A DNA stretch of 39,087 nt from a virus. Made by a program: the position numbers and the translations under genes. Below the pieces are notes generated by a model. It did not search any database and was not told the DNA's origin. It saw only the letters and a list, made by a program, of their open reading frames with translations. Each line of letters starts with the position of its first letter. The stretch's first letter is position 1. Positions 1 to 39,087 of this stretch are shown piece by piece. The stretch lies in IMG/VR virus record IMGVR_UViG_3300042991_000987, positions 1-39,087 of that record; one strand, written 5' to 3'.

Positions 1-1
1 T

Positions 2-118
2 GCATCATTGTGTGACAATCTTGGAATTAATATGGAAGATGTTGCAACAGGTAATATCGAAAAATTACAGTCCAGAAGGGACAGAGGAACATTACATGGA
101 AGTGGAGATAACCGATAA
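2..118 (+). CDS. MazG-like nucleoside triphosphate pyrophosphohydrolase, C-terminal end only
   Basis: Partial gene entering from the left edge; 38 codons in frame 2 end at a TAA at 116-118. The tail reads NIEKLQSRRDRGTLHGSGDNR apart from a few upstream residues. The pattern N-x2-K-L-x2-R-x3-G-T-L-x-G-S-G-D-N-R is the usual C-terminus of MazG-like/phosphoribosyl-ATP-pyrophosphatase-like enzymes, which hydrolyse NTPs or dNTPs to monophosphates. The catalytic helices lie outside the window. It is followed after three bases by dUTPase and then thymidylate synthase, fitting a nucleotide-pool operon. Family assignment rests on the tail motif alone. Confidence 0.75.
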   Translation, partial: ASLCDNLGINMEDVATGNIEKLQSRRDRGTLHGSGDNR

Positions 119-121
119 CAC

Positions 122-619
122 ATGGAAATCAGATTTAAAAAATTAGTACCAGAAGCAAAAACACCTTTTAAAAAAATTGACGTTGATGCTGGCTTTGATT
201 TATTTGCGACATCAATAACAGAAACACCAGATTTCATTCAATATAATACTGGAATTGCAGTTGAAATTCCTGAAGGATATGTGGGACTTGTATTTCCACG
301 TAGTTCGGTCACCAAATATGACCTGATGCTTAAAAATTGTGTTGGAGTTATTGACGCAAGTTATCGTGGTGAAATTATGTGTAGGTTCGCAAGAATACCA
401 AGCACAGAATTTAAGGATTTATTGATGTGGACTGAAGATAAGAAAAAGGAAATAAAAGGTCGCATTGAAATAGTTTGGAATTTGGAAAAACAATACGAAG
501 TTGGTGAACGTGTTGCACAAATAGTGTTCTTAGAATTACCAAAAATAACTTTAGTGGAAACTGAAGAATTATCAGATACTCAAAGAGGGTCTGGTGGCTT
601 TGGTCACACCGGAAAATAA
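122..619 (+). CDS. dut: dUTP diphosphatase (dUTPase)
   Basis: Trimeric-type dUTPase, 165 aa, hydrolysing dUTP to dUMP and pyrophosphate. This keeps uracil out of DNA and supplies dUMP to the thymidylate synthase encoded two genes downstream. All five family motifs are visible in order: DAGFDLFA (about residues 22-29), PRSSVTK (60-66), GVIDASYRGEI (75-85, with the catalytic Asp), ERVAQIVF (near 130) and the C-terminal glycine-rich arm RGSGGFGHTG. An insertion of roughly 20 charged residues (about 100-120) lengthens it beyond the typical 145-150 aa. The ATG lies three bases after the stop of the preceding gene, so the genes are probably co-transcribed. Confidence 0.95.
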   Translation: MEIRFKKLVPEAKTPFKKIDVDAGFDLFATSITETPDFIQYNTGIAVEIPEGYVGLVFPRSSVTKYDLMLKNCVGVIDASYRGEIMCRFARIPSTEFKDLLMWTEDKKKEIKGRIEIVWNLEKQYEVGERVAQIVFLELPKITLVETEELSDTQRGSGGFGHTGK

Positions 620-646
620 ATAACATTTATATTAAAACATTTGATT

Positions 647-850
647 ATGAAGGGTACAACTGGAATCAAATTAAGAAGAGAAAGTGCAAAGAAACTTCTT
701 GAAGCACAACTCAAACGTGGCACGAAACGTGAAAAAATAAACGGTAAGACTACCGACAATTTCATTCCGCTCACTCCTGCGGATATCACACGCATCAATC
801 GTGAACTTGATGCAATAAATAACCCGAAAAAGACAAAGACTATGGTTTAA
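647..850 (+). CDS. Small basic hypothetical protein in the dut-thyA operon
   Basis: 67 aa, Lys/Arg-rich N-terminal half (KLRRESAKKLLEAQLKRGTK) and a helical C-terminal half containing PLTPADITRINREL. No family recognised. I chose the ATG at 647 over an in-frame TTG at 641. The stop codon overlaps the thyA start (TAATG), which supports a real, translationally coupled gene between dut and thyA. Confidence 0.7.
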   Translation: MKGTTGIKLRRESAKKLLEAQLKRGTKREKINGKTTDNFIPLTPADITRINRELDAINNPKKTKTMV

Positions 851-1938
851 TGAAACAGTATCTTGATTTATTGGACACTATTGTTAAAAATGGTCGGGAA
901 AAGGAAAGTGGTAGAGCAAATATGCCGAATACCATTGGTTTGTCACGTGGAACTATTTTAATGGAAAACGTGCAGGAAAACTTTCCACTACTTACGACTA
1001 AGAAAATGTTTCTCAGGGGAATTATTGAAGAACTATTATGGTTCTTGGCAGGTGATACCAACATAAAGAAACTTGTCGATAAGGGCGTTAATATCTGGAA
1101 TGGCGATGCTTATCGCTGGTATTTAAGATATTGTGATAAAATGGAAATTAAAGAAGAGCAAAGATTCTCAATGGAAGAATTCGTTGAAACGATAAAAGCA
1201 GGTCATTTAGATAGGTTCTCAAAAAGTTCAACAGGAATACCTGAACATTTGCTTGGCTCAGTATATCCAATTTACAGATTAGGTGATTTGGGTAAGGTTT
1301 ATGGCTATCAATGGCGTAATCAAAACGGTGTTGACCAAATCAAAGACATTATTGATGAATTGAAAAAGAATCCATATGGTAGATATAAGATACTGGATGG
1401 TTGGAATAAAAAAGACTTTCCAGAAATGGCTTTACCGCCATGTCATTTGCTTTATCAATTCATTGTAAGACCGATGACACGTGAAGAAAGAGTTAAATGG
1501 TATATGAACGAATTCAAACCTTTATTACCTCTTATTTCAAAGGACGTTGAAACAATTTTAAGTAATTGTAACGCTCCAAAATACTATCTCGACCTTAACA
1601 TGTATCAGCGCAGTTGTGATACATTTCTTGGTGTTCCATTTAATCTGGCATCAATGTCATTGTTGCTTATGATTATAGCTAAAACAGTGGGAATGGTTGC
1701 TGGTGACGCATTTTGGATTGGTGGTGACACACATTTATATGTCAATCACATACCAATGGTAAAAGACCAGTTAAGTAGAGAACCACGTAAACTTCCAACG
1801 CTTAAAATCAACAAAGAATTAAATACTTTGGAAGATATTTTAACGTTGAAGTATGAAGATTTTGAATTAACTGGATATGATGACCCACATCCGGCAATCA
1901 AAGCGGAATTATTTACTGGATTTAAGAAATTATCATAA
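850..1938 (+). CDS. thyA: Thymidylate synthase (ThyA type) with two insertions
   Basis: Converts dUMP to dTMP with methylene-tetrahydrofolate. 362 aa against about 264 in E. coli. Visible signatures: FPLLTTKK (45-52), ELLWFLAGDTN (61-71), GDLGKVYGYQWR (145-156), the active-site Cys198 in LPPCHL, QRSCDTFLGVPFN (253-265) with the Asn that favours dUMP over dCMP, and GGDTHLYVNH (291-300). The extra length sits in two places: about 50 residues between NIWNGDAYRWY and GDLGKVYG, where the Lactobacillus enzyme also carries an insert, and about 35 residues between QFIV and YLDLNMYQRS. The usual Arg-Arg pair of the phosphate-binding segment reads GRYK here, so one Arg appears replaced by Tyr. Translationally coupled to the preceding ORF. 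Confidence 0.95.
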   Translation: MKQYLDLLDTIVKNGREKESGRANMPNTIGLSRGTILMENVQENFPLLTTKKMFLRGIIEELLWFLAGDTNIKKLVDKGVNIWNGDAYRWYLRYCDKMEIKEEQRFSMEEFVETIKAGHLDRFSKSSTGIPEHLLGSVYPIYRLGDLGKVYGYQWRNQNGVDQIKDIIDELKKNPYGRYKILDGWNKKDFPEMALPPCHLLYQFIVRPMTREERVKWYMNEFKPLLPLISKDVETILSNCNAPKYYLDLNMYQRSCDTFLGVPFNLASMSLLLMIIAKTVGMVAGDAFWIGGDTHLYVNHIPMVKDQLSREPRKLPTLKINKELNTLEDILTLKYEDFELTGYDDPHPAIKAELFTGFKKLS

Positions 1939-1945
1939 TAATTGG

Positions 1946-2179
1946 ATGGTGATATTATACATAGCAATTGCATTATTGGCAATAAGCGTTTTATTGCTTG
2001 CAATGGCATTGTATTATTTGATAAGAAAAGGCACGTATCTTTCTGAAAAAGAGAAAGAATTTATTACATTTGTGATTGATATATTTGTTGAATATGGAGA
2101 TGATTTAGGTATTCAATCAAAAGATGAACATCAGAAAATCTCTAAAGAACTTGAAAAAATAAAAAATAAACATTTGTAA
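1946..2179 (+). CDS. Small single-pass membrane protein
   Basis: 77 aa. The first ~25 residues (VILYIAIALLAISVLLLAMALYYLI is the hydrophobic stretch, shown without its Met) form one transmembrane helix, followed by a basic RKGT and a charged soluble tail predicted to be helical. The start at 1946, seven bases after the thyA stop, places the helix at the N-terminus; a longer frame opening at 1877 would overlap thyA heavily. No known family. Confidence 0.65.
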   Translation: MVILYIAIALLAISVLLLAMALYYLIRKGTYLSEKEKEFITFVIDIFVEYGDDLGIQSKDEHQKISKELEKIKNKHL

Positions 2180-2181
2180 AG

Positions 2182-2457
2182 ATGACAAAACTTGAACAAA
2201 TTATTGAGTGGTATCCAGATGGGAAATTTCTTTCTGCAGACGGATTTGAAGAAGCACTAATTGGTGTGGTTTACGATAAGATGAAATCAGTTCACCTTCT
2301 CGTTTATTCCAAAACGAAATGCATTGAAATTCTCATCGTAAGAGATAAAATGAATAAGGAAGAAGCTGAAAAATTCTTCGACTTCAATGTAGAAGGCGCA
2401 TACATGGGTGAAAAAACGCCTTTGTATGTACATGATTTGATGTTCTTTGGAGAATAA
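2182..2457 (+). CDS. Hypothetical phage protein, 91 aa
   Basis: Compact alpha/beta-looking protein. Segments EEALIGVVYDKMKSVHLLVYS, KCIEILIVRDKMNKEEAEKF and FNVEGAYMGEKTPLYV resemble small conserved phage proteins I have seen as hypotheticals; no function can be assigned. It starts two bases after the preceding stop and is the last gene before the terminator at 2469. Confidence 0.7.
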   Translation: MTKLEQIIEWYPDGKFLSADGFEEALIGVVYDKMKSVHLLVYSKTKCIEILIVRDKMNKEEAEKFFDFNVEGAYMGEKTPLYVHDLMFFGE

Positions 2458-2468
2458 CAATAAAAATA

Positions 2469-2500
2469 GGGAGGTCGTGAAAACGACCCTTCCCTTTTCT
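2469..2500 (+). terminator. Intrinsic terminator ending the dut-thyA operon
   Basis: GGGAGGTCGT, loop GAAA, ACGACCCTTCCC: a 10-bp GC-rich stem with one bulge, followed by TTTTCT. It lies 11 bases after the stop of the last plus-strand gene. Confidence 0.8.
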
Positions 2501-2526
2501 TATTGTTAAGTGGACTTAGTTTCTAA

Positions 2527-2664
2527 TTAAAGAACCAAAATCGTCATTGCTTCATTTGAAGCTGCGATTACTGCCAAAGCTGCTGCAATTGCTGCTGCAT
2601 CTGCAAGACCTGTTTCATTTACGCCTGTTCTAAGGAACAACCTAAGAGTTTTCTGTGTTAACAT
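2527..2664 (-). CDS. 45-aa Ala-rich hydrophobic small protein
   Basis: A short gene below usual ORF cut-offs. The N-terminus is basic (MLTQKTLRLFLRTG), followed by ETGLADAAAIAAALAVIAAS and a hydrophobic end (MTILVL). It has its own late-type box (AGTATTTAT at 2699-2707) about 34 bases upstream, and the stretch is otherwise a gene-free gap. Function unknown; a small virion-associated or membrane-active peptide is possible. It is the last gene of the leftward late block. Confidence 0.55.
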   Translation of the reverse strand: MLTQKTLRLFLRTGVNETGLADAAAIAAALAVIAASNEAMTILVL

Positions 2665-2698
2665 AGCTTTATTGTTTTTACATTAATATTATTTTAAT

Positions 2699-2707
2699 AT
2701 AAATACT
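2699..2707 (-). promoter_or_regulatory. Late-type promoter box
   Basis: AGTATTTAT followed by ATTAAAA on the minus strand, upstream of the 45-aa gene. Same box as at more than 20 other virion-gene starts in the window. Confidence 0.6.
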
Positions 2708-2739
2708 CTGGACAACTTGAATGTTACAATTAAATTTAA

Positions 2740-3291
2740 TTAATTTCCCTTCGTTTCACTCAAGAAGGGTACAACATCCTCTTTCACAGGAACTCCAATA
2801 ATAAGCTTCCAATACGGTTTAAATCCACCAATTGTTTTTTTGGTTTCATCTGTTACATTATTGGCACTTTCAACTTCATAATATCTGTTTTTTTGTCCAC
2901 TCATGTTGTATTCAACAATATCGCCACGGTCAATTTCAACCTGTTTTTCTTCCAATTCTTTAAGATATATACCAAACCTAATATTGCCAGCATCGTCACG
3001 AGCAATACCACCCGGATTTCCACCATAATTTTCCTGCTTACCATCTTCGACAGTAACCATTACCCTAAGTCTGACAGGTGCGAAGAATTTTTTATCCTTA
3101 GATTTAGTTTGTCCATATAATGCATGCGATTTCGTTTCAAGTATATTTATCTTATGTAAGACAACTTCCTGTGCATTGTCAGTATCAAGATAATTTCTAC
3201 CATACATTACATCCAAATCAAAAGAATTGTCTGTCATAAACATGCCCATTCTTTGATTTTCAAGGTCAATTATTTGTTTTTTCTTTTTCAT
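2740..3291 (-). CDS. Putative neck / head-completion protein (possibly gp14-like)
   Basis: 183 aa, no hydrophobic segments. Central part FAPVRLRVMVTVEDGKQENYG and GDIVEYNMSGQKNRYYEVES look like beta-rich phage connector domains; GDIVEYN...RYYEV resembles the C-terminal part of T4 gp14-type neck proteins, but the similarity I can see by eye is weak. The gene follows a gp13-like neck gene and a tagged kinase in the same leftward operon, overlapping the kinase stop by one base. This parallels the T4 13-14 pair. Otherwise a virion protein of unknown role. Confidence 0.45.
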   Translation of the reverse strand: MKKKKQIIDLENQRMGMFMTDNSFDLDVMYGRNYLDTDNAQEVVLHKINILETKSHALYGQTKSKDKKFFAPVRLRVMVTVEDGKQENYGGNPGGIARDDAGNIRFGIYLKELEEKQVEIDRGDIVEYNMSGQKNRYYEVESANNVTDETKKTIGGFKPYWKLIIGVPVKEDVVPFLSETKGN

Positions 3292-4127
3292 TAATCAATT
3301 ATTTTAAAACCATCAAGTTCAATAGAATTCATATCATCAACAAAACTTCTATGCTGTTTGTCAATTGCCCAATCAGGTACATTTGATCTGTCAACACCAG
3401 CCTCAATATCTTTTTTAACTCTTTGTTTCGCAACTTCTGGATCAACACTAAATACTTTAGCAAAACCATCAAACGGTTTGTCAACATGAACCTTCATGTA
3501 ATCCATTAATGATTTTCTATCTCTGGATTTAATGTTGGTTGCATCAAAAATTACATTTTTACCAGCATTCAATGCATCAGCGACTCTCTTATGCGCTATT
3601 TCAAACACTAATGCGTTTTTTGATTGATCTGAGACACTTCCGGTTAACTCCCTACGAATGTCATCAGGTGAAATAATAACTGTGTTAGAATTAATCTGTG
3701 ACTTAATCCACGTGGATTTACCACTACCTGAAATACCAATAGGAAGAATTAACTTTGGTTTATTTTTAATTTCCTCATTTACTATCTCATTTGGTGGAAA
3801 CTTATCTTCATGTTGAATTCTCCAGTTAAACAATTTCTGAATACCTTTACTATTTACAACACCTATTTTTTCATCAACACTAATATTTCTTTTAATTAAA
3901 TCTTTTGCCACATCTAAAGTAAATTTTAATACTTTAGGGTCGCTGTATTTAACTTGATAATGACATTCTCCAAATAATTTATTATCACCACCGCTTAATT
4001 GCGTAATAAAACACTTTCCACCGTGACCAATTCTAAATATTGCCCATGAATTATCTTCGGGTGGCTGAAAATCAGGATTAACCCTCTCCATCATTTCAAA
4101 AAGTCGTTGTCTATTATCTTTTTTCAT
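3291..4127 (-). CDS. Tagged P-loop kinase (polynucleotide-kinase-like)
   Basis: 278 aa from the ATG at 4127; an in-frame TTG at 4139 is less likely because 4127 gives the tag at the N-terminus and sits one base after the gp13-like stop. Residues 1-20 (MKKDNRQRLFEMMERVNPDF) are the shared N-terminal tag. The C-terminal ~150 residues are a P-loop kinase domain: Walker A GISGSGKST (131-139), SPDDIRRE (153-160) and FDATNIKSRDR (194-204). This order is that of the T4 PseT kinase domain and related AAA_33 kinases, which phosphorylate 5'-OH ends of nucleic acids. Residues 25-115 form an uncharacterised middle domain. Its place between neck genes, with late transcription, suggests a virion-carried enzyme. 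Confidence 0.8.
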   Translation of the reverse strand: MKKDNRQRLFEMMERVNPDFQPPEDNSWAIFRIGHGGKCFITQLSGGDNKLFGECHYQVKYSDPKVLKFTLDVAKDLIKRNISVDEKIGVVNSKGIQKLFNWRIQHEDKFPPNEIVNEEIKNKPKLILPIGISGSGKSTWIKSQINSNTVIISPDDIRRELTGSVSDQSKNALVFEIAHKRVADALNAGKNVIFDATNIKSRDRKSLMDYMKVHVDKPFDGFAKVFSVDPEVAKQRVKKDIEAGVDRSNVPDWAIDKQHRSFVDDMNSIELDGFKIID

Positions 4128-4128
4128 A

Positions 4129-5247
4129 TTAAATTGCAATTATTGGATACATAGGTGGTTGATAACCACGTTCTTTATTAACATTTTCAGCAATTTCAGC
4201 ACGAACTTTTGTCATATTTTCCTGACTTAACTTATCTAACTGATCAAGAATTAACTTTTCAGTATCATCCTTTAATTTAGTACCTTCTTCAAGTAAATGA
4301 CGGTAATCCATTGTTAATTGCTTTTCAGTAACACCAAGTTCACCGCTATAAAAACCACGAATACCACCAATAACCATTTTAACCTTGGCAATAAGTAAAT
4401 TACGAATTTGTTGATGTGCAACGTCATTCATTTTACCCCATTCCAATACTCTGGTTGGTGCATCTGACGGTAATCTAACAACATCAGAATTTTCTTCCAA
4501 GCATTTATCCCTACCCATATCATTAGCATCGTAATACCAATACCAAACTTTTCTACCAGCATAATGTTTTCCCCATGAATTTGCAATCTCATCACGACCA
4601 CCGGGTACTGGATAAAGATGTAAAAGTTTCTCACCCGTTGCCAATCCGGTTATACGATATGTTAATATCGATTGTAAAACCCTTTGTTTCATTCTTCTAT
4701 CTTGTGCAGAAAGCAATGTTGAAAATGTTGGCTGAACATACATTGCAGGACGACCAAGATATGACCATCCCATCATTCCGGGAGACCATGCGTTCAACGC
4801 AAATGGATCAACTAACCCACCATCAATTTCAGGTGGTGTTTCCCATAATACTTCATTAACTTCTCTCCCCGCAGGTATGATATAATGTTGTGTGTTTGCC
4901 GATGTAATAATAAAATCACGTTTTAATTCCCAACCAGTTGCTGCTGGAGCATTTGTTCCCAAACCAACCTGTCTTGAATATGCATATGTAAACGATTCCA
5001 TATATGAATTGGATTTGGTTGTATATGCAGCAAGAAAATCACTATTTTCTTTACTTAAACCCTCTAATCCAATCCACTGCTGAGTTATTAACCAGTTATT
5101 TAAAAGTGATGAATAATCTTCAACAACCATTTCAAGATAAGAATCCATCATCTCATCCTTAATTTCAAATGGTCTTAATGGATACCCCAATTCATGTTTT
5201 ACATGAAGAAATAGTTTATTTTTATCGACAGTTGTAATTAACGCCAT
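4129..5247 (-). CDS. Neck protein, T4 gp13-like
   Basis: 372 aa (T4 gp13 is about 309). In T4, gp13 with gp14 completes the filled head and forms the tail docking site. The N-terminal pattern LGYPLRPFEIKDEMMDSYLEMVVEDYSSLL matches the start of gp13-type proteins (LGxPxxxxEL.D.....C...AL), and the C-terminal part has RNLLIAKVKMVIGGIRG and a long helical segment. The middle is aromatic-rich (KVWYWYYDAND). It is the second gene of the leftward neck operon, 13 bases after a tagged protein and one base before the kinase. Confidence 0.7.
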   Translation of the reverse strand: MALITTVDKNKLFLHVKHELGYPLRPFEIKDEMMDSYLEMVVEDYSSLLNNWLITQQWIGLEGLSKENSDFLAAYTTKSNSYMESFTYAYSRQVGLGTNAPAATGWELKRDFIITSANTQHYIIPAGREVNEVLWETPPEIDGGLVDPFALNAWSPGMMGWSYLGRPAMYVQPTFSTLLSAQDRRMKQRVLQSILTYRITGLATGEKLLHLYPVPGGRDEIANSWGKHYAGRKVWYWYYDANDMGRDKCLEENSDVVRLPSDAPTRVLEWGKMNDVAHQQIRNLLIAKVKMVIGGIRGFYSGELGVTEKQLTMDYRHLLEEGTKLKDDTEKLILDQLDKLSQENMTKVRAEIAENVNKERGYQPPMYPIIAI

Positions 5248-5260
5248 GATATTTTATTTA

Positions 5261-5941
5261 TTAACCTCTACTTAGTGCTTTTTCACCAAAATATACATAT
5301 TTGAATTCATTTGGTTGTAGCAAATAACCACCTGCTGCAAGTTCGTATATTCTACTAACAATTAATTTTCTTGTTGGAAATGCTTCAGCCGATGTATCTC
5401 TTTGTGGTGGAAAGAATTGTTTAATTTCTTCGAAATCAGTTACTTTATAATTTGCAGGGTCTTTCAATCCTTCAAGTCCAGCATTAATATCATAAACAGC
5501 ATATGTTGATTTACCAAAACCTAATGGCAATATTGTGAAATAATCACCTTCAGGACCGGATTCAACAAATTTATACCTCTCATTTTTTACCAGTGAAGTA
5601 TTTCTTTCTGCTGGTGTCCAATTAGGATCAAGTTTTTTCATTTTATCAGCATATGACTGACCGTAATTGAATGAATACCAACTACTTTTGAAAATAATTG
5701 AATGATTGAAATCTCTACTGAACATTGGATTGTCAGGAGTTCCCCCACCACCCATAGTTTTATTAATTTTTACTGGTGCACAATAATATACTCTTGCTGC
5801 ACTACCTGCTTGTGGATCAGTCTCAAGCAAATCAAAGAAACCTTGAACACTTATTGGCTGTTTTGCTTCATTAAAATAACTTTCGTTTATTTCTTTAGAA
5901 ACCATTTCTAAAAAGTCTGATTTTGTGAGTTTTGTTTTCAT
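5261..5941 (-). CDS. Tagged virion protein candidate, 226 aa
   Basis: No known domain. I chose the ATG at 5941 rather than the upstream 6028 because the late promoter box (5959-5967) lies inside the longer version, 17 bases before this ATG. The N-terminus MKTKLTKSDFLEMVSKEINE is a divergent form of the shared tag and ends in Ile-Asn-Glu before Ser; a second candidate site YFNE before Ala follows five residues later. The rest is soluble and aromatic-rich (YSFNYGQSYADKM, YFTILPLGFGKSTYAVYD). It heads the operon that continues into the neck genes. Confidence 0.7.
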   Translation of the reverse strand: MKTKLTKSDFLEMVSKEINESYFNEAKQPISVQGFFDLLETDPQAGSAARVYYCAPVKINKTMGGGGTPDNPMFSRDFNHSIIFKSSWYSFNYGQSYADKMKKLDPNWTPAERNTSLVKNERYKFVESGPEGDYFTILPLGFGKSTYAVYDINAGLEGLKDPANYKVTDFEEIKQFFPPQRDTSAEAFPTRKLIVSRIYELAAGGYLLQPNEFKYVYFGEKALSRG

Positions 5942-5958
5942 AATTATAATACTTTTAC

Positions 5959-5967
5959 ATAAATACT
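5959..5967 (-). promoter_or_regulatory. Late-type promoter box for the neck operon
   Basis: Minus-strand AGTATTTAT followed by GTAAAA, 17 bases before the ATG at 5941. It fixes the start of that gene. Confidence 0.7.
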
Positions 5968-5987
5968 TAAATGTTTTTTTAAAAAGA

Positions 5988-6018
5988 TTGACTGTCTTAT
6001 ATTTTTGATATATATTTG
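5988..6018 (+). promoter_or_regulatory. Bacteroidota-type promoter for the helicase operon
   Basis: TTG at 5988-5990, 20-base spacer, TATATTTG at 6011-6018, an exact TAnnTTTG -7 element. The ATG at 6040 follows 21 bases later. It points away from the late box at 5959, so two promoter types diverge here. Confidence 0.75.
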
Positions 6019-6039
6019 TGAAAATCAATATAGACGATT

Positions 6040-6510
6040 ATGTATAACATTGAATATGAGGTTAAATTAAATGATTATGGTAGACCATATGTTAAAATAC
6101 CAAACGATTACATCGATCAACCCGAAGATAAATTCTTTGGTATTGAAATAACAAGATATGTTTTAAACGATGTGTTTTCACGCAGAAGCGATCAAATGGA
6201 CGAAAAAACTATTGAAAATTTGAAAATATGTATAGGAATTCTCAATCAACTTGGAGATGAAGTTGCATTGATATTATTAGATGGAATGAAAACGTCCGGT
6301 GAATTTGATTTGGCTATGCAAAAAAATTTTTACATTCAGGCACAATCATTAAAAGAGTTGGATGAGACTAATTTTACCGACTATATGTATTATAACAATA
6401 AGTTATATAAAAGAAAAGAGGGTTTGAGAGCATTAATTACTGATGAAAATCAGTTATATGAGTTAAAAAAAGACGAAGAAAATAATTTAAACTGGACGGA
6501 AGTAAAATGA
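6040..6510 (+). CDS. Hypothetical protein, 156 aa
   Basis: Soluble, acidic, probably mixed alpha/beta; N-terminus MYNIEYEVKLNDYGRPYVKI, C-terminal charged tail. No domain recognised. First gene of the operon driven by the host-type promoter at 5988. Its stop overlaps the start of the next reading frame (ATGA), indicating coupling. Confidence 0.65.
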   Translation: MYNIEYEVKLNDYGRPYVKIPNDYIDQPEDKFFGIEITRYVLNDVFSRRSDQMDEKTIENLKICIGILNQLGDEVALILLDGMKTSGEFDLAMQKNFYIQAQSLKELDETNFTDYMYYNNKLYKRKEGLRALITDENQLYELKKDEENNLNWTEVK

Positions 6511-6715
6511 ACTGTATTGGTTGTGGCGAATGTTGTAAAAAAACATTGGCTTTTGCAATTAAAAAACAATCACGAAAAATCATTATTTTGAAGGCTTAAT
6601 TGTATTTAATGATTTTATCTGGACTGACGAGTGCCCATATTTTGAAAATAATAAATGTAAAATTCAAAATGATAAGCCACATAGATGTAAAGAATATTTT
6701 TGTGAAAAACAATAA
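6507..6715 (+). pseudogene. YkgJ-like Cys-rich protein, frameshifted
   Basis: Frame one (6507-6599) encodes 30 aa starting MNCIGCGECCKK. After a run of A residues the homologous continuation is found in the -1 frame to 6715: DFIWTDECPYFENNKCKIQ then KPHRCKEYFCEKQ. Together they give the CxxCGxCC ... C ... C ... P-x2-C-x3-x-C layout of the YkgJ/zinc-iron-chelating family. The break falls near two short A-runs (6561-6566 and 6583-6587). Either the gene is truly broken, or one base is missing in the assembly, or a -1 slip is used. Confidence 0.6.
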
Positions 6716-6725
6716 AATTTAATAA

Positions 6726-8216
6726 ATGAATCATAAACCAACCCCGGAACAAGAAAGAATATTCCTGTTCGTCAAGAAAAGACCAGAAAATGTGCTAATA
6801 AAAGCATATGCTGGTGCTGGAAAAACATCTACAATTGTTGAGGCGGTAAAATTATTGCCTAAAGATAAAAATATTATATTTTTAGCGTTTAATAAGCACA
6901 TTCAGGAAGAACTAAAAGCAAAATTGCCAGAACATGTTCGTTGTTATACAACATACGGTCTTGGTACGTCAGCAATTAAAAGAAAATATGGTGATAAAAT
7001 TCAATTTGATGAATTTAAGATCGATAAAATAATATTAAAAAAATCTAAGCAATGGAAATTGCATGAAGATTTCAAAAGCGATGAAGCAATTTTGGTTTAT
7101 CAGGACTCATTAAAAAAACTTGTTAATCTCTGTCGTTTAACACTCACATTAAAACCTGAATATGTTCCATATGTTGCGGAAAGATATGATATTAACATCA
7201 ACAAACCCAATGATATAAAGAGAGTACTTAAAGTATTGGATGAGGCAACTACCGACAGAAGTTCGTTTGACTATACAGATATGATTTATCTTCCGGCTGT
7301 TGATAAAAGCATCTGGATGTTTCCACAAGATTACGTGTTTGTTGATGAGGTACAAGATTTAAACAGATGCCAGATCAAAATAATTGAAAAAATCTTAAAA
7401 AGAGATAAAATAAGCGATAAAATAACCGGAAGATTAATTACGGTTGGAGATTTCTTTCAAGGTATTTACGGATTTAACGCTGCTGATGAAAAATCATTTG
7501 AATGGTTTGAAAAATATCCAAATACCAAAACATTACCATTATCGGTATCATTCAGATGTTCTAAAAATGTAATAAAGAAAGCACAAGAAATTGTACCGGA
7601 CATAAAAGCACTTGATGAAGCACCCGATGGTATTGTCAGAGAAGGCAATGTTCTTGAAGAAGCCGAAAGTGGCGACTTCATTCTTTGCAGAACAACCATG
7701 CCACTCGTAAAATTATTTTTTGAATTTTTAACTAAGGGTAAAAAAGCAATCATTAAAGGTAGTGACATTGGTATTCATCTTATTGAATTAATCGGAAAAA
7801 TTAATAATATTCCAAGACTTGTTTCATTTTGGGATAACGAATTAGCACAATACCGCAAAGATTTAAAAGCGAATGGTGTTATAAATCCAAATGAACATAC
7901 TGGATATGTAACACTTGAAGATAAAGTTAATGTATTATTGTTTTTAGCAAAATTATCTGATAGTGTTGCTGATTTAAAAAATAAAATCAAAACAATATTC
8001 ACCGATGAAATTCAGGGAATTTGTTTAAGTACCGTACATAAGATTAAAGGACTTGAAGCAAATCGTGTGTTTATAATAAGACCGGATTTACTACCAATGC
8101 AAAACACTAAAAAAGGTTGGCAAGTGATTCAGGAAAAGAATCTTGAATATGTTGCATATACAAGAGCAAAATTAGAATTAATATTCGATAATAAATGGAG
8201 TGACGAAGAACATTAA
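6726..8216 (+). CDS. UvrD/Rep-like superfamily 1 DNA helicase
   Basis: 496 aa, ATP-driven DNA unwinding, small for UvrD (about 720) and similar in size to compact phage helicases. Motifs in order: Q-like TPEQERIF (6-13), Walker A AYAGAGKTST (27-36), Walker B VFVDEVQDL, motif III GDFFQGIYGF, motif IV LSVSFRCS, motif V STVHKIKGLEANRVFI, motif VI EYVAYTRAK. The C-terminal 2B-type domain is reduced. Probably acts in replication or recombination. It shares the 6040 operon, consistent with transcription before the virion genes. Confidence 0.9.
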   Translation: MNHKPTPEQERIFLFVKKRPENVLIKAYAGAGKTSTIVEAVKLLPKDKNIIFLAFNKHIQEELKAKLPEHVRCYTTYGLGTSAIKRKYGDKIQFDEFKIDKIILKKSKQWKLHEDFKSDEAILVYQDSLKKLVNLCRLTLTLKPEYVPYVAERYDININKPNDIKRVLKVLDEATTDRSSFDYTDMIYLPAVDKSIWMFPQDYVFVDEVQDLNRCQIKIIEKILKRDKISDKITGRLITVGDFFQGIYGFNAADEKSFEWFEKYPNTKTLPLSVSFRCSKNVIKKAQEIVPDIKALDEAPDGIVREGNVLEEAESGDFILCRTTMPLVKLFFEFLTKGKKAIIKGSDIGIHLIELIGKINNIPRLVSFWDNELAQYRKDLKANGVINPNEHTGYVTLEDKVNVLLFLAKLSDSVADLKNKIKTIFTDEIQGICLSTVHKIKGLEANRVFIIRPDLLPMQNTKKGWQVIQEKNLEYVAYTRAKLELIFDNKWSDEEH

Positions 8217-8230
8217 TAAATTATTATATT

Positions 8231-8545
8231 ATGGAATGGAAAATTGCAATTACAAACAAACCGAATGAAAGAATTGTAGTTCGGTTCGATCCAAAAAATC
8301 AATATCTCGTATTCATTGGTCAGTATAAACCAAAAAATAGAGGTTGGATTGATTTTATTTTAATCAATAAACAATTTTTGTCTATTGATACAAAAATGAT
8401 GGAATATTTAATTACTGCTGAAGAAATTCAAGAAACGTTGTTATCAACGTATAATATCTTGAAAAAAAGAGTTGATGTATATAATAATATTGCCGAAGGT
8501 TTTACTGTAATTAAAGAAATTCAAATCCTTGACAAAGAGGAATAA
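8231..8545 (+). CDS. Hypothetical protein, 104 aa
   Basis: Begins MEWKIAITNKPNERIVVRFD with beta-strand-like alternation, followed by a helical C-terminal half. No family recognised. Last gene of the rightward operon, 14 bases after the helicase and directly before the terminator. Confidence 0.65.
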   Translation: MEWKIAITNKPNERIVVRFDPKNQYLVFIGQYKPKNRGWIDFILINKQFLSIDTKMMEYLITAEEIQETLLSTYNILKKRVDVYNNIAEGFTVIKEIQILDKEE

Positions 8546-8575
8546 AAAAAGGGTGGTTTAACCACCCTTTTTTTT
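8544..8575. terminator. Bidirectional intrinsic terminator
   Basis: Seven A, GGGTGG, loop TTTAA, CCACCC, eight T. It separates the convergent helicase operon and major capsid gene and can work in both directions. Confidence 0.9.
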
Positions 8576-8589
8576 CTCTATCCTATTGA

Positions 8590-10302
8590 TTACTGTAAGT
8601 CACCAATTCCGAAAGTCTGAAGACCATCGCAGAATATTCTACCAAAGTAACGGTTAAGAACCATTTTCTTTGCATAACGAGTCATGATACCACGAATCGG
8701 TGTGAAATCGAATGGGTTATACATAACCGGGGTCAACTGCATTGGTACATAAGGAGCATAGATGTAACCAGTCTCAAGGATTGATGTACCTTTATGTCCG
8801 ATAAGTACGGTATTTGCAGGTGCGTATGGGTCACGGTAAACGATGTAACGTCCACTAAGTGTTCCGATTTTTTCGATACCCATGTTATACTTATCCTGTT
8901 CAGGAGCAGCATTTGATACATGGAAATATTCAAGGTCATCGAATACTGCACTTACTTCAGGTGATACAACGATCCAAGAAGCACCACCACGAAGGGTTGA
9001 CTTGTGAATCTGAGCAGAAATCTGGTTGATCTTTGTTACCAAAGTCTGATTCCAGTCCTTCTGTACACCATAATAAGTGTTAGTACCTTTACGGAGACCG
9101 TTATAGTCCCAACGAGCAGTCCAAGCAGCACCACGTCTAAGGTCACGAAGAATTTCACGGTCAATTTCAGCAGCCATTTGTTCTGATAACAAAGCAGTTA
9201 ATTCTGCTTCGGCATCAATGTTATGGAATGCAGAAACGTCCTGTGCTAATTCAGGTGTCCACATAGCACGCATCTTACGAGTTTCAACTGATACAGTTAC
9301 CTGATCAAGTACGAAAGTAACTTCAGCCATCTGTGAATCTTCTTCAAGGTCGCTGTATACTCTGTAATGAGCAGTAAATGTAGTTGCACTTGCGCCAGTT
9401 AATGGTTGATAACCATCAGTACCTGCGTATTGTAAATCAAGGATAAGAATAATCTGTCCAAGATTGTTAACAATTGCCTGTCCGTATTTCTGAACTTTTA
9501 CGTTGAAAGGAACAGCATCAGAATCAGCAACAATACTCTCACTAACATAAGGTACTGGAGCACCCAATGTTAAATCAGCAGTAATTCTCAAACCAGCAAG
9601 GAATGATTCGGTATCCATTGGCACGCCAGCAGGACCTACTAATTTTCCTTCGAAAGTTGTTGAAAAACCACTAAGCATAACACTTACAAATCTGTCAACA
9701 CCGGGAACACCGCTAATAAGTGTTGTTCCACCAGTAAGAACAGTAATCTGACCCTTTGAACGATCAAATAATGAAGCACCTTCTTCGTTATATTCTGTTG
9801 CATAGAATGCATCATACAATGAACGAGTTTCGAAAGGTGTTCTTGCTGAGTAAGCAAGTTGAGCAGCATTTTGATATGCACCGTTAGGTGATGTATGGTC
9901 AACGCCACTTGTATGGCTACCACCTTCATAACCTTGATATGTATCAGTTACAGGAAGATTAGTCCTGAAAGATGCTTTTGGATTGATGTAGTACAATTTA
10001 CCAATCGGTAAGTTAAGTGCCTGTACAGACACGATATCGTTTGCTAAAAGTTTAGCAAATACCCTACGAATTACAGGGAACGCAACAGTTTCAAACTGTC
10101 CTGATGATGTTGAATCTGACGATTCGTTAATCATATATGACAACTGGTTTTCGAATAACTGTGCGCAGTTTTCTTTTACGTTACCTTCCAAACCTTCAAG
10201 AAGACCTATTTTCTCCCAACGATTTGTGGTAATTTCTCTTTGTTCACGGAGTTGTTTTAAACCAATATTACCAACTTCCGCACTTTCCATTAAAAATCCC
10301 AT
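8590..10302 (-). CDS. Major capsid protein, T4 gp23-like
   Basis: 570 aa (T4 gp23 is 521). HK97-fold shell protein. The sequence VIRRVFAKLLANDIVSVQAL near residues 77-96 and the segment containing PELAQDVSAFHNIDAEAEL, with LSEQMAAEIDREILRDLR after it, correspond to gp23 (MVRRAIPNLIAFDICGVQPM ... EL.QDL...H.lDAE.EL..IL..EI..EINRE). In T4 the N-terminal 65 residues are removed at LTE/A by gp21; here MINE60/S61 occupies the matching place, immediately before a Ser/Thr-rich stretch. It is co-oriented with scaffold and protease in the T4 order 21-22-23. No late box lies in the 19-base gap to the scaffold gene, so it is probably read from the 12090 promoter. Confidence 0.93.
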   Translation of the reverse strand: MGFLMESAEVGNIGLKQLREQREITTNRWEKIGLLEGLEGNVKENCAQLFENQLSYMINESSDSTSSGQFETVAFPVIRRVFAKLLANDIVSVQALNLPIGKLYYINPKASFRTNLPVTDTYQGYEGGSHTSGVDHTSPNGAYQNAAQLAYSARTPFETRSLYDAFYATEYNEEGASLFDRSKGQITVLTGGTTLISGVPGVDRFVSVMLSGFSTTFEGKLVGPAGVPMDTESFLAGLRITADLTLGAPVPYVSESIVADSDAVPFNVKVQKYGQAIVNNLGQIILILDLQYAGTDGYQPLTGASATTFTAHYRVYSDLEEDSQMAEVTFVLDQVTVSVETRKMRAMWTPELAQDVSAFHNIDAEAELTALLSEQMAAEIDREILRDLRRGAAWTARWDYNGLRKGTNTYYGVQKDWNQTLVTKINQISAQIHKSTLRGGASWIVVSPEVSAVFDDLEYFHVSNAAPEQDKYNMGIEKIGTLSGRYIVYRDPYAPANTVLIGHKGTSILETGYIYAPYVPMQLTPVMYNPFDFTPIRGIMTRYAKKMVLNRYFGRIFCDGLQTFGIGDLQ

Positions 10303-10321
10303 TTTATTAAGTTTTTAAATT

Positions 10322-12052
10322 TTATAAATTATTTTTTTTGCCTCTATGTTCCACGTATTCAATGAGTTTTTTCATTCTTTTAATATGCTCATCATCTGCG
10401 TAGGCAGTTTTTTCTACCACTTCATCAAGTTTTTGCTTTGAAGACGGCTGTATTGAGGCAGCAGCCTTTCTTTCAATGCTTTCAGTTAAAGTCTTTTTGC
10501 CTTCTTTCATTTCTGCAAGAACTGCTTTGTACTTCTTCTGTGATTCAGCGATACTATCAACCTTTTTAAATTCGTTGATAATTTTAATTTTATCATCTTG
10601 AGTTAATGCCAATTCTTCATTTACCAATAAATTATTAACATGTGCTAAATTGGTATTGAATATTGCCATCTCCTTTAATTGATTGCGATACTTTTCAAGC
10701 GCAGTCTTATAACCTTCCATTAATTTTGATGCTGCTACTTTGAATTTCTTTACTTCATTAACCCTTTTGGTCAACTTTTTATTATCTTCAATTAAGCCAG
10801 CAACTTTTTTACTTTCCTGTATTCCAGTTACCATTCCACTTGCACTTTGAACAGCAGAACGAGTATGCTGTTTGTGACTTTCCGGTTTGTATTCAAACCT
10901 TGGATGTGTTGCGGTAACTTTTTTATTGTTAGCATGTGTTATGCCCAACTGTTCATCAACAGGAACATCTTCTGACCTGCCTAATACTGCTTCAATATCA
11001 GCATCGGTAATTGGTGATTCCTCATCAATGAGAGAATCATCATAGTTACCACTATGCATTTTGTCAAGCGGGAAATTACCTTGATGCATTTCATCAACAG
11101 GTTTTTCATCAATGAGTTGGTCTGTAGGACCGTCATTGTGTAACCTGCCAACCTGACCAGTATCTCCAAATGTTGACTGACCTGCCTGATGCATTTCATC
11201 AACACCTAAATTCTTAATCATTTCATTAAGTTTATTTCTCATTTCGACAAGTTCTTGATATGGAACTCCACCACCTTGTTGTGAGCCAAGTTCGGTATTC
11301 AAATCTTCCATTTCAGATATTTCTTTTTCAATATCATCCATAGTAAATAATTCGTCATCCTCATCAGCACTCTCCAATGCAGTACCTGCACTATCAACAT
11401 CGAGGTCTGTTATATCAAATTCTTCGGTTACAGGAATAAGTTTCTTTGCCTTCTTATCGAAAGGTTTACCTTTACCAGCACCTTCTTCAACTTTTTGTGC
11501 TTTCTTTGCTTTCTGATCAAATGGATCACCATCACCAACAGTATCCGTGATTTTTACATCTTCTTCAACTGGTTCAGCAACGATATCTTTTCCTTCTTTG
11601 GCTTTCTCACCGAAAGGTTTGCCTTCGCCAGCAGTTTCCTGAACTGGTTCAGCAACAATATCCTTACCTTCTTTTGATTTTTCAACAAAGGGTTTACCTT
11701 CGCCAGCAGCCTCTTTAACATTGGCAACTTCTTTTGGCTTTTCTCCGAAGGGTTTACCTTCTCCTGCCTTTTCCTTTACGACCTTCTTGGTCTCTTTTTC
11801 TTGATTCTTCATAACAGATTCTTTATTAAATGTGTTATCATCTTTTTCAGACTCTTCGGTATCGTCCAATTTTTTATAGGACTCTTTTTTTGATTTATTT
11901 TTATTTTGTAATTCTTCTTTTAACAAGTTTTGGAATTTCTCTGGAAATTCTTCCGCTAATTTCTTCTTAGCATTAGCATCCGCAGCATCCATGATTTCTT
12001 TATAATCAGTTAATGCCTCTTTAATTATCGATGATTTTTTATCGTCTTTCAT
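10322..12052 (-). CDS. Prohead scaffold/core protein (gp22-like position) with tandem repeats
   Basis: 576 aa, highly charged, no globular domain visible. The C-terminal third (about 410-560) is a long Lys/Glu helix of the kind seen in T4 gp22-type scaffolds. The middle is unusual: five copies of G-[EDK]-G-[KD]-P-F-x2-K (residues 97-200), then VDEMHQ repeats (about 285-345) within an acidic linker. Encoded between protease and capsid protein, the position of gene 22 in T4. The scaffold guides prohead assembly and is normally degraded by the protease. Assignment rests on position and composition. Confidence 0.75.
   Translation of the reverse strand: MKDDKKSSIIKEALTDYKEIMDAADANAKKKLAEEFPEKFQNLLKEELQNKNKSKKESYKKLDDTEESEKDDNTFNKESVMKNQEKETKKVVKEKAGEGKPFGEKPKEVANVKEAAGEGKPFVEKSKEGKDIVAEPVQETAGEGKPFGEKAKEGKDIVAEPVEEDVKITDTVGDGDPFDQKAKKAQKVEEGAGKGKPFDKKAKKLIPVTEEFDITDLDVDSAGTALESADEDDELFTMDDIEKEISEMEDLNTELGSQQGGGVPYQELVEMRNKLNEMIKNLGVDEMHQAGQSTFGDTGQVGRLHNDGPTDQLIDEKPVDEMHQGNFPLDKMHSGNYDDSLIDEESPITDADIEAVLGRSEDVPVDEQLGITHANNKKVTATHPRFEYKPESHKQHTRSAVQSASGMVTGIQESKKVAGLIEDNKKLTKRVNEVKKFKVAASKLMEGYKTALEKYRNQLKEMAIFNTNLAHVNNLLVNEELALTQDDKIKIINEFKKVDSIAESQKKYKAVLAEMKEGKKTLTESIERKAAASIQPSSKQKLDEVVEKTAYADDEHIKRMKKLIEYVEHRGKKNNL
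11444..11767 (-). repeat. Five-copy GEGKPF repeat region inside the scaffold gene
   Basis: Encodes residues 96-203 of the scaffold. Repeat heads are AGEGKPFGEK, AGEGKPFVEK, AGEGKPFGEK, VGDGDPFDQK and AGKGKPFDKK, with KEGKDIVAEPV linking two units. Spacing is about 22-30 residues. Confidence 0.85.
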
Positions 12053-12089
12053 ATTATTCTAAAATCGTATCTAATACTATAATTTTTAT

Positions 12090-12098
12090 ATAAATACG
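12090..12098 (-). promoter_or_regulatory. Late-type promoter box for scaffold-capsid genes
   Basis: Minus-strand CGTATTTAT followed by ATAAAA, 37 bases before the scaffold ATG. The rest of the 131-base gap (12053-12183) holds nothing else I can name. Confidence 0.6.
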
Positions 12099-12183
12099 CA
12101 ATCTTATTAAAAAAGTATAATTTTCAATAAAATTCTTGTATTTTTAAATTATTTTCATTATATTCCCAACCATTGAATTTATG

Positions 12184-12909
12184 TTACAATAAGAATCGAT
12201 CTAATGCTTTTACGATCTTAATTTCATCTTCTTTAAGCATTATACCATTATTACTTATATGATTTTCATCAAATCCAATATTACTTGATTTATCTGGGAA
12301 TAAATATGCACCGGGCGTACTTGGTGTTGCAACTAAGTCAAAACCAATTAATTCAAAGTCGTTTTGCACAAGGTTTTCACCATTAACTTCTTTAAGTGTA
12401 CCAACACCACGTGATGAAATACCTAATTTAATTTTGTTCTGCAGATATAAAACAATTTTATCTCCAACAACCGATGCTATACCATATTTAATATATCCCG
12501 GAGATACTATTATTTTTAATTGTCCATATAATACATTTTCTTGTTCACCTTTTCCCCACCACATTTTCACAATCTTATGTGAAATATTTTGTAACGAAAT
12601 TATTGATGATTCTGGATGGTCTGCTTCTGATACTGCACTGTCAGTGCTTATTAATTCCTGATATGTTTGAACCTGTGGAATTAAAACATCTTTAGGATAG
12701 ATACGACCATTTTTGTTTTTAACACCCCATTTCTGTAAAATACAATTTATTAAAACGGGTTGATCCCACTTTAATTCAAATGCTTCGGTAAGAAAAGTGG
12801 GATTTAACTCACTACTAATAAATCCAGCATCACTTTCGATTAATATTCCAAATCCTGTTTGACCCGCTTGCAATATTTTGCCTTCGTTTAACCTTAATAT
12901 ATTGCTCAT
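12184..12909 (-). CDS. Prohead maturation protease, T4 gp21-like
   Basis: 241 aa serine protease of the prohead-protease family (T4 gp21, S77). Landmarks: KNGRIYPKDVL (67-76), ADHPE with catalytic His98, ISHKIVKMWW (109-118), GISSRGVGTLK with catalytic Ser165 or 166, and VQNDFELIGFDLVATPSTPGAYLF (181-204), where gp21 has QDDFxLxxxDIVADPSAPxA. It cleaves capsid, scaffold and internal proteins at Leu/Ile-x-Glu sites inside the prohead. Its own N-terminus has RLNE9 before Gly10, a plausible self-processing site. Faces the scaffold and capsid genes downstream and has its own late box. Confidence 0.92.
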   Translation of the reverse strand: MSNILRLNEGKILQAGQTGFGILIESDAGFISSELNPTFLTEAFELKWDQPVLINCILQKWGVKNKNGRIYPKDVLIPQVQTYQELISTDSAVSEADHPESSIISLQNISHKIVKMWWGKGEQENVLYGQLKIIVSPGYIKYGIASVVGDKIVLYLQNKIKLGISSRGVGTLKEVNGENLVQNDFELIGFDLVATPSTPGAYLFPDKSSNIGFDENHISNNGIMLKEDEIKIVKALDRFLL

Positions 12910-12926
12910 ATTGAATAATCTTTCCT

Positions 12927-12935
12927 ATAAATAGT
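12927..12935 (-). promoter_or_regulatory. Late-type promoter box for the protease gene
   Basis: Minus-strand ACTATTTAT, 17 bases before the ATG at 12909. One of a divergent pair with 12972. Confidence 0.6.
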
Positions 12936-12971
12936 TTTAAATGTTGTTTTGGATAAACTTTTTTATTGTTG

Positions 12972-12980
12972 GGTATTTAT
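12972..12980 (+). promoter_or_regulatory. Late-type promoter box for the hub gene
   Basis: GGTATTTAT followed by ATTTAAAA, 16 bases before the ATG at 12997. Confidence 0.65.
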
Positions 12981-12996
12981 ATTTAAAATCTGAATA

Positions 12997-15900
12997 ATGG
13001 CGAATAACATACGTTTAATTGAGCCTAATAATGTTAACATTAACACAAACATTGTAAATGGTATACCGCAATATCAGGATATGTTTATTTTTGCTGAGTT
13101 AAAAGCACAAAGTAGAGGTAGAACAGTTATTGTAACAGCAAATGATGGCAATGTTTCAAAGGGTGCATTTAAAACGGGACTCGAAAAACCAAGAAAGGCT
13201 AATCTATTAGGTGTAAATCAGAATGAGGAAGATAATAATCCGAATTATTTAAATTTTACAACAAATTATTATGATGGTAGCACTGGATCATATACCCAAT
13301 ATGAAAGTTTTGGTATAACTGGCATTAAAGTAATTATTAACTCATCTTTTATACCACAAGTTAATATTCAGTTTGTTGATTTGAGAGGTTTGTCATTTTT
13401 TAATAATGATAGTTCGCCTTATAGAATGCTTTTTGACTTCCCGCCACCAATTTTTGATTTAACAATTAAAGGATACTATGGAAAAGCATTAAATTATAGA
13501 TTACATTTAGTTAAATATACGTCAGAATTTCAAACAGAAACCGGAAACTTTCTAATTGACGCACAATTTGTTGCAATAACATACGCACCATTAACCGATA
13601 TTTTATTCAGATATGTTTACAATGCACCATTAATCAATAATCTAAATTCAATGTCTTCAGAATCATCTGATCTACCACAAAACACATTTGAATTAATATT
13701 AAAACTAAAAAATTTATATTCAGCAATTGAAGATAAGATAAAAAACTCTGATGAGACTAAAGAATATGAAGATATTCGAAAAAACATAAATAATATTGAT
13801 CAAATAATTTCGATAATATCAGCATACAGAAGTGACATTGACCTAAAAAAAACTGCAACGCCATATTTGGCAATGAGAAATAAAATCGCAACACCATTGA
13901 TGTATCCAAACAACGAGGAACAACCAAGCGCACTTTATGGATATGATTATGAGATGAAATACGTAAAATCATTAGAAGACTCAAACAACAATGACAGTAT
14001 TGAACAATTAGCCGGATTGTTTCAATATGAAAATCAAATATTAAGTTTGTCAACAAGCGGAATTCCATCATCTATGGATAAGAAATTATATATTGTTTAT
14101 CCCATACAGGTTCTACAACCATTAAATAATATTGATCCTGCAAGTTTGAAAAAGGCACAAGCAGCATTAGTGATATTCAGAACCAGACTAATAAACAAAT
14201 CAAAAGAGATTCTTGGTGACGCACTATCAATATCAAATATTGACGTATCAAATCCCGAACAATTTTTTTGTGACTATGATATTAAAACACAAAACAAAAT
14301 TAAAACAGCATATGTCGGAATTGATCTCACTAATTTATATCTGAAATTATATAAAGAAAGATCGAGATTAAAAGACGAAAAAGCAGATATTTCAAAAAAC
14401 ATCGCAACTAATATAAACAATATGATTATTGATAAGGTTGGGATGAAATTAACAATATATAATGTTTTTGAAGTTATCTGTAACGACATTGACAACTTTT
14501 TTCAACAATTACGTGTGGTTTCCAAAGATGCTGAAGATAGACATCATGTAATTCATAAGGATATTATTCTTGGTAGTCAATATAAAGATACTGAAGAAAA
14601 AATTTATGCGTTTCCATTATTTGTTGACCAAGCAAGAGTTGTTTGTGGTGGAACAAAAGAAGAAAGAATCGCACCAATTGCATTAAGTCAAAGAACAGAA
14701 CCTGACCCATTTCCAGAAATTCAATTTGTTAATGCTTTTATTCAAACATTCTTTTCTCAAAGAAATAAAGGAATGTTATATAATATGAGACTTGGGGAAA
14801 ATGATGATGGAACAAGTAAATGGTTGCCATTATCACCATTTGATTCAAAACTTGGAACTGATGATCCAAGAAGTCCATATTATGATACAATTCCAGTTGG
14901 TGATGCGGTCAACATATCATCAGATAACATGTTAAAACAAATTTTAGATATTGTTTTAAAAAGATATTACATCATATCTCAAAGTTCAATTTCTAATAGT
15001 TTTTATGGTGATAATAATAAGTCAAATAATGCCTATATTCAATTATATGCCAGTTCTGAAGCAGCGAATTTAGCAACTGCCGTTAACACATCTAAGGTAA
15101 TTAGTGATAACGTGAAGGACTTTGCGGATGATTATGGTCTAAAAAGGAATATTAGTGAATTTTACACATATTTAGAAAAAAATAATCAAACATTATATAA
15201 TTTTAATGATGTAACATATTTCGAAATAGCAGATGATGCGTATGCATATGCCGATAAACTAAACGCTAATTATGAGGGTGTTAGAATATATGATGGTATG
15301 ATTGAAAAACAAGTTCTTGGTGGCACACCAGACAAACCAATCGATAAATTTAAAAAAGTAGCAAGCAGAGGTTGGTTTTCGAAAATATTTGCGGGTAAAC
15401 TTCCTGAAGAATATTATGATTTTACAATGGAAAATGTGATGTATATTTTTGATGGAACTGATAAGAAAACCGAAGAAAATGCTGGTGTAAATTTATATAC
15501 CAGATTTATAACAACGCCAAGTTATTTTAATTATCCGATGCGAAGTAATGAACGAGAAAATGCACTACAAAATGGAAACAATGCATTTAGTAGTCTTGGT
15601 AATACTGATTCACGAAAATTAAAAACATTGGAAAATATTGTTGATTTATGGATTGATCAATTATCTGATTTTGATGAAGATATATATAGCGAAATAATAT
15701 CAGCACCATCTAAATTAGGAGCATTAGTGTTTCTTTCAAATTTTGGCTATACTTTATCTTGTTTTAACAAATATCCAAATGATTTAAATGATCTATTGTT
15801 TAACATACCAGCAGCACTTCAAGTTCCTAACTTTTTACCGCTATATATTGGAGCAATTGTCGATGCCAATGAATCAGGATGGAAAACAGATATCATTAAT

Positions 15901-17517
15901 TTCTTTAGTGGTGGTACTGGCGAAAAATTTCGAAACAAAGGTCGTTTAATTTTTGCTGATCTTCATGATATGGATAAATATCTTTCTGAAAATGATAAAA
16001 CAACTTTTAGAGATCACTTTCTCAGATATTATAGCAATGGTAGCAGTTCTGGTGATTACTACAAGTATTTACAGGACATTCAAAATATGTATGAAGCAGT
16101 CAATGTTAGGGGTGAGAAATATAAAGAAATTTTAGACCCAAATAAAGATGGTGGTTATTATAGTAAAGTTATTTATCCGTTAATTCAAAGAACCGGACTC
16201 ATAATATTTAGTCAGAAAACATTTGAAATGAAAGAAACATATGAACCTGACTATACTCCCCTTAAAGAATTAAAAGATTCAACAGTTAGAAGAATCAGAG
16301 ATGTAAACGAACTATTTTTTAAAACATTTTTAAAGGAACTTGGCAGTCAAATTGATATAAAGGAAAAAGAAATTATTAAACAGGAAGAAGAAGACACTAA
16401 ATTAAAAAGTGATGAAGATATTATAACACAAACATATTATTCATTTAAGAACATAAATGATAAGTGGCTGGCAAGTCCAACAAGTTTTGATGTTAAGGGA
16501 TATCCCTTCAATACTGGTAATAAAAGATTAATAGATTCATTTGCATTCGTAGATAGAGCAATGAATCCTATTGGCGATAGTGTTATAAATGTTGAAACAT
16601 TAATTGAATTAGTTGATGATCCAAATGTTAGCGTATTTACAGCATTATCACAATTATTATCATTAAATGGTTTTGAATTTTTCCCACTCCAAAATTTCAT
16701 GTCATATACAAATGAAGATTGGGAAAATTGTTTTAAAATTGATACAAATGATAAATGGGAACAGCAACCAGCATTTGTTTGTATGTATATTGGTGGAACA
16801 TCAAGTTATCCAACAAATACCGGAAACGGTTTTTCTGATGATGGAATAGTTGATTTAGAAAATTATAATGGTGGCGATTTTGCAACAGACGAATGTACAC
16901 CAAATCCCGAAGACGATAAACAGGTAATAGGTAATCCAACTTTTCCATACAGAGAAGTTAGAGCATTCAAAGTTAGATTTGGTGAACAAAATCAATCAAT
17001 GTTTACTGGTATTAAGATTGATAGTAAAGAATATCCAGAAACAAATGAATCAATACAAATATTATCAAGATTGGCTGGTGATAACAAAAACGATGCGCCC
17101 ATACCTAAAGGACAGAATTTATATAATCTTTATGAAAACAGGTCATATAAAGCAACAGTTACTGCAATGGGAAATGCAATGATTCAACCAACACATTATT
17201 TTCAATTAGAAAATGTGCCAATGTTTAATGGTGCATATATAATATTAAGTGTTGAACATGATATTAGTGCGAATAAAATGATGACAACATTTTCCGGTAC
17301 AAAAATATTAAGATATCCGATACCAAGAGTAACACAACCATTTGCATTTTTAGGATTTGAGGGCGGTGACTCAGAAGGTGCTGATAATTTATCACCCGGT
17401 GAACTTGCTCAAAGGGCAGGTGCTTATGATCCATCAAAAATTATTGATTCGGAACAACAAGCACAATTTAATTCTATGTATAAATTTAAAATTGACGAAA
17501 GATGGCAGAATCAATAG
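12997..17517 (+). CDS. Giant baseplate-hub-like virion protein
   Basis: 1506 aa. The C-terminal region (about 1330-1450) has the signature of contractile-tail hub proteins (gpD/gp27/VgrG type): YKATVTAMGNAMIQPTHYFQ, then NVPMFNGAYIILSVEHDIS and MMTTFSGTKILRYPIP, corresponding to the strand pattern G-N-x-x-[IL]-x-P ... F-x-G-x-Y-x-[IV]-x-x-[VL]-x-H-x-I ... T-x-F-x-G. The N-terminal part (about 85-210) contains FGITGIKVIINSSFIPQVNI, PPPIFDLTIKGYYGKAL and ETGNFLIDAQFVAITYAPL, another beta-rich virion domain. The middle is long, helical and charged. The next gene, overlapping by 16 bases, is a peptidoglycan hydrolase, mirroring the T4 gp27-gp5 partnership. Roles are inferred from these features. 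Confidence 0.72.
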   Translation: MANNIRLIEPNNVNINTNIVNGIPQYQDMFIFAELKAQSRGRTVIVTANDGNVSKGAFKTGLEKPRKANLLGVNQNEEDNNPNYLNFTTNYYDGSTGSYTQYESFGITGIKVIINSSFIPQVNIQFVDLRGLSFFNNDSSPYRMLFDFPPPIFDLTIKGYYGKALNYRLHLVKYTSEFQTETGNFLIDAQFVAITYAPLTDILFRYVYNAPLINNLNSMSSESSDLPQNTFELILKLKNLYSAIEDKIKNSDETKEYEDIRKNINNIDQIISIISAYRSDIDLKKTATPYLAMRNKIATPLMYPNNEEQPSALYGYDYEMKYVKSLEDSNNNDSIEQLAGLFQYENQILSLSTSGIPSSMDKKLYIVYPIQVLQPLNNIDPASLKKAQAALVIFRTRLINKSKEILGDALSISNIDVSNPEQFFCDYDIKTQNKIKTAYVGIDLTNLYLKLYKERSRLKDEKADISKNIATNINNMIIDKVGMKLTIYNVFEVICNDIDNFFQQLRVVSKDAEDRHHVIHKDIILGSQYKDTEEKIYAFPLFVDQARVVCGGTKEERIAPIALSQRTEPDPFPEIQFVNAFIQTFFSQRNKGMLYNMRLGENDDGTSKWLPLSPFDSKLGTDDPRSPYYDTIPVGDAVNISSDNMLKQILDIVLKRYYIISQSSISNSFYGDNNKSNNAYIQLYASSEAANLATAVNTSKVISDNVKDFADDYGLKRNISEFYTYLEKNNQTLYNFNDVTYFEIADDAYAYADKLNANYEGVRIYDGMIEKQVLGGTPDKPIDKFKKVASRGWFSKIFAGKLPEEYYDFTMENVMYIFDGTDKKTEENAGVNLYTRFITTPSYFNYPMRSNERENALQNGNNAFSSLGNTDSRKLKTLENIVDLWIDQLSDFDEDIYSEIISAPSKLGALVFLSNFGYTLSCFNKYPNDLNDLLFNIPAALQVPNFLPLYIGAIVDANESGWKTDIINFFSGGTGEKFRNKGRLIFADLHDMDKYLSENDKTTFRDHFLRYYSNGSSSGDYYKYLQDIQNMYEAVNVRGEKYKEILDPNKDGGYYSKVIYPLIQRTGLIIFSQKTFEMKETYEPDYTPLKELKDSTVRRIRDVNELFFKTFLKELGSQIDIKEKEIIKQEEEDTKLKSDEDIITQTYYSFKNINDKWLASPTSFDVKGYPFNTGNKRLIDSFAFVDRAMNPIGDSVINVETLIELVDDPNVSVFTALSQLLSLNGFEFFPLQNFMSYTNEDWENCFKIDTNDKWEQQPAFVCMYIGGTSSYPTNTGNGFSDDGIVDLENYNGGDFATDECTPNPEDDKQVIGNPTFPYREVRAFKVRFGEQNQSMFTGIKIDSKEYPETNESIQILSRLAGDNKNDAPIPKGQNLYNLYENRSYKATVTAMGNAMIQPTHYFQLENVPMFNGAYIILSVEHDISANKMMTTFSGTKILRYPIPRVTQPFAFLGFEGGDSEGADNLSPGELAQRAGAYDPSKIIDSEQQAQFNSMYKFKIDERWQNQ

Positions 17518-18383
17518 TATTAACCGAAAAGGGTAAAGAATTTATCAGATCAAAATGTTCTGGTTCGGGTAATTCATTACTTTATGGAAAAAGTGCGTAT
17601 AAGGAAAAAGATACTAAATCAAAATATTATAATCCTGACGGTGTATTACCATTTTGTGATCCACCAACCTCACCAACCAAAATGTGGTTGGCTTCTCCAA
17701 AATATGGGAGTAAAACAATAACAACAAATAGTGAATTTGGTGAAGCATTAATTCAATGGTATGATAAATATGCAAAACTTTATTTTTTAGATGCAAATGT
17801 GCTTGCTGCACAGGCATTTCAAGAATCGGGTTATAAAGCATGGAACTATCCTTTATCAAGTACAGCATCTGGTCTTTGTCAGTTCCTAAATGACTCTGTT
17901 TTTGATTGGGTTATTGATAAAAGTAAATATACCAGTGTTACGCCAAAATTTACTGATGATGAAATTGCAAAAATAACAAAAAATATTGTTGGTAATAAAA
18001 CTAATTTTAAAGAAACATATAGTGTTGGAAGTTTACAGGGTAAACAAAACAGACCAATATTATTTCAGAACATTATTGATAATCCAGAAATAATGATAAA
18101 AGCACAATGTCGTTATATGAGGTATATCGCAAATAGATGTGATTCACTTACAAGTAGTGTTTTATTTGGATATAGCAGAGGACCGGGAAATGCAACTAAA
18201 TCATATGCCGAATCAATTGCTAAAGCAAAAGTTTATACAACTAAAGGTGATTATCATGAGGAAGGTGTTGATTACGTATATAAAATATTCAAACTATTAT
18301 ACAATAATTTTGGTTATGGTTTTCTTGAAATGGCTGAGACACCAGACCCTAAATTCGATAAGTTTATAGTATCAATAGGTTAA
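17502..18383 (+). CDS. Tail-associated lytic transglycosylase
   Basis: 293 aa. The core ANVLAAQAFQESGYKAWNYP (98-117) followed by STASGLCQFL (120-129) matches the SLT/lysozyme-like fold: the catalytic Glu108 in QESGY, then the S-x-A-x-G-L-x-Q-[FI] motif. Later segments include MIKAQCRYMRYIANRC and LFGYSRGPGNATKSY, like the Y-N-x-G motif of these enzymes. No signal peptide or membrane helix, so it is not a holin-dependent endolysin by itself; coupling to the hub gene points to local cell-wall opening during injection. Its stop overlaps the stop of the convergent gene (TTAA at 18380-18383). Confidence 0.82.
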   Translation: MAESIVLTEKGKEFIRSKCSGSGNSLLYGKSAYKEKDTKSKYYNPDGVLPFCDPPTSPTKMWLASPKYGSKTITTNSEFGEALIQWYDKYAKLYFLDANVLAAQAFQESGYKAWNYPLSSTASGLCQFLNDSVFDWVIDKSKYTSVTPKFTDDEIAKITKNIVGNKTNFKETYSVGSLQGKQNRPILFQNIIDNPEIMIKAQCRYMRYIANRCDSLTSSVLFGYSRGPGNATKSYAESIAKAKVYTTKGDYHEEGVDYVYKIFKLLYNNFGYGFLEMAETPDPKFDKFIVSIG

Positions 18384-19153
18384 AGCAATTCTTTTTTCAA
18401 TTCATATAAACTAAGGATGTCATCATCCACTTTTTTTGGATCAAACATCATTTCTTTTATCTTTTGAATTGCTTTTGATATATTATCTTTTACCGCACCC
18501 TTATTTAAACCTTCCAATATGGAAAGGTTTTCATTTTTAATTTCTTCAAGCAATGTTTCTTTTTCCTGAAGATTTGATTTGATTAATGTTTGCAATAACG
18601 ATCTATCGTCTTCGCTTAATGATTCGTATTTTTCATTGAATTTATCAACGGCAATTTTAATAACATCTTCATTTATCATTTTTGAATCGGTATGATCAAT
18701 AGTTGCTTTTGATTTTTTTATGTGAGACAATACAACTTCAAATGACTCATGAATATTATCAACATCAACATTATCATAATTACTTAACGATTCTTTAATC
18801 AAATTATCAATTGCTACATATAACCTAATCCTATATTCATCAACATGAACATCTTCAGTAAGAAAACTTTTTAGTTTTCCATGTTCTCTTTCAATTTCAT
18901 TAAGGGTATAAACCTCAAACAATTTTATGTTATTATCAATATAGCGGGTTGCTGCTAAATCGTTTTCAATATGCTTTGTTTCCAAATTATTGAATACTTT
19001 AAATTCCAATTGTAAAATCGGTGAATCTTTTACAACCTTAAAAAAGTCATCTGTAATTTGTTTCGATTCTTCAATTAAAGAATTACTAAAATAAGCATCC
19101 TTTAACTTGTTAGAAACCACCAAATTAACAATTCCTATATTGATGTTTTTCAT
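18380..19153 (-). CDS. Helical protein next to the portal gene
   Basis: 257 aa, strongly alpha-helical, charged, with coiled-coil-like stretches at the C-terminus (EKETLLEEIKNENLSILEGL; KAIQKIKEMMF). No family recognised. It lies between portal and protease genes, where T4 has the prohead-core genes 67 and 68, so a head-assembly role is possible. It contains SKMINEDV, one Ile-Asn-Glu triplet of the type found at maturation sites. Own late box 20 bases upstream. Confidence 0.6.
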   Translation of the reverse strand: MKNINIGIVNLVVSNKLKDAYFSNSLIEESKQITDDFFKVVKDSPILQLEFKVFNNLETKHIENDLAATRYIDNNIKLFEVYTLNEIEREHGKLKSFLTEDVHVDEYRIRLYVAIDNLIKESLSNYDNVDVDNIHESFEVVLSHIKKSKATIDHTDSKMINEDVIKIAVDKFNEKYESLSEDDRSLLQTLIKSNLQEKETLLEEIKNENLSILEGLNKGAVKDNISKAIQKIKEMMFDPKKVDDDILSLYELKKELL

Positions 19154-19173
19154 ATTGCTTGACTTGATTTATA

Positions 19174-19182
19174 ATAAATACT
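19174..19182 (-). promoter_or_regulatory. Late-type promoter box
   Basis: Minus-strand AGTATTTAT followed by TATAAA, 20 bases before the ATG at 19153. Confidence 0.65.
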
Positions 19183-19221
19183 GTAATTACTTATAAATGT
19201 TTCACTAATCTTAAAACTAAA

Positions 19222-21246
19222 TTAATCAATTACTTCAACACCCTCAATATCCTCAAGATTTATATCATCAATCTCTTTTGTATTTTGCTCAGTGTTAAAA
19301 CTTTTAGTATTACTCAACAATTTATCAATCTCATTAATCATTGCAGTCGCCCTATCATTTAATTCTTTATTGATAGATTCATTTTCTTTAATAACCTGTT
19401 TTTGTTTATTATCTTTTTTACGTTCAGGTTCTTGTGTGCTGCCAAAAACTAATTTTTCAATTTGCCTGTCATATTCTTCATCGGTCAATCTACGCATTTC
19501 TGCTAACGGTGGTAATTCACCACCGCCACCACCTGCTGGGGGCATTGCACCACCACCGCCTACTGGTGGCATTCCACCGCCTCCTGCTGGGGGCATACCT
19601 CCACCTGCGGGTGGCATTCCACCACCTGCTGGGGGCATACCTGCTTCACCACCTGCTGGGGGCATACCTGCTCCGGTTGCACCACTGGCTGGTACACCAA
19701 TTTCTGGTTCGCCAAAACGTTTATCAATATCAGCAAACAATCCAGATTTCTTAATTGAAACTGGTGCATCAGCAAGTTCTTGCATAACAACTTTCTCCAT
19801 TTTCTGTTGTTTCAAGTCTTCAACAATTTCTCTGTCACTCATGTTCCATATCTTACGTTTTGCGTTAGTATGTGACATTGCAGCAATACCTGCTTCAGCA
19901 CGTGTTAGTTCAGTATATGTCTGTGCTTTTTCACGCATCAATTCTGCTTTCAATTGTTCTTGCTGTGTTGATGGATTTGTAAGCAATAATGTAAAGTTAT
20001 TTAAATCCTCACCAGTATAACCCAATAAATATAAATGGATCATTGCCATTTTATTGAGTTCCTGAATCATTGCTTGTTGAATACGATTGATCTTTTTTGA
20101 AAAACGAATATCATATTGTGCCATTGATTTACCAGCACCAGCAGCATCCTGAAAACTCAAAAATGGTTTTGGTATGCCAAGTCCTGTAAATAAATTATCA
20201 CGAAGGTATTCAATATCCTGAATTTGATCAAGATTTGACGCACCCGGTAATGTTTCGATACCTGTCTGTGTATTTGCATTTCTTACTGGTAAGAAATAAT
20301 CCTCATCATTACCAAGTATGTTGAAACGATAGTCGATCTGACCGTCATTTGGTGCTACCTGTGCAATTTTCTTGAACTTGGTTGCAACTCTGTATATGTA
20401 TTCTTCAATATCCTCTTCATCAATATTTCCAACATCAATTTTAAACACTTTCTTTTCACCAGCACGTATAATACGATAGGTAAGCATAGCATCTTCAGCC
20501 ATAACTAACTGCCTGAAAACTCTACGTACTTTATTAAGTACAGATGAACCATATGGTAGATACTTATCATCACCAAGAAGCCTGAAATGTGCAAGTTCAA
20601 ACGTGTTAAACTCGTCACCAGTCATTCTTTCTTTAAATCTAACGGTTGGCTTACCATTTTGTATTCTCTCAAAACGTTCAATCTCATAGTTAACCAATTG
20701 TTTTACATGTGAAATACCTTTTTTACGTTCACCATAAAACAAAACAAAATTATCACCATATTTACAAACGTTTCTTACCCAGAATGGTAAGTTTACGTTA
20801 ACGTTTACAATATCATAGAAAAATTCTTCAAGTAAATATTTAATTCTCTCCTTATTGGAGTAAATATTTAACATTTTACCGTTTATGTCAATTGTTGTTG
20901 CTTCTTCCATGAATAAATCCAAAGCACTTGAAATGATTGGATAATATTCCATACCTTCATAATCAATGTATGCCGGAAGTCTGGCTGCTTCATACTGAAG
21001 TGCTTTTTGAAAACCTCTATCGGTTGTCCTAAAAAATTTATTTTGAAGTTCACGTTTTTGCTGTAACTCCAATCCCTTTCTTTGTATTTCTTCAGGACTA
21101 TTACCTTTAATAATAATCTTAGGTTGCTCCTTTGCTGGGGTACTTTGTGATATTGATGGTTGTGCATCTTGAAATCCAAAACCATCAAGATTTAACATCT
21201 TATTTAGTTGTTGATATATAGTACCTTTATTTTCGTTTTCAGCCAT
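19222..21246 (-). CDS. Portal protein, T4 gp20-like
   Basis: 674 aa (T4 gp20 is 524). Dodecameric vertex channel for DNA packaging. The segment AEDAMLTYRIIRAGEKKVFKIDVGN followed by EEYIYRVATKFKK corresponds to gp20 ([27 protein letters not shown]). Also LPPYIDYEGMEYYPIISSALDLF-type N-terminal helix and QIQDIEYLRDNLFTGLGIPKPFL, with GAGKSMAQYDIRFSKKINRIQ after it, typical of the family. The C-terminal ~150 residues add a low-complexity insert of repeated MPPAGGG units (encoded at about 19515-19680) and a charged tail, absent from T4. Located directly downstream of the terminase, as 17 and 20 are ordered in T4. Confidence 0.92.
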   Translation of the reverse strand: MAENENKGTIYQQLNKMLNLDGFGFQDAQPSISQSTPAKEQPKIIIKGNSPEEIQRKGLELQQKRELQNKFFRTTDRGFQKALQYEAARLPAYIDYEGMEYYPIISSALDLFMEEATTIDINGKMLNIYSNKERIKYLLEEFFYDIVNVNVNLPFWVRNVCKYGDNFVLFYGERKKGISHVKQLVNYEIERFERIQNGKPTVRFKERMTGDEFNTFELAHFRLLGDDKYLPYGSSVLNKVRRVFRQLVMAEDAMLTYRIIRAGEKKVFKIDVGNIDEEDIEEYIYRVATKFKKIAQVAPNDGQIDYRFNILGNDEDYFLPVRNANTQTGIETLPGASNLDQIQDIEYLRDNLFTGLGIPKPFLSFQDAAGAGKSMAQYDIRFSKKINRIQQAMIQELNKMAMIHLYLLGYTGEDLNNFTLLLTNPSTQQEQLKAELMREKAQTYTELTRAEAGIAAMSHTNAKRKIWNMSDREIVEDLKQQKMEKVVMQELADAPVSIKKSGLFADIDKRFGEPEIGVPASGATGAGMPPAGGEAGMPPAGGGMPPAGGGMPPAGGGGMPPVGGGGAMPPAGGGGGELPPLAEMRRLTDEEYDRQIEKLVFGSTQEPERKKDNKQKQVIKENESINKELNDRATAMINEIDKLLSNTKSFNTEQNTKEIDDINLEDIEGVEVID

Positions 21247-21270
21247 TTTTATAATTTTTTATATTTTTTT

Positions 21271-21279
21271 ATAAATACT
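21271..21279 (-). promoter_or_regulatory. Late-type promoter box for the portal gene
   Basis: Minus-strand AGTATTTAT followed by AAAAAAAT, 24 bases before the portal ATG. Confidence 0.65.
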
Positions 21280-21306
21280 TTGATTTTTCGGAAAAGTCGT
21301 ATAAAT

Positions 21307-21314
21307 ATAAATAC
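21307..21314 (-). promoter_or_regulatory. Second late-type box before the portal gene
   Basis: Minus-strand GTATTTAT followed by ATTTAT, just past the terminase stop and 28 bases upstream of the first box; possibly a tandem promoter. Confidence 0.4.
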
Positions 21315-21317
21315 AAT

Positions 21318-23375
21318 TTAATTTTTGTTTTTCTTAATCAATCCATTAAATAACCAAGCATTTGATATATATGGATTCAATGGTGATACGCTATTGGGTG
21401 AAATCATTGGTTTATTTTTCACACCCTTATTTTTTTCAATTGTTTTTATATCATTAACCGTAATGATGGCGTTAAGCATTTTTTCGGTGATTCCCTTATT
21501 CTGTTTATATCTCGCCATATCAAAATTCAAAACGTATAGTCCAAGCGATAAACTCATTATTGAATCATCATGGAATGAACGCTTATGATCAGCAACACGG
21601 TTTCCGGGAACAGTAACAAATGTCTTTAATTCATTCAATAGTCTAATTGAACGAATAATAACATCTTCCATGTGTATTGCTCTTTGCATTTCAAGAAGAA
21701 CCGATGGTCTATTATTACCAATAAAAAATCCCGGAATTAGATCAACATTTAATGTTGCACCATCCGGCATTACTTTTTGACCCTTTTTAATGTATCCCTG
21801 TAACCTGTCTCTTGATGGTTTATGTGTTACTTCAGCATAATGAATATGTTCATCACCATATCCAAATTCCAAAAGTTTTTCAACAGTTTGTACACCATAA
21901 CCACCAGTTATATCAACAACACAATATGCATTATTATATCTTCTGCCAAATTGATATGCTATTTCTGAAAGTACCTGTGGAACAACTTTACCATAATATT
22001 CAGCAACCTGTTCAATTTTATGCCTTTTTATTTTAACTTTTTTTATTTTATCGCCCTTAGTAATAATTTTTTCTTCGATTATTTCACTTACTTTTAGCAT
22101 GTTCATCGTTGAATTATCTTCACCATGTCCCGGTGATGCGTCAAGTGCCATAATATACGTTTCACCCGGAAGTGGGTCTTCCCATATCCATAAATTCAAA
22201 TCCATATATTCCTGACGAATCGGTGTCTTAACTTCATTATCATCAATTCTTTTTAAATATTCTTCAGCAATAAAGTTATCACCAGAACCTAAGAAAGAAC
22301 ATAAAAGTTCCTGTGCAATCTTACGCATATCACCATTAGCATTGCGAACCTGCTCTTCAAACCAAGGTGAATTTGCTTCCCATCCATCATCCATCATCTG
22401 AATTCTTTTCTTAATGTCCCAACTTTCATCAATCAAACGAATTTCGTTTTCTTTACCCTTGTTTTTTAACCATACTAAATCAACATTATATCTTGGATCA
22501 TTATACCACCAAAGTTCAACCGCCTTAAAGTTATTCTCACCTGCTCTCGCACCCATGAATGTTTTATAGAAAACAGCATCAAGACCAGAAGGTGTTGAAA
22601 CCATAATTGCAGCACCACCAGTTTGTAATGTTGGCAATGCTGATGTCCAGAATTTATCACCCTTTTCTGTCCATGCAGTTTCATCCCAGAATAATAAAGT
22701 TGGTGTCATACCACGAAGACCTTTAGATGAGAATGCACCTAACTTTGAACCGTTATCGTAAATTTTTAATTTTTGTGTGTCCTTTAAGAACTTTTCACTT
22801 GCTCTACCAGTCTTTGGTTTCAACCACTCAGGGCAACCATCAATAAAGTCAACAACATCACTCATGATTTCATCACGTGCTGTTTCCAATTTATCAGCAA
22901 CAATAGCAACCTGTCTGTTATTATTAAACATAACGTACCATGCGATATATGCACAAGTTGTTGTTGAAATACCAGCCTGACGATATTTGTTAGCAACAAC
23001 AAATCTTTCCTTCAAATATGTTTCAATCAAATCTTTTTGCATTGGGAATAATTTGAATGAAACTAACATTCCACCCTTACCCTTTGTCTGGTCGAAAATC
23101 GTTAAATATGTTTCAATAAAATAAATTGTATTTGTAGCACAACGAATTATCTCATCTTCCTGTTCACTAAGCGTTAATTCACTTGCTTTTTTTACCTGAC
23201 CACTTTTGGTTAAAATAATAGGTTCAATCTTATCTGATTTCTTCCTAAGTTCAGCAGCCAACCTTCTGATTTCCTCTTTTTCTCTTTCTTTTTGGATATC
23301 AAATGGAACTACGGGAATATGTTCAGGAGCATCATCCTTTTCTTCAAATTCGTCATCTTTTGGCTTAATACTCAT
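21318..23375 (-). CDS. Large terminase subunit, T4 gp17-like
   Basis: 685 aa DNA-packaging motor. N-terminal ATPase: VVANKYRQAGISTTTCAYIAW with a variant Walker A (RQAGIST), Walker B LLFWDETAW preceded by GMTPT, and a coupling motif STPSG. C-terminal RNase-H-fold nuclease: acidic residues in IMALDASPGHGEDNS, YCVVDITGGYG and HDDSIMSLSLGLYV. It cuts concatemeric DNA and drives it through the portal encoded just downstream. Own late box 15 bases before the ATG, with a second one further upstream. Confidence 0.95.
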   Translation of the reverse strand: MSIKPKDDEFEEKDDAPEHIPVVPFDIQKEREKEEIRRLAAELRKKSDKIEPIILTKSGQVKKASELTLSEQEDEIIRCATNTIYFIETYLTIFDQTKGKGGMLVSFKLFPMQKDLIETYLKERFVVANKYRQAGISTTTCAYIAWYVMFNNNRQVAIVADKLETARDEIMSDVVDFIDGCPEWLKPKTGRASEKFLKDTQKLKIYDNGSKLGAFSSKGLRGMTPTLLFWDETAWTEKGDKFWTSALPTLQTGGAAIMVSTPSGLDAVFYKTFMGARAGENNFKAVELWWYNDPRYNVDLVWLKNKGKENEIRLIDESWDIKKRIQMMDDGWEANSPWFEEQVRNANGDMRKIAQELLCSFLGSGDNFIAEEYLKRIDDNEVKTPIRQEYMDLNLWIWEDPLPGETYIMALDASPGHGEDNSTMNMLKVSEIIEEKIITKGDKIKKVKIKRHKIEQVAEYYGKVVPQVLSEIAYQFGRRYNNAYCVVDITGGYGVQTVEKLLEFGYGDEHIHYAEVTHKPSRDRLQGYIKKGQKVMPDGATLNVDLIPGFFIGNNRPSVLLEMQRAIHMEDVIIRSIRLLNELKTFVTVPGNRVADHKRSFHDDSIMSLSLGLYVLNFDMARYKQNKGITEKMLNAIITVNDIKTIEKNKGVKNKPMISPNSVSPLNPYISNAWLFNGLIKKNKN

Positions 23376-23390
23376 TTATAATATTTTATG

Positions 23391-23399
23391 ATAAATACT
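23391..23399 (-). promoter_or_regulatory. Late-type promoter box for the terminase gene
   Basis: Minus-strand AGTATTTAT followed by CATAAAA, 15 bases before the ATG at 23375. Confidence 0.7.
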
Positions 23400-23487
23400 A
23401 TCGCCCATAAAAATGCAAAATGCGATATGTTTCTCGACACACCGCATTTCGATTTCCTTCTTCCAAATGGTAAGATGAACTCGTAAT

Positions 23488-23496
23488 ATAAATACT
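23488..23496 (-). promoter_or_regulatory. Orphan or tandem late-type box
   Basis: Minus-strand AGTATTTAT overlapping the end of the 163-aa gene. Only a 23-codon frame (23378-23449) separates it from the terminase promoter, so it probably adds to terminase transcription. Confidence 0.45.
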
Positions 23497-23987
23497 TAAA
23501 ATCTCAGAGAAGATACTTCAATAAACTCATTATTTTTTAAAACGATTTTTCTTGTGTTAAGCATGTCTTTAATTCTTCCTAAAGTCATACCATAATGAAA
23601 AACCAATAATGGAACATCATCATCTTCATTTTCTTTCCCAAACATTTGATCGTATCCAATAGCACCACCACCATCTTCAAGTTGTTTTGGAATTTCATAT
23701 GCTAATGCATGTATTGTATGATAACCATGCATATACTCTCTGTCAACTGCTTCGTGAAGACAAAATAGATCAAATGAATTTGTTTTTAAATTAAAAATAG
23801 CATTAATATATTCTTCTGTTGGTGGCTGTGCATTATCGCATGCTGGCACAATATCCCAACACCAACCCTCAATATCAATATTAGTCTTATTGTATGAAAA
23901 AATGAACTCATACAATCCTTCGCCTTTCGAATTATAACCAATTTTTAAGACGTATATTAATTGTAATTTGTTATCGTCATTATCCAT
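23496..23987 (-). CDS. Hypothetical late protein, 163 aa
   Basis: Acidic soluble protein with DIEGWCWDIVPACDNAQPP and a His-rich stretch (EYMHGYHTIHAL). No domain recognised. The second of two adjacent ATGs (23987) is chosen because it lies 14 bases after the late box, the usual spacing here; 23990 is possible. Transcribed toward the terminase gene. Confidence 0.6.
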   Translation of the reverse strand: MDNDDNKLQLIYVLKIGYNSKGEGLYEFIFSYNKTNIDIEGWCWDIVPACDNAQPPTEEYINAIFNLKTNSFDLFCLHEAVDREYMHGYHTIHALAYEIPKQLEDGGGAIGYDQMFGKENEDDDVPLLVFHYGMTLGRIKDMLNTRKIVLKNNEFIEVSSLRF

Positions 23988-24001
23988 CATACGATTTTTT
24001 T

Positions 24002-24010
24002 ATAAATACT
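24002..24010 (-). promoter_or_regulatory. Late-type promoter box
   Basis: Minus-strand AGTATTTAT followed by AAAAAAAT, 14 bases before the ATG at 23987. Confidence 0.65.
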
Positions 24011-24034
24011 TATAAAATACAATTAAAAATGCTA

Positions 24035-24421
24035 TTACCTTGGCATTATAATTCCATAATTATTTTGAATCACTGCATCAACAAAGCCTAATGCGAGATT
24101 GTGACCTCTAAAAATAAATTCAAAATATTTTTTATTTATGTGTGATAAAATTTGTGAAATTATTGATAGGAAGATTAACACAAAAAACAATATTTCAAAA
24201 CGAAAGAAAATAACACTCAATGCAAGTAAGCACCAAGCCGTTATCTTCCAAACAATCATTTTGCTGAAAGCAACATGAAGATCAAGTTCGTTTTCCTCAA
24301 TCAACAGTCTTCGATATTCAAAATCTAATCCTGCCTCAGAAAGTCTTAGCATTTCTGCATTATTTCTCTTCCTTCCTCTGAAGAATTTAATGCTCTGATA
24401 TTCTCTAATATTCTTTTTCAT
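24035..24421 (-). CDS. Small membrane protein with two transmembrane helices
   Basis: 128 aa from the ATG at 24421 (MKKNIREYQ); a longer frame starting at 24457 runs into the terminator upstream. Basic N-terminus (KFFRGRKRNNAEM), charged helix, then two close hydrophobic segments (ITAWCLLALSVIFF and ILFFVLIFLSIISQIL) and a basic/aromatic tail. Family unknown. A holin or envelope-modifying role cannot be shown. No late box is visible just upstream, unlike most neighbours. Confidence 0.55.
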   Translation of the reverse strand: MKKNIREYQSIKFFRGRKRNNAEMLRLSEAGLDFEYRRLLIEENELDLHVAFSKMIVWKITAWCLLALSVIFFRFEILFFVLIFLSIISQILSHINKKYFEFIFRGHNLALGFVDAVIQNNYGIIMPR

Positions 24422-24455
24422 ATACAATAATACGGAAAATATATGAAAATATTGC

Positions 24456-24493
24456 AAAAAAACCGAACTTTTTTTGAGTTCGGTTTTTTTTTA
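24456..24493 (-). terminator. Intrinsic terminator after the 815-aa gene
   Basis: AACCGAAC, nine-base loop, GTTCGGTT, flanked by A and T runs on both sides. On the minus strand it follows the 24512 stop; it could also work rightward. Confidence 0.85.
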
Positions 24494-24511
24494 ACGAAAA
24501 TATCGTTTAAA

Positions 24512-26959
24512 TTACATTTTTATTGCGGGTATGTAAACAAGAACACCATTCTGTACTGTTACTTTACCTAAACCATCTGGGTCATTTGCTGCTTGTTGTG
24601 CAATATCCATTGCGTTTTCAGGTGTTGCAGCCGAAATATATTTACCAAGACCAGCATTAAACATTATTTCAGCACTATATGCTTTAGTTAGTGCATTTTT
24701 TACACTTTCCGGGTTTGACTGAATGGCTGCTTTCAATTCTCTTTGTTTCTTAAATTTACCTTCAATTGATTGATTAAATGCATTCACTCCTTTACCAACC
24801 ACATCACCTAACCCCTCATTAACCCTTTTTTTGAGTACAACAGATTCGTAAAGTTTCAACTGTTGATCAATTACAGTATCAAGTTTTTTCAACTTTGGTG
24901 ACTTTTTGCTTTCATTAAGACTTTGTTTTCTCACACCAGTTCTAACTTCAAGACGTTCACGAATATATTTTCTGAGTTTCTTTTCACCTTCACTCATTTC
25001 AATTCTAACAGTCTTGTCAGGCGTAACTTCAATTTCAACACCAGCACCAATTGGTTTATTAATTGCTGCACCAAGATTAGCAGCATCAGGGGCAAATCCA
25101 TTAAATTCTTCACCACCGGGTAAATGTTCTGCTCTTTCTTCTTCAGGTGTTTCACCCTTTTCGTGTTCATCATGTTCCTTATCATCCATTTCGGGTTCAT
25201 CATCTTCTCTAAGCATATTTGGTTGAACTTCAACATTACCCGGATCAACGACACCTTCAGCAGCATATCTTAACTGATCACCACTGAGATTAACATTTCC
25301 TGCTGTTGATTTAGCGGTTTTACCTAATCTCCATGCATCTGCTGCAGCACCTGTAAGTTGCTGACCTGATTTACCAATGGCTTCAGGAGATGTTATTTGT
25401 TGTGATATTTTATCCATAATTGCCTGAACCGGAACTGGAGTCTGACCTGCTTTTTTCGCCTTTTCGTTTGCAGCATTAATTTGTTTTCCAAGATCAGCAG
25501 CAATAGCACCAAGTTTATTAAATGCTGGGTTTACGCCCATACCATGATATGCTTGTTTTACGCCAGTTGCAGCCTGTTTTGCAGCAGCACCAATTTCACG
25601 TCCTGCCTGTTTAACACCACCCCAAATATCTTTCCATGCTTCTGCAAGTTGCTGTTCTTTTTCTTCTGGATTTACTGAATTAACATATGGTGTTAATTTT
25701 TCGGCATAATCATCATGACCGTAATCACCCTTTAATTTTTCAACCATTTCAGGTGTTACAAGTAATGCAACAACTTTAAAGTCGCCATCATTCTGACCGT
25801 CATTATGAGCATTAGCATAACCACTAACCAAGTTCGTCATTTCTTCTTCACCACATTCCATGAGAGATTCTTTTGTATAACCCCTTGATTCAGCATATTT
25901 ACCAAAACTACCACATTCTGCACACATTTCTTCTGCAACAGGTTCTTCTTCTGGTGTAGCCGTTGGTACAACGCCACTTTCTTCGTCATCTTGAGGTACA
26001 CTTGAACCTAAATCTTCAATATCTTCATCTGGAACAACCTTTAAAATTAAATCTGCAAGGTCTTTTCTTTCATCAATTTCAAGACCATCCATTTTATCTT
26101 TAAATGCTTTAAGGTATGATTGAATATAACCCTTCACAAGTGATGGTTCTAATTCAGTACCCCTTATTTTTTGTGTTAATTTTCCGAGATTTTTCTCGAT
26201 TTCTTTTATTGTTAAACTTTTTTCATCTTCAGGAGCAAGTTCTTCGCCACCTTCAGGTGCTTCTTCACCACCCTCTGGTGTTTCCTCACCTTCGCCACCT
26301 TCAGGAGCAGGTACTTCTTCACCTTCACCGCCTTCAGGTTCTGGCATTTCTGCTGGTACATCTTCACCACCCTCTTCGCCACCCTCTGGTGCTGGCATTT
26401 CCTCACCGCCTTCAGGTTCTGGCATTTCAGCAGGTGCTTCTTCGCCACCCTCTGGTGCTGGCATTTCTGCTGGCATTTCATCGCCACCCATTGGTGCTGG
26501 TTCTGCAGGTGCTTGTTCAGCATCAGCAGCAGCATCTAATCCTGCTGCCATTTCTTCAGAGGCTTTAATTTCTTCGGCTGCTTTGTCTTCATTTATTTTT
26601 GACTTTTTACTTCCGTTCTTATCGGCTTTCAAAGAAACTGCTTCATTAATTGTATGAAGCATCATATTTCTTTGCTTTTCTGCTTCCGCTAATGATTTAT
26701 ACTGAAAATTGGTAATATTTGCCAATCCACCAATATAAGCAAAATCAGATGCATCAGGGTCTTTTTTCAAACCACCCTTTTTAACGAAGTAATGATGCTG
26801 TTCTTTAATTATGCCATAAGAAACACCATCTGCTGCTCTCTTATAATCAATTAACGTACCTAAGTTACGTGTCTTTAATTCCTTTACAGAGGTTCTATCA
26901 ACTTCTGCTAATTGTTTTAGTCTTTGGTAAAAAGCCTCTTTTGAAGTACTATTTTTCAT
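24512..26959 (-). CDS. Large acidic head-associated protein candidate with repeats
   Basis: 815 aa. N-terminus MKNSTSKEAFYQRLKQLAEV is a distant variant of the tag theme; residues 30-105 are a small globular part. Two Ile-Asn-Glu triplets follow (104-106 and 122-124). Residues 140-250 are a Pro/Glu/Gly low-complexity region with repeated EAPAEMPEPEGGEE-like units. Later there is MCAECGSFGKYAESRGYTKE with a further Cys nearby, an Ala-rich helical part, and a C-terminal domain preceded by QSLNES and RVNEG. The many Leu/Ile/Val-Asn-Glu triplets split it into blocks, as expected if a prohead protease processes it. It lies upstream of the terminase in late orientation. Function is inferred only. 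Confidence 0.6.
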   Translation of the reverse strand: MKNSTSKEAFYQRLKQLAEVDRTSVKELKTRNLGTLIDYKRAADGVSYGIIKEQHHYFVKKGGLKKDPDASDFAYIGGLANITNFQYKSLAEAEKQRNMMLHTINEAVSLKADKNGSKKSKINEDKAAEEIKASEEMAAGLDAAADAEQAPAEPAPMGGDEMPAEMPAPEGGEEAPAEMPEPEGGEEMPAPEGGEEGGEDVPAEMPEPEGGEGEEVPAPEGGEGEETPEGGEEAPEGGEELAPEDEKSLTIKEIEKNLGKLTQKIRGTELEPSLVKGYIQSYLKAFKDKMDGLEIDERKDLADLILKVVPDEDIEDLGSSVPQDDEESGVVPTATPEEEPVAEEMCAECGSFGKYAESRGYTKESLMECGEEEMTNLVSGYANAHNDGQNDGDFKVVALLVTPEMVEKLKGDYGHDDYAEKLTPYVNSVNPEEKEQQLAEAWKDIWGGVKQAGREIGAAAKQAATGVKQAYHGMGVNPAFNKLGAIAADLGKQINAANEKAKKAGQTPVPVQAIMDKISQQITSPEAIGKSGQQLTGAAADAWRLGKTAKSTAGNVNLSGDQLRYAAEGVVDPGNVEVQPNMLREDDEPEMDDKEHDEHEKGETPEEERAEHLPGGEEFNGFAPDAANLGAAINKPIGAGVEIEVTPDKTVRIEMSEGEKKLRKYIRERLEVRTGVRKQSLNESKKSPKLKKLDTVIDQQLKLYESVVLKKRVNEGLGDVVGKGVNAFNQSIEGKFKKQRELKAAIQSNPESVKNALTKAYSAEIMFNAGLGKYISAATPENAMDIAQQAANDPDGLGKVTVQNGVLVYIPAIKM

Positions 26960-27003
26960 TTTTATATTTTTAAATGCTTATTATTATTATTTTACACTTT
27001 TTT

Positions 27004-27012
27004 ATAAATACT
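27004..27012 (-). promoter_or_regulatory. Late-type promoter box
   Basis: Minus-strand AGTATTTAT followed by AAAAAAG, 44 bases before the 815-aa gene's ATG; the longest such spacing in the window. Confidence 0.55.
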
Positions 27013-27038
27013 TAATTGAGAACAAAAAAGTAAATTTC

Positions 27039-27287
27039 TTACATTATTTTATAGTTATCGTCAATGATCTTATGTTTTAACAACATTTCATAAACCTTGG
27101 GTGTTATCAGGTTTTTCCTTCTATAGTTATCAATAACAGATTGATTTACTTTCTTATGTGATATATTTTCATTCAATAAAGTCACATTTTTCTGTAAATC
27201 CTCATTAATTGAATTAAAAACCTTTTCGGCTTTTTTTGTTTCAACATATTCGTTCAACTGTTTTTTAGTAAGAATAAATCTTCTCAT
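27039..27287 (-). CDS. Small basic protein rich in LNE/INE triplets
   Basis: 82 aa, helical and basic. It starts MRRFILTKKQLNEYVETKKA and contains QLNE13, SINE29 and LLNE-type triplets, all matching the proposed cleavage motif, then a Lys/Tyr-rich C-terminus. One base separates it from the nucleotidyltransferase gene upstream, so it is co-transcribed. No known family; it could be a packaged internal peptide. Confidence 0.6.
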   Translation of the reverse strand: MRRFILTKKQLNEYVETKKAEKVFNSINEDLQKNVTLLNENISHKKVNQSVIDNYRRKNLITPKVYEMLLKHKIIDDNYKIM

Positions 27288-27288
27288 A

Positions 27289-28110
27289 TTAATAATCTAT
27301 AAATTCTTTAAGACTTAGTTCTTGTGTTAAATAATCGTTTTTGATACCAACCATTTTTTCAAGATAACCAGTATTTCTTAATACTTTAAATACAAGATTC
27401 TCAACAGAAAATTCACCGGATTTATCCAAACCAGTTTGCCTGTATTTTTTTATTTTGTTTTTTATTACTTCATATCTTTTAACAAAATCCTTTTCATCAT
27501 AATCAGTTTCCAAATCATCAATAGCATTCATGAAATCAGCAGATTTTAACTGCACATCAGCAGTATCAATATTGACAATTTTCTTTGTTGGTTTATTAAT
27601 CCAATCATTTTTAAATAAAGAATATGTTCCAGATGCAGTATGTGGTTCAGCACTATCCTGAAAATACATTTCAACATCATGACCCTTCACCTGAATCGGA
27701 AGTTTGTCATTCCAGAGTGTCTTTTTCAATTTAAAAAAGTCACCCACAAATTCTTTATTTTCAGAAACCTGACTGAAATCAAGAATCACATGAACATCCA
27801 GATCAGAATTTTCGTTGTAATTAAAATTTGCCATACTGCCAGTAAGCATAATATCATCAAATTTCAAACCTTCAATGTCCGAAAATTCAATAAATCTTTT
27901 GGCATTCATCAATAACGTTTTTCTCACATCTGGTTTCATTGTCTCATCATCCCATATTAAGGGACATAACGTATCATGCATTTGTATTGATGATACATCA
28001 ACGGCATCCGGTTCAACAACTTCTTTTAACGTATCGGAAATATTATGTTTTCTCCAATACTTGCCAGACCAAAAACGTGGATTTTTTTTATTTTTAACTT
28101 CTTCAACCAT
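27289..28110 (-). CDS. Nucleotidyltransferase-fold protein
   Basis: 273 aa. LTGSMANFNYNENSDLDVHVILD (89-111) is the MNT-type nucleotidyltransferase signature: Gly-Ser, then Asp103 and Asp105 as metal ligands. Similar proteins occur among structural genes of marine T4-like phages. A third acidic ligand may be in KGHDVEMYFQD (about 140-150). The substrate is unknown; relatives modify proteins, RNA or small molecules. N-terminus MVEEVKNKKNPRFWSGKYWR lacks the tag. It overlaps the upstream tagged gene by one base and is part of the same late transcript. Confidence 0.75.
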   Translation of the reverse strand: MVEEVKNKKNPRFWSGKYWRKHNISDTLKEVVEPDAVDVSSIQMHDTLCPLIWDDETMKPDVRKTLLMNAKRFIEFSDIEGLKFDDIMLTGSMANFNYNENSDLDVHVILDFSQVSENKEFVGDFFKLKKTLWNDKLPIQVKGHDVEMYFQDSAEPHTASGTYSLFKNDWINKPTKKIVNIDTADVQLKSADFMNAIDDLETDYDEKDFVKRYEVIKNKIKKYRQTGLDKSGEFSVENLVFKVLRNTGYLEKMVGIKNDYLTQELSLKEFIDY

Positions 28111-28649
28111 TATCCTCTAAAATTTTGAAATATAACATCATTCTCCATGTCTACTGGTTGTCCTTTTGGAACTGAAGTAGGAACTACACGACTCATATCA
28201 TATCCAAACCAACGACCAGACAAACCTTTTAACCATTCCTTTGCTTCTTCCTCAGTATCATACTCCATTGCGTTTGTTGACCAAACATTTTCACGAGTCC
28301 CGGTTACTTCAGCACGATATTTAACAGGAGCACCTTGTGTTTCTAACGGTATTTCTTCATTAAGTTGTTTTGCCATATTTTTTCCAAGCGGGTCTGGCGT
28401 ACCATATGCCTCATTTTCAATACCCTTTTTAAATCTTTTTGCTAACGCCTTACGTGCTGGTGTACAGGTTGCTTTCGTCATTGGTGTGCAATAACCTTTA
28501 TGTTTGGGATTTACGGCATTTTGAATCCATTTATCCTCTTCTTCTTTAAGCATTTCCTTTACAGGTTTATCCACTCTCATTTTGAAATCAGGATTTAATT
28601 TTGCCATATTTTCAAATAAAAGTTTTCTGCTATTAATTGTTTTTTTCAT
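28110..28649 (-). CDS. Tagged virion protein candidate, 179 aa
   Basis: Residues 1-22 (tag variant MKKTINSRKLLFENMAKLNP then DF) match the shared N-terminal tag. Residues 40-75 (KWIQNAVNPKHKGYCTPMTK then a Cys, Ala and Lys-rich part) are a short basic module I recognise from many phage structural genes, often as a DNA- or RNA-proximal segment of unknown role. The C-terminal part has NVWSTNAMEYDTEEEAKEWL and GLSGRWFGYD, a small alpha/beta module. A late box 15 bases upstream sets the start. Confidence 0.7.
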   Translation of the reverse strand: MKKTINSRKLLFENMAKLNPDFKMRVDKPVKEMLKEEEDKWIQNAVNPKHKGYCTPMTKATCTPARKALAKRFKKGIENEAYGTPDPLGKNMAKQLNEEIPLETQGAPVKYRAEVTGTRENVWSTNAMEYDTEEEAKEWLKGLSGRWFGYDMSRVVPTSVPKGQPVDMENDVIFQNFRG

Positions 28650-28664
28650 GCTACTATATTTTAT

Positions 28665-28673
28665 ATAAATACT
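28665..28673 (-). promoter_or_regulatory. Late-type promoter box
   Basis: Minus-strand AGTATTTAT followed by ATAAAA, 15 bases before the ATG at 28649; abuts the stop of the upstream gene. Confidence 0.7.
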
Positions 28674-29798
28674 TTAATGGTATAATAGAAATGTTCTTTG
28701 AACATCTTTTCTTTGTGCAGCAATATCACCCTGACCTTTAGGTAGTACAATAACATTATATTTACTTTCATTGCCTTCAGGTATTTTTAATAAATCATCG
28801 TACATTATTAACGTATCAATGTCAACATTAAACTTATCAGATATTCTTTGTTTTAATGTATTAATACTATTTTCATCCTTGGGTATTAATTTGCCACCAA
28901 AATCAGTTACCAAATGTGCTCTATCCCTAACAAATAAATCCTTAAATATGTCAGATGATACAATTTCAGATGTTTTTGCTGTGGCTAAATTAACCTTACT
29001 TTTTTCCTTTTCAGCAGCATCAACGGAAAAATTCAATATAACGTTTGGGTCATTAAGATTATAAATATCACCTATTTTTGTATGTGCATATGAACCAAAA
29101 TTATAACCTTCGTTCTTTAATTCCTTTGTTATTTTTGTTGCAATTTCAAAATATTTTTTTGAAAAGAAATCACCCGCATCGTTCCATCTAAAAAATAATT
29201 TTTTGCCCTTATTTTTCATTGCCAATAATTCTATCTCAGTTTTCAATATCTTTTCAAAATCATCTGGATAATTAAGCAATAAATTTAAAATCCTTGTTTG
29301 TTTTGTAAAAATTGCAGACATTAAAACATATCTGCCACGTCTTGCATAACACACACGTGCACATGCACCAGCACCGGGACATGTATTAATAATATAAAAT
29401 TCTTTATGCTCAATATCATATACCAATCCACGTAATGCTGGAATACCAATATTAAAAGTTATTGAATTATCCGTCCCAGATTTTCCCATTTTTTCATTCT
29501 GACTGATTATCTGTGGTGGATATGCTGTAATATTTTTAATAAATGTATCGACATCAATTTCACCTTTTTCATCAAATGGAATGGCTTTATTATGAACCAA
29601 TAAAGCAGATTTGGTTCTTTCACTTGACGGTAATTCTTGATTAGCAAGAACTTTATTAAAATACTCTTTTAATGCATCAATACTAATACATTCTTTTGAA
29701 ACATCACTAAAAGCACCTTCCCAATCAATTTCATTTAATGACATTCCCGCAACTCTTTCCATCATTTCAAAAAGTCGTTTCCTTGTATCCTTAATCAT
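28674..29798 (-). CDS. Tagged GP88-domain protein
   Basis: 374 aa. The ATG at 29798 is chosen because the late box (29815-29823) overlaps an earlier in-frame ATG at 29816. Residues 1-16 (MIKDTRKRLFEMMERV) are the shared tag and LNE21-23 follows before Ile. The main domain carries NTCPGAGACARVCYARRGRY (138-157), with Cys140, Cys146 and Cys150, the hallmark of the Gene product 88 family first named from mycobacteriophage L5; then FFRWNDAGDFFSKKYFEIA and a long alpha/beta remainder. The biochemical role of GP88 is not established. A tag on a GP88 domain suggests it is packaged in the virion. Confidence 0.8.
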   Translation of the reverse strand: MIKDTRKRLFEMMERVAGMSLNEIDWEGAFSDVSKECISIDALKEYFNKVLANQELPSSERTKSALLVHNKAIPFDEKGEIDVDTFIKNITAYPPQIISQNEKMGKSGTDNSITFNIGIPALRGLVYDIEHKEFYIINTCPGAGACARVCYARRGRYVLMSAIFTKQTRILNLLLNYPDDFEKILKTEIELLAMKNKGKKLFFRWNDAGDFFSKKYFEIATKITKELKNEGYNFGSYAHTKIGDIYNLNDPNVILNFSVDAAEKEKSKVNLATAKTSEIVSSDIFKDLFVRDRAHLVTDFGGKLIPKDENSINTLKQRISDKFNVDIDTLIMYDDLLKIPEGNESKYNVIVLPKGQGDIAAQRKDVQRTFLLYH

Positions 29799-29814
29799 AA
29801 CTAAATCATTTTTC

Positions 29815-29823
29815 ATAAATACT
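29815..29823 (-). promoter_or_regulatory. Late-type promoter box for the GP88-domain gene
   Basis: Minus-strand AGTATTTAT followed by GAAAAA, 16 bases before the ATG at 29798. Divergent from 29845. Confidence 0.65.
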
Positions 29824-29844
29824 TCAATATATTCAAATACAATT

Positions 29845-29853
29845 AGTATTTAT
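29845..29853 (+). promoter_or_regulatory. Late-type promoter box for the LamG-like gene
   Basis: AGTATTTAT followed by AATAAA, 18 bases before the ATG at 29872. Confidence 0.7.
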
Positions 29854-29871
29854 AATAAATTCTCACACGAA

Positions 29872-31725
29872 ATGAATTTAGAATGCTTAAACGATATCAT
29901 AACCGATAACTTGGCAATACACATTGATTTAACTAATATTAAATCATGGGTTGATTGGAACACAGGACTAACCGCATTCAGTTTAACTAAATGGAATGGT
30001 ACAATTACCGATGATATTGATCTGTTGGATTTTGGTTTAACCGGATTCGATAATGGAAGAACAAACGTAATGTGGAGTGGTGAAACACTAACATCATTGG
30101 ATACATTATTTTCAATGCGCAGAATTGGTTATAACATTATTCATAAACCAACAATATATGAAACAAGCGGTGTTACTGCAACAACCGAATATGACATATA
30201 TCCAATGAGTGCAACATCTGCAACTGGTGGAAGTCTTAATTATTTTGATCTAACTGGCGGATATTTACAAGGATTTTTTAAATTAAAAGACTATAATTAT
30301 GAACTATTACCAGCCAGATATAATGACGGTATAACTATCGAAACTTTATTATATTTGTACCCGGAATCACAAGGAATTTTTCTCATGATGGGTGCTCGTG
30401 CAGAAGACAAATATAATCCATATTTTTCTGGTGAGACAATTACTGGTACAACAAGTGGCGTAACAACAAGTTTAGATAATTATTTGGACGCAATTCTCGA
30501 AAAAGAAAAAATAAAAACAAGTTTCCCATCATTTGAGGATAGAACATATACAACATACTATGAAATGCCACCGCTTGATAATATAAAAAACAATGCGATT
30601 GCATTTGAATTGACGGAAGATAAGAAATTAGGCATTAAATACATCAATAATGATGGTTTAATTGTTAGCCAGACATCATCTGCTTCAATAACAACAACCG
30701 GATTTACATGGATTGCATTATCATTCACACCCAACGGTAGAATTGATGATCCCGATTTATTGGAATGCGCAGCACAAAGAACAGGCAAATTAGTTGTTTA
30801 TGTTAATGGTCGTGCAAAATGGATAATAAAAGAATTCCCGGAATTTTATTTCAAAGGATTTAATAACGACAAAGAAAAACAATTAGGTGTACCATATTCA
30901 ATTAGTTGGGGTGGTGGTTCTTTTGGTTTAAAACATTCATGGCATTACGATTACCAAAAATATATATTATACTCAGGTCAAGACACAACATTTATTGATG
31001 ATAACTTTTTTGTTGAAGCCGATCCTCTTCCAAATGAATGCTACACACCGCCAACCGGAGATACATATTTAAGTGGTTTATCATTAAGTGCCGATAGCAG
31101 CACATTTTACGTATTAGACCCATGTGATCCAACGATTCAACATCCAATAACAGTAATGCGTATCGAAAATACTGGTACAACAGCAACAACATATTTCATT
31201 AAATTCAATCATCCGGTTTCTGTTCTTTCAAACAGAGATTATACGGTAGACCTATTATTATTTAATGATGGATTCTTTAATATTTTTGCTGAGAATAAAG
31301 TTTCAATACTGGTTTACAGCAATACCGTTGATATTGAAATAATAGATAGTGTTGAATATGTTGATGGCGAACATTTGTGGAAACCATTGAAATGCGTATT
31401 CAGAACAACTGATAATAGTGGTCAACATTTTGTAAATATCGGAATACTAATTGAATCATCAGAAGAATTTAATTTGGACACACCATTATTTGTCAGAGAT
31501 TTCACATATACAGCAGCAGACATTTTAGTACAAGACGAAAGAAAAAACAACCTAACAATAGAGCAAAATTTTAATGAATCATTTATTGGTGGAATTCAAA
31601 AATTAAGAATTTACACCAAAGCATTTACATCAACAGAGATAATTCATAACATTTTAATGGAAATTGAAAAAAATCCCGGATTAAATCTTATTGTAAGTAA
31701 AGGCGGTAGAGTTATTTATGGTTAG
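29872..31725 (+). CDS. Virion structural protein with LamG/concanavalin-like domain
   Basis: 617 aa, beta-rich, few Lys clusters, no signal peptide. GITIETLLYLYPESQGIFLM (about 156-175), GKLVVYVNGRAKW (303-315) and IGGIQKLRIYTKAFTSTEI (near 580) follow the concanavalin/LamG jelly-roll pattern, where a YVNG turn and a final I-x-x-[IL]-[RK]-I-Y-x-[RK]-A-[FL] strand are typical. The N-terminal 150 residues form a separate domain (GYNIIHKPTIYETSGVT). Such proteins sit in tails, fibres or head decoration and bind glycans or other virion proteins. Late promoter; followed after two bases by a small Cys-rich gene. Confidence 0.68.
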   Translation: MNLECLNDIITDNLAIHIDLTNIKSWVDWNTGLTAFSLTKWNGTITDDIDLLDFGLTGFDNGRTNVMWSGETLTSLDTLFSMRRIGYNIIHKPTIYETSGVTATTEYDIYPMSATSATGGSLNYFDLTGGYLQGFFKLKDYNYELLPARYNDGITIETLLYLYPESQGIFLMMGARAEDKYNPYFSGETITGTTSGVTTSLDNYLDAILEKEKIKTSFPSFEDRTYTTYYEMPPLDNIKNNAIAFELTEDKKLGIKYINNDGLIVSQTSSASITTTGFTWIALSFTPNGRIDDPDLLECAAQRTGKLVVYVNGRAKWIIKEFPEFYFKGFNNDKEKQLGVPYSISWGGGSFGLKHSWHYDYQKYILYSGQDTTFIDDNFFVEADPLPNECYTPPTGDTYLSGLSLSADSSTFYVLDPCDPTIQHPITVMRIENTGTTATTYFIKFNHPVSVLSNRDYTVDLLLFNDGFFNIFAENKVSILVYSNTVDIEIIDSVEYVDGEHLWKPLKCVFRTTDNSGQHFVNIGILIESSEEFNLDTPLFVRDFTYTAADILVQDERKNNLTIEQNFNESFIGGIQKLRIYTKAFTSTEIIHNILMEIEKNPGLNLIVSKGGRVIYG

Positions 31726-31727
31726 GT

Positions 31728-31931
31728 ATGAGCAGATTATCAGAAATTTATGAAGGTTGGAAAAACTATGCTTTTCCAAATATACAAGTTGAAGAAATTG
31801 CTAAAAAAAGAATAGCGATTTGTGTTGTGTGTGATAAATTAAAAAAGAATAATTCATGTGCTTTGTGTGGCTGTTATATGCCAGCAAAGGTCAGAAGTTT
31901 AAAATCTCATTGCAGAATAAAAAAATGGTGA
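31728..31931 (+). CDS. Small Cys-rich (zinc-ribbon-like) protein
   Basis: 67 aa with Cys32, Cys35, Cys44, Cys47, Cys49 and Cys62. The spacing C-x2-C ... C-x2-C-G-C-Y-M-P-A-K ... S-x-C-x4-W looks like a treble-clef or ribbon metal site. Similar small proteins occur in T4-like phages without assigned function. It directly follows the LamG-like gene and ends at the start of the convergent gene. Confidence 0.65.
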   Translation: MSRLSEIYEGWKNYAFPNIQVEEIAKKRIAICVVCDKLKKNNSCALCGCYMPAKVRSLKSHCRIKKW

Positions 31932-32531
31932 TTAACAGTATGGCGATTTAGATAATCCCATAAATTTTCTATCGTTACGTTCAACAGGTAATGTATTGTT
32001 AGTTATATAATCCTTACAATATTCCATTTTAAATAACGTTTTAATATTATATGGTGCGTTATTGAACGCAGTGAATTCGATTTGTTCACCATCTATTGTC
32101 CATAAAGTAACTTCAATATTGTCCCAATTAAACGAAGTAAAATACGCTTCACCTTCTTCTGGTCTATCGCTATCTGTTGTGCCACCAAGTCTGGCGGGTG
32201 TGTGATATCCACCCTTACTTATTTCAATTCTTTCCGAATCAAAAATTAATCTTAATTTAACTGGTTCTTTTGCTTGGTCGTATAGATAATCGATATCAAG
32301 ATAATAATCTAATGTAATGTGTGACGCATCCTCAAAATCTTCTTCCCAATCACCACCAACTCTGGCATCAGTTACATTGATCTTTATTTTATTATTTCTT
32401 GCGGTTTTTTTATAATCACCAATACTAAGAAGTGAATCACAAATAAATTGTTTTTGAAAATCTTCATTTCCCAAAAGATTAAACCCAACAATTTCTTCGT
32501 TAATTATTCTAATAAATTGTTTCTTATTCAC
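31932..32531 (-). CDS. Late protein with tag-like N-terminus, GTG start
   Basis: 199 aa. A GTG at 32531 is the only sensible start: it lies 14 bases after the late box at 32546-32554, and the longer frame from 32582 would read through that box. The N-terminus (V/M)NKKQFIRIINEE resembles the tags, with Ile-Asn-Glu at 10-12. The rest is beta-rich and acidic, with IKINVTDARVGGDWEEDFED and FTSFNWDNIEVTLWTIDGEQ. No family recognised. Confidence 0.65.
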   Translation of the reverse strand: MNKKQFIRIINEEIVGFNLLGNEDFQKQFICDSLLSIGDYKKTARNNKIKINVTDARVGGDWEEDFEDASHITLDYYLDIDYLYDQAKEPVKLRLIFDSERIEISKGGYHTPARLGGTTDSDRPEEGEAYFTSFNWDNIEVTLWTIDGEQIEFTAFNNAPYNIKTLFKMEYCKDYITNNTLPVERNDRKFMGLSKSPYC

Positions 32532-32545
32532 TTTAAACTTTTTTA

Positions 32546-32554
32546 ATAAATACT
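32546..32554 (-). promoter_or_regulatory. Late-type promoter box
   Basis: Minus-strand AGTATTTAT followed by TAAAAAA, 14 bases before the GTG at 32531; it decides that start. Confidence 0.7.
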
Positions 32555-32596
32555 TCCCATAATAATAAAAATTTCTGATCACATGTGAGTATTGTC

Positions 32597-32605
32597 AGTA
32601 TTTAT
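32597..32605 (+). promoter_or_regulatory. Late-type promoter box for a candidate small RNA
   Basis: AGTATTTAT followed by GTATTGAAAAG. No coding frame of useful length follows before the terminator at 32737. Confidence 0.5.
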
Positions 32606-32611
32606 GTATTG

Positions 32612-32769
32612 AAAAGTCATTGCTTAATCAACAGAATTAAGTTAGGTCTGATGAAATCAGGAATGATTTTTAAAATTTAATGCCACATCGCCCGTCAGGG
32701 GTTAGGTAAAATTTTAAGACTTGACTTTTATGATGATTGCACCCTTAGTGATGAGGGTGCAATTTTTTT
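32612..32769 (+). ncRNA. Candidate late small RNA, about 150 nt
   Basis: This gap begins with a late box and ends in a strong terminator, yet holds only frames of 8-9 codons. Local hairpins are visible: CTGAT-GAA-ATCAG near 32648 and CCC-GTCA-GGG near 32690, plus two copies of TTAGGT. Start and function are inferred. It could instead be a leader or read-through barrier. Confidence 0.35.
32737..32769 (+). terminator. Intrinsic terminator
   Basis: TTGCACCC, ten-base loop, GGGTGCAA, then seven T. Confidence 0.85.
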
Positions 32770-32780
32770 AATGACGAAAT

Positions 32781-32789
32781 AGTATTTAT
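32781..32789 (+). promoter_or_regulatory. Late-type promoter box
   Basis: AGTATTTAT followed by TATAAA, 15 bases before the ATG at 32805. Confidence 0.7.
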
Positions 32790-32804
32790 TATAAATCAGT
32801 TGCC

Positions 32805-33119
32805 ATGAAAAAAGAAAATAAAAGAATGCTTTTTGAAATGATGGAAAAAGTAAATCCAGATTTTGAACAACCTAAAGAAGATTTACCAGAACAACAAACA
32901 ACGATTGCAACTACCACAACAGGAAACGCTCAATATGGTGACCCCACATATAAAATGATTGCACCAACATTAAAACAGGTAAATGCACCCGAAGAATTTG
33001 CTCCGGCATTCAGAGGTTGGTTTCAATATTTAGGATATTCACCACAAGCAAACAACATTAATATCGCAAGAGTTAGATCAGATGTTGAAAAAATAATGAA
33101 AGAATTAGGATATAAATAA
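32805..33119 (+). CDS. Tagged small protein, 104 aa
   Basis: Residues 1-20 (MKKENKRMLFEMMEKVNPDF) are the shared tag; Leu-Pro-Glu (27-29) before Gln is a possible processing site. A Gln/Thr-rich linker (30-50) leads to a small helical domain (PEEFAPAFRGWFQYLGYSPQ; VEKIMKELGYK). No known family. Its own late box and terminator-isolated context make it a stand-alone late unit, immediately before the tRNA operon. Confidence 0.7.
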   Translation: MKKENKRMLFEMMEKVNPDFEQPKEDLPEQQTTIATTTTGNAQYGDPTYKMIAPTLKQVNAPEEFAPAFRGWFQYLGYSPQANNINIARVRSDVEKIMKELGYK

Positions 33120-33137
33120 AAAAATTTTTCAAAAAAG

Positions 33138-33168
33138 TTTGTATTTATAATTTTAAGTGCTATATTTG
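33138..33168 (+). promoter_or_regulatory. Bacteroidota-type promoter of the tRNA operon
   Basis: TTTG at 33138-33141, 19-base spacer, TATATTTG at 33161-33168: exact consensus. Expected transcription start near 33175, about 18 bases before the leader ATG. Confidence 0.8.
33141..33148 (+). promoter_or_regulatory. Overlapping late-type box
   Basis: GTATTTAT followed by AATTTTAA, sharing its first base with the -33 element of the host-type promoter. The operon may be read both early and late. Confidence 0.45.
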
Positions 33169-33192
33169 CACAAATTAGTTTTAATTTTAGAC

Positions 33193-33267
33193 ATGAGAAA
33201 TTTAAGAAACATACAACCCCAACCGCAACAGCATCCACAAAATGTTGAATGGGGAAGTTACGCTTAA
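33193..33267 (+). CDS. 24-aa leader peptide with a Gln/Pro/His run
   Basis: Short frame with ATG at 33193 and TAA at 33265. After MRNLRNI come nine consecutive control codons, Gln-Pro-Gln-Pro-Gln-Gln-His-Pro-Gln (codons 8-16: four CAA, one CAG, one each of CCC, CCG, CCA and CAT), then NVEWGSYA. The downstream operon encodes tRNAs for exactly Pro, His and Gln. The frame lies between promoter and terminator, with control codons overlapping one arm of an RNA hairpin and the end overlapping another. This is the build of an attenuation leader peptide; the product itself probably has no function. Confidence 0.72.
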   Translation: MRNLRNIQPQPQQHPQNVEWGSYA

Positions 33268-33328
33268 ATTTCTGAGGGAAATTTTTAGGTTAGACATGAC
33301 CCCATTCTGAAAAGAGTGGGGTTTTTTT
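33217..33328 (+). promoter_or_regulatory. Ribosome-mediated attenuator of the tRNA operon
   Basis: Four segments can pair in exclusive ways. 1:2: CCCCA (33217-33221) with TGGGG (33250-33254), extended by CAACA (33226-33230) with TGTTG (33243-33247). 2:3, antiterminator: GAATGGGG (33247-33254) with CCCCATTC (33300-33307), eight perfect pairs. 3:4, terminator: 33299-33308 with 33313-33322. A ribosome stalled on the Gln/Pro/His codons would cover segment 1 and free 2 to pair with 3; a ribosome at the stop codon would mask 2 and let 3:4 form. Confidence 0.7.
33299..33328 (+). terminator. Attenuator terminator (segments 3:4)
   Basis: ACCCCATTCT, tetraloop GAAA, AGAGTGGGGT: ten pairs with one G-T, followed by a run of T (33322-33328). 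It lies 15 bases before the first tRNA. Confidence 0.9.
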
Positions 33329-33341
33329 GTTCTTTGAAAAT
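33329..33341 (+). promoter_or_regulatory. boxA-like element, copy 1
   Basis: GTTCTTTGAAAAT, between the terminator and the first tRNA. Resembles the bacterial boxA (TGCTCTTTAACA) used in NusB/S10 antitermination of stable-RNA operons. Near-identical copies at 33611 and 34287. Confidence 0.45.
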
Positions 33342-33342
33342 T

Positions 33343-33417
33343 CTGGGTGTTCCGCAGATGGCTATACGGGCGTGCCTTGGAAGCACGTGTTCACTGGTTC
33401 GAATCCAGTTACCCAGA
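33343..33417 (+). tRNA. tRNA-Pro (anticodon TGG), atypical
   Basis: Acceptor CTGGGTG/TACCCAG, D arm with a 3-bp stem CCG/CGG, anticodon stem CGTGC/GCACG with loop CTTGGAA, T arm ACTGG-TTCGAAT-CCAGT. Anticodon TGG reads CCA. Base 37 is A, whereas bacterial tRNA-Pro normally has G37. No encoded CCA tail. Identity is therefore less certain than the fold. Confidence 0.75.
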
Positions 33418-33423
33418 CAATAC

Positions 33424-33497
33424 GGTGAGCGTAGTTCAGTTGGCAGAACACCAGATTGTGGTTCTGGTTGTCGCTGGTTCGAATCCAGTCGCTCACC
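33424..33497 (+). tRNA. tRNA-His (anticodon GTG)
   Basis: Acceptor GTGAGCG/CGCTCAC with the extra G-1 (33424) facing C73, the identity element of tRNA-His. Anticodon stem CCAGA/TCTGG, loop TTGTGGT. T arm CTGG-TTCGAAT-CCAG. No complete CCA tail. Confidence 0.88.
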
Positions 33498-33581
33498 CAA
33501 ATATCACTTAAAAGTGTGATAAATTAAAATATCACGTTTTTTAGCGATAATTTGAAAATATCGTATGTAGAGTGCATAATT

Positions 33582-33590
33582 AGTATTTAT
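33582..33590 (+). promoter_or_regulatory. Late-type box inside the tRNA operon
   Basis: AGTATTTAT followed by GCATTAAAAA. It lies upstream of the second boxA-like copy and the HNH gene; the 33498-33688 gap otherwise has only small AT-rich inverted repeats. Confidence 0.5.
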
Positions 33591-33610
33591 GCATTAAAAA
33601 GGCGATAAAC

Positions 33611-33622
33611 GTTCTTTGATAT
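33611..33622 (+). promoter_or_regulatory. boxA-like element, copy 2
   Basis: GTTCTTTGATAT, 20 bases after the late-type box and before the HNH gene. Confidence 0.35.
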
Positions 33623-33688
33623 TTTAAATAAAAATAGGATTTGGAAATTTTTCAAATCTTCTTTTGTATGTTTCAACTATTTATTTAC

Positions 33689-34096
33689 ATGAAATATACA
33701 AAAATAGTAAAACGTTGTCCCATTTGTGAAAAAGAATTTGAAACGAAATTGGGACACCCTAAAGAAAAAACTGTTTGTTCACATTCTTGTGCAAACACTT
33801 ATTTTCGGTCAGGGTCATCAAATCCTAATTATAAAAATGATGATGAATTAACTGGTATTGTGAAGTATGTTAGAATTTGTTTTCGATATCACCCTAAAAA
33901 GTGTGTTTGTTGCGATGAAACAAATATTGTGGAAGTGCATCATTACGATAACAATAAAGAAAATAATGTACCCGAAAACTTAATACCATTATGTCCAACA
34001 CATCATCAATATTGGCATAGTAAATTTAGACACTTAATTAAGGCAAAAGTGGATAAATATATTGTGCAATTTAAAAAAAATTTTATCGGGGTGTAG
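33689..34096 (+). CDS. HNH homing-type endonuclease with zinc fingers
   Basis: 135 aa from the ATG at 33689; in-frame starts at 33641 (TTG) and 33668 (ATG) are possible. N-terminal zinc finger CPIC (10-13) with CSHSC (30-34). HNH core: CVCC (72-75), VEVHHYDNNKENNVPENLIP (81-100), then LCPTHHQYWH (101-110), with His84/85, Asn97 and the second metal His residues in place. Free-standing HNH genes of this type cut intron- or gene-less alleles and spread themselves. It is inserted between two Pro-His tRNA pairs, and its last codons and stop (TAG at 34094) lie inside the next tRNA gene. Confidence 0.85.
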   Translation: MKYTKIVKRCPICEKEFETKLGHPKEKTVCSHSCANTYFRSGSSNPNYKNDDELTGIVKYVRICFRYHPKKCVCCDETNIVEVHHYDNNKENNVPENLIPLCPTHHQYWHSKFRHLIKAKVDKYIVQFKKNFIGV

Positions 34097-34159
34097 CGCA
34101 GTTGGTAGCGTACCTGCTTTGGGAGCAGGGGGTCGTCAGTTCGAGCCTGACTACCCCGA
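34087..34159 (+). tRNA. tRNA-Pro (anticodon TGG)
   Basis: Acceptor CGGGGTG/TACCCCG, anticodon stem CCTGC/GCAGG with loop TTTGGGA (G37 as expected for Pro), T arm GTCAG-TTCGAGC-CTGAC, discriminator A. No CCA tail. Overlaps the HNH coding end by ten bases. Confidence 0.92.
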
Positions 34160-34161
34160 CT

Positions 34162-34236
34162 GTGTTAGATGAAGATATTGGTTCTCTTCGCCTGACTGTG
34201 AATCAGGCTTCTGCGGGTTCGATTCCCGTCTAACAC
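34162..34236 (+). tRNA. tRNA-His (anticodon GTG), second copy
   Basis: G-1 (34162), acceptor TGTTAGA/TCTAACA, C73. Anticodon stem CCTGA/TCAGG, loop CTGTGAA. T arm GCGGG-TTCGATT-CCCGT. Only two bases after the Pro tRNA, so both are cut from one precursor. Divergent in sequence from the first tRNA-His. Confidence 0.85.
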
Positions 34237-34286
34237 CCCAAGGGGGGTCTGCAAAAAAACCTTTGCAAATCCCTGAATATTAAAAT

Positions 34287-34299
34287 GTTCTTTGAAAAT
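34287..34299 (+). promoter_or_regulatory. boxA-like element, copy 3
   Basis: GTTCTTTGAAAAT, identical to copy 1, directly before the hairpin at 34301. Confidence 0.45.
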
Positions 34300-34300
34300 C

Positions 34301-34331
34301 TTGTCGTAAATTAAGCAGTAATTTGCGACAA
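34301..34331 (+). other. Perfect 13-bp hairpin between tRNA genes
   Basis: TTGTCGTAAATTA, loop AGCAG, TAATTTGCGACAA; all 13 positions pair with one G-T. No T-run follows, so it is not a standard terminator. It could be an RNA processing signal or a protein site. Confidence 0.6.
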
Positions 34332-34377
34332 AATGCCGAAACACGGAGTAGAAATGCGCCAAAGTTCGGAATAAAAT

Positions 34378-34451
34378 TGTCTTGTGGCGCAATTGGCTAA
34401 CGCACCTGACTCTGAATCAGAAGATTGTAGGTTCGATTCCTACCAAGACAA
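34378..34451 (+). tRNA. tRNA-Gln (anticodon CTG)
   Basis: Acceptor TGTCTTG/CAAGACA, D arm GCG/CGC, anticodon loop CTCTGAA with four-pair stem CTGA/TCAG (the outer pair is C-A), T arm GTAGG-TTCGATT-CCTAC, discriminator A. Reads CAG. No CCA tail. Confidence 0.8.
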
Positions 34452-34457
34452 CACAAT

Positions 34458-34531
34458 TGCCCTCTGGTGTAACTGGACAACATATCGGACTTTGACCCCG
34501 ATGACTGCAAGTTCGAGCCTTGCGGGGGCAG
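34458..34531 (+). tRNA. tRNA-Gln (anticodon TTG)
   Basis: Acceptor TGCCCTC/GGGGGCA, D arm GTGT/ACAT, anticodon stem TCGG/CCGA with loop containing CTTTGAC, T arm GCAAG-TTCGAGC-CTTGC, discriminator G. Reads CAA. An A-C mismatch closes the anticodon loop. Confidence 0.8.
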
Positions 34532-34554
34532 CAAATGCATAAATTTAAATATTG

Positions 34555-34587
34555 TTGCATTTTTTTATATATTTTTTATTACATTTG
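34555..34587 (+). promoter_or_regulatory. Bacteroidota-type promoter for the last tRNA and following genes
   Basis: TTG at 34555-34557, 22-base spacer, TACATTTG at 34580-34587. The tRNA at 34596 starts about where transcription should begin. Confidence 0.65.
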
Positions 34588-34595
34588 CATAAAAT

Positions 34596-34668
34596 TGACC
34601 TGTGGTGTAATTGGCAACACGTCAGATTTTGGTTCTGAAGTCTCTGAGTTCGAGTCTCAGCAGGTCAA
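34596..34668 (+). tRNA. tRNA-Gln (anticodon TTG), second copy
   Basis: Acceptor TGACCTG/CAGGTCA, D arm GTGT/ACAC, anticodon stem TCAGA/TCTGA with loop TTTTGGT, T arm CTGAG-TTCGAGT-CTCAG, discriminator A. Under its own promoter, outside the attenuated transcript unless there is read-through. Confidence 0.88.
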
Positions 34669-34682
34669 CAAATTTTATTATT

Positions 34683-34835
34683 ATGGGTAAATTAAGAAAA
34701 GGTAATAAACAAAATGCTTTCCTTAATGGAGAATGGGGAGCACATATGCGTAAATGGGGAAAGTTTTTCACAGCCAAAGTACGTAGAACTGTCGATAAGA
34801 AGATAATTAGTGAGGAAATCAAAAATGAGTTATAA
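34683..34835 (+). CDS. Small basic protein, 50 aa
   Basis: Starts MGKLRKGNKQNAFLNGEWGA and ends with a Lys/Arg-rich helix (FTAKVRRTVDKKIISEEIK). An upstream extension into the tRNA gene is not real. Strongly basic, possibly nucleic-acid binding; similar short ORFs are known to me only as hypotheticals. Read from the 34555 promoter behind tRNA-Gln and overlapping the next gene by 11 bases. Confidence 0.65.
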   Translation: MGKLRKGNKQNAFLNGEWGAHMRKWGKFFTAKVRRTVDKKIISEEIKNEL

Positions 34836-35217
34836 TTTATTCCTTGACGACTTCCGTTACCCGGAAGACTGTTTCGAACACACACATCAACCAGTTTATT
34901 TACTTGAAGATTGGGTGACAGTTCGCAGTTACAATGAATTCGTTAAATATATTCAGGAGAACGGATTACCTGATATGATATCATTTGACCATGATTTGGC
35001 TGATACGCATTACGATAACCAAGACCATGTGGATAGTGATTATTATGATATTGTTACAGAAAAAACCGGATATCATTGTGCCAAATGGCTTATTGATTAT
35101 TGCATGGATAATAATAAAAAACTCCCGGCAACAATACTCATACATTCTATGAATCCTGCCGGGAGTCTAAACATTAAATCACTCTTTGAGAGTTACCTCA
35201 AATCACTTGAATTGTAA
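34825..35217 (+). CDS. Cyclic-phosphate-processing receiver-domain protein (cREC type)
   Basis: 130 aa. NLFLDDFRYPED near the N-terminus, DMISFDHDLAD in the middle and ILIHSMNPAGSLNIKSLF near the end follow the receiver-like fold in which a conserved Asp pair and an H-S-x-N-P-x-G motif replace the phosphoacceptor set. Families of this type are linked with RNA-end or cyclic-phosphate chemistry in computational studies; activity here is unproven. The ATG at 34825 is preferred over GTG at 34810. Proximity to tRNA genes makes an RNA-repair role attractive but speculative. Confidence 0.68.
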   Translation: MSYNLFLDDFRYPEDCFEHTHQPVYLLEDWVTVRSYNEFVKYIQENGLPDMISFDHDLADTHYDNQDHVDSDYYDIVTEKTGYHCAKWLIDYCMDNNKKLPATILIHSMNPAGSLNIKSLFESYLKSLEL

Positions 35218-35218
35218 A

Positions 35219-35608
35219 TTACCTGTTAAGTTTCAATACAACTGGTTCTTCAGTTTTGCTTTCAATCCATGTAAGTATTGCACCTACGATGATTTCGATA
35301 ATACCCTTGAAAAGAAGACCTTCTGCTTCTTCATCAAGACCCGGTATATCAAGCAATGAATTGATCAAATCTGTTGCAAGTTGTTCAGCAAGTGGCACAT
35401 CATCAGCCATTACTGCTTCAATAAGTGCAGCCAATTTGGTTTTAAGTTCAACTGATAACTGGTCAACATATTTATTGTCAACAAATGTTATGATTGCTTT
35501 GAAAACATAGCCATCAATGAGTTCAAGAAAACCTTTAAGTTTAAGCAACTCATCCAATAATTGAGAGATTTTTTTCTCTTGTTCTAACGTTAAAATTCCT
35601 TCTTCCAT
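35219..35608 (-). CDS. Acidic helical late protein, 129 aa
   Basis: Mostly helical, acidic (VMADDVPLAEQLATDLINSL) with an amphipathic to hydrophobic C-terminal helix (GLLFKGIIEIIVGAILTWIE). No domain recognised. Late box 36 bases upstream. Convergent with the preceding gene. Confidence 0.6.
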   Translation of the reverse strand: MEEGILTLEQEKKISQLLDELLKLKGFLELIDGYVFKAIITFVDNKYVDQLSVELKTKLAALIEAVMADDVPLAEQLATDLINSLLDIPGLDEEAEGLLFKGIIEIIVGAILTWIESKTEEPVVLKLNR

Positions 35609-35644
35609 AATAATTTTTTTATTTTAAAATAATATTATTTTTCC

Positions 35645-35653
35645 ATAAATACT
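35645..35653 (-). promoter_or_regulatory. Late-type promoter box
   Basis: Minus-strand AGTATTTAT followed by GGAAAAA, 36 bases before the ATG at 35608. Confidence 0.6.
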
Positions 35654-35692
35654 GCATTTTTAGTAAATTATAAAAAATAATAAAAATATTTT

Positions 35693-36970
35693 TTATCTCT
35701 TACCACCCATTGAATGACCAGAACTTGAACTGCTACTTCTGCTTGATGATCCACTACTGCTTGATGAACCACCAGAATAACTACTACCAGAACTTCTACT
35801 CATACTTGATGAACCACCAGAATAATTACTGCCTGAACTTCTACTTGGAGAAGAATAACTACTGCTCGAACTCTTGCTTGGAGTTGAATATGAACTCTTG
35901 CTTGGTGTAGAATATGTACGTGACTGCGTTGTTGTTCTTGGAGCAGAATAAGTACGTGATTGAGTACTTGGTGTTGTACTTCTTTGAACACCAGTACTTT
36001 TTTGTGTATTTGTATATGTGCTTGTACGAGAATTATTATACGTTGGTCTTGTACCCATTTTTGGAGTATTATAAGACGGTGTATAACTTCTGTTAGCACT
36101 ATTGTATGTACTCTTACTCTGTGGACTTGTTGCAACACGTCTTTCCTGTGACTGTTGTGATGTTACGGTTCTTGACTGTGTTGAAGGAGTTGTTCTTTTT
36201 TGAGCAGGTGTAAACGCAGTTGTTACCTGCCTTTTCTGTGACTGAGATGATAATGCTTTACTTGTTCCAAATGATGAACTTCCTTTTGTACTGTAATTTA
36301 CATACTTTTGCGTAGAAATCGATTTATAATTTCCAACTGGCATGTAACTATTTTTAGTGTTAGTATATCTTGAATCATATCCGTAATAATTACTTCCCAT
36401 TATACCATGACCATAATTAGCATTGTAATTATTATATGGATAATTATATCCATAATACGGATAATTATAACCATAATAATATGGACTATACCAGTAATTA
36501 TATCCATAATACGGATAACCCCAACTGTAATACGGAGAATACCAATCATAATAAAATGGATCATACCAATATGGATTTCCCCAACCTATGCCCCAATATG
36601 GACTATAATATGAAAATCCAAATCCGTAATTAAATCTGAATATCATATTTGAATAATAATTATCTTCATAATATCCATCTTCATATCCATCCTGATATCC
36701 TTCAACATAAAGTTCACTTTCTGGTTGAACAGGTTTTGGATGTTTTTTAGCATTGAATATTGTTGTGACTTGTTTCTTATCCTGAGAAGGAATATAATAT
36801 AAGTCATCGTATTCGGCTATAAGAGTATCTTTAGCATCTAAGGTTAAAGTATCACCAAACTTTGCTGCTTCTTTTGCTTCCCAATACTTTTCGTAATCGG
36901 ATTTTTCAACTTGTGCAAATAATGCACATGTTAAAAACACTGCAATTATTGTTAATATTAATTTTTTCAT
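35693..36970 (-). CDS. Secreted Tyr-rich / Ser-rich low-complexity protein
   Basis: 425 aa. Residues 1-20 (MKKLILTIIAVFLTCALFAQ) are a clear Sec signal peptide. A short polar region follows, then about 110 residues dominated by Tyr, Pro, Gly, Trp and Asn (repeats such as YYGYNYPYYGYNYPYNNYN), then a basic Ser/Thr/Gln region with repeated TPSTQSRT and SRTYS units and a terminal run of Ser with GGS repeats. Bacteroidota genomes encode secreted proteins of this composition; I know of none with a defined role. It has a late box and sits between late phage genes. It should be exported to periplasm or surface of the infected cell. Confidence 0.78.
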   Translation of the reverse strand: MKKLILTIIAVFLTCALFAQVEKSDYEKYWEAKEAAKFGDTLTLDAKDTLIAEYDDLYYIPSQDKKQVTTIFNAKKHPKPVQPESELYVEGYQDGYEDGYYEDNYYSNMIFRFNYGFGFSYYSPYWGIGWGNPYWYDPFYYDWYSPYYSWGYPYYGYNYWYSPYYYGYNYPYYGYNYPYNNYNANYGHGIMGSNYYGYDSRYTNTKNSYMPVGNYKSISTQKYVNYSTKGSSSFGTSKALSSQSQKRQVTTAFTPAQKRTTPSTQSRTVTSQQSQERRVATSPQSKSTYNSANRSYTPSYNTPKMGTRPTYNNSRTSTYTNTQKSTGVQRSTTPSTQSRTYSAPRTTTQSRTYSTPSKSSYSTPSKSSSSSYSSPSRSSGSNYSGGSSSMSRSSGSSYSGGSSSSSGSSSRSSSSSSGHSMGGKR

Positions 36971-36991
36971 GGCTTGTATGTATTTCTATAT

Positions 36992-37000
36992 ATAAATAGG
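36992..37000 (-). promoter_or_regulatory. Late-type promoter box for the secreted protein
   Basis: Minus-strand CCTATTTAT followed by ATATAG, 21 bases before the ATG at 36970. Confidence 0.55.
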
Positions 37001-37033
37001 CAATATTCATGCCGAAACTTTTAAATTCGGATT

Positions 37034-37042
37034 AGTATTTAT
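37034..37042 (+). promoter_or_regulatory. Late-type promoter box for the four-gene tag cluster
   Basis: AGTATTTAT followed by TATAAAA, 15 bases before the ATG at 37058. No further box occurs before 37601, 38288 or 38669, so these genes form one unit. Confidence 0.7.
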
Positions 37043-37057
37043 TATAAAATTCTTATT

Positions 37058-37588
37058 ATGAAATCAAAAGATGGTAAACAAAGACTTTTTGAAGTCATGC
37101 AGAGAGTTGATAAAACATTTAAACCAAGATTAAATGAAGAAGAAGAACCTGTTTCTTCAGGAGCAACAACTTCCGGTTCAACTAAATCAGAAAAAAGGGG
37201 TTTTCATACAAATATAGAAAAAGATACTGTTGATAATACTAATTTCAGAAAAGTGTTATATACTGGTGAACATCTTCAACTTGTATTAATGTCGTTAAAA
37301 CCTGAAGAAGAAATTGGAATGGAAACACATCCAGATATCGACCAATTTTTCAGATTTGATGCCGGAACTGGTAAAGCCATTATTAATGGTAATGAATATG
37401 AAATAACTGATGGTGATTGTATTATAATACCTGCGGGTTCTGAACACAATATAATTAATACTGGTGAAGAAGAACTAAAAATGTATACAATTTACACACC
37501 ACCTCATCATAAAGAAGGTACATTATTTGCAACAAAAGATGAAGCAGAAGGAAGTGATGAAAAATTTGATGGAAAAACAACAGAATAA
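37058..37588 (+). CDS. Tagged cupin-domain protein
   Basis: 176 aa. Residues 1-21 are a tag (MKSKDGKQRLFEVMQRVDKT then F) and Leu-Asn-Glu (25-27) follows. A Ser/Thr linker leads to a single cupin barrel: METHPDIDQFF (about 88-98) supplies the metal-binding His and acidic positions, GTGKAIINGNEYEITDGDCI and IPAGSEHNIINTG (127-139) form motif 2. Related small cupins bind sugars or metals; the ligand here is unknown. First gene of a row of four tagged genes under one late box. Confidence 0.8.
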   Translation: MKSKDGKQRLFEVMQRVDKTFKPRLNEEEEPVSSGATTSGSTKSEKRGFHTNIEKDTVDNTNFRKVLYTGEHLQLVLMSLKPEEEIGMETHPDIDQFFRFDAGTGKAIINGNEYEITDGDCIIIPAGSEHNIINTGEEELKMYTIYTPPHHKEGTLFATKDEAEGSDEKFDGKTTE

Positions 37589-37600
37589 TATTTTATTATT

Positions 37601-37663
37601 ATGAAAAAAGATAGTAAACAAAGACTTTTCGAAGTCATGACAAGACTTGATAAAACATTCAAA
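37601..37663 (+). repeat. Tag-encoding DNA repeat, copy A
   Basis: The first 63 bases of this gene equal those at 38669-38731 except for one silent change in codon 7 (CAA/CAG); the genes are unrelated after codon ~27. Confidence 0.85.
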
Positions 37664-38257
37664 TCTAAATTAACTGAAGGTGATGCTTTGAAAGAATATG
37701 GCGGTGCTCCTGAATGGGAAGACCCAAGCAATCCTGATAGAGAACATGATAGAATGATATATAAAAAATATGTTCAGAATAAAGAACCAAAAATAATAAC
37801 TTTAAAATATCCGGCAGTTTGTAAAGAAACTGGTAAAAGATTAAACAGAGGTGAACAAGCATTATATTATCCACAGGATAAAAGTTTCTTCTGCTTAGAC
37901 TCCAAACAAGCACAAGAATGGCGTGAAATGAAAGCCGATGACCAAATGGGTGGAGTTTATGAAGAAATTGGTTATAATAATGAACCACGAATGATAAAAT
38001 CTCAATCATCCAGACCACTTTATGTTATCGCAAGAGAAATTTATCAGGATTGGAGACCAGTACATCCATATGCAAAACCATATCTTGAAGCAATGTCATC
38101 ATTATCATCAATTGATGATAATTATATTATGGATTCTGGTAGATCAATTGTTGCATACTTTCTTTCAAACGCAAATACGTGGAAAGGCGAAACAGCAAAA
38201 AGAATTAAAATGGAATTGAAGAAAATGTTAGGACTAAAAGAATTAGAAAGTATTTAA
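37601..38257 (+). CDS. Tagged virion protein candidate, 218 aa
   Basis: Tag MKKDSKQRLFEVMTRLDKTF (1-20) then LTE (24-26) before Gly27, an exact T4-type maturation site. Residues 60-110 form a small domain with one Cys pair-like arrangement (KYPAVCKETGKRLNRGEQAL; FFCLDSKQAQEW). The C-terminal 80 residues are helical (YVIAREIYQDWRPVHPYAKP; GRSIVAYFLSNANTWKGETA) and resemble modules found in other phage structural genes. No function known. 12 bases after the cupin gene. Confidence 0.72.
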   Translation: MKKDSKQRLFEVMTRLDKTFKSKLTEGDALKEYGGAPEWEDPSNPDREHDRMIYKKYVQNKEPKIITLKYPAVCKETGKRLNRGEQALYYPQDKSFFCLDSKQAQEWREMKADDQMGGVYEEIGYNNEPRMIKSQSSRPLYVIAREIYQDWRPVHPYAKPYLEAMSSLSSIDDNYIMDSGRSIVAYFLSNANTWKGETAKRIKMELKKMLGLKELESI

Positions 38258-38287
38258 ATAAAAGAGTAAATAATAAATATTAAAATT

Positions 38288-38647
38288 ATGAAAAAAAACA
38301 GTAAAGATAGTAAGCAATTGCTTTTTGAAATGATGGTAAAATTAAATCCAACATTTAAAACCAATCCTGAACTTCTTAAAGAATGGAACTTTGATAAGAA
38401 AAAGGGTGAAGATAAAGAAGAAGACAAGGAAGAAAAGAAAGAAACTTCTGGAAAGAAGAAATGGAATTTTGAGAAAAAGAGTGATAAGGAAGATGATGAA
38501 ACTAAAGAACATGAAGAATCTGAAACTCCTGAAGAAGAAGAAAAAGAAGACTCTGGCAAGAAAAAATTTAATTTCGAAAAGAAAAAAGAAATAGACGAAG
38601 TTAAACCCAAAATACCAGTTAATGCAATTGCAAAAGTTGGTAAATAA
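38288..38647 (+). CDS. Tagged, highly charged protein, 119 aa
   Basis: Tag variant (MKKNSKDSKQLLFEMMVKLN, then PTF) followed by alternating Lys/Glu blocks. Three similar units recur: KEWNFDKKKG, KKWNFEKKSD and KKFNFEKKKE. Disordered, near-neutral overall with separated charges, like internal head proteins that condense around DNA. No known family. Third in the tag cluster. Confidence 0.68.
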   Translation: MKKNSKDSKQLLFEMMVKLNPTFKTNPELLKEWNFDKKKGEDKEEDKEEKKETSGKKKWNFEKKSDKEDDETKEHEESETPEEEEKEDSGKKKFNFEKKKEIDEVKPKIPVNAIAKVGK

Positions 38648-38668
38648 ATTTTCTAAAAATACCGTACT

Positions 38669-38731
38669 ATGAAAAAAGATAGTAAACAGAGACTTTTCGA
38701 AGTCATGACAAGACTTGATAAAACATTCAAA
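38669..38731 (+). repeat. Tag-encoding DNA repeat, copy B
   Basis: Partner of 37601-37663; 62 of 63 bases identical. Confidence 0.85.
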
Positions 38732-38947
38732 CCTAAATTGAATGAAGACTTTGATGAAGAAAAAGAATTTGTTGTTTCGGAAGATATAAATATTGATGTA
38801 GAAGTGGGTGACACTATTATGATGGGCAAATTTAAAAATTCGCCAACAATAGTAAAGTCAATAGGAAAAGACGAACATGGTATGCCAATTATTAATGGTA
38901 AGAAAGTAGTAACATTTAGAATGGCTACCGAAAAAAATAAGAAATAA
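38669..38947 (+). CDS. Tagged small protein with beta-barrel-like domain, 92 aa
   Basis: Tag MKKDSKQRLFEVMTRLDKTF then LNE (24-26) before Asp. The rest is a compact beta domain: VEVGDTIMMGKFKNSPTIVK and HGMPIINGKKVVTFR, a pattern I recognise as a recurrent small domain in phage genes of unknown role. Last gene of the tag cluster. Confidence 0.72.
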   Translation: MKKDSKQRLFEVMTRLDKTFKPKLNEDFDEEKEFVVSEDINIDVEVGDTIMMGKFKNSPTIVKSIGKDEHGMPIINGKKVVTFRMATEKNKK

Positions 38948-38978
38948 TTTAAATTTTTTTAAAAATAATTGAAAATAA

Positions 38979-39009
38979 TTTGGTATTAATGAAACTTTAT
39001 TTATCTTTG
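38979..39009 (+). promoter_or_regulatory. Bacteroidota-type promoter
   Basis: TTTG at 38979-38982, 19-base spacer, TATCTTTG at 39002-39009: exact consensus, 24 bases before the ATG at 39034. Confidence 0.78.
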
Positions 39010-39033
39010 CAACGTATTTAATAGAAAAAGAAA

Positions 39034-39087
39034 ATGAAAAAGTCACTCGACATATTGGTAGCAGTCCTCATGGTGGATGTCCTATTA
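39034..39087 (+). CDS. Start of a gene running off the right edge
   Basis: 18 codons open to the window end, reading MKKSLDILVAVLMVDVLL. Basic start followed by a hydrophobic run, so a signal or membrane segment is possible. Codons are richer in C and G than the neighbours (for example CTC, GTC). Supported mainly by the strong host-type promoter upstream, which predicts early expression. Confidence 0.5.
   Translation, partial: MKKSLDILVAVLMVDVLL

Follow-up and report, generated by a model that had tools for sequence, protein, structure and literature searches.

A clear known parallel to the locus described here is the internal-protein system of phage T4, in which leaders take proteins to the core of the prohead and the protease gp21 cleaves after L/I-x-E, the capsid targeting sequence (CTS) being 10 to 19 residues long (PMC9026906). 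T4 internal proteins which have been injected block host defences (PMC12373910). At the DNA level, the T4 genes ipII and ipIII are identical in 32 of their first 32 nucleotides and unrelated thereafter. The ip loci of T-even phages are reportedly polymorphic, Repoila et al. being said to have ascribed their shuffling in 1994 to repeats which flank the genes. A further arrangement for comparison is provided by Flavobacterium phage immuto, which is among the nearest cultured phages and which, like the phage studied here, is T4-like with a Gp23-type capsid and a prohead core protease. In immuto, unrelated genes share N-terminal leaders of three repeated types (L306, L308), the first in gp003, gp076, gp077 and gp092, the second in gp083 and gp230 and the third in gp080, gp094 and gp095. 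Two of the three types end, as does the tag described below, in [LI]xE, although the leader sequences differ from it. That immuto has repeated leaders of its own suggests that such an arrangement is probably general in phages of this kind.

The DNA analysed here, hereafter referred to as the window, is a virus record of 39,087 bases. Its head module is of the T4 type and comprises a terminase, a portal protein of the T4 gp20 family (19222–21246, minus strand, E 2.8e-63), a major capsid protein of the Gp23 family (8590–10302, minus strand, E 8.9e-73) and a prohead protease of the Peptidase_S77/T4 gp21 family (12184–12909, minus strand, E 8.9e-19), the presumed processor of the tag. The capsid protein is less than 60% identical to that of every phage record, Rhodothermus phage RM378 and Flavobacterium phage immuto being among the best matches, and no DNA relatives of positions 37000–39000 were found among the phage records. 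Four plus-strand genes which start with a common N-terminal tag form a head-to-tail array with gaps of 12, 30 and 21 nt. Its first cassette is a cupin gene (37058–37588) whose tag spans codons 1 to 27, ends in PRLNE and shows 81% DNA identity over 83 nt, while the third (38288–38647) encodes an acidic protein with WNFDKKKG repeats and a tag ending in PELLKE. Genes two and four, designated 37601 and 38669 by their start positions, carry tags of 26 codons each, ending in FKSKLTE (37601–37678) and FKPKLNE (38669–38746), respectively. Outside the array, the window contains four further tagged genes. The one on the plus strand (32805–33119) encodes a small protein with a divergent tag devoid of the LxE end; those on the minus strand encode a kinase-like protein (AAA_33; 3291–4127), a WIQ-AVNP protein with a divergent tag (28110–28649) and a protein of the GP88 family whose tag ends in MSLNE (28674–29816).

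Several other features of the window deserve mention. A AGTATTTATNATAAA-like motif is located shortly 5' of many gene starts (37034–37048, 32781–32795 and minus-strand copies; repeat families D11–D13 and D16) and is perhaps a late promoter. It precedes the first gene of the array, but neither 37601 nor 38669. Promoters of Bacteroidota conform to the consensus TTTG/TAnnTTTG, and a sequence resembling it is present before the last gene (38980–39012), which points to a probable Bacteroidota host. Between 33343 and 34240 a pair of tRNA-Pro and tRNA-His is present twice with an ORF (33641–34096) in between, whose product, judged by eye, resembles HNH-type proteins; three tRNA-Gln follow. A second leader-like type of N-terminus occurs on the minus strand in 5261–6028, 27039–27287 and 31932–32582 (LTKSDFLEMV, LTKKQLNEYV and VNKKQFIRII).

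The tag belongs to a family for which we count 153 genes from 42 non-duplicate virus records in 36 body families, the latter being permissive single-linkage clusters between which distant homology may be missed. Near-duplicate records (G013, G047, G027, G041, G044 and G040) were dropped before counting, and G032, ORFs shorter than 38 aa or with a low tag score, and G048:1770, which has no recognisable core, were left out as well. The records were picked by the pattern KQRLFEVM, so the presence of the tag in 48 of 48 of them is given by construction; as this pattern admits every synonymous codon, the codon test described below is unbiased by it. The consensus of the tag roughly reads M-K-K-x-x-K-Q-R-L-F-E-V-M-x-R-x-D-K-T-F-K-P-K-L-N-E. 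At tag positions 20 to 33, [LI]xE is found in 123 of the 153 genes, compared with 20/151, 22/151 and 16/150 in body windows of equal size. The LxE end prevails in 24 of the 36 body families, is not the majority form in the other 12 and is missing from 30 of the 153 genes; where it is present, the tag measures about 24 to 27 residues up to its glutamate. The sequence LFE at residues 9 to 11 fits LxE as well (150 of 153 genes), which renders the cut site uncertain. As in the CTS of T4 IPI, IPII and IPIII, a short common N-terminal leader which ends in L/I-x-E precedes unrelated bodies in a genome encoding an S77 protease. In contrast to the T4 leaders of 10 to 19 residues, the window leader comprises about 26 residues, is not similar enough in sequence for tblastn to find it in T4, and is attached to many more cargo families, enzymes included. 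When 50,697 phage records were searched with the tag by tblastn, the single match, to a Vibrio phage, had an E value of 10, and a literature search, conducted mostly outside subscription papers, revealed no earlier description of the leader. Consecutive tagged genes on the same strand frequently lie less than 100 nt apart (54 of 81), and in one case (G004:17725-18528; L081) a WNFDKK and a WIQ-AVNP cassette, which are separate genes elsewhere, are joined in one ORF.

If selection on the protein had repeatedly given rise to the tag, its codons would be expected to follow codon usage, which they do not. Val12 is encoded by GTC in 49 of 87 cases, compared with a background of 4.5%; counting one gene per body family, GTC is found in a median of 11 of 21 families, as opposed to 4.5% in the corresponding bodies. 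Likewise, CTT encodes Leu9 in 20 of 36 families (20% in bodies) and TTC encodes Phe20 in 16 of 28 (26% in bodies), while CGT is used for Arg8 in none of 30 families (21% in bodies). Weaker positions include Thr19 (ACA in 10/16 vs 48%) and Asp17 (GAT in 15/21 vs 80%). Rare tag codons common to unrelated bodies indicate shared ancestral tag DNA. Tags and bodies are also incongruent, as the identity of tags correlates only weakly with that of the bodies (Spearman 0.17 for 465 pairs of homologues), and there are cases in which tags 38% alike accompany bodies about 80% alike. G031:59409 is a second hybrid gene. Up to and including EIST, its tag is close to one from another family, with 12/75 differences from G012:7252, whereas the body shares 80% identity with that of G012:6895, whose tag differs at 40/75 positions. 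These observations, together with bodies that elsewhere occur untagged or behind other leaders (see below), bear out the proposal of the sequence-only reading that the tag spreads as a DNA module. The “active” shuffling mechanism which it added is, however, too strong a claim. Tag identity at synonymous sites amounts to 0.60 within records, compared with 0.59 (unrelated bodies) and 0.63 (related bodies) between records; a general homogenisation of tags within a genome was thus not seen, and recent exchange appears to be rare. No sign of a dedicated shuffling mechanism was found, and homologous recombination of the ordinary kind suffices to account for the exchange.

The bodies of 37601 and 38669 are unrelated past the tag, as had been claimed from the letters. 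A blastp comparison of the two yields no match at E<=10, and their predicted folds differ. The model of 37601 (218 aa) contains a tag helix (residues 5–24), a disordered linker (25–36), an alpha/beta part and, predicted with confidence, a helical domain at the C-terminus, the last three making up the body (37679–38257; phrog_13953). The model of 38669 (92 aa), which is of lower confidence (mean pLDDT 69), contains a tag helix (5–16), a disordered stretch (24–36) and a small all-beta part which forms the body (38747–38947). As fold searches gave no match at E<=0.001, the working label “KOW” for the latter remains an impression. Each body has 87 matches in viral contigs, and the 80 retained of these represent 59 distinct relatives of the 37601 body and 68 of the 38669 body, forming separate families. 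Among these 80 of 87, many distinct relatives of both bodies are without any tag. The domain of 37601 occurs untagged even in two records whose other genes bear the tag (L151 in the G010 record and L183 in the G003 record). Other body relatives carry different leaders with L-x-E directly before the body (L146, L149, which is the same protein as L148, L237, L272 and L275), and the occurrence of one body with several leaders, each ending in LxE, may mean that exchange crosses leader classes.

In spite of their unrelated bodies, 37601 and 38669 are identical in 62 of their first 63 bases (37601–37663 and 38669–38731), the sole difference being a silent one in codon 7 (CAA/CAG), just as first noticed. 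Over the first 26 codons 4 of 78 bases differ. The 20 bases 5' of each ATG are dissimilar; the shared DNA begins at the start codon, whereas in T4 it reaches upstream of it. The pair otherwise resembles ipII and ipIII, where two neighbouring genes also possess near-identical leader DNA. With the T-even ip loci it has in common reshuffling cassettes in which one leader precedes variable bodies, but those loci reportedly have flanking repeats, whereas here the DNA in common is confined to the leader as far as seen. It also differs from two copy pairs of immuto which were compared and which are saturated at synonymous sites (10/17 and 9/18) and old. Given the codon usage of the window, the probability of at least 18 of 19 codons being identical by chance is 6e-5. 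Among the 295 same-record pairs in the family, all of which have non-homologous bodies, none but the window pair shows at most 4 differences over the 48-nt core, the next pairs having 6. The genes 20914 and 25807 of G036 were considered as a second recent copy and rejected, as they differ in one core amino acid but in 11 of 48 core bases.

The 3' end of either tag follows the relatives of its own body: at codons 22 to 26, 38669 agrees with two close relatives of its body in 15 of 15 bases, and codons 22 to 24 of 37601 equal those of its body relative G011. (G036:25807 is not counted as a relative of 37601, since it is only about 21% identical in a gapped global alignment.) This suggests tag-to-tag recombination between genes which were already tagged. 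In codons 1 to 21 of 38669, 6 sites depart from both relatives and 5 of these match 37601, while only 2 such sites are found in 198 body bases (Fisher p 0.003 when counted by site and 0.03 when counted by branch). Such a mosaic is what a short exchange between two tags would be expected to leave. The tag of G021, a more distant relative of the 38669 body, has K6 (as AAG), AGA15 and L16 as well; some of the five matches may therefore be ancestral, and the signal of conversion is moderate. The bases 5' of 38669 are unlike those of 37601 and of both relatives, so a third tag outside the fragment could be the donor. DNA similarity to G036 starts one base 5' of the start codon of 38669 and continues to the end of the window, while the L227 record also shares the gene upstream of 38669. 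Thus, what adjoins this cassette has changed, the breakpoint lying at the tag. Taken from the letters alone, the pair had been described as a tag copied recently, as a unit, onto different cargo. Recency holds up, given the rarity of such pairs within records, and recent recombination explains this pair best. A wholesale transfer of the tag to new cargo is not supported, as the near-identity ends at codon 21 and the codons behind it belong with the body relatives.

The LxE end, the gp21-type protease and the parallel to ipII/ipIII lead us to read the tag as a capsid-targeting leader, a likely role which the sequence-only reading had not named. As the best explanation, to which we assign a probability of roughly 0.68, we consider a cleavable, interchangeable leader of the T4 type, the window pair representing one recent tag-to-tag exchange. 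It is founded on sequence identity, the tag family, the enrichment of LxE, the protease family, codon memory and the incongruence of tags and bodies, all of which are observed. The short tag helix (about residues 5 to 20) would bind to the prohead core during head assembly, whereupon the S77 (gp21-type) protease of the phage would cut after L-x-E at residues 24 to 26, and the freed body would stay inside the head and be delivered with the DNA. Since the leaders would be interchangeable, the homology of their DNA would let genes exchange them by ordinary homologous recombination, and whole cassettes may exchange neighbours in the same way. As to 37601 and 38669, one recent event, most likely a short tag-to-tag conversion, would have affected at least codons 6 to 16 and at most about codons 1 to 21.

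The near-identity of the two tags might arise differently. Without any recent copying, protein constraint and shared ancestral codons could render them alike: with codon frequencies taken from other tags, position-specific codons raise the expected identity, and the probability of at least 14 identical codons among 15 informative core codons becomes 2e-3, which is not negligible given the many pairs. Cross-record pairs with unrelated bodies moreover get down to 2/48 differences, and 20 of 10,792 such pairs have at most 4. Not one of the 10,792, however, shows at most 1 difference, nor does any of the 65 among them whose core amino acids are identical, and the second same-record pair in which the core amino acids agree fully has 8/48 differing bases; we thus consider this account quite unlikely. 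About as unlikely to us is that illegitimate recombination pasted the tag as a unit onto an untagged body. The existence of both bodies without tag in other phages, implying gain or loss of tags at some time, and the start of the G036 similarity at the ATG of 38669 would agree with it, but for both genes the nearest relatives of the body already bear a tag, and codons 22 to 26 follow these relatives. Duplication of a whole gene followed by divergence of the body, to which the adjacency of tagged genes in one array might point and which would have overturned the modular reading, is refuted as far as blastp and predicted folds allow, and the separate families of body relatives speak against it too; it is hardly conceivable.

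Other alternatives concern the tag itself. It might target a site other than the capsid, such as a host structure or a compartment made by the phage, which would suit a cargo that includes enzymes (cupin, kinase, GP88) but leaves aside the LxE end, the S77 protease and the T4 parallel; we hold this to be unlikely. That the DNA or RNA of the tag is a conserved functional element in its own right appears very improbable. The rare codons CTT, TTC and GTC form a hairpin, GACTT-TTCG-AAGTC, and none of 21 exact copies of GACTTTTCGAAGTC in 422,841 nt lies outside a tag. Folding is, however, no better than that of shuffled sequences (z 0.02, 0.27 and -0.88), and codon memory extends to Phe20, Arg15 and Leu16 outside the hairpin.

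With regard to the proposed capsid-targeting leader, the sequence of the leader, the breadth of its cargo and the evidence that leader DNA is inherited apart from the cargo appear to be new. It is possible, if doubtful, that the leader doubles as a recombination handle and that arrays of cassettes let the phage swap its set of injected proteins through homologous recombination inside the leader; if so, any body gaining the leader would become virion cargo. As a capsid-targeting signal, the leader would provide a means of listing, from sequence only, candidates for virion-packed and possibly injected proteins of uncultured T4-like phages, among them GP88, a cupin and a P-loop kinase along with many proteins of unknown kind. 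Codon memory indicates that such a signal and its cargo can be passed on independently of each other, a point that lends itself to testing in cultured relatives such as immuto.
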